Shown: positions 1-64,000 of the stretch, in pieces
Position numbering within the stretch: the first letter of the stretch is position 1
How the letters are laid out: each line of letters starts with the position of its first letter
Assembly: GCF_002115785.1 (NCBI RefSeq)
Contig: NZ_JFJY01000002.1
Coordinates: 434,001 to 498,000, forward strand
Direction of reading: 5' to 3'
Length of the DNA stretch: 64,000 nucleotides
DNA from: Thalassospira sp. MCCC 1A03138
GTDB lineage: Bacteria; Pseudomonadota; Alphaproteobacteria; Rhodospirillales; Thalassospiraceae
Made by a program: the position numbers and the translations under genes
Notes under the pieces: model-generated
Database searches by the model: none
The model's input: the letters and a program-made list of their open reading frames with translations, nothing else
Told to the model about the DNA's origin: nothing

Positions 1-308
1 TCCGAGATCGGCTGTGTTGTCATGATACCGGCATTATTAACGATGACATCAACCCCGCCAAAACGGGTTTCGGCGTGATCGAACATCTGTTTGACGGCAT
101 CGGCATCGGTGATATCGGCTTTGATTGCCATCGCCTGATGGCTGTTTGTTGTCAGTTCGTCGACAAGCGCGTCTGCGCTGGTGGCACTGTTGGCATAGTT
201 GATAACAACGGCAAAGCCATCCTCCGCCAAGCGTTTGGCAAGGGCCACACCAATGCCACGTGCGGCACCGGTGATAATGGCGGTTCTGGTTTCATTTGCG
301 TTTGTCAT
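1..308 (-). CDS. SDR family NAD(P)-dependent oxidoreductase (partial, runs off the left edge)
   Basis: The first 102 residues of a short-chain dehydrogenase/reductase are present and the C-terminal part lies outside the window. The N-terminal Rossmann signature TGAARGIG (about residues 14-21) binds the nucleotide and the NNAG motif near residue 91 is typical of classical SDRs; the catalytic Ser-Tyr-Lys region is not in view. Translation starts at ATG 308 on the minus strand. The gene is divergent from the LysR regulator that starts at 432, the usual layout for a regulator and its target, so that regulator probably controls it (inference). The substrate cannot be told from this fragment. Confidence 0.9.
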   Translation of the reverse strand, partial: MTNANETRTAIITGAARGIGVALAKRLAEDGFAVVINYANSATSADALVDELTTNSHQAMAIKADITDADAVKQMFDHAETRFGGVDVIVNNAGIMTTQPIS

Positions 309-359
309 GTCGGTTTTTCCTGCCTGGTGATGAACCAATTTCGATAGGCGGAGTATGAA

Positions 360-374
360 CCGAATGACATTCGG
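360..374. promoter_or_regulatory. Candidate LysR operator: 15-bp perfect palindrome in the SDR/LysR divergent region
   Basis: CCGAATG and CATTCGG form perfect 7-bp arms around a single A. The site is about 50 bp from both divergent starts (308 minus, 432 plus). LysR proteins bind interrupted dyads at such places, but the link to this regulator is inference. Confidence 0.35.
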
Positions 375-431
375 GATAATTACCCCATAATCGACAATAC
401 TGTTCGATAAATCATAACAATTGGAGATGCG

Positions 432-1346
432 ATGGACCGGTTTGAGGAAATGCGCAACTTCGTTCGAATTGTCGAGCGCAGAAGCTTTACCAAGGCCGCG
501 ACGGATCTTCAGATACCACGTGCCACGATGACCAACGCCATTCAGCGCCTTGAAGAACGGTTGGGTACTCGGCTTCTGAACCGCACCACCCGACAGGTTC
601 GACCAACCCTAGACGGCGAAGCTTATTACAAGCGCTGTATCCGGATACTGGGCGAGCTGGAGGAAGCCGACGGCCTTTTTCGGCCTTGTGCGCCCAAAGG
701 GCTTTTGCGCGTCAATCTTCAGGGGACACTGGCCCGGATGTTTGTCATTCCGGCCCTGCCGGGTTTTATGGATGAATATCCTGATATCACGCTTGTGGTG
801 GCGGATGGTGATCGGTATGTCGATCTGGTTCATGAAGGATATGATTGCGTGTTGCGCAGTGGGGAGCTGGTCGATTCATCCATGATCGGCCGTCGTTTGG
901 CAACAATGCCCGAGGTGACGGTTGCAAGTCCCGGCTATCTTGAAAAATATGGCATGCCCGAACGGATCGAGGATTTTGAACGCCAGGAGCACCGGGTTGT
1001 TTCCTTCCTTTCCGGTGCCGATGCCAAGCCGATGCCTCTTGATTTCACGATTGATGGTCTTGTGCGACAGGTCGAAATCCCGGCCAATATTTCAGTGACA
1101 GGGGCTGATTTATACATGGCCGCGGCCGTTGCGGGGCTTGGGATCATTCAGGTCCCGTATTACCGCGCGGTGGCCGATCTGAAGGCTGGTCGGCTGGTGG
1201 AAATCCTGCCGCGATACCCGCCCGAACCGATGCCGGTATCAGTACTTTATCCGCAGAACAGGCAACTTTCACCGCGCGTTCGGGTATTTACCGACTGGCT
1301 GGGGCAGCTTTTTGCCAATGGGGTCGAAGGACTGATGGCAAGCTGA
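432..1346 (+). CDS. LysR family transcriptional regulator
   Basis: A 304-residue LysR-type regulator. The N-terminal winged helix-turn-helix spans about residues 3-62 (MRNFVRIVERRSFTKAA, then a recognition helix around PRATMTNAIQRLEERLG). The rest is the periplasmic-binding-protein-like effector domain (about 90-295). The CrgA-like subgroup, often set beside oxidoreductase genes, fits best. The ATG at 432 has GGAGA 6 nt upstream. It is divergent from the SDR gene and probably controls it; the 360-374 palindrome is a candidate binding site. The effector is unknown. Confidence 0.93.
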   Translation: MDRFEEMRNFVRIVERRSFTKAATDLQIPRATMTNAIQRLEERLGTRLLNRTTRQVRPTLDGEAYYKRCIRILGELEEADGLFRPCAPKGLLRVNLQGTLARMFVIPALPGFMDEYPDITLVVADGDRYVDLVHEGYDCVLRSGELVDSSMIGRRLATMPEVTVASPGYLEKYGMPERIEDFERQEHRVVSFLSGADAKPMPLDFTIDGLVRQVEIPANISVTGADLYMAAAVAGLGIIQVPYYRAVADLKAGRLVEILPRYPPEPMPVSVLYPQNRQLSPRVRVFTDWLGQLFANGVEGLMAS

Positions 1347-1427
1347 TTGCGGTTCGAGGTGACTAACGTTGGCAGGCAGAATGGTTGGCTATGCCAGTCC
1401 ATTCTGCTCCTTTACCGACGATGCGGC

Positions 1428-2393
1428 TTAATATCCTGTTTTACGATCAACAAGGCCGCGCGGGGTTTCGCCGCGGGTGATGCGATCAATATTTTCGGCG
1501 ATCTGATCGACCGATTCCTCAATCCGGGTCGCTGCCGCGATATGCGGCGTGATGCGGATTTTCGAATGATCCCAGAACGGATGGCTTTCGGGTAGCGGTT
1601 CGGTTAACGCCACATCAAGGAACGCCCCGCGCAGATGCCCGGTATCGATCAGGCGCAGAAGATCCGCCTCCACAATCATTGCACCGCGCGCGGCATTGAT
1701 CACTGCGGCATTTTTTGGCAATTGGGACAGAGTGTTTCCGTTCAAAACGCCCTCGGTTTTGGCGGTACGCGGCAACATGCAAACCAGGATGTCGGATTGT
1801 CCAAGGAACTCGTTGAGGGTTTCCGCCCCGGCATAGGTGGTGATGCCATCAATCGCCTTCATCGTGCGGCTCCAGCCGGATACGGCAAAGCCAAGCTGGG
1901 TCAGGGCGGTGGCGACCGCCGCACCAAGTGCACCCAGCCCCATCACCCCGACCCGGCATTTCGAAATACGTGCGACATCGTGCTGGGTCCAGTCGGCCTT
2001 GGCCTGCTGACGGGCATAAATATCGAAATCGCGCATGAAATGCAGCGCGGCATACAGGTGATATTGCACCATCTGATCGGCCATACCGGCATCTTCAAGG
2101 CGAATGACCGGCACATCTGCCGGAAGACTGGGGGCCGAAAGCACATGATCAACCCCCGCACCAAGCGAGAAGATCGCCTGAAGTCCTGTCAGGCTTTTAA
2201 GCAGCCCCTGCGGCTGTTTCCACAACAAGGTAAAGTCAATTGTTGCGGGATCGTAATTTTCATGTTGGGTGACAATATTTGCGTACGTCAGGCGGGCGAC
2301 CATGGCCTCTTTCCAGCGATCATCCTCGCCCGCTGCCGCAATCAGGATGTTGAGGTTTTTGCGGGGTGCGTTGGCGGAACTGGCGGCGGACAT
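1428..2393 (-). CDS. ghrA: Glyoxylate/hydroxypyruvate reductase A-like D-2-hydroxyacid dehydrogenase
   Basis: Cytosolic NAD(P)H-dependent reductase of the D-isomer 2-hydroxyacid dehydrogenase family, expected to reduce glyoxylate or hydroxypyruvate to glycolate or glycerate. In the 321-residue protein the nucleotide fold shows GLGALG at 152-157, and the catalytic triad is visible as Arg236 (NAARGA), Glu265 (ALTEPLP) and His284 (TPHIAA). The reading frame is open up to 2468, but ATG 2393 has a good AGGAG 7-8 nt upstream and gives the usual family length, so that start is chosen. It is a single gene with no pathway partners nearby. GhrA is the best subfamily match; another 2-hydroxyacid specificity cannot be excluded. 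Confidence 0.85.
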   Translation of the reverse strand: MSAASSANAPRKNLNILIAAAGEDDRWKEAMVARLTYANIVTQHENYDPATIDFTLLWKQPQGLLKSLTGLQAIFSLGAGVDHVLSAPSLPADVPVIRLEDAGMADQMVQYHLYAALHFMRDFDIYARQQAKADWTQHDVARISKCRVGVMGLGALGAAVATALTQLGFAVSGWSRTMKAIDGITTYAGAETLNEFLGQSDILVCMLPRTAKTEGVLNGNTLSQLPKNAAVINAARGAMIVEADLLRLIDTGHLRGAFLDVALTEPLPESHPFWDHSKIRITPHIAAATRIEESVDQIAENIDRITRGETPRGLVDRKTGY

Positions 2394-2560
2394 GGGCAAT
2401 TCTCCTGACGGACGGATGATGTGGATCGACGATTTAGGGATGTCGCGGATACCGATCAGAACCGGCATCGCTCATATTACCTGATCATATAACGCATTGC
2501 AGGGCAAAGCGTTCCGCGACATCAAAGCCAAAGTCGGATCATCTCTGCCTGAAATGCCAA

Positions 2561-2980
2561 TTAATGCGCAAAAATCATCGCCGGATCGCGGAATGTCTTG
2601 AATTCCAGACCATTGCCGGCCGGGTCTTCGACAAAGAAAGTTCCTTGTTCGCCTGGCTCACCCTTAAATCGGATTTTCGGCTCCAGCAGGAATTTAACCC
2701 CCGCTTCTTTCAGGCGATCTGCCAGATCATGCCATTTATCCCATTCCAGAACCGCACCAAAATGCGGGATTGGCACCGCATCACCATCCACATTCCCCGG
2801 GCCGGCATTTTGTCCTGCTTCGGGGCGAACATGGGCGGAAAGCTGATGACCAAAGAAATCAAAATCAATCCAGGCCTCGGTCGAACGACCTTCGTCACAG
2901 CCAAGGATATCGATATAAAACGCGCGTGTATCGGCAATCGATTTAATCGGAAATGCCAGATGGAACGGGGGCAGTGACAT
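2561..2980 (-). CDS. VOC family (glyoxalase/dioxygenase-fold) protein
   Basis: A 139-residue vicinal-oxygen-chelate protein with paired beta-alpha-beta-beta-beta modules. The start PFHLAFPI places a metal-ligand-type His at residue 7, and EDPAGNGLEFKTF near 120-132 carries the usual C-terminal Glu. ATG 2980 is preceded by GAGGT 5 nt away. Members of this close subgroup are often annotated glyoxalase-like, but the reaction (isomerase, thiol transferase, extradiol dioxygenase) cannot be assigned from the sequence. The DUF6314 gene just upstream on the same strand may be co-transcribed (34 nt gap). Confidence 0.85.
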   Translation of the reverse strand: MSLPPFHLAFPIKSIADTRAFYIDILGCDEGRSTEAWIDFDFFGHQLSAHVRPEAGQNAGPGNVDGDAVPIPHFGAVLEWDKWHDLADRLKEAGVKFLLEPKIRFKGEPGEQGTFFVEDPAGNGLEFKTFRDPAMIFAH

Positions 2981-3014
2981 GTGAACCTCATAACGTTAAG
3001 GAAATTGCGGCGGC

Positions 3015-3491
3015 CTAGGCCTTCGGTTTTCGAAGATAAATGCTGTGCAACAAATGGTCTTTTTTCGGGCCAGTTATATTTATTTTAGTTTCGAAATGAT
3101 TTTCATCATGCCAGATCATGCAATGATGATAAAAATCATCACCACAGGGATGAACGTCGTGTGCACAAAGCCCATCGGCTGCATCTTCTCCAAATTGCAG
3201 CAGGACATAGCGATTGCTAAAGCTTAACGGATCGCGAAACAGAAGCTCAATCCCGGGCGGGTCTTTATGCAGAACGAAGTCGTATTCGCGGTAACCGTCA
3301 AAGCGTTTTCCATCACCGCGCTCAAGAACCCCTTCCTCCCGATAGCGCATAATTCCGGTCTTTTCAGGCTCTATCAGACGAAAAGTCACATCGCCTTTGA
3401 ACTTTCCTGTGGGACGAATATCTCGCACAAGCGCCCAGTCACCCGGAAGGCTTTGGAAAATCTTAGCGGCGGACGAGATATCTCGGGTCAT
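3015..3491 (-). CDS. DUF6314 family protein
   Basis: A 158-residue soluble protein resembling the DUF6314 family: an N-terminal SLPGDWALVRDI region, beta-rich middle with RYREEGVLERGDG, and a C-terminal part rich in His and acidic residues (HDVHPCGDDFYHHCMIWHDE). The fold is probably a lipocalin-like beta barrel (family knowledge); the function is unknown. The frame extends to a TTG at 3509, but that codon lies inside the terminator hairpin of the upstream HIT gene, so ATG 3491 is preferred. It is followed by the VOC gene after 34 nt. Confidence 0.7.
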   Translation of the reverse strand: MTRDISSAAKIFQSLPGDWALVRDIRPTGKFKGDVTFRLIEPEKTGIMRYREEGVLERGDGKRFDGYREYDFVLHKDPPGIELLFRDPLSFSNRYVLLQFGEDAADGLCAHDVHPCGDDFYHHCMIWHDENHFETKINITGPKKDHLLHSIYLRKPKA

Positions 3492-3507
3492 GACATTCCG
3501 GTAAATC

Positions 3508-3538
3508 AAAAAGGCAGGGATGCCGTGGCTGCCCTGCC
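3508..3538 (-). terminator. Rho-independent terminator of the histidine/HIT operon
   Basis: On the minus strand GGCAGGG and CCCTGCC form a 7-bp stem (3532-3538 with 3513-3519) followed directly by five Ts. It lies about 30 bp after the HIT gene stop. Confidence 0.75.
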
Positions 3539-3566
3539 CTGAATTCTGGTTTTGCGGGCGTTAACC

Positions 3567-3938
3567 TTAGTCTTTTGGCAGCATCAGGCCCAGCTTCTTG
3601 CCGCCAATGATATGAACATGCAGATGCGGGACGTCCTGGCGGCCATGGTCGCGGGTATTGGCGATCAGGCGGTAGCCATCCTCAACCACGCCTGCCGCGG
3701 CAGCGATTTTGCCGATTGCACGGGTATAGGCGATGATTTCGGCGTCCGACGCGTTGGTCGCAAGATCGTCATAGCTGGTATAGGCACCCTTCGGGATCAC
3801 AAGGATATGGGTCGGGGCCTGCGGGGCGATATCGTGAAAGGCAAGGACGTGATCGTCCTCAAAAACCTTATTGCACGGGATTTCGCCACGAAGAATTTTG
3901 GCAAAGATGTTTTGCGGATCATAGGCAGAGACGGCCAT
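3567..3938 (-). CDS. HIT family protein (HinT-like purine nucleoside phosphoramidase)
   Basis: A 123-residue histidine-triad protein with the signature HLHVHI at 105-110 (His105, His107, His109), the nucleotide-binding and catalytic motif of the HIT superfamily. Length and N-terminus match the HinT branch, which hydrolyses AMP-lysine or AMP-NH2 adducts. It is the last gene of the minus-strand histidine cluster, 32 nt after hisE, and is followed by a clear terminator, so it is probably co-expressed with hisE. I recall a HIT gene at the end of his operons in several alphaproteobacteria; the metabolic reason is not known. Confidence 0.9.
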   Translation of the reverse strand: MAVSAYDPQNIFAKILRGEIPCNKVFEDDHVLAFHDIAPQAPTHILVIPKGAYTSYDDLATNASDAEIIAYTRAIGKIAAAAGVVEDGYRLIANTRDHGRQDVPHLHVHIIGGKKLGLMLPKD

Positions 3939-3970
3939 GGGGATGCTCCTGATCTTGACGGGATATGACC

Positions 3971-4297
3971 CTATTTATCTGTGCGGGATGCCTTTTCGGC
4001 AATACCGGAAATGCCCTGACGTTCGGCCAGTATGTTCCATACATCTTCCGGCTTTACCCCCTGATCGGCCCAAAGCACGGTCAGGTGATAAAGCAGATCG
4101 GCACTTTCCGATGCGACTTTTTCCGGGGTTTCGGCAAGGGCCGCGATCACGGTTTCAACGCCTTCTTCGCCAACTTTCTGGGCGATTTTTGCCGTGCCTT
4201 TGGCAAAGAGTCCGGCGGTATAGCTTGTTTCTGGATCCGCACCCTTGCGGGCGGAGACCACATTGTAAAGCTGATCAAGGATATGTTTATCGGTCAT
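3971..4297 (-). CDS. hisE: Phosphoribosyl-ATP pyrophosphatase
   Basis: HisE, step 2 of histidine biosynthesis: removes pyrophosphate from phosphoribosyl-ATP. The 108-residue protein is the all-alpha MazG-like type with the Mg-binding acidic helices KVGEEGVETVIAAL and ESADLLYHL. Two in-frame ATGs lie 6 nt apart. The outer one (4303) abuts the GGGAGGG ribosome-binding sequence directly, while 4297 is 6 nt from it, so 4297 is chosen. It begins 2 nt after the hisF stop and is presumably translated from the same message. It is a stand-alone HisE, not fused to HisI; no hisI is in the window. Confidence 0.95.
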   Translation of the reverse strand: MTDKHILDQLYNVVSARKGADPETSYTAGLFAKGTAKIAQKVGEEGVETVIAALAETPEKVASESADLLYHLTVLWADQGVKPEDVWNILAERQGISGIAEKASRTDK

Positions 4298-4299
4298 AA

Positions 4300-5061
4300 T
4301 CATCCCTCCCGGACCGGGATGCCGGCGGCTTTCATGTGGTCCTTGACCTCGCGGATACGATAGGTCCCGAAATGGAAGATCGAGGCAGCCAGAACTGCGG
4401 AAGCGTGGCCTTCGGTCACACCTTCGACCATATGGTCCAGCGTCCCGACACCGCCCGATGCAATCACCGGCACATGTACGGCATCCGCAATGGATCGCGT
4501 CAGCGGCAGGTTAAAGCCCGACTTGGTGCCATCGCGGTCCATCGAGGTGACCAAAAGTTCCCCGGCGCCATATTCCGTCATTTGTTTTGCAAACGAAACG
4601 GCGTCAATCCCGGTTGGTTTTCGGCCGCCATGGGTGAAGATTTCAAACTTGTCCGGGCCGGTCGATTTGGCGTCAATCGAAACCACAATGCACTGTGACC
4701 CGAACTTGCGTGCTGCTTCGCGCACGAAATCGGGGTTATTGACCGCGGCCGTATTGATCGAAACCTTGTCGGCACCTGCCAAAAGCAGTTTGCGAATATC
4801 TTCAAGCGAACGCACGCCGCCACCGACGGTGACGGGCATAAAGCAGGCTTCTGCCGTGCGAGCGACGACGTCGAAAATTGTATCGCGATTGTCGCTTGAT
4901 GCGGTGATATCAAGGAAACAAAGCTCGTCAGCGCCTTCGGCATCATAGATGCGCGCCTGTTCTACCGGATCGCCAGCATCGATCAGATCAACGAAATTGA
5001 CCCCTTTGACGACACGACCGTCCTTAACGTCGAGACAGGGAATGACACGGGTTTTCAACAT
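4300..5061 (-). CDS. hisF: Imidazole glycerol phosphate synthase, cyclase subunit
   Basis: HisF, the (beta-alpha)8 cyclase subunit of IGP synthase. It uses ammonia from HisH to convert PRFAR into imidazole glycerol phosphate and AICAR. The 253-residue length is standard. The two phosphate/active-site Asp strands are present: [14 protein letters not shown] (Asp11) and VVSIDAKS (Asp about 130). It is 25 nt downstream of hisA and next to hisE. Confidence 0.98.
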
Positions 5062-5086
5062 GATCGGTTATCCTGTTTGGGTCCGT

Positions 5087-5815
5087 TCAGGACAATGCCC
5101 TGATGGCATCTGCCAGATCAATACGGCCGTCATAAATCGCACGCCCGGAAATCGCGCCGTCAATCCCGGCATCGGTATGTTTGGCAACCGCTATCAGATC
5201 ATCCAGCGATGAAACTCCGCCCGATACAATGACCGGGGTCGAAATCACACTGGCAAGGGCCACTGTGCTTTCGATATTGGGGCCGCCCATCGCACCATCG
5301 CGGTCAATATCGGTAAAGATGATTGCGGTGACACCGCAATCCTCGAACTTTTGCGCCAGTTCAAGGGCCGTGACTTCGGATGTTTCGGCCCAGCCTTCGA
5401 CTGCGACATAGCCATTGCGGGCATCAATACCAACCGCAATCCGGCCCGGCCATTTTGCGCAGGCTTCCTTGACGAATTCGGGGTTACGCAGGGCCACAGT
5501 GCCAAGGATCACACGGGTAATACCCTTGTTAAGCCAGTAATCAACCGTTTCCATCGTGCGAATACCGCCGCCAAGCTGTGTTTTGGCCTTGTCCGAAACG
5601 GCGGCAAGGATGCTGTCGACAGCCGCCCCATTGACCGGTTCCCCTGCAAAGGCACCATTCAGATCAACGATATGGACCCAATGACAGCCGGCAGCGACAA
5701 ATTCACCGGCCTGTGCACCCGGATCGTTGTTGAATACGGTGGCTTTGTCCATATCACCGCGCAGCAGGCGAACGCACGCACCATCTTTAAGGTCGATTGC
5801 CGGATAGAGATTCAC
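5087..5815 (-). CDS. hisA: ProFAR isomerase (phosphoribosylformimino-AICAR-phosphate isomerase)
   Basis: HisA, the barrel isomerase converting ProFAR to PRFAR. It has 242 residues with the general acid/base Asp strands YPAIDLKDG (Asp8) and VGIDARNG (Asp about 129), and the C-terminal phosphate site VSGGVSS. The start is GTG 5815, overlapping the stop of the preceding GNAT gene by four bases, which indicates translational coupling. It is part of hisB-DUF2628-hisH-GNAT-hisA-hisF-hisE. Confidence 0.97.
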
Positions 5816-6366
5816 TGGTCAGTGTCCTGTATTTTCTTGGTGTAGTAGTAACCTTCGACCATTTTACCGTTGACCATTGCGTAATAGGGATTGATGCCCC
5901 AACGGACATAACCCAGCCCGTTATAAAGTGCGATAGCAGCAGTCTGGGTTTCACGAAGATCAAGTTTCAAAACCGAATAACCGCGTTCGCGCGCATAAAA
6001 TTCGATGCTGCGCACGATGGCCTTGCCATTACCGCGCCCGCGCGCCCACGGTGCCACGAAATGCCCGGTAATCTGAGCTGAATGCCGCTGTGCTTCAAGG
6101 TTGGACGGCGTTTCAAGCAACTGGGCCGCGCCGGAAATCACACCATCCACGCGCGATACAAACAGATGGCGCCCGGGCATCAGCAAAACGCCGCGCCAGT
6201 ATTTTTCCATATCCGGACGATCCGGCGGTGTCAGCCAGCCAAAACCTCCGCCTTCAACGATTGCCTGGGTGCAGGCATCAACGATGTCAGAAAGGTCGCC
6301 GGCGCTCAGTTCCGTAACGCGTTCGGCGGTCACACCGGGTTCGATCGTATTGCTGGGTGCGGTCAT
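5812..6366 (-). CDS. GNAT family N-acetyltransferase inside the his operon
   Basis: A 184-residue acetyltransferase with the acetyl-CoA pyrophosphate loop [15 protein letters not shown] near residues 105-120 and a typical C-terminal [19 protein letters not shown] strand-helix. ATG 6366 overlaps the hisH stop in an ATGA arrangement, and its own stop overlaps the GTG of hisA. It is therefore translationally coupled between two histidine enzymes whose neighbours are otherwise canonical. The acceptor substrate is unknown; a role in histidine metabolism is only suggested by position. An alternative start 9 nt upstream (6375) is possible. Confidence 0.88.
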
Positions 6367-7013
6367 GGTTTCCATCCCAGGAAGTTACCAATTATGGTAA
6401 GACCCGTTTTCTGGCTTTTTTCCGGGTGGAACTGGGTACCGATCATGTTATTGCACCCGATCATTGCTGTCAGTGCTCCACCATATTCGACCGATGCCAG
6501 ACGCTCGGCCGGGTTTTGCACATGCATGTGATAGCTGTGCACAAAATAGGCGTGATCGCCATCCGAAACGCCCGATAGCACGGTATGTTTCCTGCCCGAC
6601 GGATCAAGTACCAGCTCGTTCCAGCCCATATGCGGGATTTTAAGCGATAGGTCTGCGGGTTCAATTGCAACCACTTCGCCCTTGATCCAGTCAAGACCCG
6701 GGGTGTCGGCAAATTCGCGACCAACCGTCGACATCAACTGCATGCCGACACAAATGCCAAAGAATGGCTTACCACCTTTGATGACCTGCTCGTTCAGAAC
6801 TTCGACCATGCCGGTAACGGCATCAAGGCCGGCACGGCAATCGGCATAGGCGCCAACACCGGGCAGGACGATATGACTGGCATTGCGGACCTTTTCCGGA
6901 TCATCGGTGACAATGATATCGGCGGAAATGCCGGTTTCGCGGGCCGCGCGTTCAAACGCCTTGGCAGCAGAACGCAGGTTGCCTGAACCGTAATCGATAA
7001 TCGCAACACTCAT
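6363..7013 (-). CDS. hisH: Imidazole glycerol phosphate synthase, glutaminase subunit
   Basis: HisH, the class I glutamine amidotransferase that feeds ammonia to HisF. The 216-residue protein has the triad Cys88 (GICVGMQ), His196 and Glu198 (FHPEKS). Its start overlaps the stop of the DUF2628 gene (ATGA), and its stop overlaps the start of the GNAT gene. Confidence 0.97.
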
Positions 7014-7450
7014 GGGTAGGGGGTGCTCCCGGATAAGGGGGTGGGCGCAGCATTTTGCAGGGTATCGTGAACAGCGCGTCCGTCACGCAGGCGATCAAAG
7101 AAACGATGTTCGGCAGCATTTTCGTTGGGGCCTGCGACAATTTCGACAAGCTTCCAGCCACCGGCCGCAAGCTTTTTGCGCCGCAAGTCATTGGCAATCA
7201 GGCCGAAACCGATGCCGGTAGCAAGGGCGAGTGCAAAATCCATTTCCGGACCGCCATCGAATAGATAGATCACAAGATTGCAAATCAGCGATACGCTGAT
7301 CAGACCAAAAAAAGCGGCCCACAAACGATGATAAAGCGCCCAGATACCGCTAAAAATAAAGGCCCAGAAATTAAAGCCTTCGCGGATCAGGATCGCATTT
7401 TCCATCGGATCGGCATCGCCGGGATGGGTATGGACTGTGTAAACCTTCAT
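7010..7450 (-). CDS. DUF2628 family membrane protein in the his operon
   Basis: A 146-residue membrane protein. After a polar 25-residue N-terminus come about three hydrophobic stretches (roughly residues 27-46, 48-66, 73-88), then a basic cytoplasmic tail beginning DLRRKK. This matches DUF2628, a family of unknown function whose first helix is usually rich in aromatics ([19 protein letters not shown] here). It lies 71 nt after hisB and overlaps hisH. I recall the same placement in other Rhodospirillales. No biochemical role is known. Confidence 0.82.
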
Positions 7451-7521
7451 CGAAAACCGGCTTCCTGTTCCGGGTGATGGATCACCCGGTCAATCGGATC
7501 AGATCAGGGGCATCTAGCGGG

Positions 7522-8121
7522 TTAAAGCGACCCGCCCAGAACACCCTTGGTCGAGGGAATGGCATCGGATTTGCGCGGATCGATCTCGATCGCGGCGCGC
7601 AGGGACCGTGCCAGCGCCTTAAAGGCACTTTCGACGATATGATGGTTGTTATCGCCATACAGGTTTTCGACATGCAGCGTCAGACCTGCTGCCTGGGCAA
7701 AGCCCTGGAACCATTCGCGGAACAGTTCGGTGTCCATATCGCCAAGTTTGTCGCGGGTAAATTCGACATTCCAGATCAGATAGGGGCGGTTTGAACAATC
7801 CAGCGCCACACGTGTCAGTGCCTCGTCCATCGGAAGCAGGCAGCTGCCGTAACGATTGATGCCCTTTTTGTCGCCCAGTGCCTGAGAGAAGGCCTGACCA
7901 ATGGCGATACCGGTATCTTCGGTGGTGTGATGGAAATCGATATGCAGGTCGCCCTTGGCCCGGACTTTAAGGTCCATCAGGCTATGGCGTGAAAGCTGTT
8001 CGAGCATGTGATCAAGGAAGCCAACCCCGGTCTCGACATCATAGATGCCGGTCCCGTCAAGATTAAGCTCGACCGTGATCTGTGTTTCGTTGGTATTGCG
8101 CTCTACGCGGGCCTTGCGCAT
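7522..8121 (-). CDS. hisB: Imidazoleglycerol-phosphate dehydratase
   Basis: HisB dehydratase domain alone (199 residues, not the bifunctional enterobacterial form). It converts imidazole glycerol phosphate to imidazole acetol phosphate. The two Mn-binding signatures are clear: [14 protein letters not shown] and [21 protein letters not shown] 8121 has AAGGAG 6 nt upstream; the frame stays open to 8148 but the extra residues have no such site. It is the first gene of the minus-strand histidine cluster, so a promoter should lie in 8122-8268. Confidence 0.97.
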
Positions 8122-8188
8122 GCAAAGCTCCTTTCCTGCAGGTATCAATGCATTTCCATTGGGTGGTTATTTAGCAATAAAGCTGCCG

Positions 8189-8208
8189 AAAAGCCAGTTT
8201 AACCGGCT
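8189..8208 (-). terminator. Weak terminator-like hairpin after ade
   Basis: On the minus strand AGCCGG and CTGGCT form a 6-bp stem (one G-U) with loop TTAAA, followed by four Ts. It lies about 60 bp after the adenine deaminase stop and before hisB. Short stem, so only a tentative call. Confidence 0.4.
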
Positions 8209-8268
8209 AAGTATTGGCCACAAAACGTAACCGGTATTTGTCATTGTTAAACTGTCCGGTTTGATGGC

Positions 8269-9999
8269 TTAGACAAAGTCGAATTTATCGACGTCAAAAA
8301 GGCCTTTATCGGTCATTTTCAGATGCGGGATTACCGGCAGTGCCAGGAAGGCGACCTGAAGGAACGGCTCGGGCAGGACACAGCCAAGATCCTTGGCAGC
8401 CGCGCGTAGCGTGATCAGGTCCTTTTCGACGACCTCAAACGGTTCCGTGCTCATCAATCCGGCAACGGGTAACGCCAGTTCGGCCGTGATCCTGCCACCA
8501 TCTGCAACGGCAAAGCCGCCACCCAGTTCAATCAGGCGATTGACCGCGGCGGCCATGTCGGCGTCATTGGCACCGACCACAGTGATATTGTGGCTGTCAT
8601 GCCCGACCGAAGATGCAATTGCCCCGCGTTTCAAACCAAAACCACGGACGAAACTGCGCCCAATATTGCCGTTCTTGCCGTGGCGTTCGACAACGGCCAC
8701 CTTGATCACATCCTTTTCAAGATCGGGTTTCAGGCCGTTGTCACCAATTTCAAGGGTGGCTTCATCTCGGAAGGTCAGGATCAGGCCCGGTTTGACGCGT
8801 ATCACAGGCGTTTGGTTCTGACCCGGTTTGGGTTCGGCCATGAATGCCTCGGCGGTGACCGGTTTGGCCTTCATCGAGGTCAAGCCAATTGGCGCAACGG
8901 TTTCGCGGGCATCAAACAGACCGTTGGTGACCAGACGGCCACCGGCAATCACATCGCTGACCGCACAGGTTTCCAAATCATCAAGTATGGCTATATCGGC
9001 CCGCCAACCAGGCCCGATCAGTCCGCGGTCACGCAAGCCGAAAATGCGGGCCGCTGAATACGATGCGGCGCGATAGACATGATGGATCGGGCAATTACGT
9101 TCTTTTAAATGGCCGATTAATCTTTCAATAAGACTATCAAGATGACCTTCTTCACCAATATCAAGCGGATTGCGGTCATCTGTGCACAGCGCAACGAAGC
9201 TTGACGTATTTTCATCCAGAATTTCGGCAAGTGCCTCAAGATCCTTGGAAACAGATCCTTCCCGGATCAGGATCGCCATGCCCTTGGCAAGCTTTTCGCG
9301 CGCTTCAGCGGCTGATGTTGCCTCGTGATCGGTGCGAATGCCCGCGGCCATATAGCCGTTCAGTGCCGTACCCTGCACCAACGGGGCGTGGCCATCGATG
9401 TGGCCGTCCTGAAAAGCTTCAAGTTTTGCCATGATGCCGGTATCAAGGTTCAGAACACCCGGATAATTCATCATTTCGGCCAGCCCGACGACCTTGGGAT
9501 GGTTTCGGAATGGCAGAAGATCATCGATTTCAAGCTGCGCACCCGATGTTTCAAACCCGGTTGCCGGAACGCACGATGACAGATTGACGCGGATATCCAT
9601 CACGGACCGTTCGGCGCAATCCAGAAAGTATCTAATTCCGTCTGCGCCCAGAACATTGGCAATTTCATGGGGATCACACAGGACCGTGGTCACACCATGC
9701 GGCAAGACGCAGCGATCAAATTCAAGCGGTGTGACGAGCGAGCTTTCGATATGCAGATGCGTGTCGATGAAGCCCGGAACGGCGAATTTACCGGTACAGT
9801 CAATTTCGCGGTCGCCCTCGTATGTGGCATGCGCACCAACAATCCGGTCACCTACAATGGCAATATCGGTTTCAGTTACCGCGCCGGTGATAACATCAAG
9901 CAATCCGATATTGCGCAGGACCAGATCAGCCTTGATCCTGCCCTGACCGGCAAGAATGCATTTGCCAAGATGGGTTTGCGCAAGGTCAGGATTGCCCAT
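8269..9999 (-). CDS. ade: Adenine deaminase
   Basis: Converts adenine to hypoxanthine and ammonia in purine salvage. The 576-residue protein is the amidohydrolase-type (AdeC/YicP) adenine deaminase. The metal ligands HLHIESS follow the AVPGFIDT strand (about residues 72-85), [11 protein letters not shown] and the LCTDDRNP segment are family hallmarks, and the C-terminal domain contains [15 protein letters not shown] 9999 has AAGGAAAA upstream. It is transcribed singly, divergent from hslVU. Confidence 0.95.
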
Positions 10000-10206
10000 G
10001 ACTATTTTCCTTCGCTCTTTGAAATTCTTTTATGGTCCAAGGGTAAAGCATGTGGCGGTAATACGTCCTGAATTTTTTGCATTCCATCGCATTGAAACAG
10101 TGTTTGTGATCCGGGGATGATGGTTCGCGGGGCTTGGCCCTTGACCGGGCTGTTGTGCGTGCTAACTCTTGATCGAACGCATTGGATGAAAATCTAGGGA
10201 TTATTT

Positions 10207-10767
10207 ATGAGCGAAAAATCGCAGCCGAGCTGGCATGGCACGACGATCCTGTCGGTGCGTAAGGGCAATGAAGTGGTGGTTGCCGGTGACGGTCAGGTTT
10301 CTTTGGGCCAGACCGTGATCAAGGGTAACGCCCGCAAAGTGCGCCGCATCGGCCAGAAAGGCGAGATCATCGTCGGATTTGCCGGGGCAACGGCGGATGC
10401 CTTTACCCTTTTGGAACGTCTTGAAGCCAAGCTGGATCGTCATCCGGGCCAGACCATGCGTGCCTGTGTCGAGCTGGCCAAGGACTGGCGTACGGATCGT
10501 TATTTGCGCAAGCTTGAAGCAATGATGGCGGTGGCCGACAAGGATGTTTCGCTGGTCCTGACCGGGATGGGCGATGTTCTTGAACCGGAAGACGGCATTA
10601 TCGCCATCGGATCGGGCGGGAATTATGCCCTTGCCGCGGCGCGGGCCCTGATTGATCTGGACCTGAGTGCCGAGGAAATTGCCCGCAAAGCCATGGCGAT
10701 TGCCGGTGAAATCTGTGTTTATACCAATGACAGCGTTACGCTGGAAAAGATCGAGGATGCGAAATAA
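10207..10767 (+). CDS. hslV: ATP-dependent protease peptidase subunit HslV
   Basis: Proteasome-like peptidase of the HslUV (ClpYQ) complex. The 186-residue precursor has an 11-residue propeptide, with the catalytic N-terminal threonine as Thr12 in [18 protein letters not shown] and the glycine-rich [15 protein letters not shown] are diagnostic. hslU follows after 58 nt. The operon would be expected to respond to heat shock, but I could not identify a convincing sigma-32 promoter in the 207-bp region shared with ade. Confidence 0.98.
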
Positions 10768-10825
10768 GGGTGCCGTTTCGGGCCTGACATCGCATTTCCG
10801 TCGCAAGAACTAACGGATAAATTTA

Positions 10826-12136
10826 ATGACTCAACATTTCAGCCCGCGCGAGATCGTATCCGAGCTTGATCGCCATATCATCGGTCAGAAAGATGCCAAG
10901 CGCGCTGTCGCCATTGCCTTGCGCAACCGTTGGCGCCGCCAGCAGCTTGACGACACGATGCGCAATGAAGTGCTACCCAAAAACATTCTGATGATCGGCC
11001 CGACCGGTGTTGGCAAAACCGAAATCGCCCGGCGTCTTGCTAAACTGGCAGAGGCCCCGTTCATCAAGATCGAAGCCACCAAATTCACCGAAGTCGGTTA
11101 TGTTGGTCGTGATGTTGAACAGATCGTTCGTGACCTTCTGGAAGTGTCTCTGGACCTGACGCGTGAAAGCATGCGCAAGAAAGTCCGTGCCAAGGCCGAA
11201 ATGCAGGCCGAGGAACGCATTCTTGATGGTCTGGTTGGTGAAAATGCCTCGGCTGATACCCGTCAGAAATTCCGCAAGATGCTGCGTGAAGGCGAATTGC
11301 AGGACAAGGAAATTGAAATCCCTGTTCAGGAAAACAGTTCTTCTTCGATGCCGACCATCGATATTCCCGGCATGCCAGGCGCACAGATGGGGATGCTGAA
11401 CCTGTCGGATGTGTTCGGCAAGGCGTTCGGCGGCCAGACCAAACCAAAACGCATGACCGTCGAGGAAGCGTTTGAACGCCTGATCGACGAGGAAGGCGAC
11501 AAGCTTTTGGATATGGACAAGGTCACCGCCGAGGCCATCGAAAACGTTGAACAGAATGGTATCGTGTTCCTTGACGAGATCGATAAGATTACCGCTCGTT
11601 CCGAGCGTGGCGGTGATGTATCGCGCGAAGGTGTGCAGCGCGATTTACTGCCGTTGATCGAAGGGACAAGTGTCTCGACCAAACATGGTACGGTCAAAAC
11701 CGACCATATCCTGTTTATCTGTTCGGGGGCATTCCATCTTTCAAAGCCATCGGACCTGCTGCCGGAATTGCAGGGCCGTTTGCCAATCCGGGTCGAGTTG
11801 AAAGCCCTGACCGAGGAAGATTTCCGCCGTATCCTGCTGGAACCGGAAGCATCCCTGATCAAGCAGTATGTCGCACTGCTGAAAACCGAGGATGTTACGC
11901 TGGAATTCGCCGACGATGCGGTTGATGAACTTGCCCGCATTTCGGCCAGCGTTAATGAAACCGTGGAAAATATAGGCGCACGTCGACTGCATACGGTGTT
12001 GGAAAAGCTTTTGGATGACATCAGCTTTACCGCAACCGACCGCGGCGGTGAAACGATCAAGATTGATGCGAATTACGTCCGCGAGCAGGTCGATGGCCTT
12101 GCCAAGGATGCCGATCTTTCGAAGTTTATTTTGTAA
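10826..12136 (+). CDS. hslU: HslU ATPase subunit of the HslUV protease
   Basis: AAA+ unfoldase that feeds HslV. It has 436 residues with Walker [15 protein letters not shown] (about 58-71), pore loop GYVGRDV (about 91-97), Walker [10 protein letters not shown] (about 248-256), and the C-terminal LSKFIL tail that inserts into HslV. The intermediate I-domain lies between about 110 and 240. It is co-transcribed with hslV and followed by a strong terminator. Confidence 0.98.
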
Positions 12137-12164
12137 TCGAAATGTTCGATTAGGCCAGATACGC

Positions 12165-12195
12165 AAAGGGCTAGCACGATATTGCTAGCCCTTTT
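12165..12195 (+). terminator. Rho-independent terminator after hslU
   Basis: AAAGGGCTAGC and GCTAGCCCTTT form a perfect 11-bp stem around an 8-nt loop and end in a short T-run. It lies about 30 bp after the hslU stop. Confidence 0.9.
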
Positions 12196-12259
12196 ACTTT
12201 AACCCTGCGCGGTTTGATCTTGGACTATAATTAGGGCATGTGTATTGAATGGGGCGGTC

Positions 12260-12739
12260 ATGTCATATGACATTGTTTATCTGGCAGACAGGCCTGATTG
12301 CGTTGATGCCTGTGCGGCTTGGGCATATGGGCGTTGGGGCGTGCAAAAGCCTGAGAGTAGTCTTGAAAATGCTAGGGCTTACTTTGCTCAATGCAGTCAG
12401 AAGGACGGTCTTCCGATGACTCTTCTGGCGATCAACCGCGATACCAACCTGCCTATCGGGATGATTAGCCTGTGGCCGCAGGATGGGCAGGAATGGCCGG
12501 ATAAAAGCCCATGGATTGCTGCAGTCTATACGTTTTACCGCTATCGCGGGATGCGCATTGCAACAACGCTTGTCGAGCGTATCCTGCAAGAAGCAAAACG
12601 TTTTGATTTCGACATTGTTTATCTTCAGGCCGGAAGTGCTGCCGGGATGTATCGAAAATTGGGGTTTCGCGAAATTGAACGCAGAGATGCGAGTACCGCT
12701 GCCGCAGGTCATGAAATCCTGTTCTGCAAGGATATGTGA
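12260..12739 (+). CDS. GNAT family N-acetyltransferase
   Basis: A 159-residue acetyltransferase. The central region TFYRYRGMRIATTLVERIL (about 92-110) is the acetyl-CoA loop region with a slightly divergent R-x-x-G-x-A pattern, and AGSAAGMYRKLGFREIERR is the C-terminal beta-bulge/helix. ATG 12260 is preferred to the upstream in-frame TTG at 12245, although its ribosome site (GGGGCGG, close to the ATG) is poor. It is a single gene, convergent with the PhoR-like kinase. Substrate unknown. Confidence 0.85.
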   Translation: MSYDIVYLADRPDCVDACAAWAYGRWGVQKPESSLENARAYFAQCSQKDGLPMTLLAINRDTNLPIGMISLWPQDGQEWPDKSPWIAAVYTFYRYRGMRIATTLVERILQEAKRFDFDIVYLQAGSAAGMYRKLGFREIERRDASTAAAGHEILFCKDM

Positions 12740-12746
12740 TTGTGGT

Positions 12747-14156
12747 TCAGGCGGTATGGAGTTTGCGGATATTATCGCTGGCCTTGGCGGGCAGATAGAC
12801 GGTGAATACCGAACCAACCCCCTGTTCGCTGTCGATGATCATGGTGCCGCGGTGGCGTTGTACCAGATGTTTGACGATGGCAAGACCAAGACCGGTGCCG
12901 CCAACGGCACGAGACCGTGCCGTATCGACCCTGTAAAACCGTTCAGTCAGGCGTGGCAGATGTTCGCGTGCGATTCCGTCGGAATGATCCCGGATGGCAA
13001 CGGCCAGAACACGGTCATGCCGGTAACGGGCCAATGCACCCGGAGTGTTTTTGGCCAGTGTGATCGATACATCAATACTGGTTTTGGGATGTCCATATTT
13101 GATGGCGTTTTCGACCAGATTGACAAAAACTTGGGTCATTTCCTTTTCCTCGCCAACAATTTCGGTGTTGTCGAGGTCGCAGGAAATCTTGATTTCCATG
13201 CCTTTGGCTTCGGCCTTCATCGCCAGTGTCTGGGCGACTTTGTCGATGATCTTGCCGATATCGCAATCATCAGATGGCGGTGTATGTTCGTTCAGCTCGA
13301 TCCGTGCAAGTGACAGCAAATCTTCGATCAGGTGCTGCATACGCTGGCCCTGATCACGCATGACCGGTAGGAACTGGTGCAACGCATCGGGATCGTCCTT
13401 TGCCGGGCCTTCAAGCGTTTCGATAAAGCCCAGCAGCACCGAAAGCGGGGTGCGTAGTTCATGCCCAGCATCGGTTGCGAAATCGGCGCGCATCTGTTCA
13501 AGTTTGCGAAGCTCTGTCAGGTCCGAGAAGGACAGAACAAAGTTCCGGTCCCCGGTTGCGGCTGGCAGGCGCGCGGTCAGAACATCGAAATGACGATGGG
13601 CGTCGCTTGCCAGAACGAATTCGGCATGTTTCATCTGTTCGCGTTCGCCCGCGACATCATCAAAGGCATCAAGCAGGATCGGATCGCGGATATAGCGTGT
13701 CAGATCGCGACCGATTTCCAGATTATGGAACAGGCCGCGTGCGGCCTGATTAAAACCGGTCACAACGCGTTGCCGGTTGACCATCACAACCGGGTTCGGC
13801 AGGTGATCAAGGATTTCGGCATCAGTGCTGGTCTGGGCTTCAAGATGGGCGATGCGTTCGCGAAATGCGTTGGTGATTTGGGTATAAAGGGACGACAGCT
13901 CGGACGCCGCACCGAAAAAAAGATGCTGTGGCGGGGTGCCGCGGAACTTGTCACGCAATGCGGTGGCGTAACGCGCAACACGGCGCAGATCATCGAAATA
14001 GATACGTAAAATCCCGGCGACACCGACCCACGCCAAGACCGCACACAGAATCGCTGTGCCCCAGCCTAGCAATTCCATCGATGCCAGTACGATAAAGATC
14101 GCAGCATTCGGGAATGCAACCGCAAATGCGGTCATTAACAACTGGCGAAAGCCCAA
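12747..14156 (-). CDS. phoR: PhoR-like sensor histidine kinase (no adjacent response regulator)
   Basis: Membrane-bound sensor kinase with the PhoR layout: two N-terminal hydrophobic segments (within the first 50 residues), a PAS domain (ILDHLPNPVVMVNRQRVV), a HisKA box with the phosphorylated His in DAGHELRTPLSVLLGF, and a HATPase domain with NLVENAIKYG (N box), DHSDGIAREH (G1 region, an unusual DHSDG in place of D-x-G-x-G) and GGTGLGLAIVKHL (G2). I favour the TTG start at 14156 because AGGAG lies 6 nt upstream; a GTG at 14207 in the same frame has no ribosome site. A PHO-box-like promoter lies upstream. There is no phoB, phoU or pst gene beside it. Confidence 0.85.
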   Translation of the reverse strand: MGFRQLLMTAFAVAFPNAAIFIVLASMELLGWGTAILCAVLAWVGVAGILRIYFDDLRRVARYATALRDKFRGTPPQHLFFGAASELSSLYTQITNAFRERIAHLEAQTSTDAEILDHLPNPVVMVNRQRVVTGFNQAARGLFHNLEIGRDLTRYIRDPILLDAFDDVAGEREQMKHAEFVLASDAHRHFDVLTARLPAATGDRNFVLSFSDLTELRKLEQMRADFATDAGHELRTPLSVLLGFIETLEGPAKDDPDALHQFLPVMRDQGQRMQHLIEDLLSLARIELNEHTPPSDDCDIGKIIDKVAQTLAMKAEAKGMEIKISCDLDNTEIVGEEKEMTQVFVNLVENAIKYGHPKTSIDVSITLAKNTPGALARYRHDRVLAVAIRDHSDGIAREHLPRLTERFYRVDTARSRAVGGTGLGLAIVKHLVQRHRGTMIIDSEQGVGSVFTVYLPAKASDNIRKLHTA

Positions 14157-14225
14157 TGGATGCTCCTGATGTCGGGTACCCCTCCGGGTACGCGTTAACG
14201 CATGCACAAAATTTCGACTAAAATG

Positions 14226-14265
14226 ATTATGCGCTAGTAAAGATCAAATAAAAGTTAGATGACAG
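14226..14265 (-). promoter_or_regulatory. Candidate PHO box and promoter of the PhoR-like gene
   Basis: On the minus strand CTGTCAT-CTAA-CTTTTAT (14265 to 14248) matches the PhoB-box pattern of two 7-bp repeats 11 bp apart: the first repeat is exact and the second matches 5 of 7. A weaker third repeat, TCTTTAC, follows in the same 11-bp phase. A -10-like CATAAT sits at 14231-14226. This suggests PhoB-dependent autoregulation (inference). Confidence 0.5.
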
Positions 14266-14401
14266 TTTTCAAGCATCGGAAAAGCTTGAAAAAATACGTC
14301 GTCCGAACCCTGATCATACAGGTGTATAATCTGATTTTGCCAAAAAATCTGCGAATGCGCTAGCGCGGCCTTCCCGCGTCGGTTTCGACTTCAGATAGAA
14401 A

Positions 14402-14983
14402 TCAGATAATTTCGGCACCTTCGTTAAACGCAAGACGAGGGCTGCGATCAAACAGTTTTGAGGGGTCGCCATAGCCGATATTGATCAGGAAATTGCTTTT
14501 GACCGCCGTGCCCGCGAAGAATTCCCCATCAACCTTGGAATTGTCAAAGCCTGACATCGGGCCGCAATCAAGTCCAAGGGCACGTAACGCCAGAATGAAG
14601 TAGGCTGCCTGTAATGTTCCGTTACGAAACGCGGTGGTGGCAATTAGGTCATGATTGCCTGAAAACCACGATTTTGCATCTGCATGCGGGAACAGTTTCG
14701 GTAATTTTTCATGGAATTCCATGTCATGGGCAATGATGGCTGTGACCGGAGCTGCAAGGGTTTTTTCCCGATTTCCTTCGGAAAGTGCTGGTTTCAGGCG
14801 TTGTTTGGCGTCCTGTGATTTGACAAACTTGATGCGCATCGGTTCGCAGTTCGCGCTGGTCGGGCCCATAACCGTAAGGTCCCACGCCTTTTTCAGAAGG
14901 TCTGTATCGACATCGCGATCCTGCCAGGCATTGTGGGTTCGAGCTTCATTGAAAAGAATGTCGAGTGCGTCTGAATCCAGCAT
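14402..14983 (-). CDS. RutE-like malonic semialdehyde reductase / nitroreductase family protein
   Basis: An FMN-dependent nitroreductase-fold enzyme of 193 residues. The segment [21 protein letters not shown] and the C-terminal [17 protein letters not shown] match the RutE/HadB branch, annotated as malonic semialdehyde reductase, which reduces a toxic intermediate of pyrimidine (Rut) degradation to 3-hydroxypropionate. ATG 14983 has CGGAGA 6 nt upstream. No other rut genes are near, so it may instead be a general reductase of aldehydes or nitro compounds; the symbol is left open. Confidence 0.8.
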
Positions 14984-15183
14984 GCGAATCTCCGTTAATA
15001 CTGCGGTTGAATTGAGTGCCTTTCAGGTAGGTTGCAATAAACTATACACAAGCCGAGTGACGAAATTGTGGAAAAACAATTGGTTCGCTGGTAGGTTCAC
15101 AAAAAACATAATTACCGGAAACCATAAAATGAAGACTGTGGTTTTGGGGGCTGCAGTGACCAATTGAGTGGGGTCGCAAAAAG

Positions 15184-16383
15184 ATGGATGTGGCAATGCA
15201 AGCACAGACCAATGGGCAGCAAACTTCTGATGCTGTTGCACGCGCCAGACGCGCAAACATGTTTCGTTGCATGGTATTCGGCACGGCCTTTGCGGTCGGT
15301 CTGACATTTGGTGTCTCGCCGGGCATGGCCCAGAATGCCGATACAAACGGTACTGCAACAGAAGTCCAACCTCCTGCTGCTGATGTGTTGCAGTCTGACA
15401 ATCGCCAAAGCAACAATGATGCCTCCGGGGACGTACAGGCACCATCGGGTGATGCGACGTCGGCCGTTGTGTTTATGTATCATCGGTTCGCGGAAATCGA
15501 TTTCCCGTCGACCAATATTCGTGGTCCGCAGTTCGAAGCCCATATCCGCGAACTTACAAATGGCAAATATACGGTCATGGGCATCCCGGAAATCATTGAT
15601 GCCATGCAAAATGGCAAAGGACTTCCCGATTATGCCGTCGGTATTACGGTCGATGACGCCTACCGTTCGGTTTATGACGTTGCGTGGCCAGCCTTTAAAA
15701 AGCACAACATCCCGATGACGGTATTCGTCGCAACCGAGCAGGTTGATGCCGGGTACGAGAACTACATGACCTGGGATATGTTGCGCGTGCTGGTCAAGGA
15801 CGGGGTAACCATTGGCGGCCACAGCCAGCATCATTCGCACTTGCCAAGCTTGCCAATCGAGGAAGTGAAGGCCGAACTTGCGCATTCGGCACGGCGTTTC
15901 AAGGAAGAACTGGGCTTTGTCCCGGACATCTTTGCATATCCGTATGGCGAGGCCAGCGACGAAGTCGTCGCAGCGGTAAAGGAGGCCGGTTACAAGGCGG
16001 CATTTGGCCAGCAAAGCGGCGCGATGAGTACTGAATCGGATATGATGTATCTGCCGCGCTTTGCCATGAACGAGAATTACGGCGAAATGGATCGCTTTAT
16101 TCTGGCGGCAAATTCCCTCCCGTTATCGGTCAGCGATGTGACACCGCCAAATTACACGCTTGAACGTAATCCGCCAGCATTCGGCTTCACCCTCAAGCAG
16201 AAGGCAGCCCACGTAGCCTGTTACCCTTCCGAGGGCGAACCGACTATGAATCGGCTGGGCGATGAACGGGTTGAAATCCGTCTGGATGCCCCGGTTTCAT
16301 CGGGGCGGTGGCGGATCAACTGTACTTCGATGGGGCCGAATGGACGGTGGCGCTGGTTTGGAATGCTTTATACCGTTCCCTGA
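15184..16383 (+). CDS. Exported polysaccharide deacetylase family protein (NodB homology)
   Basis: A 399-residue protein with an N-terminal basic stretch and hydrophobic segment (about residues 27-48) ending in GMAQNA, a signal peptide or anchor. An Ala/Asp-rich linker follows, then a NodB domain (about 95-300). Its motifs are the opening MYHRF, ITVDDAYRS (two adjacent Asp residues at the catalytic base/metal position), GGHSQHHSHL (metal His pair) and FAYPYGE. Such carbohydrate esterase 4 enzymes remove acetyl groups from peptidoglycan or exopolysaccharide in the periplasm or outside. The C-terminal 90 residues after the domain are not recognised. It is a single gene closed by a strong terminator; the target polymer is unknown. 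Confidence 0.87.
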   Translation: MDVAMQAQTNGQQTSDAVARARRANMFRCMVFGTAFAVGLTFGVSPGMAQNADTNGTATEVQPPAADVLQSDNRQSNNDASGDVQAPSGDATSAVVFMYHRFAEIDFPSTNIRGPQFEAHIRELTNGKYTVMGIPEIIDAMQNGKGLPDYAVGITVDDAYRSVYDVAWPAFKKHNIPMTVFVATEQVDAGYENYMTWDMLRVLVKDGVTIGGHSQHHSHLPSLPIEEVKAELAHSARRFKEELGFVPDIFAYPYGEASDEVVAAVKEAGYKAAFGQQSGAMSTESDMMYLPRFAMNENYGEMDRFILAANSLPLSVSDVTPPNYTLERNPPAFGFTLKQKAAHVACYPSEGEPTMNRLGDERVEIRLDAPVSSGRWRINCTSMGPNGRWRWFGMLYTVP

Positions 16384-16412
16384 TAAATCATTGAAAATGA
16401 ACAATGAAATGG

Positions 16413-16445
16413 CGCCATGGGTTTTACGAACCTGTGGCGTTTTTT
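16413..16445 (+). terminator. Rho-independent terminator after the polysaccharide deacetylase gene
   Basis: CGCCATGGGTT pairs with AACCTGTGGCG (11 bp, two G-U) around loop TTACG and is followed by six Ts. It lies 30 bp past the stop. Confidence 0.9.
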
Positions 16446-16517
16446 CTGATCACTTTGGACGCTTGCGCGCAATCAACGGAGAAGGTAGTGTTAATCACAC
16501 TTCTTCAACGTAAATAG

Positions 16518-17747
16518 TTGGTAACCACAGTGCAGGCAGGAAAAAATATCCTTCTGATCATCTCGGGCGGCATTGCCGCCTATAAGGTTCTTGAGGTGAT
16601 CCGGCGGTTGCGCGACCGGGATATCAATATCCGCGCGATCCTGACCAAAGGCGGTGCAGAGTTCGTTACACCGCTGTCGGTGGCCGCCCTGACCGAGAAC
16701 AAGGTTTATCAGGATCTTTTTTCTCTGACCGATGAGTCCGAAATGGGCCATATCCGCCTGTCGCGTGAGGCCGACCTTGTTCTGGTCGCCCCGGCAAGTG
16801 CCGATATCCTTGCGAAAATGGCCACCGGACAGGCGGGTGATCTTGCAACGACTGCCCTGTTGGCTACCAACAAGCCGGTGATGGTCGTTCCTGCGATGAA
16901 TGTCGAAATGTGGAACCATGCGGCGACACAGGCAAATATCGCGACCCTTGAAGGGCGTGGCGTGATGCGTGTCGGGCCGGCGGCGGGTGATCTGGCTTGT
17001 GGTGAAACCGGATCGGGTCGTTTGGCGGAACCTGCTGAAATCATCGCAGCGGTTGTGGATTTTCTTGAAGGACAGCCGGTTTCAAAACCGCTTTCAGGGA
17101 AAAAGGCCGTTGTAACCAGTGGCCCGACATACGAGCCGATTGATCCGGTGCGCTACATCGCCAACCGGTCTTCGGGCAAGCAAGGACATGCGATTGCCGG
17201 GGCTCTTGCTGCGGCGGGTGCAGATGTGACGCTGGTTAGCGGCCCGGTAAGCCTGCCTGATCCGATGGGTGTCAAAGTTGTGCGTATTGAAACAGCCCGC
17301 CAGATGCTTGATTCGGTGCTGGCTGCCCTGCCCGTCGATATCGCGATTTGTGCTGCCGCAGTCGCAGATTGGCGCGTAACCGAAGAAGCAGGTCAGAAGC
17401 TTAAAAAAGATGGCTCTGGTGTGATTGCAGACCTGAAGCTTTCTGAAAATCCGGATATTTTGGCGACACTCAGCCAGAAAGGTCCTAAACGCCCGCAATT
17501 GGTTGTTGGTTTCGCTGCCGAAACGGAAAATGTCATCGAACATGCCCGCGCCAAGCGCGCGCGCAAGGGGTGTGACTGGATTCTTGCAAACGACGTCGCC
17601 CCTGGAACCGGGACCTTTGGCGGAGACCAGAATGAAATTTTCCTGATTTCCGGGGTGGATGCCGCCAGTGACGAAACCTGGCCTCGCCAGGGCAAGAACG
17701 GTGTGGCACGGGCGCTGGCAGAACGAATTATCCGGCATTTTGCATGA
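16518..17747 (+). CDS. coaBC: Bifunctional phosphopantothenoylcysteine decarboxylase / phosphopantothenate-cysteine ligase
   Basis: Two successive steps of coenzyme A synthesis in one protein of about 409 residues. The N-terminal CoaC half is a flavin-dependent decarboxylase: GGIAAYK near the start, PAMNVEMWNH substrate motif, and the active-site Cys in ACGETGSGRL. The CoaB half (from about residue 190) has TSGPTYEPIDPVRYI, NRSSGKQG and AAVADWR. The start is uncertain: TTG 16518 is in frame and GTG 16530 is equally possible, and neither has a clear ribosome site. dut follows 78 nt later, a common bacterial pairing. Confidence 0.95.
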   Translation: MVTTVQAGKNILLIISGGIAAYKVLEVIRRLRDRDINIRAILTKGGAEFVTPLSVAALTENKVYQDLFSLTDESEMGHIRLSREADLVLVAPASADILAKMATGQAGDLATTALLATNKPVMVVPAMNVEMWNHAATQANIATLEGRGVMRVGPAAGDLACGETGSGRLAEPAEIIAAVVDFLEGQPVSKPLSGKKAVVTSGPTYEPIDPVRYIANRSSGKQGHAIAGALAAAGADVTLVSGPVSLPDPMGVKVVRIETARQMLDSVLAALPVDIAICAAAVADWRVTEEAGQKLKKDGSGVIADLKLSENPDILATLSQKGPKRPQLVVGFAAETENVIEHARAKRARKGCDWILANDVAPGTGTFGGDQNEIFLISGVDAASDETWPRQGKNGVARALAERIIRHFA

Positions 17748-17825
17748 TATTATGGATTTAACCAGGTCAGTGTTTGTCCGGCATTGCCACGCATCTGACC
17801 AGAAAAGTGAAGACAAGGATTGTTT

Positions 17826-18299
17826 ATGACGCGTTTGACTGTCGATCTGAAACAGCTGCCCCATGGTGCGGATTTTCCGCTGCCCGATTATGCCACCGCA
17901 CAGTCGGCGGCCGTCGATTTGCAGGCAGCGATTGACGATACGCTTGTGATTGCTCCGGGTAAACGGGCCATGGTTGAAACAGGTATTGCGATTGCCCTAC
18001 CCGCCGGGTTCGAAGCACAGGTTCGCCCGCGTTCGGGGTTGGCTGCGAAAAATGGCGTCACGGTTCTGAACAGCCCGGGGACGATCGATGCGGATTATCG
18101 CGGTGAAATCAAAGTAATCCTGATCAATCACGGTGACGCGGCATTCACCATCGAGCGAGGTATGCGCATCGCCCAGCTTGTGATCGCACCGGTAACTCAG
18201 GTGGCGTGGAACGTTGTTACTGATCTGGATGAAACGGAGCGTGGTGCAGGTGGCTTTGGATCGACCGGTGTTGCCGCACCGGCGGGGAAAACGGTCTGA
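17826..18299 (+). CDS. dut: Deoxyuridine 5'-triphosphate nucleotidohydrolase (dUTPase)
   Basis: Trimeric dUTPase that hydrolyses dUTP to dUMP and PPi, keeping uracil out of DNA. The 157-residue protein shows all five motifs: [20 protein letters not shown], the catalytic-Asp motif [22 protein letters not shown] and the C-terminal arm [13 protein letters not shown] 17826 is preferred to an upstream TTG because AAGGA lies 6 nt before it. Confidence 0.97.
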
Positions 18300-18439
18300 T
18301 TGCCGTTAAATACACCAGCAATATCATCGAAAGTATTTGGATTATCTGATGATGTTGCTGCGTTGTGAACTCTGATAATCGCCAGTCCCGATATTTCCGG
18401 GGGGATCAGCGGGACTGTAAGGGGAGCATGAAAGAGACG

Positions 18440-18895
18440 ATGTTAAAACTGTCAAAGAAGATGCTGTTCGCCATCGAGGCGGTGGTGGACATCGCCTATA
18501 ACGCTGCGGGTGAACCGGTGCAAAGCCGCGATATCACCGCACGTCAGGGCATTCCGAAACGTTATCTTGAGCAGACCCTGCAACAGTTAGTGCGTGCCGA
18601 CATTCTTGTCGGTGTGCGTGGTCCGCGTGGCGGGTACCGTCTGGCACGTGAACGTCGGCGTATCACCCTTGCTGATATCGTATCGGTGATCCGGTCCATG
18701 GAAACATCCGATGACCCTATCGAAGATCCGGCAGGATCGCCGTTGGGCAAGGAAGTTGTCCGTCCACTTTGGCGGGAATTGCAGGACGAAATGATGGTGG
18801 CGCTGACCCGGATCACGGTCGAGGATCTTTGCAACCGTGCGCGTGACGCAGGCCTGCGCAGCGGAATTGAGGAATCACCGGATTTCATTATTTAG
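18440..18895 (+). CDS. Rrf2 family transcriptional regulator lacking the Fe-S cysteines, upstream of cysK
   Basis: A 151-residue Rrf2 regulator with an N-terminal winged helix (KLSKKMLFAIEAVVDIAYNA, then QSRDITARQGIPKRYLEQTL and the wing RGPRGGYRLARE). The region that in IscR/NsrR carries three clustered cysteines has none here; the only cysteine is near the C-terminus (DLCNRA). It therefore resembles CymR-type cluster-free members, which in Firmicutes act with CysK to control cysteine metabolism. The next gene is cysK, supporting that reading (inference). The start could also be ATG 18428. Confidence 0.88.
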   Translation: MLKLSKKMLFAIEAVVDIAYNAAGEPVQSRDITARQGIPKRYLEQTLQQLVRADILVGVRGPRGGYRLARERRRITLADIVSVIRSMETSDDPIEDPAGSPLGKEVVRPLWRELQDEMMVALTRITVEDLCNRARDAGLRSGIEESPDFII

Positions 18896-19007
18896 TCGTC
18901 GGAACGGGCTGCGGATTGTTGTATCGTTAAACCACAAAAATCCGCTGCGGTTCATATCCAATACACAGGCATCGGAAACCGGCCAAACCGGGTTTTGCGT
19001 AAAAACT

Positions 19008-19037
19008 GTTTAAACCCAATTGACTTGGATGTTAAAC
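19008..19037. promoter_or_regulatory. Candidate operator dyad in the cysK promoter region
   Basis: GTTTAAACCCAA and TTGGATGTTAAAC form an imperfect inverted repeat about 60 bp before cysK. The sequence TTGACT between the arms could be a -35 element with an A/T-rich -10 region (around GGATAAATAC). A dyad over the promoter just after an Rrf2 gene is a candidate site for that regulator (inference). Confidence 0.35.
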
Positions 19038-19097
19038 GGGATAAATACAAATCAAGAATGTGGTTGGTTTTAAATCACAAGAAATTGCGAGGAAAAC

Positions 19098-20048
19098 ATG
19101 ACTGAGTTTCGCGGCAAGATTTACGACAGCATTATCGACACCATTGGTGCGACGCCGTTGGTTCGTCTTTCACGTCTGGCAGCGGCCGAGGGTGTGAAGG
19201 CCGACCTGATTGGCAAGCTTGAATTCTTCAACCCGCTGGCGTCGGTCAAAGACCGTATCGGTCTCGCAATGATCGAGGATGCCGAAAAGTCCGGCCGCAT
19301 CAAGCCGGGTGCAACACTGGTCGAACCGACATCTGGCAATACCGGTATCGCGCTTGCTTTTGTTGCGGCGGCCAAGGGTTACAAACTGATCCTGACCATG
19401 CCGGAAAGCATGTCGCTGGAACGCCGCAAGATGCTGATGCTTTTGGGCGCGCAGATTGACCTGACCCCGGCGGCCAAGGGCATGAAGGGTGCGGTCGCCC
19501 GTGCCGAGGAATTGGTTGCTGAGATTGATGGCGCGATCATGCTGCAGCAGTTTGAAAACCCGGCAAACCCGGAAATTCATCGCAATACGACGGCCGAGGA
19601 AATCATCAAGGATACCGCAGGCAAGATCGATATCTTTGTTGCCGGTGTCGGTACTGGCGGGACATTGACCGGTGTTGGTGAAGTTCTGAAAAAGCATAAT
19701 CCGAATATCCAGATCGTCGCGGTCGAGCCCGAAGACAGCCCGGTTATTTCCGGTGGCGCACCTGGCCCGCATAAAATCCAGGGCATTGGTGCCGGTTTCA
19801 TTCCCGGTAACCTTCATACCGATGTGATTGACAAGGTCATGACGATTGGCAATGAAACCGCCTTTGCCACCGCACGCAAACTTGCCAGCATCGAAGGTCT
19901 GCCGACCGGGATTTCGTCCGGTGCGGCCGTTGCTGCCGGTATCGAGCTTGGCCAGTTGCCGGAAAACGAAGGCAAACGTATCGTGATCATCATCCCGAGC
20001 TTTGCCGAACGTTATCTGTCGACCCCGCTGTTCGAAGGTCTTCAGTAA
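19098..20048 (+). CDS. cysK: Cysteine synthase A (O-acetylserine sulfhydrylase)
   Basis: PLP enzyme joining O-acetylserine and sulfide to give cysteine. In the 316-residue protein the PLP lysine is Lys51 in [11 protein letters not shown]; the substrate loop [11 protein letters not shown], phosphate loop [10 protein letters not shown] and SGAAVAAG are all intact. It is preceded by an Rrf2 regulator and followed by a terminator. No cysE is in the window, so the acetylserine donor is made elsewhere. Confidence 0.97.
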
Positions 20049-20076
20049 TCCGGTTTTGCTGACCGACGCATCTTAA

Positions 20077-20106
20077 GAAGGCCCGGATTTTCCCGGGCCT
20101 TTCTTG
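20077..20106 (+). terminator. Rho-independent terminator after cysK
   Basis: AAGGCCCGG and CCGGGCCTT form a perfect 9-bp stem with loop ATTTTC, followed by TTCTT. It lies about 30 bp after the cysK stop. Confidence 0.88.
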
Positions 20107-20168
20107 TCTGTGCCACGCACGCTATATGCAATGGTAGACCCGTTTGGAATGAATGAAAGAAACCGCGT

Positions 20169-20972
20169 GTGAGTGATTTTGATTTCAGCGAAAATGAAGT
20201 GCAGCGCTATGCCCGACATATCGTCCTGAAGGATGTTGGCGGTACAGGTCAGATGAAGCTGAAACGCGGGCGGGTCCTGATTGTCGGCGCAGGCGGGCTT
20301 GGGTCGCCCTTGGCGATGTATCTGGCAGCGGCCGGGGTCGGAATCATCGGGATCGTCGATGCCGATACGGTCGAACTTTCCAATCTGCAGCGTCAGATCG
20401 CACATGGCATGAAAGACCTTGGCAGGCCAAAGGTTGAAAGTGCCAAATCAACCATGCTCGACATGAACCCGGAAATCACCGTACGGACGCATGATGTGCG
20501 GCTTGATGCGTCCAATGTTATGGACCTGATTGGGGATTATGATGTGATTGCCGATGGGTCGGATAATTTCGAAACACGATTCCTGCTAAACGATGCATGC
20601 TATTTTGCGGGCAAAACGCTGGTGTCGGGTGCAGCCCTTCGGTTTGACGGGCAGGTTGCGACCTTTAAGGCGCATCTGGGCGATCCGCATCCCTGTTATC
20701 GCTGCATCTATCACAGTCCACCGCCCGAAGACGCCATTCCGTCCTGTGCCCAGGGTGGTGTTCTGGGTTCGGTCGTGGGCATGATCGGTGGGATTCAGGC
20801 AACCGAAATCCTCAAGGAACTGATGGGGATTGGCGATGGTTTGTCTGGCAGGCTTGTGATTGTCGATGCACTTGGTGCATCCTTCCGAAAGATCAAAGTC
20901 CCGCGCGATCCGGGCTGCCCGCTTTGTTCCGAAAACGCCAGTATCAAGGACTTGTCCATTCATGAGCATTGA
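20169..20972 (+). CDS. moeB: MoeB/ThiF family E1-like adenylyltransferase
   Basis: Activates the C-terminal glycine of a ubiquitin-like sulfur carrier (MoaD or ThiS) by adenylation. The 267-residue protein has the ATP-binding GAGGLG at 40-45, two zinc pairs Cys176-x-x-Cys179 and Cys250-x-x-Cys253, and the conserved Cys193 in PSCAQGG. There is no C-terminal rhodanese domain, so it is the short bacterial type. MoeB and ThiF cannot be separated by sequence alone; no moa or thi genes are adjacent. It starts at GTG 20169 and overlaps the DsrE-like gene by 11 bases. Confidence 0.9.
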   Translation: MSDFDFSENEVQRYARHIVLKDVGGTGQMKLKRGRVLIVGAGGLGSPLAMYLAAAGVGIIGIVDADTVELSNLQRQIAHGMKDLGRPKVESAKSTMLDMNPEITVRTHDVRLDASNVMDLIGDYDVIADGSDNFETRFLLNDACYFAGKTLVSGAALRFDGQVATFKAHLGDPHPCYRCIYHSPPPEDAIPSCAQGGVLGSVVGMIGGIQATEILKELMGIGDGLSGRLVIVDALGASFRKIKVPRDPGCPLCSENASIKDLSIHEH

Positions 20973-21405
20973 AACCGCCAACCAGTCCGAAAGCCCGAAG
21001 AAACTGTCGCTGGTGGTGTTTTCCGGCAGCTTTGAAAAAGTTCATTACGCACTCGTAATGGCATCTGCGGCACTGGCTTCGGGGCGCGAGGCCACCCTGT
21101 TTTTCACCATGGAAGCCTGCCGTGCGGTTCTGGCTCCGTCGGGCTGGCGTCATTTGCGGACAGAGGCCGAAGGGGCAACGGCTACCTCGATTGATCTCAG
21201 TTATTCCATACGTGGCATCGGCACGTTCGAGGAACTGCTGTCCGCCTGTGTCGCACTGGATGGTAAGTTCATGGTTTGTGATATGGGTCTTCGCGCACTT
21301 GGGCTGGAAAACGAAGCCAAACGTGAAGAGCTCAAAATCGAGACGGGCGGTGTTGTAACGTTTCTGAATGATGCCCGCCAACAGGGCGAAATGCTGTTTA
21401 TCTAA
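20962..21405 (+). CDS. DsrE/DsrF/DrsH-like protein (putative sulfur carrier)
   Basis: A 147-residue protein with a DsrE-like Rossmann-type fold. It opens with the strand KLSLVVFSGSFEKVHYALVMASAALASG, in which a Cys would be absent from the N-terminal site, then FTMEACRAVL (Cys53), Cys96 and Cys106 (FMVCDMGLRALG). Family members pass or sense sulfur species as persulfides. The overlap with the MoeB/ThiF gene (ATG 20962, 11 bases inside it) strongly implies joint translation, so the two may act on the same sulfur carrier (inference). The exact function is not known. Confidence 0.82.
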   Translation: MSIETANQSESPKKLSLVVFSGSFEKVHYALVMASAALASGREATLFFTMEACRAVLAPSGWRHLRTEAEGATATSIDLSYSIRGIGTFEELLSACVALDGKFMVCDMGLRALGLENEAKREELKIETGGVVTFLNDARQQGEMLFI

Positions 21406-21418
21406 GACGTTGAAGAAT

Positions 21419-22093
21419 TCAGTTGGTGCTTGTCAGTAGCTTGATGCCAAGTCCGGCAAGACACAGGCCCACACCACGTTCTATCCAGATTTTAATAGCT
21501 GCGATGCGCGCTTGCACCGAAGGCAGTGTCAACGCGACCGCGACCAGCGCAAACCACATCATGTGGCATGCTGTGATATACAAACCGTAACCGATTTCCA
21601 TCAAAACCGGTGTATCGGGTGAAATCATCTGACTGAACAATGAAACGATGAACAGCATCGTCTTGGGGTTAAGGGCATTGCAGGCAAAGCCGATCCAGAA
21701 AGCGGATCCGTTCCGTTTTTGATCTTCTTCCGGCCTGTTGGTGCTTTTGTTTGTCATTCGGGCCTGAAGTGCCGCGGGTCTTTTCGAAAATAAAGCCCGA
21801 ACATCGGGCCAAAGTGCGGATATCCCCAGCCATATCAGATAGGCAGCACCCAGATAGCGCAAGCTGGTCAGAACCCAGGCATTACTGGCAAATACAACGC
21901 CAAGCCCGATCAGCGTATAGGCCAGATGTACTGAAACACCGCTGCCGATCCCGATGGCGCACAGAACACCAGCGCGACGACCCCGTGTAAGTGCAATACG
22001 CGTCACCATGGCGAAATCCGGTCCGGGGCTGATAACGGCAAGAATGGTGATGATAGCGACGGCAATGACTTCGATCTGGGCAATGACGAGCAT
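21419..22093 (-). CDS. LysE family translocator (amino acid exporter)
   Basis: A 224-residue inner-membrane protein of the LysE/RhtB superfamily with about six hydrophobic segments. The family signature PGPDFAMVTRIALTRGRRAGVL lies in the first loop and helix (about residues 23-44), and FACNALNPKTMLF (about 138-150) is the second conserved region. A polar loop separates the halves (about 110-130). It probably exports amino acids such as homoserine, threonine or lysine; the substrate is not evident. It is divergent from a LysR regulator that starts about 80 bp away and probably controls it. Confidence 0.9.
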   Translation of the reverse strand: MLVIAQIEVIAVAIITILAVISPGPDFAMVTRIALTRGRRAGVLCAIGIGSGVSVHLAYTLIGLGVVFASNAWVLTSLRYLGAAYLIWLGISALWPDVRALFSKRPAALQARMTNKSTNRPEEDQKRNGSAFWIGFACNALNPKTMLFIVSLFSQMISPDTPVLMEIGYGLYITACHMMWFALVAVALTLPSVQARIAAIKIWIERGVGLCLAGLGIKLLTSTN

Positions 22094-22174
22094 GTTCGTG
22101 GTCCTTGATCTGTGAGTTGATTCAGTATCAAATTGAAAAGATCACCAGAAAATCGAAAATTCGTGGGAAATTTC

Positions 22175-23092
22175 GTGAGTAATTTTCACAGAAAGCGCAA
22201 TCTGCCGCCACTTGCTGCGTTACCTGCCTTTGAGGCCGCAGCGCGGCATCAAAGCTTTTCGCGCGCTGCCGAAGAATTGCACCTGACGCATGGTGCGATC
22301 AGCCGTGCAGTCGCGCAGATCGAGGAACGGCTGGGTATTGATCTGTTTGTTCGTCGCAACCGGCGTGTCTGGTTGACCCCGGCAGGCGAAAGGCTTTTCA
22401 AGTCGGTCGTAACAGCGCTGGACGGGCTTGATGGCACGGTCGAGGAAATTCACCGCCATGACAGTGCATCGCCGATACTGTCAGTATCGTGCGAACCCAG
22501 CCTTGCCATGCGCTGGTTGATGCCAAGGCTGGGTGCATTTCGCGAAGCCAATCCTGACTTGAATATTGATCTAAGGCTGGCTGGTGGGCCGGTTGATCTA
22601 CTGGTTGAGGGATGCGATCTGGCAATCCGGCGAGCTGATTTCGGTATTGCCGAAGATTACGAGGTAACCCGCCTTTGGCCGGAATTTGCCGGGCCGGTTT
22701 GTGACCCGGATTGCTGGGAAGATATTCTGATTCGCGATTTGTCCAATGCGCGATGGTTGCATAGTCGTACGCGGCCGGATGCCTGGGATATCTGGAGGCG
22801 GGCGAGTGGGAGCAATAGCAGTCCGGCAAGTGAGCAATATTTCGACCATTTCTTTTTTACACTTCAAGCCGCCGTCAATCGTTTGGGGACTGCAATCGGG
22901 CCTTTGCCACTGGTTTATGATGATCTGTTGGCTGGCCGATTGGTTGCGCCGTACGGTATGGCGCCTACCGGCTATGACTATGTCCTGATTACATTGGATA
23001 GACCGGGGCGCGACCCGCGGATTTTGCGCTTCTTTGACTGGCTGATGGCCGAAGCCAAGGGAATTGAAAGCGGAGTCGTTCCACAAGCCTGA
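22175..23092 (+). CDS. LysR family transcriptional regulator (GcvA-like)
   Basis: A regulator of about 305 residues with the GcvA-type start LPPLAALPAFEAAARHQSFSRA and recognition helix THGAISRAVAQIEERLG, followed by an effector-binding domain (about 95-290). The GTG at 22175 has GGGAA about 7 nt upstream and is preferred; the frame is open back to a TTG at 22133. It is divergent from the LysE exporter, a common arrangement in which the LysR protein turns on the exporter in response to its substrate (inference). Confidence 0.9.
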   Translation: MSNFHRKRNLPPLAALPAFEAAARHQSFSRAAEELHLTHGAISRAVAQIEERLGIDLFVRRNRRVWLTPAGERLFKSVVTALDGLDGTVEEIHRHDSASPILSVSCEPSLAMRWLMPRLGAFREANPDLNIDLRLAGGPVDLLVEGCDLAIRRADFGIAEDYEVTRLWPEFAGPVCDPDCWEDILIRDLSNARWLHSRTRPDAWDIWRRASGSNSSPASEQYFDHFFFTLQAAVNRLGTAIGPLPLVYDDLLAGRLVAPYGMAPTGYDYVLITLDRPGRDPRILRFFDWLMAEAKGIESGVVPQA

Positions 23093-23193
23093 TTGATATT
23101 GCGGTGCCCGGTTTGCCGGTGATGGAACAATGCACGAACAGGGCGCGTTTCGGTTTATATATCAAAGCAGATTAAGCGCGAACTGGATGCGGC

Positions 23194-23727
23194 ATGACCA
23201 ACCTTTCCTATCTTGCAACCGTCGAAGGCTATTTCGATATTGCGGTGATCGACATGATCCTGCGGCTTTGCGCGGCAACAGTCATTGGCATGTTGATCGG
23301 GTTAAACCGGGATGTGAATGGCAAGCCGACCGGCATGCGTACATTGGCATTGGTAGCACTTGGTGCGGCGGTTGTATCGGTGGTTGCTGTACATTTCGAG
23401 GATTTGATCGATCATCCCGATGCACTATCGCGCGTCGTGCAGGGGATTTTGCAGGGCGTTTTAACCGGCATCGGCTTTATCGGGGCGGGTGTGATTCTGC
23501 GCCATCCAAAGGATATGTCGGTCAGCGGCCTGACGACGGCGACAACCGTCTGGATTACGGCGGCACTTGGCATCGCGTGCGCCCTTGCGGCTTGGCATAT
23601 CGTGGTGATCGCGACGGTGTTGACGTTGATTGTCCTGATTGTTTTAAAACCGGTCGAGCTGATGCTGGTTCGGCTTCTGGGTAGCGACGAAACGGTGGAA
23701 GATATCAGGAAAGACAACGAAGGCTGA
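23194..23727 (+). CDS. MgtC/SapB family membrane protein
   Basis: A 177-residue membrane protein with about four hydrophobic segments. The MgtC hallmarks are present: LRLCAATVIGMLIGLNRDVNGKPTGMRT (residues about 22-49) and GVLTGIGFIGAGVILRHP, followed by GLTTATTVWITAALG. MgtC proteins affect Mg homeostasis and F-ATPase activity in some pathogens; environmental homologues are common and less understood. There is no C-terminal ACT-like domain. It is convergent with the lacI-type gene. Confidence 0.9.
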   Translation: MTNLSYLATVEGYFDIAVIDMILRLCAATVIGMLIGLNRDVNGKPTGMRTLALVALGAAVVSVVAVHFEDLIDHPDALSRVVQGILQGVLTGIGFIGAGVILRHPKDMSVSGLTTATTVWITAALGIACALAAWHIVVIATVLTLIVLIVLKPVELMLVRLLGSDETVEDIRKDNEG

Positions 23728-23737
23728 TTGCCATGGA

Positions 23738-24778
23738 TCAGAAATCCTCCCCTTCCCGGAAGGCGGCGAGGTCATCAATCCGCCGATAAGGCAGCAGCGT
23801 TTGCAGTTTTTCGGCGGGTGTGCCGGTCATCAGGCTGTGCAAATGTTCTGACAGGACTTTTCCAACCTTGCGTTGCGGCTGGTAGTAATAGGCAAGTTTC
23901 TGTTTTGAAAGCATACGGAACGGCATGCCGCCAAAGCCGACAACACCGATTCCGTCACGGATCGTGTCCATGCCGAGTTCCAGCAATGCTTCAAGTGCGC
24001 CAATCATTGTCATCTGACTTGCGCAGACCACGGCAGTAGCATCGCGCTGATCGGTCAGCAGGCGGATGGTGGCTTCGCGGGCCGCGCGGACGGAAACATC
24101 CGAAGTCATCCAGATCAGGCTTTCTGGATCAAATCCTGCCTCGATCATGGCGCGGCGTGCACCGCGTTTGCGATAGCCAAAAAAAGTCAGGTCTTCGGGC
24201 GGATCAATCATGCCGATTTTGCGATGGCCATCATCAATCAGGCGTTTGACCGCATCATAAGCCGCCTGTTCATCGTCATGATCGACAAAGGCATGCGGGG
24301 TTAAAAGTTCCGTCCGGCCAAAACTGACAAATGGAAAGTCATGTTGCAGGCAGTATTTGGCGCGGCTGTCCTGCAATGTGGTGCGCGAAAAGACAACCGC
24401 ATCGGCCATGTGTTGCGTATGCACGCGGCGAACGGGTTCAAGTGGATCTTCGCTGCTGGTCTGGGCCAGGACAACCAGTGAATAGTGATCGGCCTCCAAA
24501 CCTTTTGCCAGGCTTTCAACCTGAGCCAGAAAACCGGGGTCGCCGTAATCGCCGACTTCCGGGGAATACAGGATAGAACAGACCTGCATCGTCTTGCCAG
24601 TGCGCAGCATGACGCCACGGGCATCGGGATGGTAGCCGATTTCGGTCGCCGCGGCTTTGACGCGTGCGACCGTATCGGGTTTGACCTCCGGCCCGTCTTT
24701 CAATGCACGCGAGACCGTTGTGACCGACAGGCCAAGACGGTCGGCGATGGTGCGAAGGTTCGGGCGGGTGGCTGACAT
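23738..24778 (-). CDS. LacI family transcriptional regulator of the beta-glucoside/sugar locus
   Basis: A 346-residue LacI/GalR repressor. The helix-turn-helix and hinge lie at residues 8-60 (LRTIADRLGLSVTTVSRAL, then KAAATEIGYHPDARG), followed by a two-lobed sugar-binding domain. It follows the GH1 gene by 53 nt on the same strand, so the two are probably one operon and the regulator is self-controlled. Two matching inverted operator-like sites (26214-26225 and 26323-26334) flank the promoter region between GH1 and the ABC genes and are the likely targets. The inducer is presumably a beta-glucoside or its product (inference). Confidence 0.92.
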   Translation of the reverse strand: MSATRPNLRTIADRLGLSVTTVSRALKDGPEVKPDTVARVKAAATEIGYHPDARGVMLRTGKTMQVCSILYSPEVGDYGDPGFLAQVESLAKGLEADHYSLVVLAQTSSEDPLEPVRRVHTQHMADAVVFSRTTLQDSRAKYCLQHDFPFVSFGRTELLTPHAFVDHDDEQAAYDAVKRLIDDGHRKIGMIDPPEDLTFFGYRKRGARRAMIEAGFDPESLIWMTSDVSVRAAREATIRLLTDQRDATAVVCASQMTMIGALEALLELGMDTIRDGIGVVGFGGMPFRMLSKQKLAYYYQPQRKVGKVLSEHLHSLMTGTPAEKLQTLLPYRRIDDLAAFREGEDF

Positions 24779-24831
24779 ATACAGGTCCGTTCATCTATTC
24801 TTTGGCGGACAATCTAATCGCCCGTTTGCGG

Positions 24832-26163
24832 TTAAGGCAATGCGTTGCTTTCGATCACGCGACGCATGAAGTCATAGGATGCTTTTGGCGTCCGTTTGAG
24901 CGTGTCGTAATCGACATGCACCAACCCGAACCGTTTTTCATAGCCATAGGCCCATTCGAAATTATCAAGCAGGGACCAGGGCATATATCCCTGCACATTT
25001 GCGCCTTCGTCAACGGCGCGCAAAAGAGCCGAGAGATATTCACTGTAGTAGGCAATGCGGTCCTGATCGTCGATATAGCCGTCATGACCGGGGAGATCGG
25101 TAAAGGCGCCACCATTCTCTGTCACGAAAACCGGCGGATTGCCGTAGTTTTCCTGCAGAATTTTCATGGTGCGATAGAAGCAGTCACCATCAATCGCCCA
25201 CCCCATTTCTGTGCGGCGGAAATATTTTGGCGGTTCGGCGTGTTTGAACGGCCAGGCGCGTCCCTCGGCGGCTTCGATATAGCTCGGGAAATACTGGTTC
25301 AGGCCCTGAAAATCGACTTTGGTTTTGATCGCTTCAAGGTCGCCATCCTGAATATGGGGTTCCATGCGATCAATAATCAGCTCGGGATAGCGGCCGAAAT
25401 AAACCGGATCAAGGAAGATGCCATTCCATTTGGCTTCGAACAGATCGATCAGATGGGCGTCCTGTTCGCGTCGATGCGGCAGTGTATAGGCCTTGTGCAT
25501 CGGCAAAACGAATCCGACCGGGGCATCCGGATAATGATGCTTGATCAAGCGGGCTGCACGGGCATGGCACATATTCAGATGGTGGGCGACGCGCATCGCT
25601 GCGCGTGGATCGGTAATGCCCGGTGCGTGGCGGCCTTCTTCATGGCCGACCCATGCAACCACATTGGGTTCGTTAAATGTAACCCATGATTTGACCCGGT
25701 CGCCAAACCGCTTCACCAGCAATTCGGTGTAATCGCCAAACCAGTCGACGATATCGCGATTCGTCCAGCCGCCGCGATCCTGCAAAGCCTGTGGCAAATC
25801 CCAGTGATAAAGACAAAGCCAAGGATCAAGACCGCGTTCGCACATTCCGTCAATCAGCCGGTCGTAAAACGCCATGCCGGTTTCATTAACTTCGCCGGTG
25901 CCATTCGGTATGACACGCGGCCACATTATCGAAAATCGATAATGCTTCGCACCAAGCCGCCGGATCAGGTCAAGATCCTCGGCCCAGCGATGGTAATGGT
26001 CGCAGGCGATACTGCCGTTATCGCCATTGGCGACCCGGCCGGGTGTTGCACAGTAGGTGTCCCAGATGCTGTCGCCGCGCCCGTCGTCGCTCGCGCCGCC
26101 TTCAATCTGATAGCTTGAGGTAGAGACACCCCAGCGGAAACCGTTGGGAAAAGGTTTGGTCAT
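24832..26163 (-). CDS. GH1 family beta-glucosidase
   Basis: Cytosolic glycoside hydrolase of 443 residues, with no signal peptide. It hydrolyses beta-glucosides such as cellobiose with retention. The start FPNGFRWGVSTSSYQIEG is typical of GH1; the acid/base is Glu165 in TFNEP and the nucleophile Glu349 in VTENGG. It lies upstream of lacI and divergent from a sugar ABC importer, so the imported oligosaccharide would be cleaved here. The precise aglycone is unknown. Confidence 0.95.
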   Translation of the reverse strand: MTKPFPNGFRWGVSTSSYQIEGGASDDGRGDSIWDTYCATPGRVANGDNGSIACDHYHRWAEDLDLIRRLGAKHYRFSIMWPRVIPNGTGEVNETGMAFYDRLIDGMCERGLDPWLCLYHWDLPQALQDRGGWTNRDIVDWFGDYTELLVKRFGDRVKSWVTFNEPNVVAWVGHEEGRHAPGITDPRAAMRVAHHLNMCHARAARLIKHHYPDAPVGFVLPMHKAYTLPHRREQDAHLIDLFEAKWNGIFLDPVYFGRYPELIIDRMEPHIQDGDLEAIKTKVDFQGLNQYFPSYIEAAEGRAWPFKHAEPPKYFRRTEMGWAIDGDCFYRTMKILQENYGNPPVFVTENGGAFTDLPGHDGYIDDQDRIAYYSEYLSALLRAVDEGANVQGYMPWSLLDNFEWAYGYEKRFGLVHVDYDTLKRTPKASYDFMRRVIESNALP

Positions 26164-26213
26164 GGTTGTTTCCTTGCCCTGTCACGGATCGCATTCGTTG
26201 GCAGATCCAAAAT

Positions 26214-26225
26214 CGTAACGTTTCG
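26214..26225. promoter_or_regulatory. LacI-type operator O1
   Basis: CGTAACGTTTCG, centred on AACGTT, has the central-CpG palindrome shape of LacI-family operators. It lies 51 bp before the GH1 start and is the exact reverse complement of the second site at 26323-26334. Confidence 0.6.
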
Positions 26226-26287
26226 GAAATTTCGGCAAAAAAATAATGCCGGGTCGATTTCGCCTTATTATGGCCGGGTTTTGTTGA

Positions 26288-26316
26288 TTGACAAGAGTGA
26301 ATAAAGCGCCTATCAA
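26288..26316 (+). promoter_or_regulatory. Sigma-70-type promoter of the sugar ABC operon
   Basis: A perfect -35 TTGACA (26288-26293), 17-bp spacer and -10 TATCAA (26311-26316). The operator-like site at 26323-26334 covers the predicted transcription start, fitting repression by the LacI protein. Confidence 0.65.
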
Positions 26317-26322
26317 AAAAAT

Positions 26323-26334
26323 CGAAACGTTACG
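26323..26334. promoter_or_regulatory. LacI-type operator O2
   Basis: CGAAACGTTACG, the reverse complement of O1, lies just downstream of the -10 element and 57 bp before the substrate-binding protein gene. Two identical half-sequences in inverse order, 109 bp apart, would allow looping between bound dimers (inference). Confidence 0.6.
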
Positions 26335-26391
26335 AATTTTCGACCATCAAGAAGTCGGGCGCGAACGTATCCATTAGGGAGGACATCCGTT

Positions 26392-27636
26392 ATGAAGAAA
26401 TTTTCAAAGGTCGCAGCACTCGCGACATTTCTGAGCGCCGGTGTTTCTGTCGGTGCGCTTCACGCCCAGACAGCCGAAGTTTTGCACTGGTGGACCTCGG
26501 GCAGCGAGCAGGCTGCCTTGGGCGAAATCCGTGCGGCTTTCGAGGCGCAGGGCGGCAAATGGGTCGATACACCGATTGCCGGTGGCGGCAATGCCCGTGC
26601 GGCTGCGGTCAACCGCATGCTGGGCGGCGATCCGGCGACCGTTTTCCAGTTTTCAATTGGGCAACAATTGCGTGAACTGGCCGATCAGGGACTGTTGGCC
26701 GATGTGAATGCGGTAGCCGAAGAAGAAAACTGGGATGAAAAACTGCCACCATTGATCGTTCAGGCGGCAAAATATGATGGTGATTACATCGCGGCCCCGA
26801 TCAACATCCATGGTGAAAACTGGATGTTCTACAACAAGGAAGCGCTTGAAAAAGCCGGGATCGAGGTGCCGAAAAGCTGGCCAGAATTCGTTGATGCGGC
26901 CAAAAAGCTTGAAGATGACGGTGTGATTCCGATCGGCCTTGGCGGGCAGCCGTGGCAGGAACGCATCCTGTTTAACAGTGTCCTTCTCGGCGTTGGCGGG
27001 CGTGAATTCTACGCCAAGCTATACAGCACGCTGGATGATGAACTTCTGGCATCCGACACCATGCGCAAGGTGTTTGAAACCTTTGCAGCGCTCAAACCCT
27101 TTGTCGATGAAGCGAGCCCGGGTCGTAACTGGAACGAAGCGACCAATATGGTCATCCGCGGCGACGCCGCGTTTCAGTTTATGGGTGACTGGGCCAAGGG
27201 TGAAATTATTGCGGCCGGTGTCGAACCGGGCACAACGGTCGGCTGTGCCTTCGCCCCGGCCATCGATACCGCCTATATCATGACGGTTGATGCCTTTGCC
27301 TTTTCCGCGATGGACAGCGAAGAAGCACAGGCGGCCCAGGAAAAAATGGCGCATGTGATGCTGGAGCCTGATGTCCAGATTGCGTTCAATAAGAAAAAGG
27401 GTTCGATCCCTGCCCTTCTTGATGTGCCGGGTGATAGTTTTGATGTCTGTGCACAAAAGGCCATGGCGACATTGCAGGACAAGAAAACCCATCTGGTCAG
27501 TACCGGTCTGTTTGGTGTTCCAAGTGCCGTTTCCGGGGCAATTGATGACAGTATCTCCAATTTCTGGAACAGTGCTGACATGAGTCCGGAACAGGGGCAG
27601 GAAGAATTCCGTCAGGCGATTTCCTATGCCAAGTAA
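26392..27636 (+). CDS. Sugar ABC transporter substrate-binding protein (CUT1, glucose/mannose type)
   Basis: Periplasmic binding protein of 414 residues with a signal peptide (MKKFSKVAALATFL to about residue 25, cleavage near LHAQ). The mature start EVLHWWTSGSEQAALGEI and the segment GGDPATVFQFSIGQQLREL match the family-1 extracellular solute-binding proteins of glucose/mannose systems (GtsA-like). It is first in a four-gene operon with two permeases and an ATPase. With the GH1 enzyme next door, beta-glucosides or cellobiose are also plausible ligands. Confidence 0.92.
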   Translation: MKKFSKVAALATFLSAGVSVGALHAQTAEVLHWWTSGSEQAALGEIRAAFEAQGGKWVDTPIAGGGNARAAAVNRMLGGDPATVFQFSIGQQLRELADQGLLADVNAVAEEENWDEKLPPLIVQAAKYDGDYIAAPINIHGENWMFYNKEALEKAGIEVPKSWPEFVDAAKKLEDDGVIPIGLGGQPWQERILFNSVLLGVGGREFYAKLYSTLDDELLASDTMRKVFETFAALKPFVDEASPGRNWNEATNMVIRGDAAFQFMGDWAKGEIIAAGVEPGTTVGCAFAPAIDTAYIMTVDAFAFSAMDSEEAQAAQEKMAHVMLEPDVQIAFNKKKGSIPALLDVPGDSFDVCAQKAMATLQDKKTHLVSTGLFGVPSAVSGAIDDSISNFWNSADMSPEQGQEEFRQAISYAK

Positions 27637-27665
27637 GGCAGATGGAATGACACGGCTTTGCAGGT

Positions 27666-27690
27666 GCGCCGCTGCCTCATGCAGCGGCGC
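27666..27690 (+). other. Intergenic hairpin between the binding-protein gene and permease genes
   Basis: GCGCCGCTGC and GCAGCGGCGC form a perfect 10-bp GC-rich stem with loop CTCAT, 30 bp after the binding-protein stop and with no T-run. Such hairpins commonly block 3' exonucleases so that the binding protein is made in excess over the permeases (family knowledge). Confidence 0.75.
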
Positions 27691-27714
27691 CTTCACAAAG
27701 AAGCGAGATTATTC

Positions 27715-28644
27715 ATGGCCGAACCGGCACAGGGTGCGTTGAAGACTTCGCACGATGGCAGATGGCGCTGGCGTCCGCAATGGACGGCAAGAATGGCGCT
27801 GATCCCTGCCATGACGATTACCATCGTCTGTTTCTATGGCTTTATCATCTGGACCTTTGTGATCTCGTTGACGCGTTCGCGTCTGTTGCCGGTTTATAAA
27901 TTTACCGGGTTTGATCAATATGTGCGTCTGTTTGCTAATGAACGCTGGTGGACGGCGATGCAGAATATCGCCATCCACGGCTTCCTGTTTATCGGTGGAT
28001 GTATTGTTTTCGGCTATTTGCTGGCGATTCTGATTGATCGCGGGATCAAGGCCGAGGGTATGTTTCGCACGGTTTTCATGCTGCCGCTTTCGATGTCTTT
28101 CATCGTAACCGGTGTCATCTGGCAATGGGTGATGAATCCGGGTTTGGGGCTTCAGGATGCCGTGCGCGAACTGGGCTGGACCACGTTTGAATTCAACTGG
28201 ATCGTGCGTCAGGACCGGGCGATCTATACCCTTGCCATTGCCGGAATCTGGCAGCAGGTCGGGCTGTGCATGGCGCTATTTCTAGCAGGGCTGCGTAATG
28301 TCGATCCCAATATCTGGAAGGCATCAAGGGTGGATGGCATTCCGGTCTGGCGGGTCTATCTGCATGTGATTACGCCGATGATGCGCACCGTATTCTTTAC
28401 CGTATTCATCCTGATGAGCGCGATTGTCATGAAGGCCTATGACCTTGTCGTTGCCCTGACCGGCGGCGGGCCCGGCTTTTCATCGGATTTGCCGGCGAAA
28501 TTTGTGGTCGATCATATCCTGAACCGGCAGGAACTTGGCCTTGGTGCGGCCGGTGCATTTGTATTGCTTTGTACCGTGATTGCAGTCATTTCGCCCTATA
28601 TCCATTTTGAACTGCGCAAAGCACGCGACGGTGGGGGGCATTGA
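27715..28644 (+). CDS. Carbohydrate ABC transporter permease (MalF-like)
   Basis: A 309-residue inner-membrane permease with about six hydrophobic segments after a polar 40-residue N-terminus. The EAA loop that contacts the ATPase is KASRVDGIPVWRVYLHVITP (about residues 220-239). The frame stays open upstream through the intergenic hairpin, so ATG 27715 after it is chosen. It is followed 2 nt later by the second permease. Confidence 0.92.
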   Translation: MAEPAQGALKTSHDGRWRWRPQWTARMALIPAMTITIVCFYGFIIWTFVISLTRSRLLPVYKFTGFDQYVRLFANERWWTAMQNIAIHGFLFIGGCIVFGYLLAILIDRGIKAEGMFRTVFMLPLSMSFIVTGVIWQWVMNPGLGLQDAVRELGWTTFEFNWIVRQDRAIYTLAIAGIWQQVGLCMALFLAGLRNVDPNIWKASRVDGIPVWRVYLHVITPMMRTVFFTVFILMSAIVMKAYDLVVALTGGGPGFSSDLPAKFVVDHILNRQELGLGAAGAFVLLCTVIAVISPYIHFELRKARDGGGH

Positions 28645-28646
28645 CC

Positions 28647-29501
28647 ATGCGATTTAACCGTCTTGCGCTTTATGGACTGCTCGGGATTGCTGCCCTGATG
28701 ATTTTGGCGCCGGTTTTTATCATGGTGTCGACATCGCTTAAACCGATGGATGAAATTCGTGATGGCAGCATCTTTGCCCTGCCGGTGGAACCAAGTTTTG
28801 ACGCGTGGCGCGAAGCATGGTCTGGCGATTGTAGCCAAACCGCAGGCGGAAATTGCGGTGGTCTGTCATCCTCCTTCCTGACATCAGTCAAAATCGTCAT
28901 TCCGGCGCTTTTCCTTTCGGTCGGACTTGGTGCGGTTACCGGTTATGCCTTGGCAGCGTGGAAAATGCGCGGGGCCAATCTGATGTTTGCTGCCCTTCTG
29001 GTTGGCATGTTCATCCCGCCACAGGTAACACTTTATCCCCTGATCATCATGGTGCGCGAACTGGGAATATTCGGATCCATTCCGGGATTGGTTCTGGTGC
29101 ATGTCATATGGGGCGTTGCCTTTACCACCATGATGTTTCGTAACTTTTTCAAAACCGTTCCGCAGGATCTGCTGAAAGCCGCCCGGATTGACGGGGCCGG
29201 ATTCTGGCCTTTGTTCTGGCATGTCATGTTGCCCCTTTCGTTGCCGATACTCGGTGTCGCGATGATTTTGCAGTTCACATATATCTGGAACGATTTTCTG
29301 TTGGGCCTGACCTTTGGTGGGCGATCCGGACAACCGATGACGGTTGCGCTCAATAACCTTGTCGGATCGCAGTTCGGCGAGAAGGAATATAACGTGGATA
29401 TGGCTGCCACCATGCTGACGGCGCTTCCGACATTGGCTGTTTATCTGCTGTCGGGGCGGTTGTTTGTTCGCGGAATTGCGGCTGGTGCAGTGAAAGGATA
29501 A
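28647..29501 (+). CDS. Carbohydrate ABC transporter permease (MalG-like)
   Basis: The second CUT1 permease, 284 residues, about six hydrophobic segments. The EAA motif is KAARIDGAGFWPLFWHVMLP, and the usual MalG-type C-terminal region ending in GRLFVRGIAAGAVKG is present. ATG 28647 follows the first permease stop by 2 nt and is preceded by a G-rich ribosome site (GGTGGGGGG), implying coupled translation. Confidence 0.93.
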   Translation: MRFNRLALYGLLGIAALMILAPVFIMVSTSLKPMDEIRDGSIFALPVEPSFDAWREAWSGDCSQTAGGNCGGLSSSFLTSVKIVIPALFLSVGLGAVTGYALAAWKMRGANLMFAALLVGMFIPPQVTLYPLIIMVRELGIFGSIPGLVLVHVIWGVAFTTMMFRNFFKTVPQDLLKAARIDGAGFWPLFWHVMLPLSLPILGVAMILQFTYIWNDFLLGLTFGGRSGQPMTVALNNLVGSQFGEKEYNVDMAATMLTALPTLAVYLLSGRLFVRGIAAGAVKG

Positions 29502-29506
29502 CGGAC

Positions 29507-30580
29507 ATGAACGGCGTTGAATTGCGTGGTGTGACCAAGGCCTATGCCGGTCTGACCGTGATGAAGGATATCAATCTCGAAATCGAGGATGGTGCGTTTC
29601 TGGTCCTGTTAGGGCCGTCGGGGTGCGGCAAATCGACGATCTTGAACATGATTGCCGGTCTGGAACCCGTCACCGGCGGATCAATCCACATCGCAGGGCG
29701 GGAGGTCACGGAACTGGAGCCTGATGAACGCGATATCGCGATGGTGTTTCAGTCCTATGCGCTCTATCCGACCATGTCGGTTCGCAGGAATATCGGTTTT
29801 GGCCTTAAAATGCGGGGCATGCCCAAGGCCGATATCGAAAAACGGGTCGATGAAATCGGTGAACTTTTGCAAATTACCCCGCTTCTGGATCGCAAGCCAT
29901 CGCAATTGTCCGGTGGCCAGCAGCAGCGTGTGGCAATCGGCCGTGCGCTTGTGCGCGAACCATCGGTTTTCCTGTTTGATGAACCGTTATCGAACCTTGA
30001 TGCCAAATTACGTGCCGATATGCGCGTGGAACTGAAACGTCTGCATGAACGGCTTGGCCGGACAATTGTCTATGTCACCCATGATCAGATCGAAGCCATG
30101 ACGCTGGCAACCAAGGTGGTGGTGCTGGACAAGGGGTCCATTCAGCAGGCCGATACGCCGGAAAATGTCTATCGCCGACCGGCCAACAAATTTGTAGCCA
30201 GCTTTGTTGGGGCCCCGACCATGAATTTCATCGATGGCAAGCTGGTACAGGATGGCGACGGTATTGCATTCGATGGTGGGTCGGGTCAGTTGCCGTTGGC
30301 AAGTTTGCCAACGCGCGCACGTGATCTGATCGGGCAACCCGTAACCTTGGGCGCGCGTCCCGAACATCTGATGTTTGATGATCTTGGGGCCAATGCACGG
30401 GTGCTTCTGGCCGAACCGACCGGACCGGATCAGTATGTCCGTCTTGCGGTTGCCGGATCGGAAGTCACCGCGCGCACCGGCCCCGAACAGCATTTCAGTT
30501 CCGGTACCGATGCGCGGATCATGATTGACGGTGCTCGTGTATCGCTATTCGATCCCGAAAGCGGACGCGCAATTCTTTAG
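29507..30580 (+). CDS. Sugar ABC transporter ATP-binding protein (UgpC/MsmK type)
   Basis: A 357-residue ATPase of the CUT1 family: Walker A GPSGCGKST (about 36-44), Q-loop MVFQSYALYPTM, signature LSGGQQQRVAIGRAL, Walker B VFLFDEPLSNLDA, then a C-terminal TOBE/MOI-like regulatory domain (about 240-350). It closes the operon with a 5-nt gap from the second permease. These ATPases sometimes serve several importers, but the operon position points to this one. Confidence 0.95.
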   Translation: MNGVELRGVTKAYAGLTVMKDINLEIEDGAFLVLLGPSGCGKSTILNMIAGLEPVTGGSIHIAGREVTELEPDERDIAMVFQSYALYPTMSVRRNIGFGLKMRGMPKADIEKRVDEIGELLQITPLLDRKPSQLSGGQQQRVAIGRALVREPSVFLFDEPLSNLDAKLRADMRVELKRLHERLGRTIVYVTHDQIEAMTLATKVVVLDKGSIQQADTPENVYRRPANKFVASFVGAPTMNFIDGKLVQDGDGIAFDGGSGQLPLASLPTRARDLIGQPVTLGARPEHLMFDDLGANARVLLAEPTGPDQYVRLAVAGSEVTARTGPEQHFSSGTDARIMIDGARVSLFDPESGRAIL

Positions 30581-30616
30581 GTTGTCCAATTCCGCATTCG
30601 GGGCATCTACCCGATA

Positions 30617-31174
30617 TTATTTCATCATGCTTTGCGGCAGAGAACTGTCGGAAAATAGCGGGTATTTGTTGCGCGCGTTGGGCAACTGATAGTGCCACCA
30701 TTCATGATCGTAATATTCGAAACCCGCACTAACCATGATGCCCAGAAGCAGCAAACGGTTGGCCTCGGCGTCTTTTGAAAGCCCGTCCGCTCCATGATAG
30801 GATCGGATATGCATTTCATCAAACCCTGCCCCCATATCCAGTTCCTTGCCGTTTGCGTCCAACAGCGTTAGATCAATGGCAACACCACGGCTATGTGGCG
30901 ATCCAAGATCGGGATTGGCGATGAAATCGGGATTGGGTGTATGGTTCCAAAGGGCCCTCTGGGCTTCCTGTGGACGGAAGGCATCCAGAATGCGAATGCG
31001 TTTACCGTGACGTCGTGCCATGGCGACAGCCTTTTTCAGGCAGTCCGCCGCATCACGATGAAGATAGCAGGCAGGCCGTGAATAGATCGGTGCCCCGGTG
31101 AAATTGCGATCCGTGGCATAAACAATATCAATTTCGACATCATATTCTTGTGGCGTAATTTCGACCAGCGCCAT
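30617..31174 (-). CDS. ddpX: D-alanyl-D-alanine dipeptidase
   Basis: Zinc dipeptidase of peptidase family M15D (VanX/DdpX), 185 residues. It hydrolyses D-Ala-D-Ala. The conserved motifs are RILDAFRPQEAQRALW, the zinc ligands in SPHSRGVAIDLTL (His and Asp), and EWWHYQL with the catalytic Glu and third zinc His. No signal peptide is seen, so the enzyme is cytosolic. There are no vanA/vanH-type genes or ddp transporter genes beside it, so recycling of peptidoglycan dipeptide is more likely than glycopeptide resistance. Confidence 0.93.
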   Translation of the reverse strand: MALVEITPQEYDVEIDIVYATDRNFTGAPIYSRPACYLHRDAADCLKKAVAMARRHGKRIRILDAFRPQEAQRALWNHTPNPDFIANPDLGSPHSRGVAIDLTLLDANGKELDMGAGFDEMHIRSYHGADGLSKDAEANRLLLLGIMVSAGFEYYDHEWWHYQLPNARNKYPLFSDSSLPQSMMK

Positions 31175-31193
31175 TGCCGGAGGCCCCCTGTTC

Positions 31194-32012
31194 TTGTCGT
31201 TTACCGATTACATCAAAAAAATGCTGACCGGTCAGTTGCGTCACAATCCCCATAGCGCAGATCACACCGCATCGCAAACGCCATCCGGGGCCATTGAAAA
31301 AGCAGGCCCGACGCTTTTGGCAATCGATACTGCCTCAACATCGCTTTCAACAGCCGTTCTGATCAATGGTGTGGTCAAGGGCGAGCTTTACGAAGACATG
31401 GAACGCGGTCAGGCCGAAAACCTGATGGGCTTCATTACCGAAAGCCTTAGCCAGGCAAGCATCACGTTCGACGAGGTTGACGGCATCGCCGTGACCGTTG
31501 GACCCGGGGCCTTTACCGGCATGCGGATCGGGCTTGCGACCGCGCGTGCACTGGGACTGGCGCGCAAAATTCCGGTGGTCGGTGTCAGTTCGCTTGAGGC
31601 GGTGGCTTATGGGGTTTCCGAACGCGATCAGCAGGGACGCAATATTCTGGTCGCACTCGACAGCAAGCGGAACGAGATTTTCGCCCAGGCTTTTGATGGC
31701 AAGAAACGCCCGCTAAGTGCGCCGGAATGTGTCGCACCCCGACAGGCTCTGATGATGGCCCCACCTGGCGATACGCTTCTGGCCGGCGATGCTACCCCAC
31801 GCCTTTTGACTGCGGCTGCCCACGCGCCGGATGCGTTTTATGATTGCACGGCGCCGGGGCTACCGCGAGCAGGAAATGTGGCGCGGATTGCAGCGGCGCG
31901 CTGGGGAACGGATGAAAACCTGCCGCCTGTTCCAATGTATCTGCGTGTACCCGATGCGCGCCGGATCGAGGATCAGGGACCGGCAAAAAACAAGCCGGTA
32001 CATGAGGAATGA
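31194..32012 (+). CDS. tsaB: tRNA N6-threonylcarbamoyladenosine synthesis protein TsaB
   Basis: ASKHA-fold partner of TsaD in making t6A in tRNA. The core starts at TLLAIDTASTSLSTAVL (about residue 41) and contains VTVGPGAFTGMRIGLATARAL, the usual signature. The 272-residue frame has about 40 residues before the core, longer than the usual 220-235-residue TsaB. The TTG at 31194 has GGAGG 9 nt upstream; ATG 31221 would shorten the extension. The stop overlaps the rimI start (ATGA), the common tsaB-rimI pairing. Confidence 0.95.
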   Translation: MSFTDYIKKMLTGQLRHNPHSADHTASQTPSGAIEKAGPTLLAIDTASTSLSTAVLINGVVKGELYEDMERGQAENLMGFITESLSQASITFDEVDGIAVTVGPGAFTGMRIGLATARALGLARKIPVVGVSSLEAVAYGVSERDQQGRNILVALDSKRNEIFAQAFDGKKRPLSAPECVAPRQALMMAPPGDTLLAGDATPRLLTAAAHAPDAFYDCTAPGLPRAGNVARIAAARWGTDENLPPVPMYLRVPDARRIEDQGPAKNKPVHEE

Positions 32013-32548
32013 GTGCTTCATCCCACCAGCCGGAGGTTGAAGACGGGATTGAAGTTGTTCCCCTGACTGCGGCGTTTTGCAATGTTGCAAGTGCGCTTCA
32101 TGCTGAAGGGTTCGAAGATCAGGACTGCTGGTCGGCGGACGAGATGATCGCACTGCTTGATGTGCCTGGGGCCTTCGGGTTTCTGGCCTTTGCACCGGGG
32201 AATGAGGCGGAAAACCGCCTTGATATCCCACTTGGTTTTATCCAGATGCAGGCAGTGCTGGACGAGGCGGAAATCAACACCATCGTTGTCGCAAAGGAAG
32301 CGCGTAAACGCGGCGTTGCCAGAAAACTGCTGTCTGCGACCTTTGATCGCTTGCGCGAAACCGGTGTCAGGCGGGTTTTACTGGAAGTGGCCGATGATAA
32401 CGCGCTAGCGATTGCGCTTTATCGTGATTGCGGCTTTGCCGAGATCGGGCGGCGCAAGAGATACTATCGCCGGAAGTCCGGGCGTGAGGTCGATGCGCTG
32501 GTTATGGAGCGTGATTTTGGTGCTTGTGTTTTGGGCTGGGGCGATTAA
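32009..32548 (+). CDS. rimI: Ribosomal-protein-S18-alanine N-acetyltransferase RimI
   Basis: A 179-residue GNAT enzyme with the acetyl-CoA loop KEARKRGVARKLL (about 93-105) and the RimI-like end NALAIALYRDCGFAEIGRRKRYY. The translational overlap with tsaB is the classic genomic context, which supports RimI over other GNAT functions. Confidence 0.9.
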   Translation: MSASSHQPEVEDGIEVVPLTAAFCNVASALHAEGFEDQDCWSADEMIALLDVPGAFGFLAFAPGNEAENRLDIPLGFIQMQAVLDEAEINTIVVAKEARKRGVARKLLSATFDRLRETGVRRVLLEVADDNALAIALYRDCGFAEIGRRKRYYRRKSGREVDALVMERDFGACVLGWGD

Positions 32549-32651
32549 TGCAAGCTGGATGCATTCTATTTCGCTATATCCACATCAAATGTGTGGTTTT
32601 GATCGCCAAGCTGTTATAGTCTAGGCCTTGATGACGACGCGCGGGATTTGT

Positions 32652-32897
32652 TCAACCTTTTCGTATCGTTAAACGGTATGTGTTCGGTGAGTCGGCATGT
32701 TCGACAAGGTCAATGACGGTGTCGCCCATTTCGGTGACAGAACGCGGAACGTTTTTCAACGGTTCGCCAGCGCCGAGCGTAACTTCCAGAACCTGACCCT
32801 GTGTCATGGTTTCAAGTTTCAGACGAGTGCGAACAAACGTCATCGGGCAGACATCGTTGGTGATGTCGATCTTATGATCGGGCGTGGTGTCGTCCAT
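32652..32897 (-). CDS. TusA/SirA-family sulfur transfer protein
   Basis: An 81-residue small protein of the TusA fold (beta-alpha-beta-alpha-beta-beta). The active-site motif is Cys17-Pro-Met-Thr (canonical TusA has C-P-x-P), in DVCPMTFVRTRLKLE, followed by GQVLEVTLGAGEPLKNVPRSV. Such proteins carry persulfide sulfur to tRNA thiolation or other acceptors. It is a single gene, divergent from fur and convergent with rimI. The Pro-to-Thr change in the motif is typical of one large TusA-like subgroup whose acceptor is unknown. Confidence 0.88.
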   Translation of the reverse strand: MDDTTPDHKIDITNDVCPMTFVRTRLKLETMTQGQVLEVTLGAGEPLKNVPRSVTEMGDTVIDLVEHADSPNTYRLTIRKG

Positions 32898-33092
32898 ATG
32901 TTGTCTCCTGATCGGGCACCGGAAACGTGAAGTAGCGTTTCATTGGGCGGGAGGCAAGCCGGAGAGAACAAAATATCGCGATTTGTACCTTGCGATATGT
33001 GACAGTTTTCTCGATATTTAGCCCATATGAGAGCAAAAGCCTGGGAGCATCCTGGCTGGGGACAGGCGGAACCGGAAACGAGAAACAAGACT

Positions 33093-33515
33093 ATGCTTGC
33101 AGAATCAACCATCGAGCAAAAGTGCATCGACGCGGGTCTGAAAATGACCGGCCAACGCCGGGTGATTGCCCGAGTCCTGTCGGAATCTGAAGATCATCCC
33201 GACGTAGAGCTCGTTTATCGCCGGGCGACTGAAATTGACCCGAAGATTTCGATTGCGACCGTTTATCGGACCGTTCGCCTTTTTGAAGAGGCGGATATCC
33301 TTGAAAAACACGATTTCGGCGATGGCCGTGCGCGTTACGAGGAACTGACCGAAGAACATCACGATCACCTGATTGATATGCGATCCGGTAGCGTGATCGA
33401 GTTTTCGAACGAAAAAATCGAAAAGTTGCAGGAAGAGATCGCCAAAGAGCTTGGTTTCAAGCTTGTTGGCCATCGACTGGAGCTTTATGGCGTTCCGATG
33501 AAGGACGAAAAGTAA
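33093..33515 (+). CDS. fur: Fur family metalloregulator (Fur/Mur type, no CxxC zinc site)
   Basis: Iron-responsive repressor, or its manganese-sensing alphaproteobacterial form Mur, of 140 residues. The DNA-recognition helix ISIATVYRTVRLF lies at 53-65 and the metal region EEHHDHLIDMRSGSVIEF at 87-104. In E. coli Fur this region reads HHDHLICLDCGKVIEF; here both Cys are replaced (Asp95, Ser98), so the structural Cys-type zinc site is absent, as in rhizobial Fur/Mur. ATG 33093 matches the family start; the frame is open back to 33027. An AT-rich region with the dyad ATATCGC/GCGATAT (32973-32998) lies upstream. It is the natural candidate to bind the Fur boxes of the has locus. Confidence 0.92.
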   Translation: MLAESTIEQKCIDAGLKMTGQRRVIARVLSESEDHPDVELVYRRATEIDPKISIATVYRTVRLFEEADILEKHDFGDGRARYEELTEEHHDHLIDMRSGSVIEFSNEKIEKLQEEIAKELGFKLVGHRLELYGVPMKDEK

Positions 33516-33554
33516 CCGATTTCTGACAAACCGGTTGCGAAAATCGCTGATTTC

Positions 33555-33587
33555 AAGCCATCCGCTCCTGCCGAGCGGGTGGCTTTT
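33555..33587 (+). terminator. Rho-independent terminator after fur
   Basis: AAGCCATCCGCTC and GAGCGGGTGGCTT form a 13-bp stem (one G-U) with loop CTGCC and a T-run of four. It lies 40 bp past the fur stop. Confidence 0.9.
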
Positions 33588-33680
33588 CATATTCCTGTTA
33601 CGCGTTCTTAACAAAGCCTTCACTCGCCCCTGACGCGAAACTTGCGCAAAATCTGCGCAGATGAACGAAAGGGAGTTGCG

Positions 33681-34472
33681 ATGAGCGACGATCGACAGCA
33701 GCGGCTAGAGGTACGCCTTGCCGAAACCGAGGACGAAATCCTCGCAAGTCAGAAACTTCGCTACAAGGTGTTCTATGAGGAACGCGGGGCAAAGCCCAGC
33801 GCCGAAATGGCCGCGGCCGAGCGCGACTTTGACCATTACGATCCTTTGTGTGATCACCTGCTGGTAATTGATCATAATCGCGGACAGGGGCCGGACGGGG
33901 TTGTTGGTACCTATCGCCTGTTGCGTCAGTCGGTTGCCAATCAGCATGGCGGCTTTTACAGCGCCGATGAATATCACATCCAGTCGATGCTTGATGCTGC
34001 ACAAGGCAATGGCGAGATCATGGAACTCGGCCGTTCCTGCGTTGAAGAAGCCTATCGCACGATGCCGACCCTGCAACTTCTCTGGCAGGGAATTGCTGCC
34101 TATGTTTTCAAATACGATATCAAGCTGATGTTTGGCTGCGCATCTTTCCATGGCACCGATCCGGATGCCTTTGGCGATGTTCTGACCTATCTGCATCACA
34201 ATCATCTGGCACCCGAAGAAATGCGACCGCGCGCAGTCGAAGGCCGGTACGAGCCGATGGCGCGCACGACGATTGATGCAATTGATGCACGACAGGCGCT
34301 TCGTGATCTGCCGCCATTGATCAAGGGCTATCTGCGATTGGGTGGTTTCGTCGGTGACGGTGCAGTGGTTGATCATCAGTTTAATACCACCGACATTTGC
34401 ATCGTGTTACCGACGGAAAAGGTAACTGATCGTTATTACAAGCATTATGAGCGGACCGCGAGGGTGTCGTGA
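33681..34472 (+). CDS. olsB: L-ornithine N-alpha-acyltransferase (OlsB-type)
   Basis: Makes lyso-ornithine lipid by moving a 3-hydroxyacyl group from ACP to ornithine, the first step of ornithine-lipid synthesis. The 263-residue GNAT-like protein (Acetyltransf_5) has QKLRYKVFYEERGAKPS near residue 22, the DHYDPLCDHLLVID and VVGTYRLLR strands, MELGRSCVEEAYR, and FGCASFHGTDP. ATG 33681 has AAAGGGAG 5 nt upstream. The next gene, an acyltransferase whose GTG overlaps the stop, completes the pathway, as in rhizobia. Confidence 0.92.
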   Translation: MSDDRQQRLEVRLAETEDEILASQKLRYKVFYEERGAKPSAEMAAAERDFDHYDPLCDHLLVIDHNRGQGPDGVVGTYRLLRQSVANQHGGFYSADEYHIQSMLDAAQGNGEIMELGRSCVEEAYRTMPTLQLLWQGIAAYVFKYDIKLMFGCASFHGTDPDAFGDVLTYLHHNHLAPEEMRPRAVEGRYEPMARTTIDAIDARQALRDLPPLIKGYLRLGGFVGDGAVVDHQFNTTDICIVLPTEKVTDRYYKHYERTARVS

Positions 34473-35371
34473 ACTGTTATGCGTGTGCAGCCATCCGGCT
34501 GTTAGCCTATGCTTTGCTGACTTTGATCCTGATACCGGTTCAGGTGATGGCGATTGCGTTTCGACTGCGATTGGCAGATGATCTGCCGCGGTTTTATCAT
34601 GCGCTTTGCCTGAAAATCCTTCATATCGAGCTTCGCGTTTCTGGCGCAGAGTTGATGGACGGTCCGGGTATTATTGTGGCCAACCACGCATCCTATCTCG
34701 ATATTCCGGTGCTGGGGGCCTTGGTTCGCGGTAGTTTCATTGCCAAGACCGAGGTCGCCAGCTGGCCGATCTTCGGAACGCTTGCCAAGTTGCAGCGATC
34801 CACTTTTGTCGAACGTCGCCCGGCCCGCGCTCGCGAGCAGAATGATCAGATTTCCCAGCGTCTTGCTGATGGGCACAAACTGATCCTGTTCCCTGAAGGC
34901 ACCAGCAACGACGGCAACCGTGTGCTGCCGTTCAAATCGACTTTGTTCGGTGTTGCCGAACGCACCCTGCCTGATGGATCGCAGGTAAAAGTCCAGCCGG
35001 TTTCGATTGCGGCCACTCGTCTTGATGGAGCACCGATCGGACGCGATTTGCGGGCTTTCTATTCCTGGTATGGCGATATGGACTTGGCGCCGCATTTGTG
35101 GCAGTTTCTGGCTCTTGGCAAAGTAACGGTTGAGCTGGTTGTTCATCCGCCTGTGACCTTGGCCGATGCTGGGTCGCGCAAGGAACTTTCCCGGATGTGT
35201 GAAAAAGCTGTTGCGCGTGGACATCATGCAGCACTGACCGGCATGCATCAGGGGGTTCCGGTTCCGCTGATTGATAATGCACGTACCGGTGACCTGATTG
35301 GCTTTTCGCCGCTGGCCATTGTTTCCGAAGATTTTCGTCTGTTCGGACCGGATCGTCAGTTCGGCTCCTGA
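34469..35371 (+). CDS. olsA: Lyso-ornithine lipid O-acyltransferase (OlsA-type 1-acyl-glycerol-3-phosphate acyltransferase family)
   Basis: Inner-membrane acyltransferase of 300 residues that should add the second fatty acid to lyso-ornithine lipid. One N-terminal hydrophobic segment (about residues 5-28) precedes the PlsC domain with the catalytic motif NHASYLDIPVLG (His-x4-Asp, about 68-80), FVERRPARARE and FPEGTSNDGNRVLPFKSTLF. GTG 34469 overlaps the olsB stop, so the two proteins are translationally coupled. Some OlsA proteins also acylate lysophosphatidate, so a dual role is possible. Confidence 0.9.
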   Translation: MNCYACAAIRLLAYALLTLILIPVQVMAIAFRLRLADDLPRFYHALCLKILHIELRVSGAELMDGPGIIVANHASYLDIPVLGALVRGSFIAKTEVASWPIFGTLAKLQRSTFVERRPARAREQNDQISQRLADGHKLILFPEGTSNDGNRVLPFKSTLFGVAERTLPDGSQVKVQPVSIAATRLDGAPIGRDLRAFYSWYGDMDLAPHLWQFLALGKVTVELVVHPPVTLADAGSRKELSRMCEKAVARGHHAALTGMHQGVPVPLIDNARTGDLIGFSPLAIVSEDFRLFGPDRQFGS

Positions 35372-35509
35372 CCGTTTTGCCGTATGATCCGGTTGCATGA
35401 ATTGGGTTTCATGTAACCGGAATTTCAGATATCGAAGATGTCCGGTCTGCGGTGTGAGCTTTCACACCGCTTTTGGGCGTATTCGAGAAAGCAGAAAACG
35501 GATCCAGAA

Positions 35510-36901
35510 GTGAGTGCGACGAAAAAGCTTTTTGTAAAAACCTATGGCTGTCAGATGAATGTTTATGACAGCCAGCGCATGCAGGACGTATTGGCGCCGC
35601 TGGGTTACCAGCCGGTCGACGATGCCGCAGGTGCCGATATGGTTATCCTCAATACTTGCCACATCCGCGAAAAGGCTGCTGAGAAGGTCTTTTCCGATCT
35701 TGGCCGTATTCGTAAACACAAAAAAGCCAAGGAAGCTAATGGCACGGACAAGATGATTGTCGCTGTTGCCGGTTGTGTTGCGCAGGCCGAAGGTGCGGAA
35801 TTGATGCGTCGCGAACCGATGGTCGACATGGTGTTCGGGCCGCAGACCTATCATCGTTTGCCGGAAATGGTAGCGCGCGCCAATCGTGCCATCGGGCGTG
35901 ATCGCATCATCGATACCGATTTCCCGGCCGAGGAAAAGTTCGATCATCTGCCCCAGCAGGTTTCAAGGCAGGGTTATTCAGCCTTTCTGGCTATTCAGGA
36001 AGGATGCGATAAATTCTGTACCTTCTGTGTTGTGCCTTATACCCGCGGTGCGGAATATTCCCGTCCGGGCATGGATGTCGTCAATGAAGCCCGACAGCTT
36101 GTTGGCAAGGGCACGCGCGAAATCACCCTCTTGGGGCAGAACGTAAATGCCTATCACGGAGAGGCCTCAAATGGTGGTGAGTGGACGCTTGGCCGTTTGT
36201 TACGCGAATTGTCCGAGATCGATGGACTGGATCGCATCCGTTACACTACCTCGCACCCGCGCGATGTTGATGGTGATTTGATTGCGGCTCATCGTGACCT
36301 GCCAAAACTGATGCCGTTCCTGCATCTTCCCATTCAGGCGGGATCGGATCGCGTGTTGCAGGCGATGAACCGCAAACATGATGGCGCGTCTTATCGCGAA
36401 ATCGTTGCTAAACTCAAAGACGCCTGCCCCGATCTTGCGTTGTCATCCGATTTCATCGTGGGTTTCCCCGGCGAATCCGACAAGGATTTTGAGGACACGA
36501 TGCAGATGGTGCGCGATATCACCTTCATTCAGGCGTTCAGCTTTAAATACAGCCCGCGTCCCGGCACCCCGGCATCGGCCATGGAATTGCAGGTTCCCGA
36601 ACCGGTAAAGACCGAACGGATCATGCGTTTGCAGGCGCTTCTTGCCGAGCAGCAGCTGGAATTCAATCGAAACTGTCTTGGCCGGGAAATGGATGTCCTG
36701 CTGGAACGTTATGGCAAACTTGAGGGACAGCTTGTCGGAAAAAGCCCGTACATGCAGCCGGTACATGTTAGCGGTTTACCGGAATCGTCATTGGGACAAA
36801 TAGTAAGGTTGAAAATCACCGAAGCGCTGCCTAATTCCCTTGGCGGTGAACTGGTCGATGCCCCGGTTCAAAACCGGGATTCTGAAAGGAAAATTGCGTG
36901 A
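35510..36901 (+). CDS. miaB: tRNA-2-methylthio-N6-dimethylallyladenosine synthase
   Basis: Radical-SAM methylthiotransferase acting on A37 of tRNAs that read U-starting codons. Domains in order: the N-terminal methylthiotransferase domain with cluster Cys14 (KTYGCQMN), Cys in NTCHIREK and [10 protein letters not shown]; the radical SAM domain with [10 protein letters not shown]; and a C-terminal TRAM domain. GTG 35510 gives 463 residues, the usual length; the frame is open to 35438 and that start cannot be excluded. The phoH gene begins inside its stop. Confidence 0.96.
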
Positions 36902-37992
36902 CTGCCACCTCAGCCAAGGCAAAAAACACGGCAAAAGCCAAGTATTCGACCAAAGACACCGACCAGATCGAATTTGCAGATAATGCACTTGCCCAGCTTT
37001 TATATGGGCCGCAGGCCGAAAACCTGACCCGCCTTTCCGAAGGTACCGGCGTTCAGGTTTCCAGTCGTGGATCGGTTGTGACCCTTGCCGGGCAAGGCGC
37101 CAAAGTGGCCCAGGCCAAAAAGGTTCTAGGTCAGCTTTATGCGCGCTTGCGCGACAAGGAAATAGATCATGTCGATGTCGAAACGGTTGATGGTGCCATC
37201 CGTTTGTCCGAACCCGACGAAGCCGACCCCTGGACCGGGCAGACCAAAGACATGTTTGGCGGGTCGCGTCTGACCATCCAGACCAAAAAGCGCCGGATTT
37301 CGCCGCGATCCAAACGCCAGAAGGATTATGTCGAGGCCATGCTTGATCACGAGCTGGTCTTTGGCATTGGTCCGGCCGGAACCGGCAAGACCTATCTGGC
37401 GGTCGCCATGGCGGTTCAATCGCTTATTCAGGGTCAGGTTGATCGTATCGTTCTGTCACGTCCTGCGGTCGAGGCAGGCGAACGGCTTGGCTTCCTGCCG
37501 GGTGATCTGAAGGACAAGGTAGATCCGTATCTGCGTCCGCTTTATGATGCGCTGCATGACACCCTGCCGGGCGACGTCGTGATCAAGCGAATGGAAAGTG
37601 GCGAGATCGAAGTTGCCCCGCTTGCTTTTATGCGTGGCCGTACTTTGGCCCATGCCTTTGTCATTCTGGACGAAGCACAGAACACGACAGCCATGCAGAT
37701 GAAAATGTTCCTAACCCGTCTCGGCGAAGGATCGCGGATGGTGGTGACGGGTGACCTGACTCAGGTCGATTTGCCCGATGGCACCAAATCGGGTCTGCGG
37801 GATGCGCTTGAAACCATCGCGGATGTCAAAGGTGTCGCGACGATCAAGTTTGATCAGCGCGACGTTGTTCGCCATGCGCTTGTCACCAAGATTGTTCAGG
37901 CTTATGACGCGGCAGATGCATTGCGGGACAGACTGAAAAAAGGCTATCGCGGAATCAAGGACGAGGGTCAGGGCGATGACAGCACCGCTTGA
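36898..37992 (+). CDS. PhoH family protein (PhoH-like ATPase)
   Basis: A 364-residue protein with an N-terminal KH-like region (about 1-120) and a PhoH ATPase domain: Walker A GPAGTGKT at 158-165, [18 protein letters not shown], and the Walker B-type [12 protein letters not shown]. PhoH proteins are implicated in RNA metabolism and are almost always beside ybeY, as here: its stop overlaps the ybeY start by 17 bases. GTG 36898 overlaps the miaB stop. Confidence 0.95.
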
Positions 37993-38578
37993 TCTGGACC
38001 TTGATGTTGAAGTCGGCAATTGGACCAAGGCCGAGATTGATGCGATTGAAAACGCTGTGCGTGCGGCTCTTGATGGGGCTGCGCGTGATGGTGCACTTTG
38101 GGAAGCAGATGCCGTTCCAACCGATGGAACATTTGACGAAGGGGATGGCGCATCGCTTCTGAGCATTGCACCGGTGGTCGAAGTTGGTGTTCGGCTATCC
38201 GACGATGCATTGGTCCGGATATTGAACCGCGATTATCGCGGCAAGGACAACCCGACCAATGTTTTATCGTTTGCAGCGCTTGAAAGTGCGGATGATGCAG
38301 CAGATTTCATGATGTCGCCTGAGATGCCCCTGATGCTCGGTGATATCGTCATTGCACGTGAAACATGCGAACGTGAAGCTTCGGAACAGAACAAGACACT
38401 GATAAATCATCTTGTTCATCTGACTGTACATGGCACGCTGCATCTTGTCGGCTATGATCATATGGTTGATGATGAAGCCGAAGAGATGGAAGAACTTGAA
38501 CGGCAAATTCTTGCCGCACTGGGGATCGATGATCCCTATGAACCGATTGAAGATCAAGATATCGAAACAGGACAATGA
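37976..38578 (+). CDS. ybeY: Endoribonuclease YbeY (rRNA maturation factor)
   Basis: Zinc-dependent endonuclease needed for 16S rRNA 3' processing and ribosome quality control. The 200-residue protein has the three zinc His in [15 protein letters not shown] and the conserved [17 protein letters not shown]. It carries an N-terminal insert (about residues 30-55) and an acidic tail compared with the E. coli protein, common in alphaproteobacteria. It overlaps phoH at its start and the CBS-domain gene at its end. Confidence 0.96.
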
Positions 38579-39555
38579 ACGAGAATAGTCAGCGCGACGA
38601 CGACCACGAGAGTACGAGCCCTCGCCAGGGCGGGGATAATGGTCTGGATTCCGATAACGGATCCTTGTGGGGAAATGTCGCATCGGCATTAGGCCTTAAG
38701 CGCGGCAAGCCAAGGAATGGCGAGGCATCGCTTTCCGACACACTTGAAGAACTTGCCGAGCGCAGTGAAGAAGATGACGAGCCTGTCTCGCTTCACGAAC
38801 GGTCACTTTTTGAAAATATCATCGCACTCCGCGATATGACGGCCGAGGATGTCATGATTCCGCGGGCCGATATCGTTGCGGTCGAAAAAAGCATCACGCT
38901 TGACGAGCTTGTTGACGTGATGGTGAAAAAAGCTCATTCACGCCTACCGGTTTATGGCGAGTCCCTCGATGAAATTGCCGGTATGGTTCATATCAAGGAT
39001 GTGCTGGGCTGTGTCGCCGCTGGCAAGGAATTCAAGCTGCAATCCCTTTTGCGTCGGGTGTTGTTCGTATCGCCCGCCATTCGGGTGCTTGATCTTCTGT
39101 CCGAAATGCGTTTGTCGCGAACGCATATGGCATTGGTCGTCGACGAGTTTGGCGGTATTGACGGGCTGATCACGATCGAGGATCTGGTCGAGGAAATCGT
39201 CGGCGAGATTGATGACGAACATGACATTGATCAGACACCGAAACTGATCCGGCTTTCCGATGGCTGTTATATCGCCGATGCCCGCTACGAGGTCGAAGAC
39301 CTTGAGGAAAAGCTGGGATTCGGCCTGTTGGATGAAGACGAGGACGAAGATATCGATACATTGGGCGGGCTGGTCTTCTCGCTTGCGGGGCGTGTGCCTG
39401 CGCGTGGGGAACTGATCGAGCATCCGTCCGGTATCCAGTTCGAAGTCCTTGATGCCGACCCGCGCCGAATTCGGCGTTTGCGTATTCATCTGGTCCGGAC
39501 CGAACCGGCCGAGATCAGTGACGAAAGTTCCAAACAGGGATCATCGAATGATTGA
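38575..39555 (+). CDS. CorC/HlyC family CBS-domain protein
   Basis: A 326-residue soluble protein with a low-complexity N-terminus (1-60), two CBS domains (about 85-210; [19 protein letters not shown] and [19 protein letters not shown]), and a C-terminal CorC_HlyC transporter-associated domain (ISDGCY-like to [10 protein letters not shown]). It lacks the DUF21 membrane domain, so it is the CorC type, thought to support Mg/Co handling. Its position between ybeY and lnt is the usual one. It overlaps both neighbours. Confidence 0.93.
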
Positions 39556-41128
39556 CAGACTGGCGGCGCGCCTCGCCAACCTTTCGGGTTGGCGCAGGCG
39601 CTTCCTGTGGTTGGTGTCTGGGGCGGTTGCGGTTTTGGCGTTACCGCCTTTCTTCTTTTTGCCGGCCTTGCCGATGGCTTTTGCTATACTGCTCTGGTCG
39701 CTTGAGGGGGTTAAGTGCAACAAGGGGGCGCTTTCTGCCGGTTGGTGGTTTGGCACCGGGCATTTTGCCGCTGGGTTCTATTGGATCAGTCATGCGTTTC
39801 TGGTTCAGCCGGAAATCTATGGCTGGATGATTCCATTTGCTCTTTTGGGGCTAGGCGGCGGGCTGGCAATTTTCCCGATGGTCGCCGTTTGGGCAAGCTG
39901 GCGGTTGACGCGGCAAATCATTGGTCGTGCCATAATGCTGGCAACTCTTTGGGCCGTGGCGGAATTCGTCCGTGGTCATGTGTTGACCGGATTTCCGTGG
40001 AATTTACTGGCGCATGTCTGGGCTTTTGATCCGGCACCAATGCAATTTGCCTCGGTTGTCGGTGTTTACGGATTATCCGTCATTACGGCGTTGTTTTCGA
40101 CGCTACCTGCAACGGTTATTGCCGGGCGCGCTGGCAGGATAAGCGCGATGGCCGGTATCATGATTGCGGTTCTGCTTTGGGGCGGTGGTGCGATCCGTTT
40201 GGCGTTGATTGGTCCCGCAACGGCGGATGCAACCGTTTCCGATGATCTGCCAGTGGTTCAGGTTGTCCAACCCAATATTCCTCAGCGTGAAAAATGGATT
40301 CCCGAACTTCAGGATCAGCATTTTGCCAAATTGCTGCGATTGTCGCGTCGCCCGGTTGATATGGCGCCAGATCGAAAACGTATCGTGATTTGGCCGGAAA
40401 CGGCTGCGACATTCTTTGTGGAAGCGCAGCCTGTTCGCAGGTTGCAGATGGCATCGATTCTTGGGCCCGATGATATCCTGATTACCGGAGCACCAAGAAC
40501 TTATCCGCGGGATACGGATGACTTCAAGGTTTGGAACGCCGTTCAGGTTCTTGATAGCCAAGGAGAAATTGTTGCGAGTTTTGACAAGTTTCACCTTGTT
40601 CCATTTGGCGAATATGTGCCGTTCCGTGAATGGATTCCGATCCCGAAGCTGACTGCCGGGCGTACGGATTTTTCATTTGGTGAAGGGCCAAAGACGCTTG
40701 ACGTGGCCGGAATGCCGAGTTTTTCGCCGTTGATATGTTACGAGGTTATTTTCCCGGGCGCTGTTATTGACGATGCTAATCAGCCTGACTGGCTGCTTAA
40801 TGTTACCAATGACGGGTGGTTTGGCAAAAGTGCTGGTCCCTATCAGCATCTGGCAGCAGCGCGGTTCCGCAGCATTGAAGAAGGTCGACCTATGGTCCGG
40901 GCGGCCTATACCGGCGTATCAGTGATGTATGACGCATATGGCCGGGAACTGGCAAAACTCCCCTTAAGAACAGAGGGATTCATGATTCACACCCTTTCGG
41001 GGGTGTATAACCATACTACAGTATATTATTTGTGGCGCGATATTCTATTTTACGGTATTGTAACCTTTCTAGCCGTTCTCGTTTTGGGATATAGTAGGTT
41101 CTTCAAATCCCTTAAAGCGGCTGTGTGA
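39548..41128 (+). CDS. lnt: Apolipoprotein N-acyltransferase
   Basis: Inner-membrane enzyme completing lipoprotein maturation by N-acylating the lipidated cysteine. It has 526 residues with N-terminal hydrophobic segments (about 20-220) and a periplasmic nitrilase-like domain. The catalytic triad is visible: Glu284 (WPETAA), Lys347 (FDKFHLVPFGEYVP) and Cys397 (LICYEVIFPG). ATG 39548 overlaps the end of the CBS-domain gene by 8 bases. A final hydrophobic segment lies near the C-terminus. Confidence 0.96.
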   Translation: MIDRLAARLANLSGWRRRFLWLVSGAVAVLALPPFFFLPALPMAFAILLWSLEGVKCNKGALSAGWWFGTGHFAAGFYWISHAFLVQPEIYGWMIPFALLGLGGGLAIFPMVAVWASWRLTRQIIGRAIMLATLWAVAEFVRGHVLTGFPWNLLAHVWAFDPAPMQFASVVGVYGLSVITALFSTLPATVIAGRAGRISAMAGIMIAVLLWGGGAIRLALIGPATADATVSDDLPVVQVVQPNIPQREKWIPELQDQHFAKLLRLSRRPVDMAPDRKRIVIWPETAATFFVEAQPVRRLQMASILGPDDILITGAPRTYPRDTDDFKVWNAVQVLDSQGEIVASFDKFHLVPFGEYVPFREWIPIPKLTAGRTDFSFGEGPKTLDVAGMPSFSPLICYEVIFPGAVIDDANQPDWLLNVTNDGWFGKSAGPYQHLAAARFRSIEEGRPMVRAAYTGVSVMYDAYGRELAKLPLRTEGFMIHTLSGVYNHTTVYYLWRDILFYGIVTFLAVLVLGYSRFFKSLKAAV

Positions 41129-41203
41129 AGCACCGAACCGCTCCCTGATTGTCCCATCAAAAATAAGAGCGGGTAGGTCGGAGTGAGAGAAGGACAACAC
41201 AAA

Positions 41204-41698
41204 ATGTCGCCTAAGGATGAAAACACGATGGTCAAGAATACCCGTGGTAGAGGTCGGGGCCGGACCGCAAGTGGCAAGCCGAACCCTGTTGATATTCATG
41301 TCGGTGCACGCGTTCGGTTGCGCCGAACTCTGCTCGGGATGAGCCAGGAAAAACTTGGTGAGGCCATTGGGCTGACATTCCAGCAGGTTCAGAAATACGA
41401 ACGTGGCGCAAACCGTGTCGGGGCTTCGCGCCTTTATGATTTGTCCCGCGTTCTCGAAGTGCCGGTTTCCTTCTTCTTTGATGACATGCCAGACGAGATT
41501 TCGACGAAATCCGTGCATGAGCGTCGCGAAATGTCGGAAAGCCCGGATCCATTCGATAATGATCCGATGAACCGCCGTGAAACCCTTGAACTGGTACGTG
41601 CATATTATCGGATCACCGATCCGACTCAGCGCAAGCGTGTTTTCGAGTTGGTTAAATCGATGGGCATTCTTGTTGCCGATAACGAAAATGCGAAATAG
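41204..41698 (+). CDS. XRE family helix-turn-helix regulator between lnt and metK
   Basis: A 164-residue DNA-binding protein. The HTH_3 domain spans about residues 25-85 (VGARVRLRRTLLGMSQEKLGEAIG, then FQQVQKYERGANRVGASRLYDLSRVL), and a C-terminal helical region ends in ELVKSMGILVADNE. ATG 41204 has AGAAGGA 8 nt upstream; a GTG at 41183 is in frame. I recall a gene of this type between lnt and metK in many alphaproteobacteria (PhrR-like). Its targets are not evident. A strong terminator follows. Confidence 0.9.
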   Translation: MSPKDENTMVKNTRGRGRGRTASGKPNPVDIHVGARVRLRRTLLGMSQEKLGEAIGLTFQQVQKYERGANRVGASRLYDLSRVLEVPVSFFFDDMPDEISTKSVHERREMSESPDPFDNDPMNRRETLELVRAYYRITDPTQRKRVFELVKSMGILVADNENAK

Positions 41699-41721
41699 AA
41701 GACACCCGAAATTATGATTTC

Positions 41722-41760
41722 AAAAAGCGCATTTGCTAGAAAGTTGCAAATGCGCTTTTT
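41722..41760 (+). terminator. Rho-independent terminator after the XRE gene
   Basis: AAAAAGCGCATTTGC and GCAAATGCGCTTTTT form a perfect 15-bp stem around a 9-nt loop. The T-run is part of the stem and the A-run on the other side makes it bidirectional in form. It separates the miaB-xre operon from metK. Confidence 0.93.
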
Positions 41761-41883
41761 CTTTGTTTCCTTCGAATTTCTGGCCGAAATGCATCAGGCG
41801 CGTTACGCTTATGCGTCGATCTTTCTTGACCCGAAAATGTCATTGGGGCAAAACCGCAGCTAGGGTGATAAGCCCAATTGAAT

Positions 41884-41933
41884 ACGTGGACGGATTTGGA
41901 CCGCTTGCCACCACGTTAAAAAAGGCTAAGTGG
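41884..41933 (+). ncRNA. SAM-II-like riboswitch aptamer in the metK leader
   Basis: The 50-nt element has the SAM-II architecture. P1 is ACGTGG/CCACGT (41884-41889 with 41911-41916). The 21-nt loop contains GATTTGGACCGCTTGCCA. A single-stranded A-rich stretch follows P1, then GGCTAAGTGG. The pseudoknot can form as CCGCTT (41901-41906) with AAGTGG (41928-41933) and GCC (41907-41909) with GGC (41924-41926), leaving T41927 unpaired. That is where the SAM-II structure places a ligand-contacting U in its conserved GCUAA. It lies in a 310-bp region without genes (41699-42008), 75 bp before metK, whose product makes S-adenosylmethionine. SAM-V and SAM/SAH RNAs are related alternatives. Confidence 0.8.
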
Positions 41934-42003
41934 GCGCAATTGGTGCAAACTTGTACCGATGCCCTCCGGTCCAGTTGTGGAACTCCTTTTTTACCGGAGA
42001 AGG
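41932..42003 (+). promoter_or_regulatory. Probable expression platform of the metK riboswitch
   Basis: Directly after the aptamer, ATTGGTGCAA (41939-41948) pairs with TTGTACCGAT (41951-41960, two G-U), and GGGC (41932-41935) can extend it with GCCC (41961-41964), competing with the aptamer pseudoknot strand. Next, CTCCGG (41964-41969) pairs perfectly with CCGGAG (41994-41999), which contains the metK ribosome-binding site (GGAGAAGG). This suggests translational control by site occlusion; the exact switch is inference. Confidence 0.55.
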
Positions 42004-42008
42004 TTTGA

Positions 42009-43181
42009 ATGTCTCTTTCCGAATATCTTTTTACCAGTGAGTCGGTTTCCGAGGGTCACCCGGACAAGGTCTGTGACCGCATTTCCGATTCCATCGTTGA
42101 TGCGTTTCTGGCCGCCGATGAAGATTCTCGCGTTGCCGTTGAGACTCTGGCAACCACCAATCGTGTGGTTTTGGCGGGCGAAGTTCGCGGTCCTGAGAGC
42201 GTTTCCAAGGAAGTCATGATCGAAAAGGCACGCGAAGCTATCCGTGCCATCGGTTATGAGCAGGAGGGCTTTCACTGGAAAACGGCCGAAATCGAGTGCC
42301 ACGTCCACGAGCAGTCTGCTGATATTGCCCAAGGTGTTGATTCAGCTGGTGAGAAAGACCTAGGTGCGGGTGATCAGGGCATCATGTTCGGTTATGCCTG
42401 TAACGAAACCGATGAGCTGATGCCAGCTCCGATCCAGTTCTCGCATCGTATCCTGCGTAAAATGGCTGAAGACCGCCATTCCGGTAAATCGGCTGAGTTT
42501 GGTCCGGATGCAAAAAGCCAGGTTACCCTGCGTTATGTGGATGGCAAGCCGGTTGGCGCGACCTCGGTAGTTGTTTCGACCCAGCATGCAGATGGCCTTA
42601 ATCAGGCTGATGTCCGCTCACTGGTTATGCCCTATATCGAGAACATCCTTCCGGAAGGATGGATGCCTGCAGAAGACGAGATTTACATCAACCCGACGGG
42701 CCGATTTGTTATTGGCGGTCCCGATGGCGACGCCGGTCTGACTGGTCGTAAAATCATCGTTGATACATATGGTGGTGCGGCCCCGCATGGAGGTGGCGCA
42801 TTCTCGGGTAAAGATCCGACCAAGGTTGACCGTTCGGCTGCTTATGCTGCCCGTTATCTCGCGAAAAACGTGGTTGCTGCTGGTCTGGCTGAGCGCTGCA
42901 CCATTCAGGTTGCCTACGCGATCGGTATTTCCAAACCGTTGGCTCTTTATGTGAATAACCATGGCACTGGTAATGTGGATGAAATCAAACTGGGCAGCGT
43001 TCTGCGCCAGTTGATGGACCTCAGCCCGCGTGGCATTCGCGAACATCTCTCGTTGTGCCGTCCGATTTACACCCCGACTTCTGCTTACGGTCATTTCGGG
43101 CGTCAGCCGCAGGACGATGGTCGCTTCTCTTGGGAGCGCACCGATCTGGTGGGGGATCTGAAATCGGCATTTGGTGCATGA
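42009..43181 (+). CDS. metK: S-adenosylmethionine synthetase
   Basis: Makes S-adenosylmethionine from methionine and ATP. The 390-residue protein has [19 protein letters not shown] at the ATP/methionine site, the [12 protein letters not shown] hexapeptide region, and the P-loop-like [19 protein letters not shown]. The ATG lies 5 nt after GGAGAAGG, which is covered by a predicted hairpin of the riboswitch leader. trmB follows. Confidence 0.98.
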
Positions 43182-43234
43182 TACGCAGAAATGCCAAAGC
43201 GCGATTTGCCAAAATCGTGTGACATGATATGAGG

Positions 43235-43273
43235 CAGGCGGCCCCGATGAAAATCCAGGGTCGCCTGTTTCAT
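43235..43273 (+). terminator. Terminator-like hairpin after metK
   Basis: CAGGCGGCCC and GGGTCGCCTG form a 10-bp stem (one G-U) with a 13-nt loop, followed by TTTCATTTT. It lies between metK and trmB, so read-through to trmB is probably partial. Confidence 0.65.
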
Positions 43274-43314
43274 TTTGAGCCCCTTTTTCGAACCCGTCCT
43301 GACAGATTAAGACA

Positions 43315-44031
43315 ATGCGCAACAGCAACCGCCCGCTACCAACTCCGGATCGTCCGAATTTTTATGGCCGCCGTGGCAGTCGACCGCTCAAGGATTCGCG
43401 CCGTGCGCTGGTTGATGAACTGATGCCAAAAATCGGGATAACCTATCCCGATCAGGGCAGTGTCGATCCGAACAGCTATTTTGCGCAAAAACCGGAACAG
43501 CTCTGGCTTGAGATTGGCTTTGGCGGTGGTGAGCATTTGGCGGGCCAGGCTCAGGCGAACCTGCAGACCGGCATTATCGGGGCCGAGCCGTTTATGGATG
43601 GGGTTGGCAGCCTGTTGCGCCATATCGATGAGCGCGGACTGACCAATGTTCGGGTCATTGCGGACGATTCCCGACCACTGCTTTATAAGTTGGTTGATGC
43701 CTGCTTTGATCGGGCATTCCTGCTGTTCCCGGATCCGTGGCCGAAAAAGCGTCATGCCGAACGTCGATTCATTGGCCCCAAAAACCTTGCATTGCTGGCG
43801 CGTCTTCTCAAAGATGGGGCCGAGTTCCGGCTGGCCAGCGACGATATGCAGTATATTTCCTGGACACTGCAACATATGCACAATCATCCGGATTTCGAAT
43901 GGCTTGCTGAAAGCCCCGAAGACTGGCGCAATCCGCCCGTTGATTGGGTCAAAACCCGTTATGAACAAAAGGCACTCCGTCAGGGCAAAAAGTGCAACTA
44001 TTTGCGGTTTCGTCGTAAAAAGCGTTCCTGA
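43315..44031 (+). CDS. trmB: tRNA (guanine-N7-)-methyltransferase
   Basis: Methylates G46 of tRNA with S-adenosylmethionine. The 238-residue protein has the SAM-binding LWLEIGFGGGEHLAGQA (about 62-78), IGAEPFMDGV, and the family signature LFPDPWPKKRHAERRFI. The N-terminus is basic. It is the last gene before the haem-acquisition locus. A hairpin CCCGCAC/GTGCGGG (44059-44089) follows, a weak terminator candidate with a poor T-run. Confidence 0.97.
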   Translation: MRNSNRPLPTPDRPNFYGRRGSRPLKDSRRALVDELMPKIGITYPDQGSVDPNSYFAQKPEQLWLEIGFGGGEHLAGQAQANLQTGIIGAEPFMDGVGSLLRHIDERGLTNVRVIADDSRPLLYKLVDACFDRAFLLFPDPWPKKRHAERRFIGPKNLALLARLLKDGAEFRLASDDMQYISWTLQHMHNHPDFEWLAESPEDWRNPPVDWVKTRYEQKALRQGKKCNYLRFRRKKRS

Positions 44032-44131
44032 TCTGCACGGTTTTCTATTGTTATCTTACCCGCACCAAAGGCTTTTCGTTGTGTGCGGGCTTTCTTTTGC
44101 GTGAACAACATAACGGCACAATTTCAATAAG

Positions 44132-44164
44132 TTGAAATTTTAATTGAGAATGATTGTCATGTGC
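44132..44164 (+). promoter_or_regulatory. hasI promoter overlapped by a Fur-box-like site
   Basis: TTGAAA (44132-44137), a 17-bp spacer and TGTCAT (44155-44160) form a sigma-70-type promoter. The 19-mer starting at 44146 (GAGAATGATTGTCATGTGC) matches the classical Fur box at 13 of 19 positions by my alignment and covers the -10 element, fitting iron repression of hasI. Confidence 0.6.
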
Positions 44165-44263
44165 GATATTCATGTTGTTCCACTGATATGACATTGTCGC
44201 AAAATCGCTTGTGCCAAATGCAGGTAACAACAATTTTTGCGCATAATTCCAAAGGTCCGAACC

Positions 44264-44773
44264 GTGACACACTGGGATGTCAACATACTGTTCCGAACTT
44301 ATCGCTCCCGGTTGCTGCATTTTGTGCAGCGGCGGAAGTTGTCTTGGCACATGGCCGACGACATCGTGCAGGACACCTTTCTTCGGGTTGTGACCACACC
44401 ATCGCTACCCGATCCGCAATTTGCCCAGTCCTATCTTTTTAGGACGGCCCAAAACCTGGTGATTGATCATTTCCGGCGGGAACGAATACTGACCTTCGTT
44501 CAGGAACCCGATAAAGCATTTGAATTCGTTGCCGATGACGCTCCGTCCCCCGAACAGATCGCATGGTCTCGGCAGGAATTGCGCCATCTACAGGCTTCAC
44601 TGAATGCTTTGCCAAAAAACCTTCGGACTGTTTTCATTCTTGCCCGGCTTGAAGGCAAAACATACGTCGAAATCGGCGAACAACTTGGCATTCCAACACA
44701 AACCGCGTTTAGCCGCATGGTCCGTGCCCTGACACTTGTCAAGGAGGCAATGGATAAATCGGAAAAAAATTGA
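44264..44773 (+). CDS. hasI: ECF sigma factor of the haem-acquisition locus (HasI/FecI-like)
   Basis: Sigma factor of about 169 residues, FecI-type. Region 2 covers WDVNILFRTYRSRLLHFVQRR through MADDIVQDTFLRVV and LFRTAQNLVIDHFRRERIL; region 4 covers LNALPKNLRTVFILARLEGKTYVEIGEQLGIPTQTAFSRMVRAL. It would direct RNA polymerase to the haem receptor promoter when HasS releases it. The start is probably GTG 44264, with AAAGG 8 nt upstream; the frame extends to TTG 44237. It lies behind a Fur-box-like promoter and is followed by the anti-sigma gene, the order seen in Serratia and Pseudomonas has loci. Confidence 0.9.
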   Translation: MTHWDVNILFRTYRSRLLHFVQRRKLSWHMADDIVQDTFLRVVTTPSLPDPQFAQSYLFRTAQNLVIDHFRRERILTFVQEPDKAFEFVADDAPSPEQIAWSRQELRHLQASLNALPKNLRTVFILARLEGKTYVEIGEQLGIPTQTAFSRMVRALTLVKEAMDKSEKN

Positions 44774-44877
44774 ATGTTGGATCAGAAATATACGCTTCAG
44801 GTTCGTCCCAATAGTTGGGGTGTTTGTGTGATACGCCCAAAGACCATCTGATCAATGACGCACGGAACCCGGCATTC

Positions 44878-45804
44878 ATGACTATGACAGGTGAAAATCA
44901 CCTTGCAAATCTGCCCGATACGGTGTCGGAGCAGGCGATCTATTGGTTTGCACTGTTGCTTGATGGCAGTGAAACCGAAGAAGACCGTCGTGCATTCGCC
45001 CGCTGGGTTGAGGCTGATGTGGCGCATCTTGAGGCCTTTGGCGAGGTAGAAAGGCTTTGGAGTGGCAGCACTAGCCTTAATCTTTCAACAGGCAATAAGG
45101 TCGGTCGACGTGCCTTTATGACGGGAACGGCGGCAGCGCTTGTCATAAGTGCGGGTTGGGCATTCGCTCCGCGTCACCCTTTTGCCGATATCCGGACTGT
45201 AACCGGCGAACGGTATCGTTTTTCCCTTCCCGGTGGTGTGGAGGCCGAACTGGCAAGCGATACTGTTATGTCCTACATCGCGCGTGACGGGGTAAAGGGT
45301 GTCGAACTCCATAGCGGCGAAGCATGGTTCAATCATTTGGCAACAGGCAACGCCTTTTTTGTTGCTGCTGCCCATGGCGCAAGCTGGTCGTGGGGCGGAA
45401 GGCTCGACGTGGCTGCTTATGATGGGGATGTCACGGTAATCGCAGAACAAAATCCGTTGATTGTTCGTGTTGGCGGCGCGCAAACCCAAGTGGCTGCGGG
45501 AAATGCCGTGCGCTATCGAGATGTGCAAATCGGGCGGCCTTACGAGGTTGATCTTTCGGCAGAGCTGGCATGGCGGAACGGCCAACTCGTCTTTATGGGG
45601 AGGCCGCTCGGCGAAGTCGTTCGCGTTTTGCAGCGCTGGCAGAACGGCAAGATCATGATCATCGGCGAAGAACTCAAATCCCGCCCGGTAACCCTTGTGG
45701 TCGACCTTGAACGGTCAAAGGATGTTCTGCCGGTTCTGGCCCGTGTTCTATCGATCAATGTGCATCGGTTTACAGATTACCTTACCGTCATTCGCGCCGC
45801 CTGA
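44878..45804 (+). CDS. hasS: FecR-family anti-sigma/signal transducer (HasS-like)
   Basis: A 308-residue FecR-type regulator. The N-terminal DUF4880-like cytoplasmic part (ALLLDGSETEEDRRAFARWVEADVAHLEAFGEVERLW) binds the sigma factor. A single hydrophobic segment (about 75-95, FMTGTAAALVISAGWAF) crosses the inner membrane, and the periplasmic FecR domain (about 105-210) plus a C-terminal STN-like region (AWRNGQLVFMGRPLGEVVRVLQRW) receives the signal from the receptor. ATG 44878 is chosen; another ATG lies 6 nt on. The partner sigma gene precedes it and the receptor follows. Confidence 0.88.
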   Translation: MTMTGENHLANLPDTVSEQAIYWFALLLDGSETEEDRRAFARWVEADVAHLEAFGEVERLWSGSTSLNLSTGNKVGRRAFMTGTAAALVISAGWAFAPRHPFADIRTVTGERYRFSLPGGVEAELASDTVMSYIARDGVKGVELHSGEAWFNHLATGNAFFVAAAHGASWSWGGRLDVAAYDGDVTVIAEQNPLIVRVGGAQTQVAAGNAVRYRDVQIGRPYEVDLSAELAWRNGQLVFMGRPLGEVVRVLQRWQNGKIMIIGEELKSRPVTLVVDLERSKDVLPVLARVLSINVHRFTDYLTVIRAA

Positions 45805-45857
45805 TCCTCTCAAATTCCAAAATCACCAATCGATATGATCCTTCGGTTCGGTCAGAA

Positions 45858-45888
45858 TGTTTTGATAATAAAAATTATTATCAAAACA
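45858..45888. promoter_or_regulatory. Fur box upstream of hasR inside a 31-bp perfect palindrome
   Basis: TGTTTTGATAATAA and TTATTATCAAAACA are perfect 14-bp arms around AAA. The central 19-mer (45864-45882) matches the classical Fur box at 16 of 19 positions by my alignment. It lies about 110 bp before the hasR start. Confidence 0.75.
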
Positions 45889-45998
45889 ATGCAATGAATA
45901 TCAGATATCTGAATTTCAGCCTCGTCTAACTGAGTAACGAAATAACGAATGAGACGCAATCTCATAGATATGCATTCGTGACTCAGGAGACAAAAAGA

Positions 45999-48743
45999 AT
46001 GCTCTCGAACGGGGTGGGTCGCATTGTCGACACCAACAAAATAATTCGTAAATCCAGTACACCTATTGGGGGTGTTCGCACAATTGCCCTGACAGCCGTT
46101 GGCAGTGGCATGATTGCTTTGATGCCGCTTGCCGTGGGGGCTCAAACCCGGGACGCAGAAATATTGCAACAGGCTAACAAGGCTGAAATTGCGCAGGCCG
46201 CTGAAGGGAGTGTGACCTTGTCAAATGATATGCTCTCATTTGATATATCTGCACAATCGCTTGCCATAGCATTGGTCAATTTTTCGCGTGTATCGGGGAT
46301 CGATGTTGCCGTGGACGGGACATTGCCCGACGGTATACAAAGCGTTGCCGTACAGGGGAATATGACGGCTGGCGCAGCCCTTGATCGCATGTTGTCGCAA
46401 AGCGGTTTGATCTGGAACGCCGTCAATCCGACAACCATTTCCATCATTGACCCTGTTCGGGGAGATGCCGGGAACACCTCAATCATAACCGTTCCGGTCA
46501 CCGTAACGGCGACTGAAAGGGCGCTTGGTCCTAATGGGGTATCGGACAAAGTGTATGAAACGCCGGGCTCGGTAGCGGTAATTACCCAGGAAAGTATGCG
46601 CAAGTCGCCCGTACGCGAAGCGCGCGAGATTTTCAACAATGTTGCCGGTGTGGATGTTTCCAATGACGCGCGTGACCCCGGTTTGACGGTCAACGTTCGC
46701 GGTCAGCAGGAAATGGGGCGTGTGAACGTCAATATCGACGGCGCGCGTCAGAACTATAATCAGCTGACCCATGGGACAACGTCGCGTGTCTACATCGATC
46801 CGGCGTTGCTGGCAGAAGTCGATATCGAAAAATCCAATCTGACCCAAAATGGCGGTGCGGGTGCTTCGGCAGGAATTGTGACCATGCGCACGCTTAATAC
46901 CCAGGATATCCTTGATGAGGGTGAAGAATGGGGTGGTAAGGTCAATATCAGCCATGGAACCAACAGCTATGATTTTGCTGGCGACGCATCGGCAGGTGCA
47001 CGCATTTCGCCGAAGTTTGACATTTCGGCGACCATCAGCCGCAAAGTGATCGGCAATTACCGTGCCGGTGCACATAATCCGGGTCTGTTTACCACCGGGA
47101 ATGGAAACTATTATTCGACGGAAAACTCGCGGCCTGAATACACATTCCTGCGTCAGACGTCAGGTCTGCTAAAGGCAAACATTTACCTAGATGAGGATCA
47201 GGAGATTAACCTCGGCTATGTTGGTTCCCAAAGCGACTATGCGAAAACAAACGATGTCACCAACCTTTTTACCGATTTCAATGAAACCGAGACCCATACG
47301 CTGACGGCAAAACACAACTGGAATCCAGAATCCGACCTGATCAACCTTAATTCGGGTGTTTACTGGACCAGAACCGAGAATCATCAGTTTCGCCCTGCAC
47401 GTTTAAGTGCTTCAGGCACTGTTACGACGGACTCGTTTGATAACCAATATACGTTGGATACGACGGGTGCGGATATTGCGAACCGCAGCGATTTTGCATT
47501 CAACAAAATCGGCGACGGATTAAGCCGTGTCAGCATTGATTATGGCACAGAATTCTTTCACGACAATGCCAAGACAACTGCCGAAATGGGCGGGCTTGGT
47601 GGTGCTGGCGCTGCATATCAGGTCGAAGGTTCGACGCCAAGCGGCAAGCGTGATGTTTATGGTGGGTATCTCAATACCACCTATGGCTGGAATGATATGT
47701 TCCAGATTACCGGCGGACTTAGATATGATCGTTATGACCTGAACGGTGATGCTTTCTGGTGCGAAACGGCAGCCGCATCTGGCAACCTTTGCTCGGATGG
47801 TGGAACTTCGCTTGATATTGATCTTGCAGAAAGCAAGGTCTCGCCGAGTTTTGGCGCAAGTATTTCTCCTGTCGAAGGTGTTCAGTTTTTTGCCAATTAT
47901 CGCGAAAACATGCGGGCACCCACAATTCAGGAAGCGATGTTAAGTGGTGACCATATCGGCAATGTGGGTATTCCTTTTTATTCGAATGCAAACTTGAAGG
48001 CTGAAGAATCCGAAACCAAGGAGATCGGCGTCAATTTCAAATTTGATAATGTTCTTCAGAAAGGTGATGGTTTCCGTGCCAAGGTTGCATATTTCAGGTC
48101 GAAAATTGAGAATTACGCGACAATTGCCTATGTGCCCCAGCCAACAACAAGCACCATAATTCCTGGGCTGCTGATCAACTCAAATCAGGCCGCTGCGATG
48201 GTGAACCTTGAAGATCCCGTCTATGTCAACGGGACCGAGATGGAGCTATCTTATGATGCGGGCGAATATTATCTCGGCGGGACGCTAACGCTCTCTGACA
48301 TGGATCTTCAAGGCGACTATAACCCGTTCGTTCTTGATACTGATTACGATCAATACGCTAATTCCGGGCTAAGTCCCCTTGGAGTCGGAGATCCGATTTA
48401 TGGTGATGCTGGCGACCTTTACGGAATTTACGCAACCCCGAAACGCAAATACACGCTAGATGGCGGATTCCGGCTTTTGGATCGTGATCTTGTGATGGGC
48501 ATGCGAGCGACCTTTGTTTACCCACAGGACAATTTCGGCAGTTCGAGTCTTTCAAGTGTCGTTGGGGAATATTTCAAATATCGCGTCTTCGATTTCTACA
48601 GTTCTTATGACGTGAACGACAATGTCTCGCTGCGTCTTGCAGTAAATAACATGTTTGATGAAGGTTACGTTCAGGGGGCTGGTGGAACCTACGCGCCTGC
48701 TCCTGGCCGAACCGCTGTTCTCACGTTAAGCGGTAATTTCTAA
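45999..48743 (+). CDS. hasR: TonB-dependent haem/haemophore receptor with signalling STN domain (HasR-like)
   Basis: Outer-membrane receptor of 914 residues. Domains: signal peptide (about 23-49, ending VGAQ), STN signalling domain (79-150, LSFDISAQSLAIALVNFSRV to TTISII), a TonB-box-like VTVTATER at 167-174, plug (about 185-300, ETPGSVAVITQESM, VDVSNDARDPG), then a 22-strand barrel ending in LTLSGNF. Haem-receptor motifs are recognisable as MRAP (638-641), NANL (663-666) and an intervening His652, corresponding to FRAP/NPNL and the haem His of the family. ATG 45999 has AGGAG 10 nt upstream; a GTG 21 nt before it lacks one. The STN domain fits cell-surface signalling to HasS. Confidence 0.9.
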   Translation: MLSNGVGRIVDTNKIIRKSSTPIGGVRTIALTAVGSGMIALMPLAVGAQTRDAEILQQANKAEIAQAAEGSVTLSNDMLSFDISAQSLAIALVNFSRVSGIDVAVDGTLPDGIQSVAVQGNMTAGAALDRMLSQSGLIWNAVNPTTISIIDPVRGDAGNTSIITVPVTVTATERALGPNGVSDKVYETPGSVAVITQESMRKSPVREAREIFNNVAGVDVSNDARDPGLTVNVRGQQEMGRVNVNIDGARQNYNQLTHGTTSRVYIDPALLAEVDIEKSNLTQNGGAGASAGIVTMRTLNTQDILDEGEEWGGKVNISHGTNSYDFAGDASAGARISPKFDISATISRKVIGNYRAGAHNPGLFTTGNGNYYSTENSRPEYTFLRQTSGLLKANIYLDEDQEINLGYVGSQSDYAKTNDVTNLFTDFNETETHTLTAKHNWNPESDLINLNSGVYWTRTENHQFRPARLSASGTVTTDSFDNQYTLDTTGADIANRSDFAFNKIGDGLSRVSIDYGTEFFHDNAKTTAEMGGLGGAGAAYQVEGSTPSGKRDVYGGYLNTTYGWNDMFQITGGLRYDRYDLNGDAFWCETAAASGNLCSDGGTSLDIDLAESKVSPSFGASISPVEGVQFFANYRENMRAPTIQEAMLSGDHIGNVGIPFYSNANLKAEESETKEIGVNFKFDNVLQKGDGFRAKVAYFRSKIENYATIAYVPQPTTSTIIPGLLINSNQAAAMVNLEDPVYVNGTEMELSYDAGEYYLGGTLTLSDMDLQGDYNPFVLDTDYDQYANSGLSPLGVGDPIYGDAGDLYGIYATPKRKYTLDGGFRLLDRDLVMGMRATFVYPQDNFGSSSLSSVVGEYFKYRVFDFYSSYDVNDNVSLRLAVNNMFDEGYVQGAGGTYAPAPGRTAVLTLSGNF

Positions 48744-48769
48744 GCCGTCCAGATATCGGAACTCCAACC

Positions 48770-48798
48770 AGCCGATCAGGCATTTTGCTTGATCGGCT
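48770..48798 (+). terminator. Hairpin after hasR (partial terminator)
   Basis: AGCCGATCAGGC pairs with GCTTGATCGGCT (12 bp, one G-U) around loop ATTTT. The following T-rich stretch is interrupted, so termination may be partial. hasA has its own Fur-box region downstream of it. Confidence 0.6.
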
Positions 48799-48856
48799 AT
48801 TCGGCATTTTTCAGTTAAGCAATTGATTTAAATTGATTTTTTGATTGACTATTTGA

Positions 48857-48875
48857 GATAATAAGAGTCATTCTC
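48857..48875. promoter_or_regulatory. Fur-box-like site upstream of hasA
   Basis: GATAATAAGAGTCATTCTC matches the classical 19-bp Fur box at 15 positions by my alignment. It sits 48 bp before the hasA start, suggesting that hasA has its own iron-repressed promoter as well as read-through from hasR. Confidence 0.6.
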
Positions 48876-48922
48876 ATTTTGTTGTTCAGTGGTTGGGCAA
48901 CAAATTGACAGGAGAAATCAAA

Positions 48923-49657
48923 ATGACGATTACGATTGATCTGAATGCAAATTCGTCGGGCAACGGTGTTGATCTGCAAGCGGTATTTGACGATTTCAAT
49001 GCGAACTTTTCGCTTGGTTCAGGCAACCACGGTTACTTCTTTGATGGCGCAGCGCCTGCTGGTCTAGGTGGTACACAATACTACGCGGCGGATATGGACA
49101 GCAGCAGTTCTTATACGGGTGGTGTTCTTGCTACTGCCGGGACGACTGATTTTGCCTATGATCTAAGCTCCCACACCATCACCGGTGACCTCGACGGATT
49201 TTCGTTTGGCAGCACGCTGGCTTATGATGCCACTGCTGGTCAGTACCAATTCTCCGACTCTTCGGTCGATATTTCCGGGTTGGGGCTTTCTGGTAGCGAC
49301 ACAAACAGCGTCCTTACCGGCATCTATACCGGAAGCACTTCCACACTTGAATCGACTCTTGACCAAGGCGTCGAAATCAACGGTAGCACTGGTGATGATG
49401 TCATCGGCGGCTGGGCCGGTGATGACGTTCTGACCGGTAATGCCGGTGCCGATACCTTTGAATTCGATACTTCGGCATCGTTCGGTGATGACACCGTTAC
49501 CGACTTCACCGATGGCACCGATCTTCTCGATATCGATTACAACTCGGTCACGATTGGAGATGATGGTGCTGGCAATGCGCTCATTACCCATGGCAACGGC
49601 ACCATCACCCTGACTGGTGTTGACTTCAACGACCTTGACGCAAGCGACTTCGTTTAA
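48923..49657 (+). CDS. hasA: Haemophore: HasA domain fused to C-terminal RTX repeats
   Basis: Secreted haem-binding protein of 244 residues. Residues about 15-150 follow the Serratia HasA pattern: FDDFNANFS then NHG with His36 (axial ligand position), GGTQYYA, then AYDLSSHTITGDLDGFSFG, where Tyr79 and His84 match the Tyr75/His83 pair (five instead of eight residues apart), DISGLGLS and YTGSTSTLESTLDQ. Residues 154-180 then form three RTX nonapeptides (GSTGDDVIG, GWAGDDVLT, GNAGADTFE), which bind calcium, followed by an acidic RTX-type tail ending ASDFV. There is no N-terminal signal, in line with type I secretion. HasA proteins I know have no RTX repeats. ATG 48923 has GGAG 8 nt upstream. Confidence 0.88.
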   Translation: MTITIDLNANSSGNGVDLQAVFDDFNANFSLGSGNHGYFFDGAAPAGLGGTQYYAADMDSSSSYTGGVLATAGTTDFAYDLSSHTITGDLDGFSFGSTLAYDATAGQYQFSDSSVDISGLGLSGSDTNSVLTGIYTGSTSTLESTLDQGVEINGSTGDDVIGGWAGDDVLTGNAGADTFEFDTSASFGDDTVTDFTDGTDLLDIDYNSVTIGDDGAGNALITHGNGTITLTGVDFNDLDASDFV

Positions 49658-49665
49658 CGAAGGCG

Positions 49666-49734
49666 GCCCGCTCCGCAGGCGGCGGAACGGGCACAAGGTC
49701 TTTGATTGCAGGGCACCGCGGAACAGCGGTGCCC
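49666..49734 (+). other. Tandem hairpins between hasA and hasD
   Basis: First, GCCCGCTCCGC and GCGGAACGGGC (49666-49692, one mismatch). Second, GGGCACCGC and GCGGTGCCC (49711-49734, perfect 9 bp). Neither has a T-run. They are placed to stabilise or attenuate the message so that the haemophore is made in excess of its exporter (inference). Confidence 0.65.
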
Positions 49735-49773
49735 ACCCCATCCTATCTTTTTCTTTTCCGGAATGGAAACAGC

Positions 49774-51522
49774 GTGTTCGAACAGGTCCATCCGCAACAT
49801 TTGTCCAAATCGTCCGTATTCTCGCCGTTGGCGGCCGCCATTCGATCCGTGCGCGGAGCGTTCCTGTCGGTCGCGGCGTTAAGCGGCGTGTCAAATATCC
49901 TGATGCTGACCGGGCCGCTTTTCATGCTGCAGGTTTATGATCGGGTTCTGGCGAGCCGCAGTGTGCCGACGCTGGTCGCGCTCGTTGTTCTGATGCTGGC
50001 GCTATATCTGTTTCTGGGAACTGTCGATGCGCTTCGGGCGCGGATGCTGGTGCGGATTGGCTGGCGGGTGGATGAGCAAGTTGTGCCGATGGCACTGGCA
50101 ACTACCCTCGATCAGGCGCTGCGAAATGATAATGCAACCTTAAGGCCGCTCAACGATCTTGATCAAATCCGACAGTTTCTGGGTGGTGCGGGTCCTATTG
50201 CGATTTGCGATATGCCTTGGATGCCGCTGTTTCTGGGGATCGTTTTTGCTTTTCATCCCTGGCTTGGTTTTCTTGCCCTTATTGGCGGTATCATTCTGGT
50301 GATTTTGACATTGATCAGCGAGCTTGCCACCCGTCGCCAGGTTGAACGGATGAACTGCCAAGCCGTTTCACGTGCAAATCTTGTCGAAGCTGGGCGTCGA
50401 AATGCCGAAGCCATTCGTGCGATGGGCATGCTGGCGAGTTTCACGGACTATTGGGCACGTCTGAATGACAGGTATTTACGCGACAATACCGGTGTCGGTG
50501 ACGTCAATTCGACCTTCTCGGCCTATATCAAGGTCATTCGCCTTGCGATGCAGTCCGGCGTTCTGGCACTTGGTGCGTATCTGGCGATCCTGCAGGAAGT
50601 CACACCGGGTGTGATGGTTGCCGCCTCAATCCTGACAGCGCGGGCATTGTCCCCGGTCGAACAGGCGATTGGCAACTGGCGCGGATTTGTTGGTGCCCGT
50701 CAATCGCGCCAACGTCTTGAACGCTGCTTTGCCGACACACAAAAAACGTCTGAACGCCTCGGACTGCCTGCCCCGCAACAAAGCCTGCATGTTTCCAATC
50801 TGATCGTTCGGGCCCCTGCAAAGCGGGTGGAAGGAAAGCTGGCCGCACCGGGGCGCGTATTGCTGCGCATCAACGACGTGTTCCTGAAAGCAGGCGACGG
50901 GCTTGGCATTATTGGGCCAAGCGGATCGGGGAAATCGACATTCGGTCGCGCACTGGTCGGGATTGGTGCGATCCAGAATGGCACCATCCGCCTGGATGGG
51001 GCGGAGCTTGATCACTGGGAACCGGATCGGCTGGGGGCGCATGTCGGTTATTTGCCGCAGGACGTCGATCTGTTTGACGATACTGTTGCCCGCAATATTG
51101 CGAGGCTACGTAGCGATGTGGACTCTGCGGCAATCGTTAAGGCCGCGCAATTGGCCGGAGTGCATGACATGGTCCTGTCTCTGCCCAAGGGATATGACAC
51201 GCTGATCGGAAGTGGCGGGCTTATTTTGTCGGGTGGGCAACGCCAACGGATCGGGCTGGCGCGTGCCCTGTTTGGTGATCCGTTCCTGATTGTCCTTGAT
51301 GAACCCAATTCCAGTCTCGACAGTGTCGGGGAACAGGCCCTGATCGAAGCGGTCCGTCTGGCCCGGCAACGCGGGGCGATTGTTGTCATGATTGCCCATC
51401 GCCCCGGCGCATTGGCAACGGTCAATCTGGCGATGGTTATTCAGGATGGACGCCAGATTGCCTTTGGTGCGCGTGACGACATTCTGCGCAAAACCATGCG
51501 CCAGGTCGGAGAAAGCGCATGA
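49774..51522 (+). CDS. hasD: Type I secretion ABC transporter (HasD/PrtD-like)
   Basis: Inner-membrane exporter ATPase of about 582 residues. The membrane domain (about 30-310) starts SVAALSGVSNILMLTGPLFMLQVYDRVL, the PrtD/HasD family hallmark. The ATPase has Walker A GPSGSGKST (about 381-389), signature LSGGQRQRIG (about 485-494) and Walker B FLIVLDEPNSSLDS. It carries no N-terminal peptidase domain, as expected for exporters of RTX or HasA substrates. The GTG at 49774 is preferred because longer versions would begin before the second intergenic hairpin. It pairs with HasE and an outer-membrane TolC not encoded here. Confidence 0.93.
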   Translation: MFEQVHPQHLSKSSVFSPLAAAIRSVRGAFLSVAALSGVSNILMLTGPLFMLQVYDRVLASRSVPTLVALVVLMLALYLFLGTVDALRARMLVRIGWRVDEQVVPMALATTLDQALRNDNATLRPLNDLDQIRQFLGGAGPIAICDMPWMPLFLGIVFAFHPWLGFLALIGGIILVILTLISELATRRQVERMNCQAVSRANLVEAGRRNAEAIRAMGMLASFTDYWARLNDRYLRDNTGVGDVNSTFSAYIKVIRLAMQSGVLALGAYLAILQEVTPGVMVAASILTARALSPVEQAIGNWRGFVGARQSRQRLERCFADTQKTSERLGLPAPQQSLHVSNLIVRAPAKRVEGKLAAPGRVLLRINDVFLKAGDGLGIIGPSGSGKSTFGRALVGIGAIQNGTIRLDGAELDHWEPDRLGAHVGYLPQDVDLFDDTVARNIARLRSDVDSAAIVKAAQLAGVHDMVLSLPKGYDTLIGSGGLILSGGQRQRIGLARALFGDPFLIVLDEPNSSLDSVGEQALIEAVRLARQRGAIVVMIAHRPGALATVNLAMVIQDGRQIAFGARDDILRKTMRQVGESA

Positions 51523-52856
51523 GCCGAAAACAGTCGCACACGTCGTCAAAAACTCCATTCGTCAGCCCCGCAATGCATAGTTTGCGTCGACATACCCTGT
51601 TTGGCGTATCCGTGATGCTGGCATTGTTTGCTGGTCTGGGAAGCTGGATGGCGTTGGCCAATCTTTCCGGGGCGGTGGTTGCCACCGGCAAACTGGTGGT
51701 CGAAAGCAATGTCAAGGATGTGCAGCACCCTGACGGAGGCATTATTGGTGAAATCCGCGTGCGTGACGGGGATCGGGTGCAGGCCGGTGATCTTCTGATC
51801 CGGCTGGACGATACGATGGCACGCGCAAGCCTTGGCATTGTCGATAGCCAGATCGATGCCTTGCGGGCGCGCAAAATGCGTCTGGTTGCTGAACGGAACG
51901 AAGCGAAAATCGTTGCCGTGCCCGATTTGTTCGCGGCCCGTATGCAGGACCTGGCAATCGTTGAGCTGGTTGCGGCCGAGACAAAACTATTCGAAGCAAG
52001 GCGTAAAAGTCTGGAGGGTGAAAAGGCCCAGCTTGAGCAAAAACTGTTGCAGCTTTCGGAGACGATCATCGGGCTTGAGGCCCAGAAAGCTGCCAATGAA
52101 GAAGAAAGCCGCCATATTCGCGATGAACTTGACGGGCTTGAAATGCTTTACAAAAAGCAGCTTGTACCGATTACCCGTGTTGCGGCATTGCGTCGTGAAC
52201 GCGCCAGTCTGGGGGGCAAACACGGGGAGTTGACGGCACAGATTGCCGCGACCGGCATGCAAATCTCGGAAACAGAAATGTCGATCCTGCAGCTTGACCG
52301 GAACCGCCAAACCGAAGTCCTGACGGAACTGGGTGAAATTGATCAACAATTGGCCGAATTGATGCAAAAGCAGGTTGCGTTGCGCGATCAACTGCGTCGT
52401 GTCGACATCCGAGCCCCCTATGACGGGACGGTCTATCAGATGACGATACATACGATTGGCGGCGTGGTTGCGGGCGGGGACCGGATCATGAGGATTGTGC
52501 CTGATCAGGATGAGCTGGTGATCGAAGCCCGAACCAACCCGCGCGATATTGATCAGGTCCATCCAGGGCAAAAGGCGATGCTGCGTTTTACTGCCTTTAA
52601 TCAGCGCACAACACCGGAACTTTCCGGGACGGTGTCCTTTGTGGCAGCGGACCTTTCACGCGATGAACTGACAGGCGAAACCTACTATAATGTCCGGGTG
52701 AAAATTGCCGGTGGCGAGATGGAAAAACTTGATGGGCAAGGTCTGATGCCCGGCATGCCGGTTGAAACCTTTATCGCAACGGGGGATCGCACCGCACTTA
52801 GCTATCTTGCCAAACCACTTACCGATCAGTTTGCCCGCGCGTTCCGCGAAGAATAA
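51519..52856 (+). CDS. hasE: Type I secretion membrane fusion protein (HasE/HlyD family)
   Basis: Adaptor of 445 residues joining HasD to the outer-membrane channel. A single N-terminal transmembrane helix (about 28-50, LFGVSVMLALFAGLGSWMAL) is followed by a split lipoyl domain (VKDVQHPDGGIIGEIRVRDGD), a long coiled coil (about 105-275, rich in Glu, Gln and Leu) and a beta-barrel end (IRAPYDGTVYQMTIHTIGGVV, then ELVIEARTNPRDIDQV). ATG 51519 overlaps the hasD stop by four bases. Confidence 0.94.
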   Translation: MSRKQSHTSSKTPFVSPAMHSLRRHTLFGVSVMLALFAGLGSWMALANLSGAVVATGKLVVESNVKDVQHPDGGIIGEIRVRDGDRVQAGDLLIRLDDTMARASLGIVDSQIDALRARKMRLVAERNEAKIVAVPDLFAARMQDLAIVELVAAETKLFEARRKSLEGEKAQLEQKLLQLSETIIGLEAQKAANEEESRHIRDELDGLEMLYKKQLVPITRVAALRRERASLGGKHGELTAQIAATGMQISETEMSILQLDRNRQTEVLTELGEIDQQLAELMQKQVALRDQLRRVDIRAPYDGTVYQMTIHTIGGVVAGGDRIMRIVPDQDELVIEARTNPRDIDQVHPGQKAMLRFTAFNQRTTPELSGTVSFVAADLSRDELTGETYYNVRVKIAGGEMEKLDGQGLMPGMPVETFIATGDRTALSYLAKPLTDQFARAFREE

Positions 52857-52956
52857 TTTTTCACCGGTTTCGGATATCGAACGCCCCGAATCGTTTCTGC
52901 TTTGAAGGGCTGCGAATTCATGCGGCATTTGCGGACAGGGACGAAAGGTAATCGGG

Positions 52957-53559
52957 ATGACTTTGGATATAACAGCAGACGGTGTGATAAAAACCCGCCT
53001 TCAGAACCTCAAACAGGCAACAACCGGCGACCATCAGCACATCGATGACATGGTGATGGAAATGGCACCGTTTGAAAGCCGCGATAACTACGCCCGGTTT
53101 GTCGGGATGCAGTATGTGTTTCACTGCGCTGTAAAAACGCTTTATGACGCCAGTGACCTGAACGCCCTGATACCCGGGCTTTCGATGCGCAGTCGGTTCG
53201 ATCATGTCTGTGCAGATCTTGCAGACCTGCAATGCAGCCTACCTGAAAATACCAAACCATTTCCTGTTCCCCAAACCGGAATGGGTCGTCTGGGATGGTT
53301 ATATGTTTGTGAAGGTTCGTCGCTTGGGGCGGCATTTTTGCTGAAAGCAGCCGGAAATATCGGGCTGAATGCCGAGTTTGGTGCCCGTCACCTGGCTGGG
53401 CACGAAGACGGTCGCGGCAAGCATTGGCGCGAATTTGTTGATCAGGTCAATGGCTTGGCTTTAAGCGCTAAACAAGAACAGGAAGTGATTGATGGTGCTA
53501 TTGCTGCCTTTGACTTTTTCCGAACCCTTTTGATCGAAGATCGCAAGCTTGCCGCATAG
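52957..53559 (+). CDS. hemO: Biliverdin-producing haem oxygenase
   Basis: Cytosolic enzyme that opens haem to biliverdin, CO and free iron. The 200-residue, HemO/PigA-like protein has the proximal ligand His26 in TTGDHQHID (the T-x-x-H-x-x-x-D pattern) and the flexible distal helix YVCEGSSLGAAFL with Gly120 and Gly124. ATG 52957 has AAAGG upstream. It lies 100 bp after hasE on the same strand. Placing it at the end of a has locus links import to haem breakdown; I do not recall a haem oxygenase in the Serratia has operon. Confidence 0.9.
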   Translation: MTLDITADGVIKTRLQNLKQATTGDHQHIDDMVMEMAPFESRDNYARFVGMQYVFHCAVKTLYDASDLNALIPGLSMRSRFDHVCADLADLQCSLPENTKPFPVPQTGMGRLGWLYVCEGSSLGAAFLLKAAGNIGLNAEFGARHLAGHEDGRGKHWREFVDQVNGLALSAKQEQEVIDGAIAAFDFFRTLLIEDRKLAA

Positions 53560-53604
53560 GCGCAAATCCCTTGGTTGAAAGGCTTGCAGAGACAGGATCG
53601 TGAC

Positions 53605-53633
53605 TTGATTTCTGGCAAAGTCGGCTGTATAAA
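53605..53633 (+). promoter_or_regulatory. Sigma-70-type promoter of the rimP-nusA-infB operon
   Basis: TTGATT (53605-53610), exactly 17 bp, then TATAAA (53628-53633). It lies between hemO and rimP, so the translation operon is expressed independently of the haem locus. Confidence 0.65.
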
Positions 53634-53660
53634 GCCGCCAAGCTTTTTGTAAATTCTGAC

Positions 53661-53697
53661 AAAGAGTGGGCCCTTCGCCCGCTCTTTTGTGCTTTTT
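53661..53697 (+). terminator. Terminator/attenuator-like hairpin in the rimP leader
   Basis: AAAGAGTGGGC and GCCCGCTCTTT form an 11-bp stem (one G-U) with loop CCTTC, followed by T-rich sequence (TTTTGTGCTTTTT region). It lies between the predicted promoter and rimP. It could terminate hemO transcripts, attenuate the rimP-nusA operon, or both; nusA leaders in E. coli also contain terminators. Confidence 0.7.
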
Positions 53698-53715
53698 GGG
53701 GTATGGCATCGCTAT

Positions 53716-54255
53716 ATGGCTGAGCTGATCGGACAACAGTTGAAAGACCCGCTGATGATGCGGATCACGGAGATTATCGAGCCGTCGATCAATGCGCTGG
53801 GTTTCGAACTGGTACGTGTGTCCATGATGGGCAAGGACAGTAATGTCTTGCAGATCATGACAGATCGTGCGGATGGCAACGGCAGCATCAATGTTGAAGA
53901 TTGCGCCGAAATCAGCCGTACCGTCTCTGCCCTGATGGATGTCGAGGACCCGATTTCCGGGGCTTATCACCTTGAAGTCAGTTCACCGGGTATTGACCGC
54001 CCGCTGACCCGTGCCAAGGACTTTGATGTCTGGCGCGGGTTCGAGGCAAAGGTCGAGCTGGTGATGGCCCAGAATGGCCGTCGCCGTTTCAGCGGAAAGC
54101 TGGATGGAGTTGAGGATGATGCGGTCGCCCTGATTGTCGATGGCGAACGTGAATTGTTGCCGTTGGCTGATATCGCAAAGTCGAAATTGGTGCTGACGGA
54201 TGAATTGATCGCGCATGTCACCGGCAAGGGCCGGTCTGACGAAAACGCAGAATAG
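53716..54255 (+). CDS. rimP: Ribosome maturation factor RimP
   Basis: Needed for 30S subunit maturation. About 179 residues: an N-terminal domain with IIEPSINALGFELVRVSMM and EDCAEISRTVSALMDVEDPISGAYHLEVSSPGIDRPLTRAKDF, and a C-terminal SH3-like domain (about 90-165). The start is ATG 53716 or a GTG 27 nt upstream; neither has a strong ribosome site. First gene of rimP-nusA-ylxR-infB-rbfA-truB-rpsO-pnp. Confidence 0.95.
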   Translation: MAELIGQQLKDPLMMRITEIIEPSINALGFELVRVSMMGKDSNVLQIMTDRADGNGSINVEDCAEISRTVSALMDVEDPISGAYHLEVSSPGIDRPLTRAKDFDVWRGFEAKVELVMAQNGRRRFSGKLDGVEDDAVALIVDGERELLPLADIAKSKLVLTDELIAHVTGKGRSDENAE

Positions 54256-54264
54256 AGGTTGGAT

Positions 54265-55824
54265 ATGGAAGCAACTTCGGGAATGCCGCGGCCGGAACTT
54301 TTGCAGGTTGCAGATGCCGTTGCCCGTGAAAAGGGCATTGATCGTGATGAAGTTCTTGGCGCAATGGAACAGGCCATCCAAAAGGCCGGCCGTTCCAGAT
54401 ATGGCCACGAGCATGACATCCGTGCCCATATCGACCGTAAAACCGGTGAAATCAAGCTGGCCCGTTTCATCGAGGTCACGGATGATATCGAAAACGACTT
54501 CACCCAGATGTCGCTGGAACAGGCGCGTATTCGCAACGAAAATATCCAGCTTGGTGAATTCCTGATTGATCCGCTGCCGCCGATCGATTTCGGACGTATT
54601 GCTGCGCAGACCGCAAAACAGGTTATCGTGCAGAAGGTCCGTGATGCGGAACGTGAACGTCAGTTCGAAGAATATAAAGACCGTGCCGGTGAAGTGATCA
54701 ACGGCGTCGTCAAACGAGTCGAGTTTGGTAATGTTCTGGTCGACATGGGCCGTGCAGAAGCCATTCTGCGCCGCGAAGAACTGATCCCGCGTGAAACTGT
54801 CCGTCAGGGTGATCGCGTTCGTGCGCTGATCCTTGATGTGCGTCGCGAACAGCGTGGGCCGCAGATCTTCCTGTCGCGTACCCATCCGACTTTCATGGCA
54901 AAACTGTTTGCCCAGGAAGTTCCGGAAATCTACGACGGTATTATCGAAATCAAATCGGTTGCCCGTGATCCGGGGTCGCGCGCCAAGATTTCCGTTCAGT
55001 CGTCGGATAACTCGATCGACCCGGTCGGGGCATGTGTCGGTATGCGTGGTTCGCGCGTGCAGGCTGTTGTTGGCGAACTTCAGGGCGAAAAAATCGACAT
55101 CATCCAGTGGTCGGAAGACCCGGCAACCTTCGTTGTGAACGCATTGGCTCCGGCCGAGGTCACCAAGGTTGTTCTTGATGAAGAAACCAATCGTATCGAG
55201 GTTGTCGTTCCCGACGATCAGCTGAGCCTGGCCATTGGCCGTCGTGGTCAGAATGTGCGTCTGGCGTCCCAGCTGACCGGATGGGATATCGATATCCTGA
55301 CCGAGGAAGACGAAAGCGAACGTCGCCAGGAAGAAGCCCGTAAGCGGGCTGATATGTTCATCAAGGCACTTGATGTTGATGAAGTCATTGCCCATCTTCT
55401 GGTCGCCGAAGGCTTTACCTCGATCGAGGAAGTCGGTTACGTGCCGTTGGCCGAACTGGCAGAGATCGAAGGTTTCGAAGAAGAAATCGCCGAAGAGCTG
55501 CGCACGCGCGCTCGTAACTTCCTTGCCGAAGAAGCCGAACGTCTTCAGAAGCGTCGTGAAGAGCTTAAGGTTGCCGATGACCTCGTCGAATTTGGCGGAC
55601 TGTCGCTGGCCGTTGTTGTTCGCCTGGGCGAGAACGATGTCAAAACCCTTGAGGACTTCGCGGATCTCGCAAGCGACGAGCTGATCGAATATGTCGGTGA
55701 TGCGGACAACATGACCATGGATCAGGCCAATGACCTGATCATGGACGCGCGTCGTCAGCTTGGCTGGTTCGAAGGACTTGAAGAAGAAGTTTCCGAAGAT
55801 GCCGAAGAAGGCGAAGACGCCTGA
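54265..55824 (+). CDS. nusA: Transcription termination/antitermination factor NusA
   Basis: RNA polymerase elongation factor of 519 residues: N-terminal polymerase-binding domain (about 1-125), S1 domain (about 135-200, GEVINGVVKRVEFGNVLVDMG), two KH domains (about 230-345, GMRGSRVQAVVGELQGEKIDI and AIGRRGQNVRLASQL), and C-terminal helix-hairpin-helix-type repeats ending in an acidic tail. ATG 54265 has AGAGG 6 nt upstream, 9 nt after the rimP stop. Confidence 0.97.
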   Translation: MEATSGMPRPELLQVADAVAREKGIDRDEVLGAMEQAIQKAGRSRYGHEHDIRAHIDRKTGEIKLARFIEVTDDIENDFTQMSLEQARIRNENIQLGEFLIDPLPPIDFGRIAAQTAKQVIVQKVRDAERERQFEEYKDRAGEVINGVVKRVEFGNVLVDMGRAEAILRREELIPRETVRQGDRVRALILDVRREQRGPQIFLSRTHPTFMAKLFAQEVPEIYDGIIEIKSVARDPGSRAKISVQSSDNSIDPVGACVGMRGSRVQAVVGELQGEKIDIIQWSEDPATFVVNALAPAEVTKVVLDEETNRIEVVVPDDQLSLAIGRRGQNVRLASQLTGWDIDILTEEDESERRQEEARKRADMFIKALDVDEVIAHLLVAEGFTSIEEVGYVPLAELAEIEGFEEEIAEELRTRARNFLAEEAERLQKRREELKVADDLVEFGGLSLAVVVRLGENDVKTLEDFADLASDELIEYVGDADNMTMDQANDLIMDARRQLGWFEGLEEEVSEDAEEGEDA

Positions 55825-55843
55825 GGGCTGATCGGAGGACGCC

Positions 55844-56434
55844 ATGTCGCACCGTAAAGGCGGCAAGGTAGCCGAGGTTCCGGAACGCCGGTGTATCGTC
55901 ACCGGCGAAGTCCGGCCTAAGGAAGACCTTCTCAGGGTTGTGATCGGACCGGATGATTCGGTTGTTCCCGACCTTGAGGAACGGTTGCCTGGACGGGGAT
56001 TATGGTTGTGCCCGTCGCGGGATGTGATAAATACCGCCTGTGCAAAAAATGCCTTTGCCAAGGCGGCGCGGCAAAAAGTCGTGATTGATCCTGCGCTGGC
56101 AGACCGGATCGAGAAGCTTTTGCTTCAGAAAAGCCTCGATCTGCTGTCGCTTGCGCGCAGAGCCGGTCAGGCGGTTGCCGGTTATGAAAAAGTCCGGGCC
56201 CAGATTGACGAGGGCGCGGCAATGATATTGGCAGCCCGAGATGGTGCTGCGGACGGAAAATCCAAGATCGAGGCGAAAGCCCGGGATCTGCCGATTTATA
56301 CCGTTCTGGATGCTGCCGAGATTGGCGCGGCCTTTGGCCGCGAAAAAGCAGTACATGTGGCTGTTGCGCCAGGTGGACTGGCAAAACAGTTAAGTCGCTC
56401 GCTTAGGCGGCTAGAAGGATTTCGCGCGGTCTGA
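55844..56434 (+). CDS. YlxR (DUF448) RNA-binding protein with L7Ae-like domain
   Basis: A 196-residue two-part protein. The YlxR domain (about 10-90) has [19 protein letters not shown] and [13 protein letters not shown]. The second part (about 95-190) starts [22 protein letters not shown] and resembles ribosomal L7Ae/L30e-type RNA-binding proteins. The pair is separate in Firmicutes (ylxR, ylxQ) and fused in alphaproteobacteria. ATG 55844 has GGAGG upstream. It always sits between nusA and infB; its role is nucleic-acid binding of unclear purpose. Confidence 0.93.
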
Positions 56435-56514
56435 AGGCAGGCTTGCGCAGAACGGACAGGACAGGACAGGCAAAGGATGCCGGTCCCGCAGGAAATGAGG
56501 AAGTTGGACGGATT

Positions 56515-59175
56515 ATGAGTGATCGCGATCAGGAGAAGAAACCGCTGAGCCTCAACAGATCGAAACTTGAACTGAGCAAGACGGTCGAGGCTGGGCAGGT
56601 GCGGCAAAGCTTCTCGCATGGACGGTCCAAATCTGTGACTGTCGAAGTGCGTAAGAAGCGGACTTTCGAAAAGAACGAATCCGGCCGCTTCCGTGAAGTG
56701 AAGAAGGATGCGGTTGCTGAACAGCAGCAGCAACCTGCCGCGCCGGCGCCCGCGGCAAAACCCGAACCGGTTGCCAAACCCGAACCGGTTGAAGATCACG
56801 GCAATCTTACCGATAGCGAGCGTGCAGCACGCATGGCTGCCCTGAAAGCAGCCGAAGAGCGCCGCAAGCAGGAAGAAGCCGAAGCTGCCGTACGTGCCGC
56901 TGAGGAAAGCAAGCGCAAGGCAGAAGAAGCCGAACGTCGTAAACAGGAAGAGGCCGAAGCAGCAAAAGCTGCTGCGGCAGAAACCCCTGTGCTGGAAAAG
57001 GATGCCCCGGTTTCTGTAGAAGAAGTCGAGAAAGCCCTTGAAGCATCGACGACCAAAGGCAAATCCAAACCGAAGCCTGCTGCTGTTGCCAAGAAACAGG
57101 AAGAAATCATTCCTGGCGAACCGGCAGAACCGCTGGTTCCGGAAGAACGCCGTCGTGCCGATCCGTCCACCGTCAAGCCGAAAAGCCGCAAGGAACTGGA
57201 CGAGGAAGAAGCCCGTACCGCAGCCGCACGCAAACGCGCCGAAGAAGAAGCTCTTGGCCGTGCCGCGCGTACGAAGGGTGACGAAGGTCGCCGTCGTGGC
57301 AAGCTTTCGATCAATAATGCGATGACCGGTGACGAAGGTGGCCGTCGTCGTTCGATGGCCTCGATCAAGCGTCAGCAGGCAAAAGCAAAGGCCCGTATGC
57401 AGGGTCAGCAGAAGCCGAAAGAGAAAATCGTGCGTGATGTTATCGTTCCGGACGTTATTACCGTTCAGGAACTTGCCAACCGTATGGCTGAACGTGCTGC
57501 CGACGTCATCAAGTGCCTGATGGGCCTTGGCGTTATGGCAACCATCAACCAAAGCCTTGATCCCGATACCGCACAGCTGGTTGTCGAGGAATTCGGCCAC
57601 AAGATGAAACGCGTTTCGGATGCCGATGTTGAAGAAGCGCTGGTCAGTGCCGTTGACAACGAAGATCAGCTGATCGGTCGTCCGCCGGTTGTGACCGTCA
57701 TGGGGCACGTTGACCATGGTAAAACCTCGTTGCTTGATGCCCTGCGCAAAACTGACGTTGTCAGTGGCGAAGCTGGCGGCATCACCCAGCATATCGGTGC
57801 CTATCAGGTGACGATGGAAACCGGATCGAAGATTACCTTCATCGATACCCCGGGCCACGCTGCCTTCACGGAAATGCGTTCGCGCGGTGCCAAGGTTACC
57901 GACATCGTCGTTCTGGTTGTTGCTGCTGACGACTCGGTCATGCCGCAGACGATCGAAGCCATCAGCCATGCGAAAGCAGCCGGTGTGCCGATGATCATCG
58001 CGATCAACAAGATCGACAAACCGGGTGCAAACCCGTCGAAGGTTAAAACCGAACTGCTTCAGCACGAAGTCGTCGTCGAGGAAATGGGCGGTGAAGTTCA
58101 GTGTCTTGAAGTTTCCGCCAAACAGGGCCTTGGCCTGACCGAGCTGGAAGAAGCCATTCTGCTTCAGGCCGAGGTTCTTGACCTTAAAGCCAACCCGGCA
58201 CGTGTTGCTGACGGTGTTGTCGTTGAAGCCCGCATGGAAAAAGGTCGCGGCCCGGTTGCCACGGTTCTGGTTCAGCGCGGTACGCTTAAAAACGGTGATA
58301 TCTTTGTTACGGGTGCCGAGTGGGGCCGCGTTCGTGCGTTGGTCAACGATCATGGCGTTCGCATCGAAGAAGCTATTCCGGGCATGCCGGTCGAAGTAAC
58401 CGGTCTGAACGGTGTGCCGTCTGCCGGTGATGACTTCGTCGTTGTCGAAAACGAAGCCAAAGCGCGTGAGATTTCCGACTATCGTCAGCGTCGCATCCGC
58501 GAAACGCAGGCTGCTGCGATGAAGAAATCGGCACTTGAGAACATGTTCTCGAGCTCGGGCGACGTCAAGGAACTGCCGATCCTTATTAAAGGTGACGTGC
58601 AGGGTTCTGTCGAAGCGCTTATTGGTACCCTGCAGAAGCTGGGTAACGAGGAAGTCAGTGTACGCGTCCTGCATAGTGGCGTTGGCGGGATCAACGAGTC
58701 CGATGTCACGCTGGCGCGTGCGTCAAATGCGCTGATCATCGGCTTTAACGTGCGTGCCAACCAGCAGGCCCGTGAACAGTCCCGTCGCGACAATGTCGAC
58801 ATTCGTTATTATTCGATCATCTATGATGTTGCAGACGACATCAAAAAGATGCTGTCGGGCATGCTGTCGCCGGAAGTTCGCGAGAAGTTCCTGGGGTACG
58901 CAGAAATCCGCGACATCTTTACCATCTCGGGCAACAAGATTGCCGGTTGTATGGTTACCGAGGGTACCGTCAAGCGTGGTGCGGGTGTTCGCCTGCTTCG
59001 CGACAACGTGGTGATCCATTCGGGCGAGCTGTCGACACTGCGTCGCTTCAAGGATGAAGTAAAAGAAGTCCGCGAGGGCTATGAATGTGGCATGTCATTC
59101 GCCAAGTATAATGACCTGCAGGTCGGCGATATGATCGAGTGCTTCGAGCAGGAGGAAATCGCTGTCGAACTTTAA
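56515..59175 (+). CDS. infB: Translation initiation factor IF-2
   Basis: GTPase that brings initiator tRNA to the 30S subunit. 886 residues: a short N-terminal IF2-associated region ([21 protein letters not shown]), a long low-complexity Ala/Glu/Lys/Arg stretch (about 60-300), an IF2_N domain, the G domain with [15 protein letters not shown] (G1), DTPGHAAF (G3) and NKIDKPGA (G4), and then domains II, III and the C-terminal fMet-tRNA-binding domain ending AVEL. The open frame begins earlier (56443), but ATG 56515 gives the family N-terminus [11 protein letters not shown]. Confidence 0.97.
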
Positions 59176-59192
59176 GACGGTGGATTGACGAT

Positions 59193-59612
59193 ATGGCGAA
59201 GCAACCGGCCAAAGCACCAAGTCAGCGACAGTTGCGCGTGGCGGAGGAAATCCGCCAAGCCCTGTCGCAGGCACTTGAGCGCGGAGATATTTATGACCCG
59301 GACCTGACCCGGCGCCCGGTAACCATTACCGGTGTCAGTTTGAGCCCGGATATGCGCAATGCGATGGTATCCTTTACGCCGCTTGGCGGGGGCGAGGCGG
59401 AAACCTCGCTTAAGGCGCTAACGCGGCAGAAGGGCCATTTGCGTACCCATGTGGCGCGTACGGTTCATATGAAATACGTACCGGCATTGCGTTTTGTGGA
59501 AGACAAAAGTTTCGATGTCGCCGACCATATCGGTGCCCTCCTGCGTGACCCGCATGTCGCACAGGATCTTGCGGCGGACCGGTCGGACGACCATGAGAAT
59601 GAGGACGACTGA
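59193..59612 (+). CDS. rbfA: Ribosome-binding factor A
   Basis: Cold-shock and 16S rRNA maturation factor of 139 residues with the KH-like fold. QRQLRVAEEIRQALSQAL, VTITGVSLSPDMRNAMVSFTPLG and MKYVPALRFVEDKSFDVADHI are the conserved strands. ATG 59193 follows infB by 17 nt. Its stop shares a base with the truB start. Confidence 0.95.
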   Translation: MAKQPAKAPSQRQLRVAEEIRQALSQALERGDIYDPDLTRRPVTITGVSLSPDMRNAMVSFTPLGGGEAETSLKALTRQKGHLRTHVARTVHMKYVPALRFVEDKSFDVADHIGALLRDPHVAQDLAADRSDDHENEDD

Positions 59613-60538
59613 TGGCGCGTCGGCGTCGCGGTAGAAGCATCAATGGCTGGCTGGCAGTCGACAAGCCCCTGGAAATCACCTCTTCGACGGTGGTCAATCA
59701 GGTGCGTCGTCTGCTTGATGCGGCAAAGGCCGGTCACGGCGGGACACTTGACCCATTGGCGAGTGGTGTCCTGCCTATTGCATTTGGCGAGGCGACAAAA
59801 ACGGTTGCCTATGTCATGGATGGCAGCAAAAGTTATCGTGTGACGCTGAAATTCGGCGAAGCACGCAGTACCGACGATGCCGAGGGCGAAGTTACGGCCA
59901 CCTCGGATCATCGTCCGGATGCAGACGAAATAAAGGCCGTGCTGGGTGAGTTTATTGGTGAAATCCAGCAGGTGCCGCCAAAGTTTTCGGCGATCAAGGT
60001 TAATGGCAAGCGTGCCTATGATCTTGCCCGTCGCGATGAAGACGTGGTGCTTAAACCGCGTCCGATTCTGATCAAGGATCTTCGACTGGTCGATATGCCG
60101 GATCGCGATCATGCCGTTCTCGAAGTTGTTTCGGGCAAAGGGGCATATATGCGGTCTTTGGCGCGCGATATTGCGCTGCGCCTTGGTTCTGTCGGCCATA
60201 TATCCGCCCTTCGCCGCACGTCGGCGGGGCCGTTTCCTGAAACGAGTTCCATTCCGCTTGCGGAGTTGCTTGAAATGGATCCGGATGCGGTGTTGGAGAA
60301 ATTGCTTCCGGTCGAGACCGCGCTGGACGACATCCCGGCGCTGGCCCTGACCGAAGTCGAGGCGCAGCGGCTATCGAGTGGGCAACCTGTCGGGTTGTTG
60401 CCGGTGGCAAAACGCAGTGCCCTCGAAATTCCCGTCGTGCAGGACGATATCGTCTGCGCCATGCTCCATGACCGCGCGGTTGCGTTGGCGGAGATAAGTG
60501 GTGGCGAAATCCGGCCTGTACGTGTTTTTAATCTCTAA
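59612..60538 (+). CDS. truB: tRNA pseudouridine-55 synthase
   Basis: Forms pseudouridine 55 in the T-loop of tRNAs. The 308-residue protein has [14 protein letters not shown], the catalytic Asp in [35 protein letters not shown] and [19 protein letters not shown], plus a C-terminal PUA-like region. It overlaps rbfA by one base (TGATG). Confidence 0.97.
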
Positions 60539-60555
60539 AGGCGAAAGGATGCCTG

Positions 60556-60825
60556 ATGTCGATTACTGCTGAACGCAAAGCTGAGCTGATCAAAGAATAC
60601 GCTCAGAAAGACGGTGACACCGGTTCCCCCGAAGTCCAGGTTGCAATCCTGACCGAGCGGATCAAGAACCTGACCGAACACATGAAAGAACATAACCACG
60701 ACTTCCACAGCCGTCGTGGTCTTCTCATGATGGTTGGCCAGCGCCGTCGTCTGCTGAAGTACCTGCAGCGCAAAGACCAGTCGCGTTACGAGACCGTTAT
60801 CGAACGCCTCGGTATTCGCCGCTGA
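60556..60825 (+). CDS. rpsO: 30S ribosomal protein S15
   Basis: The 89-residue primary 16S rRNA-binding protein. [45 protein letters not shown] and [21 protein letters not shown] cover the whole standard sequence. AAAGGA lies 6 nt before the ATG. A strong terminator follows, then the pnp leader, the conserved rpsO-pnp arrangement. Confidence 0.98.
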
Positions 60826-60834
60826 TATCGAACT

Positions 60835-60872
60835 GCGGCGGAGGTGGTTGATCCCCTCCGCCGTCGTTTTTT
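60835..60872 (+). terminator. Rho-independent terminator after rpsO
   Basis: CGGCGGAGG and CCTCCGCCG form a 9-bp stem around a 10-nt loop and are followed by a run of seven Ts at 60866-60872. Confidence 0.93.
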
Positions 60873-60939
60873 TAATGTCCCGAGCGGATCGGGAAACACG
60901 GGGAAGCAGGGTCGGATGGGCCGACCTCTTTGCTTGGTC

Positions 60940-61018
60940 CGGACCCATTAATTATGCAGCTTTTATGAAAGCCTCATAATTAATGTGTTCGGAACTCGTG
61001 TATGACTATCCGGGTCCG
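60940..61018 (+). promoter_or_regulatory. Long hairpin in the pnp leader
   Basis: CATTAATTATG (60946-60956) pairs perfectly with CATAATTAATG (60975-60985); inside, GCTTT pairs with AAAGC around TATG. Outside, CGGACCC (60940-60946) can pair with GGGTCCG (61012-61018). E. coli pnp is autoregulated through an RNase III-cut leader hairpin; a similar role is inferred here. Confidence 0.6.
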
Positions 61019-61047
61019 CTGAAGGTTTGTAAGAGGAAGAGAAAATA

Positions 61048-63174
61048 ATGTTTAATGTCGTCCGCAAGGAAATGCAGTGGGGCAATGCCAAGCTGGTTCT
61101 CGAAACCGGCAAGGTCGCGCGCCAGGCCGATGGTGCCGTCATGGTTACCTATGGCGAGACCGTTGTGCTTTGTACCGCTGTTGGCGCGAAATCGCCGCGC
61201 CCGGATATCGACTTTTTCCCGCTGACCGTGAACTACCAGGAAAAGGCATTCGCTGCCGGTAAGATCCCGGGTGGTTTCTTCAAGCGTGAAGGCCGTCCTT
61301 CGGAAAAGGAAACCCTGGTTTCGCGTCTGATCGACCGTCCGATCCGTCCGCTGTTCCACCCGCTGTATCGCAACGAAACCCAGATCGTTTGTACCGTTCT
61401 GTCCCATGACATGGAAAATGATCCGGACGTAGTTGCGATGATCGGTGCGTCTGCGGCGCTGACCATTTCCGGTCTGCCGTTCCTCGGCCCGATCGGTGCT
61501 GCGCGCGTCGGTTACAAAGATGGCGAATATATCCTGAACCCGGCAACCGAGTCGGTTAAGGAAAGCGACCTTGATCTGGTTGTTGCCGGTACCCGTGACG
61601 GTGTGATGATGGTTGAGTCCGAAGCCAGCGAGCTTTCGGAAGAAATCATGCTTGGCGCCGTTAAATTCGGTCACGAGCAGTTCCAGTCGGTTCTTGATCT
61701 GATCATTTCGCTGGCCGAAGACGCCGCGAAAGAACCGCGCGACATCGCAGAACTGCCGGAAGGCTATGATGCACTGGTCGAAAAAGTTGCTGCCCTTGGC
61801 ACCGATGGCCTGACCAAAGCATACAGCCATGTCGTCAAGCAGGAGCGTTCGGCTGCTGTTTCCGACGCCAAAGCTGCCATTGCCGAGAAACTGGCTGAAG
61901 AAGAAGTCGCCGATGCCCTGAAAGGCAAGGTTTCGTCGATCATCAAGGATCTGGAAAAAGACATCGTCCGCGGTGCGATCCTGAAGACCGGCAAACGTAT
62001 CGATGGCCGTACCGGTGCCGACGTTCGCCCGATCCTTGGCGAAGTTTCAGTTCTGCCGCGCGCGCACGGTTCCGCGATCTTTACCCGTGGTGAAACCCAG
62101 GCACTTGCCGTTGCCACCCTTGGCACCGGTCAGGATGAACAGATCGTTGACGCGCTGGACGGTGAATACCGTGAAAACTTCATGCTGCACTACAACTTCC
62201 CGCCCTACTCGGTTGGTGAAGCTGGCCGTATGGGTTCGCCGGGCCGTCGTGAAATCGGTCACGGTAAACTGGCATGGCGTGCCCTGCACCCGCTAATGCC
62301 GGGCAAGGATGCGTTCCCTTACACCATCCGTATCGTTTCCGAAGTCACCGAATCGAACGGTTCGTCCTCGATGGCGACTGTTTGCGCAACCTCGCTTGCA
62401 ATGATGGATGCCGGTGTTCCGCTGGCACGTCCGGTTGCCGGTATTGCCATGGGTCTGATCAAGGAAGGCGATGATTTTGCCGTTCTGTCCGACATCATGG
62501 GTGATGAAGATCACCTTGGCGATATGGACTTCAAGGTTGCCGGTACCGAAAACGGTATCACCTCGCTTCAGATGGATATCAAGATCACCTCGGTGACCCC
62601 GGATATCATGCAGATCGCGCTGGGCCAGGCCCGTGACGGCCGTCTGCACATCCTTGGCGAAATGTCCAAGGCGCTTCCGGAAGCACGTGGTGAAGTTTCG
62701 GGCAATGCACCGACCATCACCCAGTTCTCGATCCCGCGTGACAAAATCCGTGACGTTATCGGGTCGGGCGGCAAGGTCATTCGTGAAATCTGCGAAGAAA
62801 CCGGTGCGAAGGTCGATATCGAAGACGATGGCTCGATCACTGTTGCACATACCGACGGTGCAAAAGGCAAACAGGCTGTCGATTGGATCAAATCAATCGT
62901 TGCGGAACCTGAATTGAACCATATCTATGATGGTAAGGTTGTTAAGGCTGTCGACTTTGGCGCATTCGTCAATTTCTTTGGCGCGCGCGACGGTCTGGTC
63001 CATATCTCCGAACTGGCGCAGGAACGCGTCAAACAGGTTTCGGATATCGTCAAGGAAGGCGATGCGGTCAAGGTCAAGGTCATTGGATTTGATGATCGCG
63101 GCAAGATCAAATTGTCGATGAAACGCGTTGACCAGGAAACCGGTGCCGATCTCGAAGCCGGCGACGCTGAATAA
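61048..63174 (+). CDS. pnp: Polyribonucleotide nucleotidyltransferase (PNPase)
   Basis: Phosphorolytic 3'-5' exoribonuclease and degradosome core. 708 residues: two RNase PH domains (about 1-230 and 310-540; [46 protein letters not shown]), an alpha-helical linker, the KH domain (about 555-615, [19 protein letters not shown]) and the S1 domain (about 625-695, [27 protein letters not shown]). Preceded by a structured leader and closed by a terminator. Confidence 0.98.
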
Positions 63175-63187
63175 TCCGATCTGATAG

Positions 63188-63224
63188 ACCGGACGGCGAT
63201 AACAACAACACGCCGTCCGGTTTT
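63188..63224 (+). terminator. Rho-independent terminator after pnp
   Basis: ACCGGACGGCG and CGCCGTCCGGT form a perfect 11-bp stem with a 12-nt loop, followed by Ts, 14 bp past the pnp stop. Confidence 0.92.
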
Positions 63225-63280
63225 CCAAATGCGATGCCGGGGCATCGCTGGCGATGAAAAGCCGAATGGGAGAGACGAAT

Positions 63281-64000
63281 TTGAAAGCCCTTAAACCGCT
63301 CGTCATGTCGGGAAAAGAGGTCTTGCCACTGATTGAAGGTGGTAAAGGTATCGCTGTTTCGACGGGTAAAAGTTCCGGCGCGTGGGCAGCTGCTGGTGGC
63401 ATCGGGACGTTTTCCGCCGTCAATGCCGATTCTTATGACGAAAATGGCAATCTGGTTCCGGTCGAATATGCCGGAAAAACCCGCGGTGAGCGCCATCAGG
63501 AACTGATCGCCTATGGCATCCGCGGCGGTATCGCCCAGGCACAGATCGCACATGAAATGCGCGGCGGTGAAGGTCGCCTGCATATGAACGTTCTGTGGGA
63601 AATGGGCGGTGCGGAAGAAATTCTGCGCGGCGTGCTTGAGGGCACCAAGGGGCTTGTCCATGGGGTGACCTGTGGCGCGGGCATGCCTTACAAGGTATCG
63701 CAGATCGCAGCCCAGTATGGCGTGCATTATTACCCGATCGTATCTTCTGCGCGTGCGTTCCGTGCCTTGTGGCTGCGTTCGTACAAAAACACCCCAGAAT
63801 GGCTTGGTGGTGTGGTCTATGAAGATCCGTGGCGCGCTGGCGGTCACAACGGTCTTTCGAATTCCGAAGACCCGCTGGTGCCCGAAGATCCGTTCCCGCG
63901 TGTTGCAGCCCTTCGCGAATACATGAATTCGGTTGGCCTGAATGAAGTTCCGATCATTATGGCGGGTGGCGTCTGGTTCCTGCGTGACTACGAAGACTGG
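63281..64000 (+). CDS. Nitronate monooxygenase family (FMN-dependent) protein, partial
   Basis: The first 240 codons of a TIM-barrel flavoprotein of the nitronate monooxygenase/2-nitropropane dioxygenase superfamily; the 3' part is beyond the right edge. PLIEGGKGIAVSTGKSSGAWAA (split here as the N-terminal strand-loop, about residues 16-37), VHGVTCGAGMPYKVSQIA and PIIMAGGVWFL are visible. The TTG at 63281 has GGGAGAG 6 nt upstream; in-frame ATGs at 63254 and 63266 are alternatives. It belongs to a longer subgroup than the classical enzymes, so the substrate is uncertain. Confidence 0.82.
   Translation, partial: MKALKPLVMSGKEVLPLIEGGKGIAVSTGKSSGAWAAAGGIGTFSAVNADSYDENGNLVPVEYAGKTRGERHQELIAYGIRGGIAQAQIAHEMRGGEGRLHMNVLWEMGGAEEILRGVLEGTKGLVHGVTCGAGMPYKVSQIAAQYGVHYYPIVSSARAFRALWLRSYKNTPEWLGGVVYEDPWRAGGHNGLSNSEDPLVPEDPFPRVAALREYMNSVGLNEVPIIMAGGVWFLRDYEDW

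Follow-up and report, generated by a model that had tools for sequence, protein, structure and literature searches.

Structure of the metK leader

The window (the whole stretch of DNA that was analysed, 64,000 nucleotides) carries on its plus strand a gene for an S-adenosylmethionine (SAM) synthetase, which we take from its sequence to be metK. The leader of this gene contains a pseudoknot RNA that resembles the aptamer of SAM-II, a model riboswitch with a solved structure. The aptamer, an adjoining hairpin and the gene are arranged as follows.

41884–41889, plus strand: 5′ strand of P1, ACGUGG, read from the sequence; the P1 pairs are kept in homologues
41893–41909, plus strand: aptamer loop L1, GATTTGGACCGCTTGCC, comprising the GAUUU third strand (equivalents of U10–U12) and the 5′ strand of the pseudoknot
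41911–41916, plus strand: 3′ strand of P1, CCACGU, forming six pairs with 41884–41889
41924–41933, plus strand: 3′ strand of the pseudoknot, GGCTAAGTGG (also given as GGCUAAGUGG), the partner of 41901–41909
41930, plus strand: G replacing A47 of SAM-II and facing C41904 (position 19)
41939–41960, plus strand: hairpin P3, pairing 41939–41947 with 41952–41960, from the minimum-energy fold and the genus alignment
42009–43181, plus strand: metK, S-adenosylmethionine synthetase, 390 amino acids, with homologues in every one of the 29 genus genomes

In the window, L1 reads GAUUUG at its third strand. The pseudoknot consists of nine pairs, namely C41909-G41924, C41908-G41925, G41907-C41926, U41906-A41928, U41905-A41929, C41904-G41930, G41903.U41931, C41902-G41932 and C41901-G41933, and leaves U41927 unpaired as the equivalent of the bulged U44. 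A preliminary description of this DNA had proposed a 6-bp P1, a loop and a nine-pair pseudoknot with one unpaired U, and all of these are present in the sequence where it placed them. Hairpin P3 varies in sequence among the species of the genus while its stem is retained through compensating changes, as seen by eye in the alignment (GATAC-GTATC in L136, ACACC-GGTGT in L132). Minimum-energy folding did not single out the leader (z -1.26; in 20 of 200 shuffles the fold was equally good or better). It cannot represent a pseudoknot and is uninformative as evidence for the structure of this leader.

Resemblance to known RNA families

No Rfam family reached its gathering score in the window. When 801 bases were analysed with cmscan, the top-scoring family was RF01726, with 37.7 bits against a gathering score of 44 (E 1.9e-5, and 2.6e-5 over the whole genome); RF00521 followed with 25.7 bits against 36 (E 0.0014). 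The resemblance to SAM-II exceeds chance, with sub-threshold yet significant scores in both SAM-II families, because these E-values are joined by an 18-base loop, GGATTTGGACCGCTTGCC, that is identical upstream of metK in all 29 genomes of the genus. In control genomes at E up to 10, RF01726 gave matches in 10 of 14, above its cut-off in one, and RF00521 in 14 of 14, above its cut-off in none; at E up to 0.01, RF00521 matched in none of them. Neither RF01826 (SAM-V) nor RF01727 (SAM/SAH) matched the 801 bases at E up to 10, which rules out membership of either family; as a positive control, cmscan with RF01727 located SAM/SAH elements just upstream of metK in 5 of 20 other loci. The Infernal search suggested in the preliminary description therefore returns RF00521, below threshold, and neither RF01826 nor SAM/SAH. 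The Rfam thresholds overlook the metK variant in 19 of the 20 metK loci tested, the window's own included; the one copy that attains the RF00521 gathering score is L192.

The same genome holds two further SAM-II RNAs. One (C3:120431) scores 44.8 bits with RF00521, above the cut-off, and lies upstream of a metZ-like sulfhydrylase gene; the other (C32:165757) scores 33.9 bits and lies upstream of a metN-like ABC transporter ATPase gene, both gene names coming from a reading of the translations. All 28 remaining genus genomes likewise have two RF00521 matches apiece, with scores of the same two kinds.

Distribution and linkage to metK

The genus probably belongs to the order Rhodospirillales. Homologues of metK were also found at 80 named alphaproteobacterial loci, the best 80 of the scan. 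Five of these carry the element or a divergent form of it (L012, L026, L036, L045 and L046), all with CTAAG; L012 and L026 apparently come from genomes that were sampled in the order set too. Among 31 order-level relatives, nine weak RF00521 matches were read. Seven precede metK (L152–L158), each with CTAAG, and the remaining two stand before metY-like genes (L150, L151) with CTAAA.

A covariance model, R1, was built from 13 metK copies; its specificity rests on the metK neighbour, the searches having been run without control genomes. Within the order, 196 of the 297 genomes, from 66 of the 111 genera, contain a match at E up to 0.01, and about 170 of the 297 match at E up to 1e-6 (counted from the match table). 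Eighty further order loci were taken from the better R1 matches, and metK lies downstream in 79 of them, with L278 stopping at a contig end; as the order matches read are the best ones, those at E of about 1.5e-8 to 0.01 may hide an A47 copy before metK. A class-wide sample gave matches in 33 of 385 genomes, where those lacking a fetched locus may likewise include an A47 copy before metK. Nine strong matches outside the order (E up to 2e-8; L190–L198) also precede metK. None of the 18 weak class-level matches read (L200–L217) has metK downstream; most of them are classical SAM-II RNAs of the A47 type, and two or three match by chance. In all 94 aligned copies, metK starts within 350 nt downstream.

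The evidence thus strongly supports a metK-dedicated pseudoknot RNA that resembles SAM-II. The preliminary description had called the element a SAM-II-like riboswitch controlling metK, and the metK-dedicated pseudoknot part of that claim stands (29 of 29 genus genomes; metK in 94 of 94 copies).

Conservation and covariation

The alignment, A3, comprises 94 chosen loci, of which 93 distinct copies were used for pairing counts. It omits near-duplicates (L180, L191, L193, L194, L222, L239, L247, L256, L262, L281, L282, L292), 23 of the 29 genus genomes as being close to loci kept, the contig-end cases L270 and L278, L293 with its missing 3′ half, the weak class-level L200–L217, and L036, L045 and L046.

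Over the whole structure, 98.6% of cells are paired in the 93 copies, against 29-46% when partners are slid. The pseudoknot helix reaches 97.7%. Five pairs were counted in P1, all of whose cells are paired (100%) and three of which show two-sided changes, a count biased in favour of P1 by the fitting of the alignment to it. Two-sided changes occur in 16 cells (P1, 13; pseudoknot, 3), against 1.9 in shuffles. On the P2a side, pair 17-49 is C-G in 58 copies, U.G in 30, G-C in 2, U-A in 1 and unpaired in 2; pair 18-48 is G.U in 72, A-U in 16, G-C in 2 and unpaired in 3; and pair 19-47 is C-G in 92 and U.G in 1. Taken alone, the four P2a-side pairs show mostly one-sided changes, with 3 two-sided cells. 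Of 500 shuffles, 13 attain their covariation score and 313 show at least as many two-sided pairs. The P2a pairing is supported mainly by conservation, rather than covariation.

All 94 copies retain the equivalents of U10, U11, U12, U20, U21, G22, C23, C43, U44, A45 and A46. At the position of G42 the window has G, as do 84 of the 94 copies; 5 others have U and 5 have A. In these ten copies with U or A (A3 column 58), the C23-G42 pair may be replaced by a different register. In four metK copies (L261, L263, L266, L269), an additional A separates G22 from C23. One further metK leader, L293 (G036, about 300-350), has P1 and L1 and lacks the 3′ strand of the pseudoknot; it may be a natural deletion of the aptamer, in which case metK expression there may be constitutive.

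A guanine in place of A47

The equivalent of A47 is G in 94 of 94 metK copies, and the base opposite is C in 93 and U in 1. At classical SAM-II loci the same position is A in all 49 that were read, including those before metZ and metN of the same genome; 52 loci were given and 49 recognised (L201, L205 and L216 were missed). The 49 count one site twice, as L002 and L004, and include some further loci that are nearly identical. Whether A47 has been replaced, or has been lost with the next G shifted up, the adenine is missing either way.

For SAM-II, the accessible part of PMC3764141 lists U10-U12, U20, U21, G22, C23, C43, U44, A45 and A46 as completely conserved in the pocket and G42 as conserved, and describes A47, the base that reads the amino-acid end (the tail) of SAM, as completely conserved too. 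In SAM-V, the corresponding A50 is reported to hold the SAM tail via N6 and N1, and inosine at this position to cause a severe loss of SAM binding (PMC6061858, accessible part). A G paired to C would have its tail-reading edge occupied. Because the tail-reading adenine is replaced by a C-facing G, we regard the element as a variant, not a member, of SAM-II. The preliminary description was silent on the G at position 47.

A strict form of the rule, in which G47 would stand solely before metK, is ruled out by two metY-like leaders of one class-level genus, L202 (plus strand, about 1725-1780) and L206 (minus strand), which carry GCUAAGCG with a G47-like base. Nearby, a classical A47 SAM-II lies on the opposite strand, upstream of a metZ-like gene. 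The divergent metK leaders L045 (about 2763-2815) and L046 (about 2835-2890) have GGTCTAAGCTATCC in place of GGCTAAGTGGGC; position 48 is C facing G there, which fits a continuous helix.

The ribosome-site platform

Between P3 and metK lie the segments that could connect the aptamer to the ribosome site.

41964–41970, plus strand: anti-Shine-Dalgarno strand, CUCCGGU, overlapping segment X, with its partner at 41993–41999; identical in 19 aligned genus leaders
41967–41974, plus strand: segment X, CGGUCCAG, complementary to UUGGACCG of L1 (41896–41903)
41993–41999, plus strand: ACCGGAG strand of the ribosome-site hairpin; only the first A varies among the 19 genus leaders (G in L124)
41996–42003, plus strand: Shine-Dalgarno region of metK, GGAGAAGG, identical in the 19 aligned genus leaders

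The strands 41964–41970 and 41993–41999 form a seven-pair hairpin that takes in the first half of the metK Shine-Dalgarno region. This is the hairpin that the preliminary description had set over the metK ribosome site, and a translational platform there finds support in the sequence; the alternative pairing of L1 had escaped that description. The pseudoknot would face competition from this pairing, between L1 and X. The Shine-Dalgarno region offers X, together with the bases immediately 5′ of it, a second possible partner, and the two pairings therefore compete, the GGUCC segment being able to pair either with the aptamer loop or with the ribosome site.

A variable position in the L1-X helix was scored in 70 of the 94 leaders, the 24 others being 23 with L1 outside the pattern and L153 without X in range. 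C or U in L1 is matched by G or A in X in 65 of the 70 (Fisher p 1.7e-5, relatedness uncorrected): X has G in 59 of 61 leaders with C in L1, and A in 6 of 9 leaders with U. The two C-A mismatches (L237, L243) occur in leaders that hold GGUCC too. The best L1-X helix scored 15.9 on average, against 15.2 in permuted leaders (0 of 1000 as high) and 12.7 with shuffled downstream sequence. Blocking X raised the mean predicted accessibility of the Shine-Dalgarno region from 0.215 to 0.338, against 0.228 for random blocks, in the 82 of 94 leaders that have X by pattern (the other 12 stand outside the score). The shift is modest: accessibility rose by more than 0.2 in 25 of the 82 and fell by more than 0.2 in 2, and in the window's own leader it went merely from 0.00 to 0.22.

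Proposed mechanism and ligand

The structure, its conservation, the association with metK, the G47 facing C19 and the two competing complementarities can be read from the sequences themselves. We propose, with a probability of roughly 0.6, that the element is a metK-specific SAM-II variant that shuts off translation of the SAM synthetase, with SAM as the likeliest ligand and its tail read differently.

As to ligand, direction of switching and affinity, we infer the following course of events. Bound ligand, most likely SAM, would lock L1 in the pseudoknot triplex and leave X free; free X, together with the bases just before it, would then pair with the Shine-Dalgarno region and turn metK translation off. 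When ligand is absent, X would pair with L1, and the ribosome site would open to turn metK on. The pocket bases of SAM-II at the adenine end and the sulfonium end are retained in the metK variant, and G47 is able to pair with C, such that P2a and P2b can form one continuous helix. The SAM tail would need a different mode of recognition, or would scarcely be read, and weaker SAM binding would be expected. Such a looser aptamer could keep metK on until SAM is high, with the A47-type copies shutting metZ and metN earlier. SAM is plausible as the likeliest ligand, since the bases that read the sulfonium and the adenine persist and SAM is the product of metK itself. In the genus, decarboxylated SAM is an unlikely ligand, given that none of the 29 genomes yielded SpeD (PF02675) and that SpeE (PF01564) was not found in the source genome; SpeD is present in 20 of the 60 genomes searched, all of other families.

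More tentatively, the element could form a separate, SAM-II-derived class, dedicated to metK throughout the order, that by a remodelled tail-reading site either binds a ligand other than SAM or has a novel positive hold on the SAM tail. Such a hold, if true, would be of a kind that no solved SAM aptamer shows.

It is unlikely, in our assessment, that the change from A47 to G has moved the aptamer to another ligand in the manner of the spermidine-sensing variants of SAM-I. In favour of such a move, only the tail-reading base of the pocket list differs in every copy, being G in all 94 where each of the 49 classical loci read has A; two of those A47 copies belong to this very genome, a loss of ordinary SAM binding would be predicted from what inosine does in SAM-V, and SAM-aptamer variants with a new ligand have a precedent in the accessible literature (PMC10853860). 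Against these points, the sulfonium-reading triple U11, U21 and A45 and the adenine contact U44 are kept in 94 of 94 copies, and the gene is a SAM synthetase in all 94. A G47-like base is also found in the two metY-like leaders of one genus (L202, L206), metY being a classical SAM target, and the failure to find SpeD and SpeE noted above speaks against decarboxylated SAM in the genus.

We consider it improbable that the element is an ordinary SAM-II that binds SAM as in the crystal structure and tolerates a functionally meaningless G. In its favour, none of the 94 copies departs from the eleven other listed pocket bases, G42 being left aside, and L192 attains the gathering score of RF00521. 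However, the G never varies among the 94 copies and its C partner hardly does, with no drift, at a position described as completely conserved adenine in SAM-II (PMC3764141, accessible part). The G at 47 would argue against ordinary SAM binding because inosine at the SAM-V equivalent severely reduces binding (PMC6061858, accessible part).

Control by transcription attenuation through the same aptamer, rather than by ribosome access, is very improbable and not favoured: GGAACTCC followed by T6 in the window would suit it, and most SAM-II RNAs reportedly act on transcription (PMC6061858, accessible part), but a run of at least four T is present there in merely 9 of 19 aligned genus leaders, the other 10 having CCCATTACC instead, the scan lists no terminator-like stem at the T-run site, and the ribosome-site pairing is kept in 19 of 19 (one A-to-G change, L124).

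Comparison with known systems

The metK-specific variant shares with SAM-II (RF00521, SAM_alpha) the H-type pseudoknot, P1, the GAUUU third strand, the UUGC/GCUAA core and the bulged U, as well as the occurrence in alphaproteobacteria at methionine and SAM genes. It differs in the G for A47 facing C19, in its metK target and in a P2a that can continue from P2b without a spacer. In the accessible part of Leyn et al. 2014 (PMC4239095), SAM_alpha is limited to Rhizobiales and Rhodobacterales, with none in 9 Rhodospirillales genomes; the targets named there are metY, metA, hom, metX, metC and metW, and metK is not among them. The long-loop form of SAM-II (RF01726), described from Bacteroidetes and marine sequences in the accessible part of PMC2864571, differs in that its consensus retains the A after GCUAA.

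SAM-V (RF01826) has the same kind of pocket and is a translational OFF switch, as is proposed for the metK element; in contrast, it has A50, which is needed for SAM binding (PMC6061858, accessible part), and its P2a includes the ribosome site, where the metK element uses a separate hairpin. SAM/SAH (RF01727) is likewise a small, metK-dedicated pseudoknot of alphaproteobacteria, reported from Rhodobacterales (PMC2864571, PMC7367207, accessible parts), with a sequence different from that of the metK element. The spermidine riboswitch of Oceanobacillus damuensis is also a variant of a SAM aptamer before metK, but derives from SAM-I and has another fold (PMC10853860, accessible part). The SAM-II of Sinorhizobium meliloti metA is similarly predicted to hide the Shine-Dalgarno sequence, whereas its target is metA, and metK serves there as a tool that sets SAM levels (PMC9373788, accessible part).

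In the literature examined, which leaves subscription papers largely outside, we found no description of a SAM-II element upstream of metK. If the proposed reading is true, it would mean product-feedback control of the SAM synthetase in these bacteria. The G47 before metK and the A47 before metZ and metN, within one genome, would constitute a natural experiment on a change of ligand or of set-point.

Sequences upstream of the leader

Upstream of the leader, at 41722-41765 and 3′ of a helix-turn-helix-like gene, the window has a GCGCATTTGC/GCAAATGCGC hairpin followed by a T-rich stretch. This hairpin is perhaps the terminator of the upstream gene, in which case metK would need a promoter of its own. 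A simple scan gave no sigma-70-like promoter and lists a different, weak terminator-like stem at 41797-41817.
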